From Planctomycetaceae bacterium (lineage in GTDB: Bacteria > Planctomycetota > Planctomycetia > Pirellulales > Pirellulaceae), in contig JABHUV010000192.1 of assembly GCA_018658605.1 (NCBI GenBank), positions 1 to 9,908 on the forward strand: a stretch of DNA of 9,908 nucleotides, in the 5' to 3' direction. The number at the start of each line of letters is the position of its first letter. The stretch's first letter is position 1. The notes under the pieces were generated by a model that searched no databases, was not told the origin of the DNA, and saw nothing but the letters and a program-made list of their open reading frames with translations. Both the position numbers and the translations under genes were made by a program. Below, piece after piece: positions 1 through 9,908 of the stretch.

Positions 1-2
1 GC

Positions 3-428
3 GGGGTCTATCCGGTTAAGGAATTATTAGCCGCAAGCGAAACGGACGATGTCGCTATCTTGCAGTTAGAGTTGCCGCGTGGTGTGCAATTGCAACCCGC
101 CAAAGTAGCTCCGCGTAGCTGGCCTGGAGAAGATGCGATTGTGATTAGCCATCCGGTGGGACGATTTTACACGCTCACCAAGGGCACGGTTTCTCGAAAC
201 GCAACATTACACATGAAAGACGGCACTAGTAATCGGTTGTTTATCACAGCCGATTACGCTAAAGGCTCTAGCGGGTCACCAGTGTTCAATAGTTTGGGTG
301 AAGTTATCGGACTCGTTTCTAGTACCGAGTCGATTTACTATACGCAAACCAAGGATGTGCAAAAAAACCTCCAGATGGTGTTCCATAATTGCGTTCAGGG
401 GCAAGCTGTGTTGTCATTGATTAAGTAG
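3..428 (+). CDS. Trypsin-like serine protease, C-terminal part (5' end outside window)
   Basis: The open frame enters from the left edge and ends with TAG at 426-428, so the start and N-terminal part are missing. The fold is a chymotrypsin-type S1 peptidase. The catalytic Asp lies in the motif TDDVAILQLELP (Asp codon 48-50), with the hydrophobic pattern typical of that strand. The catalytic Ser lies in GSSGSPVFN (Ser codon 270-272), which corresponds to the GDSGGP box, followed by the strand GEVIGLVSS. The catalytic His should lie upstream of the window. A TTG at 60 is an internal Leu codon, because the coding pattern and the Asp motif run straight through it. The short tail after the Ser box shows no PDZ domain, so this is not a full-length HtrA/DegP arrangement. 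Cellular location cannot be judged without the N-terminus. It is separated from the next gene by a hairpin and a 187-base gap, so it is probably a separate transcription unit. Confidence 0.85.
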   Translation, partial: GVYPVKELLAASETDDVAILQLELPRGVQLQPAKVAPRSWPGEDAIVISHPVGRFYTLTKGTVSRNATLHMKDGTSNRLFITADYAKGSSGSPVFNSLGEVIGLVSSTESIYYTQTKDVQKNLQMVFHNCVQGQAVLSLIK

Positions 429-450
429 TTAAGCGATCGACGAAAGGCTA

Positions 451-476
451 ACTGCGGTGCGACTGCGCACCCCAGT
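451..476 (+). terminator. Hairpin downstream of the protease gene, possible terminator
   Basis: Inverted repeat: ACTG (451-454) and GGTGCG (456-461) pair with CGCACC (466-471) and CAGT (473-476), around the loop ACTG and with a single C/C mismatch. It begins 22 bases after the protease stop codon. Only a short, interrupted T stretch follows (GTTTCC), so it is not a classical intrinsic terminator. It may act with Rho or protect the mRNA 3' end. Confidence 0.4.
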
Positions 477-560
477 CGGTGTTTCCTAATAAGATTCATC
501 TGATTTTCGACTCTTCGTCGCCAATCGTTCTGCTCTTAAAAATGTGCTAAGATAACGACC

Positions 561-589
561 TTGACAAACTAAAATCTAGCGATTCATCA
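561..589 (+). promoter_or_regulatory. Possible promoter for the PHP-led gene cluster
   Basis: A perfect -35-like TTGACA sits at 561-566, in the gap ahead of the 616 gene and downstream of the hairpin. The expected -10 region is poor: ATTCAT at 582-587 gives a 15-base spacer and TCATCA at 584-589 gives 17, and neither matches TATAAT well. A sigma70-type promoter is possible here but not secure. Confidence 0.22.
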
Positions 590-615
590 CGGTTGGAATT
601 TAACAGAGGGAAATC

Positions 616-1890
616 ATGTTGTTAAAAAAAATTGGTCTCATTTTTGCCATAACGTTTGCCTGCACTTTGGCGTTGCGCGCGGAAGATCCTCGTTGGCTCA
701 AAGGCAATATTCACACACATTCATTTTGGAGCGACGGCAATCAATTTCCAGAAATGATCGCTCAGTGGTACGTAGATCGCAATTATCAATTTCTAGCATT
801 GTCAGATCATAACATCCTTAGCAAGGGCGAGAAATGGATGCCCTACGCGACATTAATAAAACGAGGTGGAGAGGACGTGGTTGCCAAATATATTGCCGCC
901 TTTGGCAAAGATTGGGTTGCAACTCGGGGAGACCCAGGAACCGCCGATTATGCCATTCGGCTGAAAACGCTCGAAGAGTTCCGTGGCAAAGTTGAATCAA
1001 CGGACAATTTTTTGATGATTCAATCCGAAGAGATATCGGATCGTTCTCAGGGTGGTCCAGTCCATATGAATGCCACCAATATCCAAGAGTTAATTCCTCC
1101 CGTTGGGGGAGCGACTGTGCGTGAAGCGATGACTAATAATCTGCGGGCAGTTGCAGAACAGGCAAAACGTACAGGCAAGCCGATTGTTTTGCATTTAAAT
1201 CATCCTAATTTTGGATATGCAGTTACCGCTGAGGATATCGCATCCGTCGTGATGGAACGTTACGTCGAGATCTACAATGGTCATCCTGGTGTCAACGTCG
1301 GCGGAGATGATGAACATGCCAGCATGGAAGAAATCTGGGATATTGCCAATACGATTCGCTTGGTGCAACTAGGTGCGGCACCTTTGTTCGGCGTTGGTAC
1401 CGATGATTCTCATCATTACCACGGCCGCGGCTCAAGTCGACCGGGCAGATCATGGATCATGGTGCGCTGCGACGATCTAGAGGCCGATGCAGTGACTTTG
1501 AAGATTCAAGAGGGTGATTTTTATTCATCTAGTGGCGTCACATTACGCGACGTTCAATATGACGCCAAGAAGAAAACCCTAGCAGTTACAATCAAGCCAC
1601 AAGCGGGAGTCACTTATAAAACACAGTTTATTGGTACGTTGAAATCGGTTGATCTCTCGGCAAAACCTCGTCTGGATAAAAATGGTAAACCACGCCGTAC
1701 AACCCATATCTATTCCAAGGATATTGGTAAAGTGCTCGGCGAATCCGAAGGAGTTGAGGCGACATATCAATTCACCGGCGATGAATTGTATGTGCGTGCG
1801 GTCGTAACGTCGTCCAAAAAACACACGGATCCGACGTTACCTAACCAAACAGAACAAGCTTGGACTCAGCCTGTCGGATGGAAAAAATAG
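616..1890 (+). CDS. Exported PHP-domain metallohydrolase
   Basis: A 424-residue protein starting at ATG 616, with AGAGGG (605-610) five bases upstream. Residues 1-22 form a signal peptide (two Lys, a hydrophobic stretch, then ALRA before EDP), so export is expected. The rest is a polymerase-and-histidinol-phosphatase (PHP) domain with a nearly complete set of metal-ligand candidates: HTHSFWSDG (His33, His35, Asp40), LSDHN (Asp64, His65), SEE (Glu138/139), PVHMN (His150), LHLNHP (His193, His196), NGHP (His223) and GTDDSHHYH (Asp264, His266). PHP proteins usually hydrolyse phosphoesters using two or three metal ions. The substrate here is unknown. The roughly 140 C-terminal residues are beta-rich, with no family I recognise. 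The gene ends in tandem TAG TAG and is followed after 19 bases by the heme protein, so the two are very likely co-transcribed. Export of a PHP enzyme points to an extracytoplasmic phosphoester or a lost phosphatase specificity. Confidence 0.9.
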   Translation: MLLKKIGLIFAITFACTLALRAEDPRWLKGNIHTHSFWSDGNQFPEMIAQWYVDRNYQFLALSDHNILSKGEKWMPYATLIKRGGEDVVAKYIAAFGKDWVATRGDPGTADYAIRLKTLEEFRGKVESTDNFLMIQSEEISDRSQGGPVHMNATNIQELIPPVGGATVREAMTNNLRAVAEQAKRTGKPIVLHLNHPNFGYAVTAEDIASVVMERYVEIYNGHPGVNVGGDDEHASMEEIWDIANTIRLVQLGAAPLFGVGTDDSHHYHGRGSSRPGRSWIMVRCDDLEADAVTLKIQEGDFYSSSGVTLRDVQYDAKKKTLAVTIKPQAGVTYKTQFIGTLKSVDLSAKPRLDKNGKPRRTTHIYSKDIGKVLGESEGVEATYQFTGDELYVRAVVTSSKKHTDPTLPNQTEQAWTQPVGWKK

Positions 1891-1909
1891 TAGAAAAAAG
1901 GGGGCCATA

Positions 1910-4900
1910 GTGCGAGCCAAACTAGTAACAACGCTTTTGATATGCGCATTAAGCTGTATAGTCACACCAGTCACTGCGCAGACGATCGAGCAACAATTAC
2001 AACAGATGCTTCCATCTGATTTGGTGAATCGCATTAACGCAGACGGAGATCCGCAGCGCGGTGCGATTCTGTTTTACCAATCGTTCCTGTCTTGTTCGAA
2101 GTGTCATGATGAGGCTCAAGGCAAACGTGCGTTGGGTCCAACATTGACGCGTTATGACAAGAAACCTACGGATGAACTTTTAATCGAAGCGTTGTTGGAG
2201 CCCTCAAAATCTATTCGGTCTGGATATGATACGGTCGCGGTGTTATTCAATGATGGCACGCAAGTGACGGGAATTTTGGAGACTAAGTCTAAGACTGAAA
2301 TCGTGCTTAAAGATGTAAGTCGACCCGGCGGTACGCTGACGTTTTCGCTTGACGATATCGACGAACTGCATGCGATTAAAGCATCGATCATGCCGCAAGG
2401 GCAGGTAAATCAATTGGCAAGTAAACAACAGTTTTACGACTTGATGAGATATTTGTTCGTGATTCGTGATGACGGTCCGTTAGCAGCCTTGCGTTTAGAG
2501 CCGCCGCCATCGCTAGTGGCAGCGCGAAAGTTGCCCGAGTATGAATCGAAAATCGATCATGCTGGGATGATCGGCTCACTGGACAAAACTAGCTTTAGCC
2601 GGGGTGCCGTGATTTATAACAGGCTATGTGTTAATTGCCACGGTGACCATCAGCGGGTTGGTTCGTTGCCCACATCACGTCGTTTCACCAAAGATGTGAT
2701 GAAAAATGGGGCGGATCCGTTTGCGATGTACCAAACATTGACACGCGGATTTGGTTTAATGGCACCGCAGTCTTGGATGGTACCCCAACAAAAATATGAT
2801 GTTATTCATTACTTGCGAGAGACGTTTTTTCGTAACGACAATGCGAGTCAATATACAGCGGTAACCGATCAGTATTTAGCGACGCTTCCCGCTGGCGACA
2901 CCCGTGGGCCTGAGCCATCGAATATTAATAAGTGGCAACAGATGAATTACGGTCACCAGTTAACGGCGACCTACGAAGTCGGAAACGATGCCTCGAACTT
3001 CACTTATAAAGGGATCGCGCAACGGTTAGATGCGGGTCAAGGCGGTATCACCAACGGCGATGCGTTTATGGTGTTTGACCATGACACCATGCGGTTATCT
3101 GCGGCGTGGCAGGGCAAGGGGTTTATTGATTTCAACGGGATCAATTTTAATGGCAGGCATAACGCCCATCCGCGGCTAGTTGGCGAAGTGGTATTTGAAA
3201 ACAAGAGTGGTCCAGGTTGGGCAAACCCTGAGGATGGTTCGTGGGATGACCCACGTATTGTTGGTCGTGACGGACGACGTTATGGCCCGTTGCCACGGGA
3301 ATGGGCACAATACCGTGGGCTTTATCATCACGATAACCAAACGATTATTAGCTATACGGTGGGCGACGTGCCGGTATTGGAAACCGCGTCGAGGGATGAA
3401 ACGGCAGATGGTGTCGTTTTTAAACGCACACTAAATATGGGTAAACGAACTCGTCCGTTTGAATTTGCGGTTGCTAGCGTGGGGGCTGATGAAATTGTCG
3501 AACTACGACAACCTGCCAGTCATGCTAAAACGATTCGGTTTGGACCATTGGTTGTGGGAGTTGAATCGGATGTCAATGGCTGGAAGTGGATACAGGGCGA
3601 AAATGGGCAGTTACGTCTCACCATTCCTGTTGGTAAGACAACACAATTTACGGTGTGGGTACGGCGTATTGGTAAAAGTCAATTGGCCGAGAAGTTAATC
3701 AACTACACACCAACGCGAGGGCCAGATTTGTCAACGTTGCTTCGCGGTAGCGCGGCGCGGTGGTCTCAAAAAATCATAACGCAAGCGAAGATTGGATCAC
3801 AGCAAGGCGCCTTTCAGACTGACGTGTTACAGCATCCTGTGGATAATCCATGGTACGCGCAGGTACGCATGACAGGGTTTGATTTTTTTGCTGATTCCAA
3901 TCGTATGGCCGTAAGTACATGGGACGGCGACGTGTGGTTGGTTGAAGGAGTGGCTGATCCACTGGGACAGGAATTAGTTTGGCAACGCATTGCTACAGGG
4001 TTGTTTCAACCGCTCGGAGTTAAGATTGTTAACGATAAAATCTACGTTGGTTGTCGTGATCAAATTTGTGTTTTACATGACCTCAACGGCGATGGCGAAA
4101 CAGATTGGTATGAATGCTTCAATAATGACCATCAAGTAACCGATCATTTCCATGAGTTTGCGATGGGATTGCAGCGTGACGAATCGGGGAATTTCTATTA
4201 TGCAAAATCAGCAAGACATGCACTCAAAGCAATCGTACCGCATCATGGGACGCTACTGCGAGTCAGTCCTGATGGGAAGAAAACGGATATCATAGCCAAG
4301 GGTTTTAGAGCTGCCAACGGCGTTTGTCTTAACGAAGATGGCTCATTCATAGTGACGGATCAAGAAGGTCATTGGAATCCAAAGAATCGTATTAACTGGG
4401 TTCGAGAAGGTGGGTTTTACGGGAATATGTATGGCTACCATGATGTTACCGATAGCTCTGATGCTGCGATGGAGCAGCCGTTAGTTTGGATTACTAACGC
4501 CTTTGATCGTTCACCAGGTGAACTACTGTGGGTAAATTCAAAAAAATGGGGGCCACTTAACGGACAACTGCTTAACTTGTCTTATGGATATGGCAAGGTG
4601 TATGTCGTTCCGCATGAAACGATAGATGGCCAAGTACAGGGGGGGATGTGCGAATTACCGATAGCACAATTTCCAACAGGAGTTATGCGAGGTCGTTTTC
4701 ATCCTGGTAACGAACAACTGTATGCTTGTGGCATGTTTGCGTGGGCCGGTAGTCAGACTCAAGCAGGTGGTTTTTATCGCTTACGTTACACGGGGAAAAA
4801 TGTTCACTTGCCAATCAAGGTCGAAGCCACCACGCGTGGGATGAAATTGACTTTCACGGATCCAATAGAACCAAGCATCGCGAAGGATGTTGCCAATTAT

Positions 4901-5134
4901 CAAGTTAAACAATGGGCACTGAAACGAACTGCAAATTACGGTTCGAAACATTATGATGAGCAAATGCTTAAGATTTCCGGCGTGAGTCTGTCTAATGATG
5001 GGCATTCTGTGTTGATTGAAATGTCAGCCATCAAGCCTACTTGGTGTATGGAAATAAAATACCAACTACAAGGTTTAACGGGCGACACTTTTCAAGGAAC
5101 TATTCACAACACAATTCATGCCTTAAGTGAGTAG
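1910..5134 (+). CDS. Secreted di-heme cytochrome c / DUF6797-like / beta-propeller dehydrogenase-like protein
   Basis: A 1074-residue protein starting at GTG 1910, with a purine-rich AGGGGG just upstream. Signal peptide about 1-23 (ends PVTA). The order of parts is as follows. Residues ~45-180 are a Pirellula/Verrucomicrobium-type heme-binding domain with CSKCH (Cys62, Cys65, His66), a downstream LEPSKSIRSGYD segment and SIMPQG (Met161). Residues ~228-305 are a second cytochrome c with CVNCH (Cys240, Cys243, His244) and axial-ligand candidates Met284 or Met290. Residues ~343-487 are a DUF6797-like region (NYGHQL to YTVGDVPVLE). Residues ~645-970 are a membrane-bound-dehydrogenase-type beta-propeller, with a calcium-loop-like DLNGDGETD at 724-732. 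Residues ~975-1074 are a beta-sandwich-like C-terminus ending NTIHAL. Two covalent hemes plus a propeller suggest a periplasmic redox enzyme passing electrons to the cytochromes. The substrate, possibly a sugar or alcohol, is inference. It sits 19 bases after the PHP gene and 52 before the PQQ-like gene. Confidence 0.88.
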   Translation: MRAKLVTTLLICALSCIVTPVTAQTIEQQLQQMLPSDLVNRINADGDPQRGAILFYQSFLSCSKCHDEAQGKRALGPTLTRYDKKPTDELLIEALLEPSKSIRSGYDTVAVLFNDGTQVTGILETKSKTEIVLKDVSRPGGTLTFSLDDIDELHAIKASIMPQGQVNQLASKQQFYDLMRYLFVIRDDGPLAALRLEPPPSLVAARKLPEYESKIDHAGMIGSLDKTSFSRGAVIYNRLCVNCHGDHQRVGSLPTSRRFTKDVMKNGADPFAMYQTLTRGFGLMAPQSWMVPQQKYDVIHYLRETFFRNDNASQYTAVTDQYLATLPAGDTRGPEPSNINKWQQMNYGHQLTATYEVGNDASNFTYKGIAQRLDAGQGGITNGDAFMVFDHDTMRLSAAWQGKGFIDFNGINFNGRHNAHPRLVGEVVFENKSGPGWANPEDGSWDDPRIVGRDGRRYGPLPREWAQYRGLYHHDNQTIISYTVGDVPVLETASRDETADGVVFKRTLNMGKRTRPFEFAVASVGADEIVELRQPASHAKTIRFGPLVVGVESDVNGWKWIQGENGQLRLTIPVGKTTQFTVWVRRIGKSQLAEKLINYTPTRGPDLSTLLRGSAARWSQKIITQAKIGSQQGAFQTDVLQHPVDNPWYAQVRMTGFDFFADSNRMAVSTWDGDVWLVEGVADPLGQELVWQRIATGLFQPLGVKIVNDKIYVGCRDQICVLHDLNGDGETDWYECFNNDHQVTDHFHEFAMGLQRDESGNFYYAKSARHALKAIVPHHGTLLRVSPDGKKTDIIAKGFRAANGVCLNEDGSFIVTDQEGHWNPKNRINWVREGGFYGNMYGYHDVTDSSDAAMEQPLVWITNAFDRSPGELLWVNSKKWGPLNGQLLNLSYGYGKVYVVPHETIDGQVQGGMCELPIAQFPTGVMRGRFHPGNEQLYACGMFAWAGSQTQAGGFYRLRYTGKNVHLPIKVEATTRGMKLTFTDPIEPSIAKDVANYQVKQWALKRTANYGSKHYDEQMLKISGVSLSNDGHSVLIEMSAIKPTWCMEIKYQLQGLTGDTFQGTIHNTIHALSE

Positions 5135-5186
5135 CGTTTAACCTCAGTTGTATTCTTACCTAGTTCTTATGCTCGAGCGAAAATCA

Positions 5187-6506
5187 ATGAATAAATCCAT
5201 ACTGCTTTTAATGTTACCACTCATGGTCTGCTGCTCGACTCTGTTGGGCGACGACTGGCCGCATTGGTTGGGCTCTAGTCGAGACGGCGTTTGGCACGAA
5301 ACAGGGATTGTCACTAAAATCACGGCTGAAGGTTTGCCAGTGAAATGGCGAGTACCCATTGCGGGAGGGTATTCTGGACCCGCAGTGGCAAACGGTAAAG
5401 TGTTTGTAACTGATTACCAGCGTCTTACCGGTGATGCTACCAATGGTCCCAGTCTCAGGACCAAGATCACAGGAATTGAAAGATTGCATTGTTTGGATAG
5501 AACGACAGGGAAAAAAATATGGACATACAAATATATGTGTCCATATTACGTTTCCTATCCTTCAGGCCCGCGAGCCACACCGGCTGTGAGTGATGGGCGA
5601 GTTTATTCGCTGGGAACTGAGGGTAACCTTGTTTGCTTAGACGTTCAGTCGGGAAAGGTCTTTTGGCAAAAAGAACTGAAAAAAGACTACGGTATCAAAA
5701 CACCTGTTTGGGGCTTCTGTTCTCATCCGCTAATTATCGGAGACTTGTTGTATTTGATGGTCGGGGGCGAAGGCACGACCATCGTCGCATTTGATAAGAG
5801 TAGTGGAAAGCAGATGTGGGCTGCTTTGGACAGTGAAGAAGCTGGATATTGTCAGCCCACCTTGATTACTGCTGGCGGTGTGCAGCAACTTGTTGTTTGG
5901 ACCCCAACGGCTATTCACGGCATGCATCCCAAAACGGGCGATCTGTATTGGCAAGTCGACTTGCAACCAGCTTACGGGATGTCTGTGGTGTCACCTCGTC
6001 ATTACGGCGATTATCTGTTTGCTAGTGGTATTGGAAACGTGGGGGTTTGCTTGAAATTAGATCGCGACAAACCTGCCGTAACTGAAGTTTGGCGGGGCAC
6101 GTCAACCACGGGAGTCTATTGCAGCAATAGTACACCTATTATCGACAACGGCATTATTTATGGTGTTGGATGTCGCAAGGGCGAACTACGAGCGGTAGAG
6201 TTGGAAACGGGTAAACGGTTATGGGAATCATTTAAACCAACAACCGGAAGCCGACCACAAAATCACGGAACGGCTTTTTTGACTCGACAAGCGGATCAAT
6301 ATTTATTGTTCAACGAATCCGGTGAGTTAGTATTAGCGGATTTAACCCCTAGTGGGTATCAGGAAAAAGGGCGTATGTCGTTGCTTGAGCCCACTGGAGA
6401 AGCATTCGGACGTAAGGTCGTATGGGCAGCGCCGGCGTTTGCCAATCGATGTTTGTTTGTGCGAAATGACAAAGAAATTATTTGTGTAGATCTATCCGGT
6501 AAATAA
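5187..6506 (+). CDS. Exported PQQ-like beta-propeller repeat protein
   Basis: A 439-residue protein. I chose ATG 5187 because it places the charged MNKS directly before the hydrophobic signal segment. The frame is open back to a TTG at 5148, but that adds 13 residues and no ribosome site. The Shine-Dalgarno for 5187 is weak (GAGCGA, 5175-5180). Signal peptide about 1-21, with mature start near DDWPHWLG. Cys15-Cys16 follow LMV, not a canonical lipobox. The body is a propeller of PQQ/PQQ_2 type. Five repeats carry the characteristic 'D-x3-G-K-x2-W' docking pattern, with Trp112, Trp160, Trp211, Trp255 and Trp346, for example LDRTTGKKIWTY and VELETGKRLWES. Proteins of this kind are common in planctomycetes. 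Most are assembly or binding scaffolds or quinoprotein-like, and nothing here proves that PQQ is bound. Its position behind the di-heme protein suggests a role in the same periplasmic redox or degradative system. Confidence 0.88.
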   Translation: MNKSILLLMLPLMVCCSTLLGDDWPHWLGSSRDGVWHETGIVTKITAEGLPVKWRVPIAGGYSGPAVANGKVFVTDYQRLTGDATNGPSLRTKITGIERLHCLDRTTGKKIWTYKYMCPYYVSYPSGPRATPAVSDGRVYSLGTEGNLVCLDVQSGKVFWQKELKKDYGIKTPVWGFCSHPLIIGDLLYLMVGGEGTTIVAFDKSSGKQMWAALDSEEAGYCQPTLITAGGVQQLVVWTPTAIHGMHPKTGDLYWQVDLQPAYGMSVVSPRHYGDYLFASGIGNVGVCLKLDRDKPAVTEVWRGTSTTGVYCSNSTPIIDNGIIYGVGCRKGELRAVELETGKRLWESFKPTTGSRPQNHGTAFLTRQADQYLLFNESGELVLADLTPSGYQEKGRMSLLEPTGEAFGRKVVWAAPAFANRCLFVRNDKEIICVDLSGK

Positions 6507-6557
6507 AAAGAGATACGACAGTTAAGGTACTGATTGTTATTTTGGGGAAAGTGGAAA

Positions 6558-8078
6558 ATGATGAAGCGCAAGAGATTTGCCTCGGTGGTTTCATTCGCTG
6601 TTGTTGTGTTTTGTTGTGGTGTTCTCACGGAGATGGCCCAGGCCGTAAAGCCACCGAGTAGCGGTGACAGACAAATTGATTTGTTACAACGCAATGTGCC
6701 TGCGGATGCAGCAAATGCTGATCTGGAGATGTTGCAAAAGATCATGGTGGAAATGCATCCAGGACTCGATATTTATGCAACCCAAAAGCAATTCGCTGAG
6801 TTAGTTGAACAATCTCGCGTGCAGGCAGGTGCTACTATCAAGCTGCGTGAATTTTTCATGAGATGTGCGAGGATTACAGATCTTGTGCGTTGTGGGCATA
6901 CCTATGCCAGCGTCCCGCTTGCCTGCCAAATGAAATTGCAATACGCAATTAAAATGTTTCCTGTACCCCTGATGTTTATTGATCAAAAAGCGTATGTGAA
7001 CCATCATCAATCCAAAATTCCCTGCGGTGCAGAAGTGTTGTCCATTAATAACGTCGCAGTGGACGAGATCGTGCAAGTTTTGATGCCCTTGGTTACTGGA
7101 GATGGCTACGTCAACACGTTTAGATATAAATTTTTAGGGGAGATGTTTTCCATTTCCTATGCCACGGCGTATGGAGAGGCAAAACAATTTCAGGTTCAAT
7201 ATCGGACATTAAAAGGGGAAACAAACACGATCAGGGTAGCCGGAGTGTCGTCCCATCGCTTGGAACAGTTGATGGAATCGGTGGCATTGGGAGGGCCACA
7301 AGACGAAGCTTATCGTATGTCTCGACCTCGTGAAGATACCGTACTTATGGCAATCGATACGTTTGATAACGGTCAAGGTTCGCCGTCGTTTCGTATTTAC
7401 CGAAAGCTAATAACTAAAGCGTTTGCGATGATGCATCGAACGGATACTATTACCAACTTGATATTGGACCTTAGACAAAACGACGGTGGATATACTCGCA
7501 GTGAGATGTTTTTATATTCTTTCTTGGCAAATAAACCATTTAAGGAAATGTCTAGTGGACAAACCAACCGTAATAGCATTGCATTTCGTGAACTTCTCAG
7601 CCGCAACTATCAATCCCGTGGCGTTATAAAGTATTTTGATCGCCGCTTGCAACGAGAAATGGTTGCGGAGGATGATCAAATGTGGGAGTTACAGGACGAG
7701 TGGATTGTCCAAGGCGTACCGTCGGAACATCGTTTCAAGGGAAACGTCTTTGTGCTAACGGGCGGTCGCACGCACTCCGCAGCATCGGCAATTTGTACGC
7801 GACTTAAAGAGCACGGCGGTGCTGTATTCATAGGTGAAGAAACAGGTGGTGTGGAAGGTGTCTTCACTGCAGGCACAACGCTCTATTATGAACTTCCTAA
7901 TACCGGTGTTGAATTGGCTGTGCCAATTCTCAAATATAACAATCTGGCCAAAATGCCAAAGGATCCTGGTAGAGGAATCGTGCCAAATCATAAAGTGTCC
8001 ATTCGTCCCGAGGACTTGGTCAGCGGTGAGGACAGAGTGCTTGACTTCACATTGGAGTTAATTGAGGACCTCAAGTGA
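6558..8078 (+). CDS. Exported S41-family (C-terminal-processing-like) peptidase
   Basis: A 506-residue protein. ATG 6558 (or the adjacent ATG 6561) is preferred because it opens a typical signal peptide (MMKRKR, then a long hydrophobic run ending EMAQA, about residue 29) and has GGGGA (6544-6548) nine bases upstream. A TTG at 6534 would put extra residues before the positive charges. After export come a helical cap with the N-terminal S41 pattern (EMHPGLDIYATQKQF, then CGHTYASVPL at about 112-121) and a PDZ-like stretch near 150-180 (CGAEVLSINNVAVDEIV). The S41 catalytic domain holds LILDLRQNDGG (Asp304 to Gly311), the nucleophile box LTGGRTHSAASA (Ser407) and GEETGG (426-431). These resemble S41 relatives of the tricorn/IRBP side more than CtpA. 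The general base is not identified with confidence. The gene ends with TGA and lies 51 bases after the propeller gene, so it probably shares that operon. It may act on periplasmic peptides. Confidence 0.87.
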   Translation: MMKRKRFASVVSFAVVVFCCGVLTEMAQAVKPPSSGDRQIDLLQRNVPADAANADLEMLQKIMVEMHPGLDIYATQKQFAELVEQSRVQAGATIKLREFFMRCARITDLVRCGHTYASVPLACQMKLQYAIKMFPVPLMFIDQKAYVNHHQSKIPCGAEVLSINNVAVDEIVQVLMPLVTGDGYVNTFRYKFLGEMFSISYATAYGEAKQFQVQYRTLKGETNTIRVAGVSSHRLEQLMESVALGGPQDEAYRMSRPREDTVLMAIDTFDNGQGSPSFRIYRKLITKAFAMMHRTDTITNLILDLRQNDGGYTRSEMFLYSFLANKPFKEMSSGQTNRNSIAFRELLSRNYQSRGVIKYFDRRLQREMVAEDDQMWELQDEWIVQGVPSEHRFKGNVFVLTGGRTHSAASAICTRLKEHGGAVFIGEETGGVEGVFTAGTTLYYELPNTGVELAVPILKYNNLAKMPKDPGRGIVPNHKVSIRPEDLVSGEDRVLDFTLELIEDLK

Positions 8079-8083
8079 GCAGC

Positions 8084-8318
8084 ATGAGCACAAGGAATCG
8101 ATCTGCGGTAAAGTCGCTCTTGGTGAGTATTGTGCTAGTTGCGAGTTGCGCTCTCATTCCAGCTCCGACCGTTTAAATGGGAAGTTGGCTTCTTCATTGG
8201 TCAAATGGGAAAACAAATTGGGCGCAATGAAGAGGTTTTTGGTGACGCAGCGTTAGCTGAATTTAAAGAGGCACTGCGAATCCACAAAAAAATCATGGAA
8301 CGAGTGATCGAGCAGTAG
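8084..8318 (+). pseudogene. Small lipoprotein-like gene in two frames (frameshifted)
   Basis: The frame from ATG 8084 gives a 30-residue peptide that is almost only a signal sequence: basic MSTRNRSAVK, a hydrophobic run, and LVASC resembling a lipobox (Cys22). It stops at TAA 8174-8176 right after the signal. In the +1 frame, coding-like sequence continues at once (KWEVGFFIGQMGKQIGRNEE, then an amphipathic helix ending MERVIEQ) and stops at TAG 8316-8318. Removing one T from the TTTAAA run at 8172-8177 joins the halves into a 77-residue exported lipoprotein-like protein. Alternatives are a real inactivating frameshift, a base-calling error in this assembly, a programmed +1 shift at GTT TAA, or two separate mini-ORFs (the second from TTG 8139 or ATG 8205, without ribosome sites). 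It begins five bases after the S41 stop, so translation is probably coupled. I recognise no family. Confidence 0.5.
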
Positions 8319-8354
8319 TGAAGTTGTTAGTAGGTCTGTTTTAATGGCGCGAGC

Positions 8355-9140
8355 ATGAGCCAAACAAATTGTTACGACTATCCCCAGTACTGGGATTTAG
8401 CGTTTGCCGATGAAACCGGACAGGAATGTGAGTTTCTGGTCCAGTGTTCACAAAAGCATCTTTCTGGTGACGCCAAACGTATTCTCGAGCCAGGCTGTGG
8501 TGGTGGCCGGTTGGTAGTAGCGTTGGCGTCACGTGGTTATGATGTGACCGGTTATGATCTTAGCAACGCCGCAATTGATTATTTACAACAACGTTTGGAT
8601 AACGAAGGTTTGCAAGCCCGTGCGGTTGTAGCTGACATGCAGTCTTTTGTAGCTTCGCCGCCAGTTGATATCGCAATCAACACAGTCAGCACATTTCGAC
8701 ACTTGCTTACCGAGCAAGCTGCTTTAGCACATTTGAGAGTAATGGCGGAAAGTATTCGGCCAAAGGGGCTCTACATTATTGGCATGCATTTATTGCCTCC
8801 TGACGCTGACCTGGAAGATGAGGAATTGTGGGAAGCGGAAGATGACGCGGCTAAAGTGACAATGCGGTTAACCGTTCTCGAGGCATCGCGGGAAAATAGG
8901 CAGGAAGTATTGCGATTTGACATGAGCGTTGTAGACATCGAGGCGGAGGAAGATGATTCACGGGAATTCAGTTCTGAATATCCAATGCGGTTATATTCAG
9001 CGACACAGATTCAAGAGTTGTTTAGTCAGGTCAGCGAGTTTGAGTTAATTGAGGTTTATGATTATTGGTATGACATCAACGAGCCCCAACCGTTAGATGA
9101 TCGGCTAGGTGATGCTGTGTTTGTATTGCGTCGCCGCTAG
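8355..9140 (+). CDS. Class I SAM-dependent methyltransferase
   Basis: A 261-residue protein from ATG 8355. No strong Shine-Dalgarno is visible, only GCGAGC directly ahead. The N-terminus (YDYPQYWDLAFADETGQECE) is the usual lead-in of small-molecule methyltransferases. Motif I is ILEPGCGGGRLV (residues 43-54), the glycine loop that binds S-adenosylmethionine. Motif II is VTGYDLS with the acidic Asp68 that usually holds the ribose. Asp94-Met95 in VVADMQSF is the adenine-contact region, and INTVSTFRHL (108-117) is the motif IV region. There is no signal peptide, so it is cytoplasmic. The C-terminal half is strongly acidic (LEDEELWEAEDDA, VDIEAEEDDSRE) and ends in a beta strand, AVFVLRRR. The substrate is unknown. 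Its stop codon overlaps the stop of the convergent selenoprotein gene by four bases. Confidence 0.88.
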   Translation: MSQTNCYDYPQYWDLAFADETGQECEFLVQCSQKHLSGDAKRILEPGCGGGRLVVALASRGYDVTGYDLSNAAIDYLQQRLDNEGLQARAVVADMQSFVASPPVDIAINTVSTFRHLLTEQAALAHLRVMAESIRPKGLYIIGMHLLPPDADLEDEELWEAEDDAAKVTMRLTVLEASRENRQEVLRFDMSVVDIEAEEDDSREFSSEYPMRLYSATQIQELFSQVSEFELIEVYDYWYDINEPQPLDDRLGDAVFVLRRR

Positions 9141-9727
9141 CTATTGCGAAAATCAGCCTTGTCAGCTCGCCATTGCCCAATCGGGGAGTTCATCGAATCT
9201 TCAAGATCGACTCCGAGACCATCGGCAATGCGATTGATGTAGTTAAAATAGGCGATGACTTGCACAGCAATGGTGATTTGTGCGTCATTGAATCCGGCAG
9301 AGTGTAGTTGCGTTACATCGCTCTCAGTCATGGTGTGCGGAGTTAGGGTGAGCTTGACTGCGTATGCACAAAGAGCTTGATCCGCGGCGTTTAGTCGAGC
9401 GTTGCGATAATCGTATGCCAGTGCAGTAGCCGCTGTTGGGTCATTGGACTCCAGACCGAAGTCGTGCGAATGTGAGAGTGTTCAGTAATAGCAATCATTG
9501 GTGCCCGAGACGACCGTGGCTAGCATTTCTTTTTGCTGCGGGGAAAGGGCATTCGGGGATTTCATCAGTTTGATGTAAAACTGCATCGAAGCGTTTAGTG
9601 TCTCGACATCGTGACTCATGACGCGAATGATGTTGGCGAGGCCGCCGGAACGGTCGCGGGCAAGTTCATATGCTTGCTGTAGCAGACCACTTGCTTCGCT
9701 CTCGCTGATTTGTGAAATGTACGCCAT
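9137..9727 (-). CDS. AhpD-like / peroxidase-related selenoprotein (CxxU), TGA read as selenocysteine
   Basis: One gene of 196 residues interrupted only by an in-frame TGA at 9484-9482. ATG 9727 is chosen because relatives start MAYI-like and GGAAAG (9742-9737) lies nine bases upstream. A TTG at 9748 would add seven residues. Before the TGA the protein follows the carboxymuconolactone decarboxylase/AhpD-type 'peroxidase-related enzyme' family: ISESEASGLLQQAYELARDR, NIIRVMSHDVETL, LSPQQKEMLATVVS. After it, the same frame continues with TLSHSHDFG, ALCAYAVKLT and QVIAYFNYINRIADGLGVDLE, the normal C-terminus. The AhpD signature E-x11-C-x2-C-x3-H is met exactly by Glu67, Cys79, position 82 (TGA) and His86. 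The TGA therefore replaces the second redox cysteine. A SECIS-like hairpin follows. The likely role is a cytoplasmic thiol/selenol peroxidase or disulfide reductase against peroxides. The gene lies 23 bases after an upstream minus-strand gene. A nonsense mutation or base error is the main alternative. Confidence 0.87.
9447..9463 (-). promoter_or_regulatory. Bacterial SECIS-like hairpin downstream of the selenocysteine TGA
   Basis: Read on the minus strand, GACUUC (9463-9458) pairs with GGAGUC (9452-9447) in six consecutive pairs, one of them U-G. The apical loop is GGUCU (9457-9453). The loop begins 25 bases after the TGA. Known bacterial SECIS elements lie inside the coding region just past UGA, carry a G among the first two loop bases and place the loop roughly 16-37 bases from UGA. 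This hairpin meets all three conditions. As I recall it, GGUCU is also the E. coli fdhF apical loop contacted by SelB. No clear lower stem reaches back to the TGA. Confidence 0.8.
9482..9484 (-). other. Selenocysteine codon (TGA) at residue 82
   Basis: In-frame TGA between CYY and TLSH in the AhpD-like gene. The codon sits at the resolving or peroxidatic second Cys of the CxxC motif, with Glu67 and His86 at exact family spacing. The S41 gene in this window ends with a TGA, so general reassignment of TGA to Trp is unlikely, and Trp would not fit the motif. Confidence 0.84.
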
Positions 9728-9750
9728 GTAGAAGAACTTTCCGGTCAATC

Positions 9751-9908
9751 CTATTGGTTTAAGTATTCGAGTCGTCGTTGCACAAGAGGTTCATGTGACC
9801 CTTTGATCTTCGCGGAATTCAATTGGAAATCGTAGTCATGGTGGTCACGTAGAAACACAACGGTATTAAGTGTGATGGCCGCGACCGTACCGGACGGATT
9901 GTTTGCTA
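9751..9908 (-). CDS. C-terminal end of an unrecognised gene (5' end outside window)
   Basis: On the minus strand an open frame enters at the right edge (first full codon at 9906) and ends with TAG at 9753-9751, giving the last 51 residues of a protein. The visible part reads like true coding sequence: a hydrophobic stretch TVAAITLNTVVFLRDH, then a polar and basic tail FQLNSAKIKGSHEPLVQRRL ending EYLNQ. The other two frames are stopped. I do not recognise the family. It ends 23 bases before the selenoprotein start, so the two are probably in one transcript. Its identity would help show what the selenoprotein works with. Confidence 0.6.
   Translation of the reverse strand, partial: ANNPSGTVAAITLNTVVFLRDHHDYDFQLNSAKIKGSHEPLVQRRLEYLNQ

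Follow-up and report, generated by a model that had tools for sequence, protein, structure and literature searches.

Gene organization at the locus

The window, a stretch of 9,908 nucleotides of DNA, contains a minus-strand gene that gene calling splits at a TGA codon into two open reading frames (Table 1). The two frames (9748-9482 and 9331-9137) are in phase, and the TGA at 9484-9482 is the only stop between them, in agreement with what the earlier note had reported. Numbered from the ATG at 9727, the active-site motif of the read-through protein is E67-x11-C79-x2-U82-x3-H86, with the TGA as residue 82 at the second Cys position of a CxxC motif; all four residues lie where they had been placed before.

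Table 1. Coordinates of the candidate selenoprotein gene, its functional elements and its flanking genes in the window
Feature	Position	Strand	Description
SAM-dependent methyltransferase, convergent neighbour	8355..9140	plus	Pfam Methyltransf_25; overlaps the end of the candidate selenoprotein gene by 4 bases
Candidate AhpD-like selenoprotein gene	9137..9727	minus	196 residues; likely start ATG 9727, stop TAG 9139-9137
SECIS-like hairpin GACUUC-GGUCU-GGAGUC, inside the coding sequence	9447..9463	minus	Loop 24 nt past the UGA; codons 89-94 conserved beyond the amino acid
His86, proposed proton-relay residue	9470..9472	minus	Invariant in alignments A1 and A2; compare AhpD His137
TGA, predicted to be read as Sec, residue 82	9482..9484	minus	TGA in 79 of the 80 best loci, TGC in 1; Cys in 6k40, 2oyo and 2pfx
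Cys79 (TGC), first Cys position of the motif	9491..9493	minus	Cys codon in 80 of the 80 best loci
Glu67, proposed proton-relay residue	9527..9529	minus	Spacing matches AhpD Glu118
Sulfatase gene, 3' end, upstream neighbour	9751..9906	minus	88% identical to the C-terminus of an L001 protein matching Pfam Sulfatase

Relatives were collected in a genome scan with one genome per species, which gave 402 confirmed loci; the analysis used the best 80 of these, ranked by likeness to a TGA form. Because 78 of the 80 best relatives align from residue 1, translation is likely to start at ATG 9727 and not at TTG 9748. The exceptions are L002, which a contig end cuts, and L022, which begins at residue 3. 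Homology runs unbroken across the TGA, and the ATG at 9331 is therefore internal.

The convergent methyltransferase arrangement recurs in L001 and L002, the loci from the two sister genomes of the window (G001 and G002). L002, from a Planctomycetaceae metagenome-assembled genome (MAG), shares the gene and five window neighbours (616-9140) at 84–94% identity, which fits the earlier guess of a planctomycete-like genome. Elsewhere in the window, positions 1910-5134 encode a protein of 1074 residues, 89% identical in L002, in which DUF6797, cytochrome c and PVC-type heme-binding domains are combined. Rfam and ARAGORN searches found nothing in the window, and a scan of 7 window proteins revealed no AhpC. 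A plasmid search using window positions 9000-9908 gave no match, and a scan of viral contigs gave 17 pattern matches, none of them a confirmed relative.

Family membership and the state of codon 82

The read-through protein (P0001) has the AhpD fold and matched TIGR01926, 'peroxidase-related enzyme', with 141.1 bits over residues 13-181 (curated cut-off 81.8), and Pfam CMD with 27.0 bits (cut-off 23). The solved relatives 6k40, 2oyo and 2pfx align through the TGA without a gap and have Cys at that site. The earlier view that both sides of the TGA belong to one family is borne out by these matches, which span the codon unbroken.

Among the best 80 of the 402 loci, codon 82 was TGA in 79 and TGC in one (L054, Candidatus Eisenbacteria). 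By record titles and tree taxonomy, the TGA loci belong to Planctomycetota, Verrucomicrobiota, Marinimicrobia (Fidelibacterota), Acidobacteriota, Chloroflexota and Myxococcota, with one unclassified. A chance nonsense mutation, which the earlier note had called improbable, is excluded because 79 of these 80 loci share the TGA at this codon.

A protein search returned 167 matches, and the residue at the site was read in the 120 listed. In this list, 25 proteins start exactly two codons past the TGA site, 30 have Trp at the site and six have Cys (P0004, P0005, P0006, P0007, P0009 and P0075); the remainder have another start point, another residue or a gap. The Trp-bearing proteins, P0002, P0003, P0008 and P0011 among them, most likely come from gene callers using a table in which TGA means Trp, to judge from the protein records, and such entries could pass for inactive enzymes.

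We also sampled 146 genomes, G001 among them, from the order to which G001 belongs and found an in-frame TGA match of at least 80 bits in 14. At residue 82, TGA was present in 15 of 15 loci (13 loci from 12 genomes, plus L001 from G001 and L012 from G012), and all five stop-free matches (L096, L097, L108, L109 and L110) had TGC. L098 was additionally counted with a TAG and L099 with a second stop, both of which may be normal gene ends; five weak TGA matches below 31 bits, in G099, G089, G092, G080 and G049, fall outside this count. The earlier note had proposed a search for homologues aligning across residue 82 with Sec or Cys, and both were recovered: the TGA form in 79 of the 80 best loci, and Cys in L054, the six listed proteins and the five order-sample loci.

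A second, more distant AhpD-like group, L099-L107 (31–37% identity), also has its TGA at residue 82, and a possible hairpin of another kind lies around TTCCTGCAGTTGCAGG. Its source genomes are G122, G183, G049, G148, G044, G062 (twice), G168 and G089, and against TIGR01926 two members reach 119.2 bits (L099) and 102.7 bits (L104).

Selection and a conserved hairpin downstream of the TGA

Against L001, dN/dS was 0.094 upstream of the TGA and 0.217 downstream; against L002 it was 0.120 upstream (35 codons) and 0.124 downstream. By these ratios, the gene is under purifying selection both before and after the TGA.

Synonymous choice is constrained as well. In 44 thinned window-type rows (median z 0.29, 124 columns tested), codon-conservation z was 4.7–8.9 at codons 89-94, which are mostly GAC TTC GGT CTG GAG TCC, and 4.2 at Thr83. 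Ser columns 38, 47 and 74 of the same set also reached z 5.8–6.7, scores that we judge to be due to the two codon boxes of serine. In a more distant set of 24 rows, codons 90 and 94 were the only hairpin codons to reach z 4.

Codons 89-94 can form a stem that pairs in 96.6% of cells in 56 window-type sequences (54 distinct), compared with 19–63% when the structure is slid by 1-3 columns, a comparison that favours the chosen hairpins since they were selected on the same sequences on which they were scored. Covariation in this set is thin: a single pair has both partners changed, in 4 cells, and a further 4 cells are unpaired; one such pair was reached in 211 of 500 shuffles, and two slid versions outscored the hairpin on covariation. 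In the 24 more distant sequences, the stem is shifted by one base, with loops such as CGGGAU, and 87.5% of cells pair; here 12 cells change on both sides, a value reached in 0 of 500 shuffles (shuffled mean 2.9).

A published model of the bacterial SECIS gives a loop of 3-9 nt, a stem of 4-16 bp, a G in the first two loop positions, a distance of 16-37 nt after the UGA and a minimum free energy of -7.5 kcal/mol or lower (PMC13188914). The window hairpin agrees in geometry (5-nt loop GGUCU, 6 bp, GG, 24 nt), but its energy of -6.6 kcal/mol misses the limit of -7.5; those of its relatives in L001 (-7.8) and L007 (-10.2) lie within it. The folding z-score of the window hairpin was 0.33, a 55-nt stretch took another fold, and such z-scores were uninformative in the 5 stretches tried. 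The Cys-type locus L054, judged by eye, has neither the GGT nor the stem.

Selenocysteine machinery in related genomes

Since the default E-value matched every genome and every control, only cut-offs were used to call machinery genes. Both sister genomes had a tRNA-Sec match of 63.9 bits, with the anticodon UCA seen for G002, together with SelA (540.5 bits in G001, 535.5 in G002) and SelD (350.4 and 349.0 bits, each with one in-frame TGA). SelB scored 335 bits in G002, and in G001 it was present as two contig-end pieces of 232.4 and 146.0 bits, both below the cut-off of 242.25. A segment of about 12 kb on contig 22 of G002 (L111, 29000-42000) contains tRNA-Sec, SelB and SelA; ARAGORN reported no tRNA in L111, although the tRNA-Sec model matches there.

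Across the 40 genomes behind L001-L040, tRNA-Sec was found in 34 and SelB over the cut-off in 35. Three (G004, G006 and G021) had neither, and genomes without tRNA-Sec or SelB may be incomplete MAGs. SelA was found in 3 and SelD in 5 of the six genomes G001-G006. SelD is probably also a selenoprotein, because one in-frame TGA occurs in all five of these matches (G001, G002, G003, G005 and G006; L091, L092).

In the order sample (n = 146), SelB was found in 45 genomes at E 1e-60 or better, 44 of them above the cut-off, and tRNA-Sec in 45 at E 1e-9 or better. Each of the 14 TGA-form genomes has both, and the hypergeometric probability of their co-occurrence with SelB is 1.4e-8, kinship ignored.

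Evolution of the Sec and Cys forms

A tree of 90 proteins was built with site 82 masked and rooted only at the midpoint. Its five Cys rows are nested among Sec rows and imply three changes, of which well-supported branches require at least two. In this clade, sampled by likeness to the TGA form, Sec looks like the long-standing state and Cys the replacement.

Interpretation and alternative explanations

Comparative evidence establishes the TGA at 9484-9482 as a codon that behaves as a constrained sense codon at the second CxxC position, followed by a constrained hairpin. On this basis, the window gene almost certainly encodes an AhpD-like (peroxidase-related, TIGR01926) selenoprotein. The earlier proposal of a selenoprotein with a CxxU active site is supported by the TGA in 79 of the 80 best loci, the purifying selection, the conserved hairpin and the Sec machinery of the sister genomes. 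Points against it are the energy and folding z-score of the window hairpin, the thin covariation in the window-type set and the related genomes in which tRNA-Sec (6 of 40) or SelB over the cut-off (5 of 40) was missing. SelB and Sec-tRNA would act at the hairpin to insert Sec at residue 82. Sec82 would then reduce a peroxide or a partner's disulfide, forming a Se–S bond with Cys79, with Glu67 and His86 as the proton relay, and a dithiol donor (thioredoxin, a lipoyl protein or an AhpC-type partner) would reset the enzyme. We somewhat favour Sec82 as the attacking residue; the finding in Burkholderia thailandensis AhpD that the first Cys is the more important of the two counts against this assignment, and no partner gene was seen in the window.

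It is improbable that the protein is a selenoprotein whose reaction is deiodinase-like reductive dehalogenation and not peroxide or disulfide reduction. A broader version is similarly improbable: that across six phyla this AhpD-like clade has Sec as its standing state, with Cys as the derived form, and that the Sec enzyme of marine planctomycetes and relatives carries out a reaction other than that of the Cys AhpD, such as deiodinase-like dehalogenation on a Bmp8-type fold. No paper pairing Bmp8 with debrominase was found in the open-licence literature.

Very improbable is a pseudogene or base-call error, in which an ordinary Cys-type AhpD-like gene was broken by a nonsense change. Cys forms do exist (the six listed proteins and L054), and only one base separates TGC from TGA, but the same codon is TGA in 79 of the 80 best loci from many assemblies, dN/dS past the TGA stays at 0.217 (L001) and 0.124 (L002), and the hairpin is conserved. 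Recoding of TGA as another residue, for example Trp under a changed genetic code, as the W at the site in 30 of the 120 listed proteins might suggest, is the least credible reading, given that the S41 gene in the window ends with TGA, read-through is needed nowhere else, the solved relatives have Cys at the aligned residue and the sister genomes carry Sec machinery.

If the gene is read as a selenoprotein gene, annotation is largely wrong for a redox enzyme that is widespread in Planctomycetota and other phyla, because its relatives are cut after the TGA or given Trp; this is often so among the 120 listed of the 167 database matches. It also offers a clean case of Sec kept at one codon (79 of the 80 best loci) alongside a hairpin within the gene that is more conserved than the protein requires, of use to selenoprotein finders and for the question of why Sec is retained over Cys.

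Relation to known systems

This kind of selenoprotein is already recognized, and what is new is this member, its host and its exact sequence. The earlier remark that the class is known was correct: 27 sequences of AhpD-like CxxU proteins from the Sargasso Sea were published as early as 2005 (PMC1088965), the GOS survey gives 299 and 70 sequences for AhpD-like 1 and 2 (PMC2398784), and a 2026 review has the entry 'AhpD-like protein, TIGR01926, CxxU' (PMC13188914). Planctomycete selenoproteins and Sec genes have also been published (PMC4807772); AhpD does not occur in the main text of that paper, and its supplementary tables list planctomycete selenoprotein candidates. In the open-licence literature searched, we found no description of planctomycete AhpD-like selenoproteins and no paper pairing selenoprotein with Pirellulales.

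The published AhpD-like COG2128/TIGR01926 CxxU selenoproteins share with the window gene the family model, Sec at the second CxxC position and a hairpin downstream of the UGA (PMC1088965, PMC2398784, PMC13188914); the host and exact sequence differ, a likeness judged from descriptions and not from published sequences. A second model, NF041238 (AhpD_rel_CFYUT (seleno)protein), is likewise AhpD-related with a C-x-Y-U-T type motif, but membership was rejected (63.8 bits, cut-off 175), and the model is 357 positions long. The peroxidase-related AhpD protein of Deinococcus radiodurans (6k40) has Cys where the window protein would have Sec. Debrominase Bmp8 (6ohi), a Cys enzyme that catalyses debromination, is 17% identical to the window protein. 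The Mycobacterium tuberculosis AhpD (1gu9), at 10% identity, has a His between its two Cys residues; His132 corresponds to Tyr81 of the window protein, and Cys133 to residue 82. The spacing of the Glu/Cys/Cys/His relay of AhpD in the AhpC/AhpD system is the same as that of E67, C79, U82 and H86 in the window protein.
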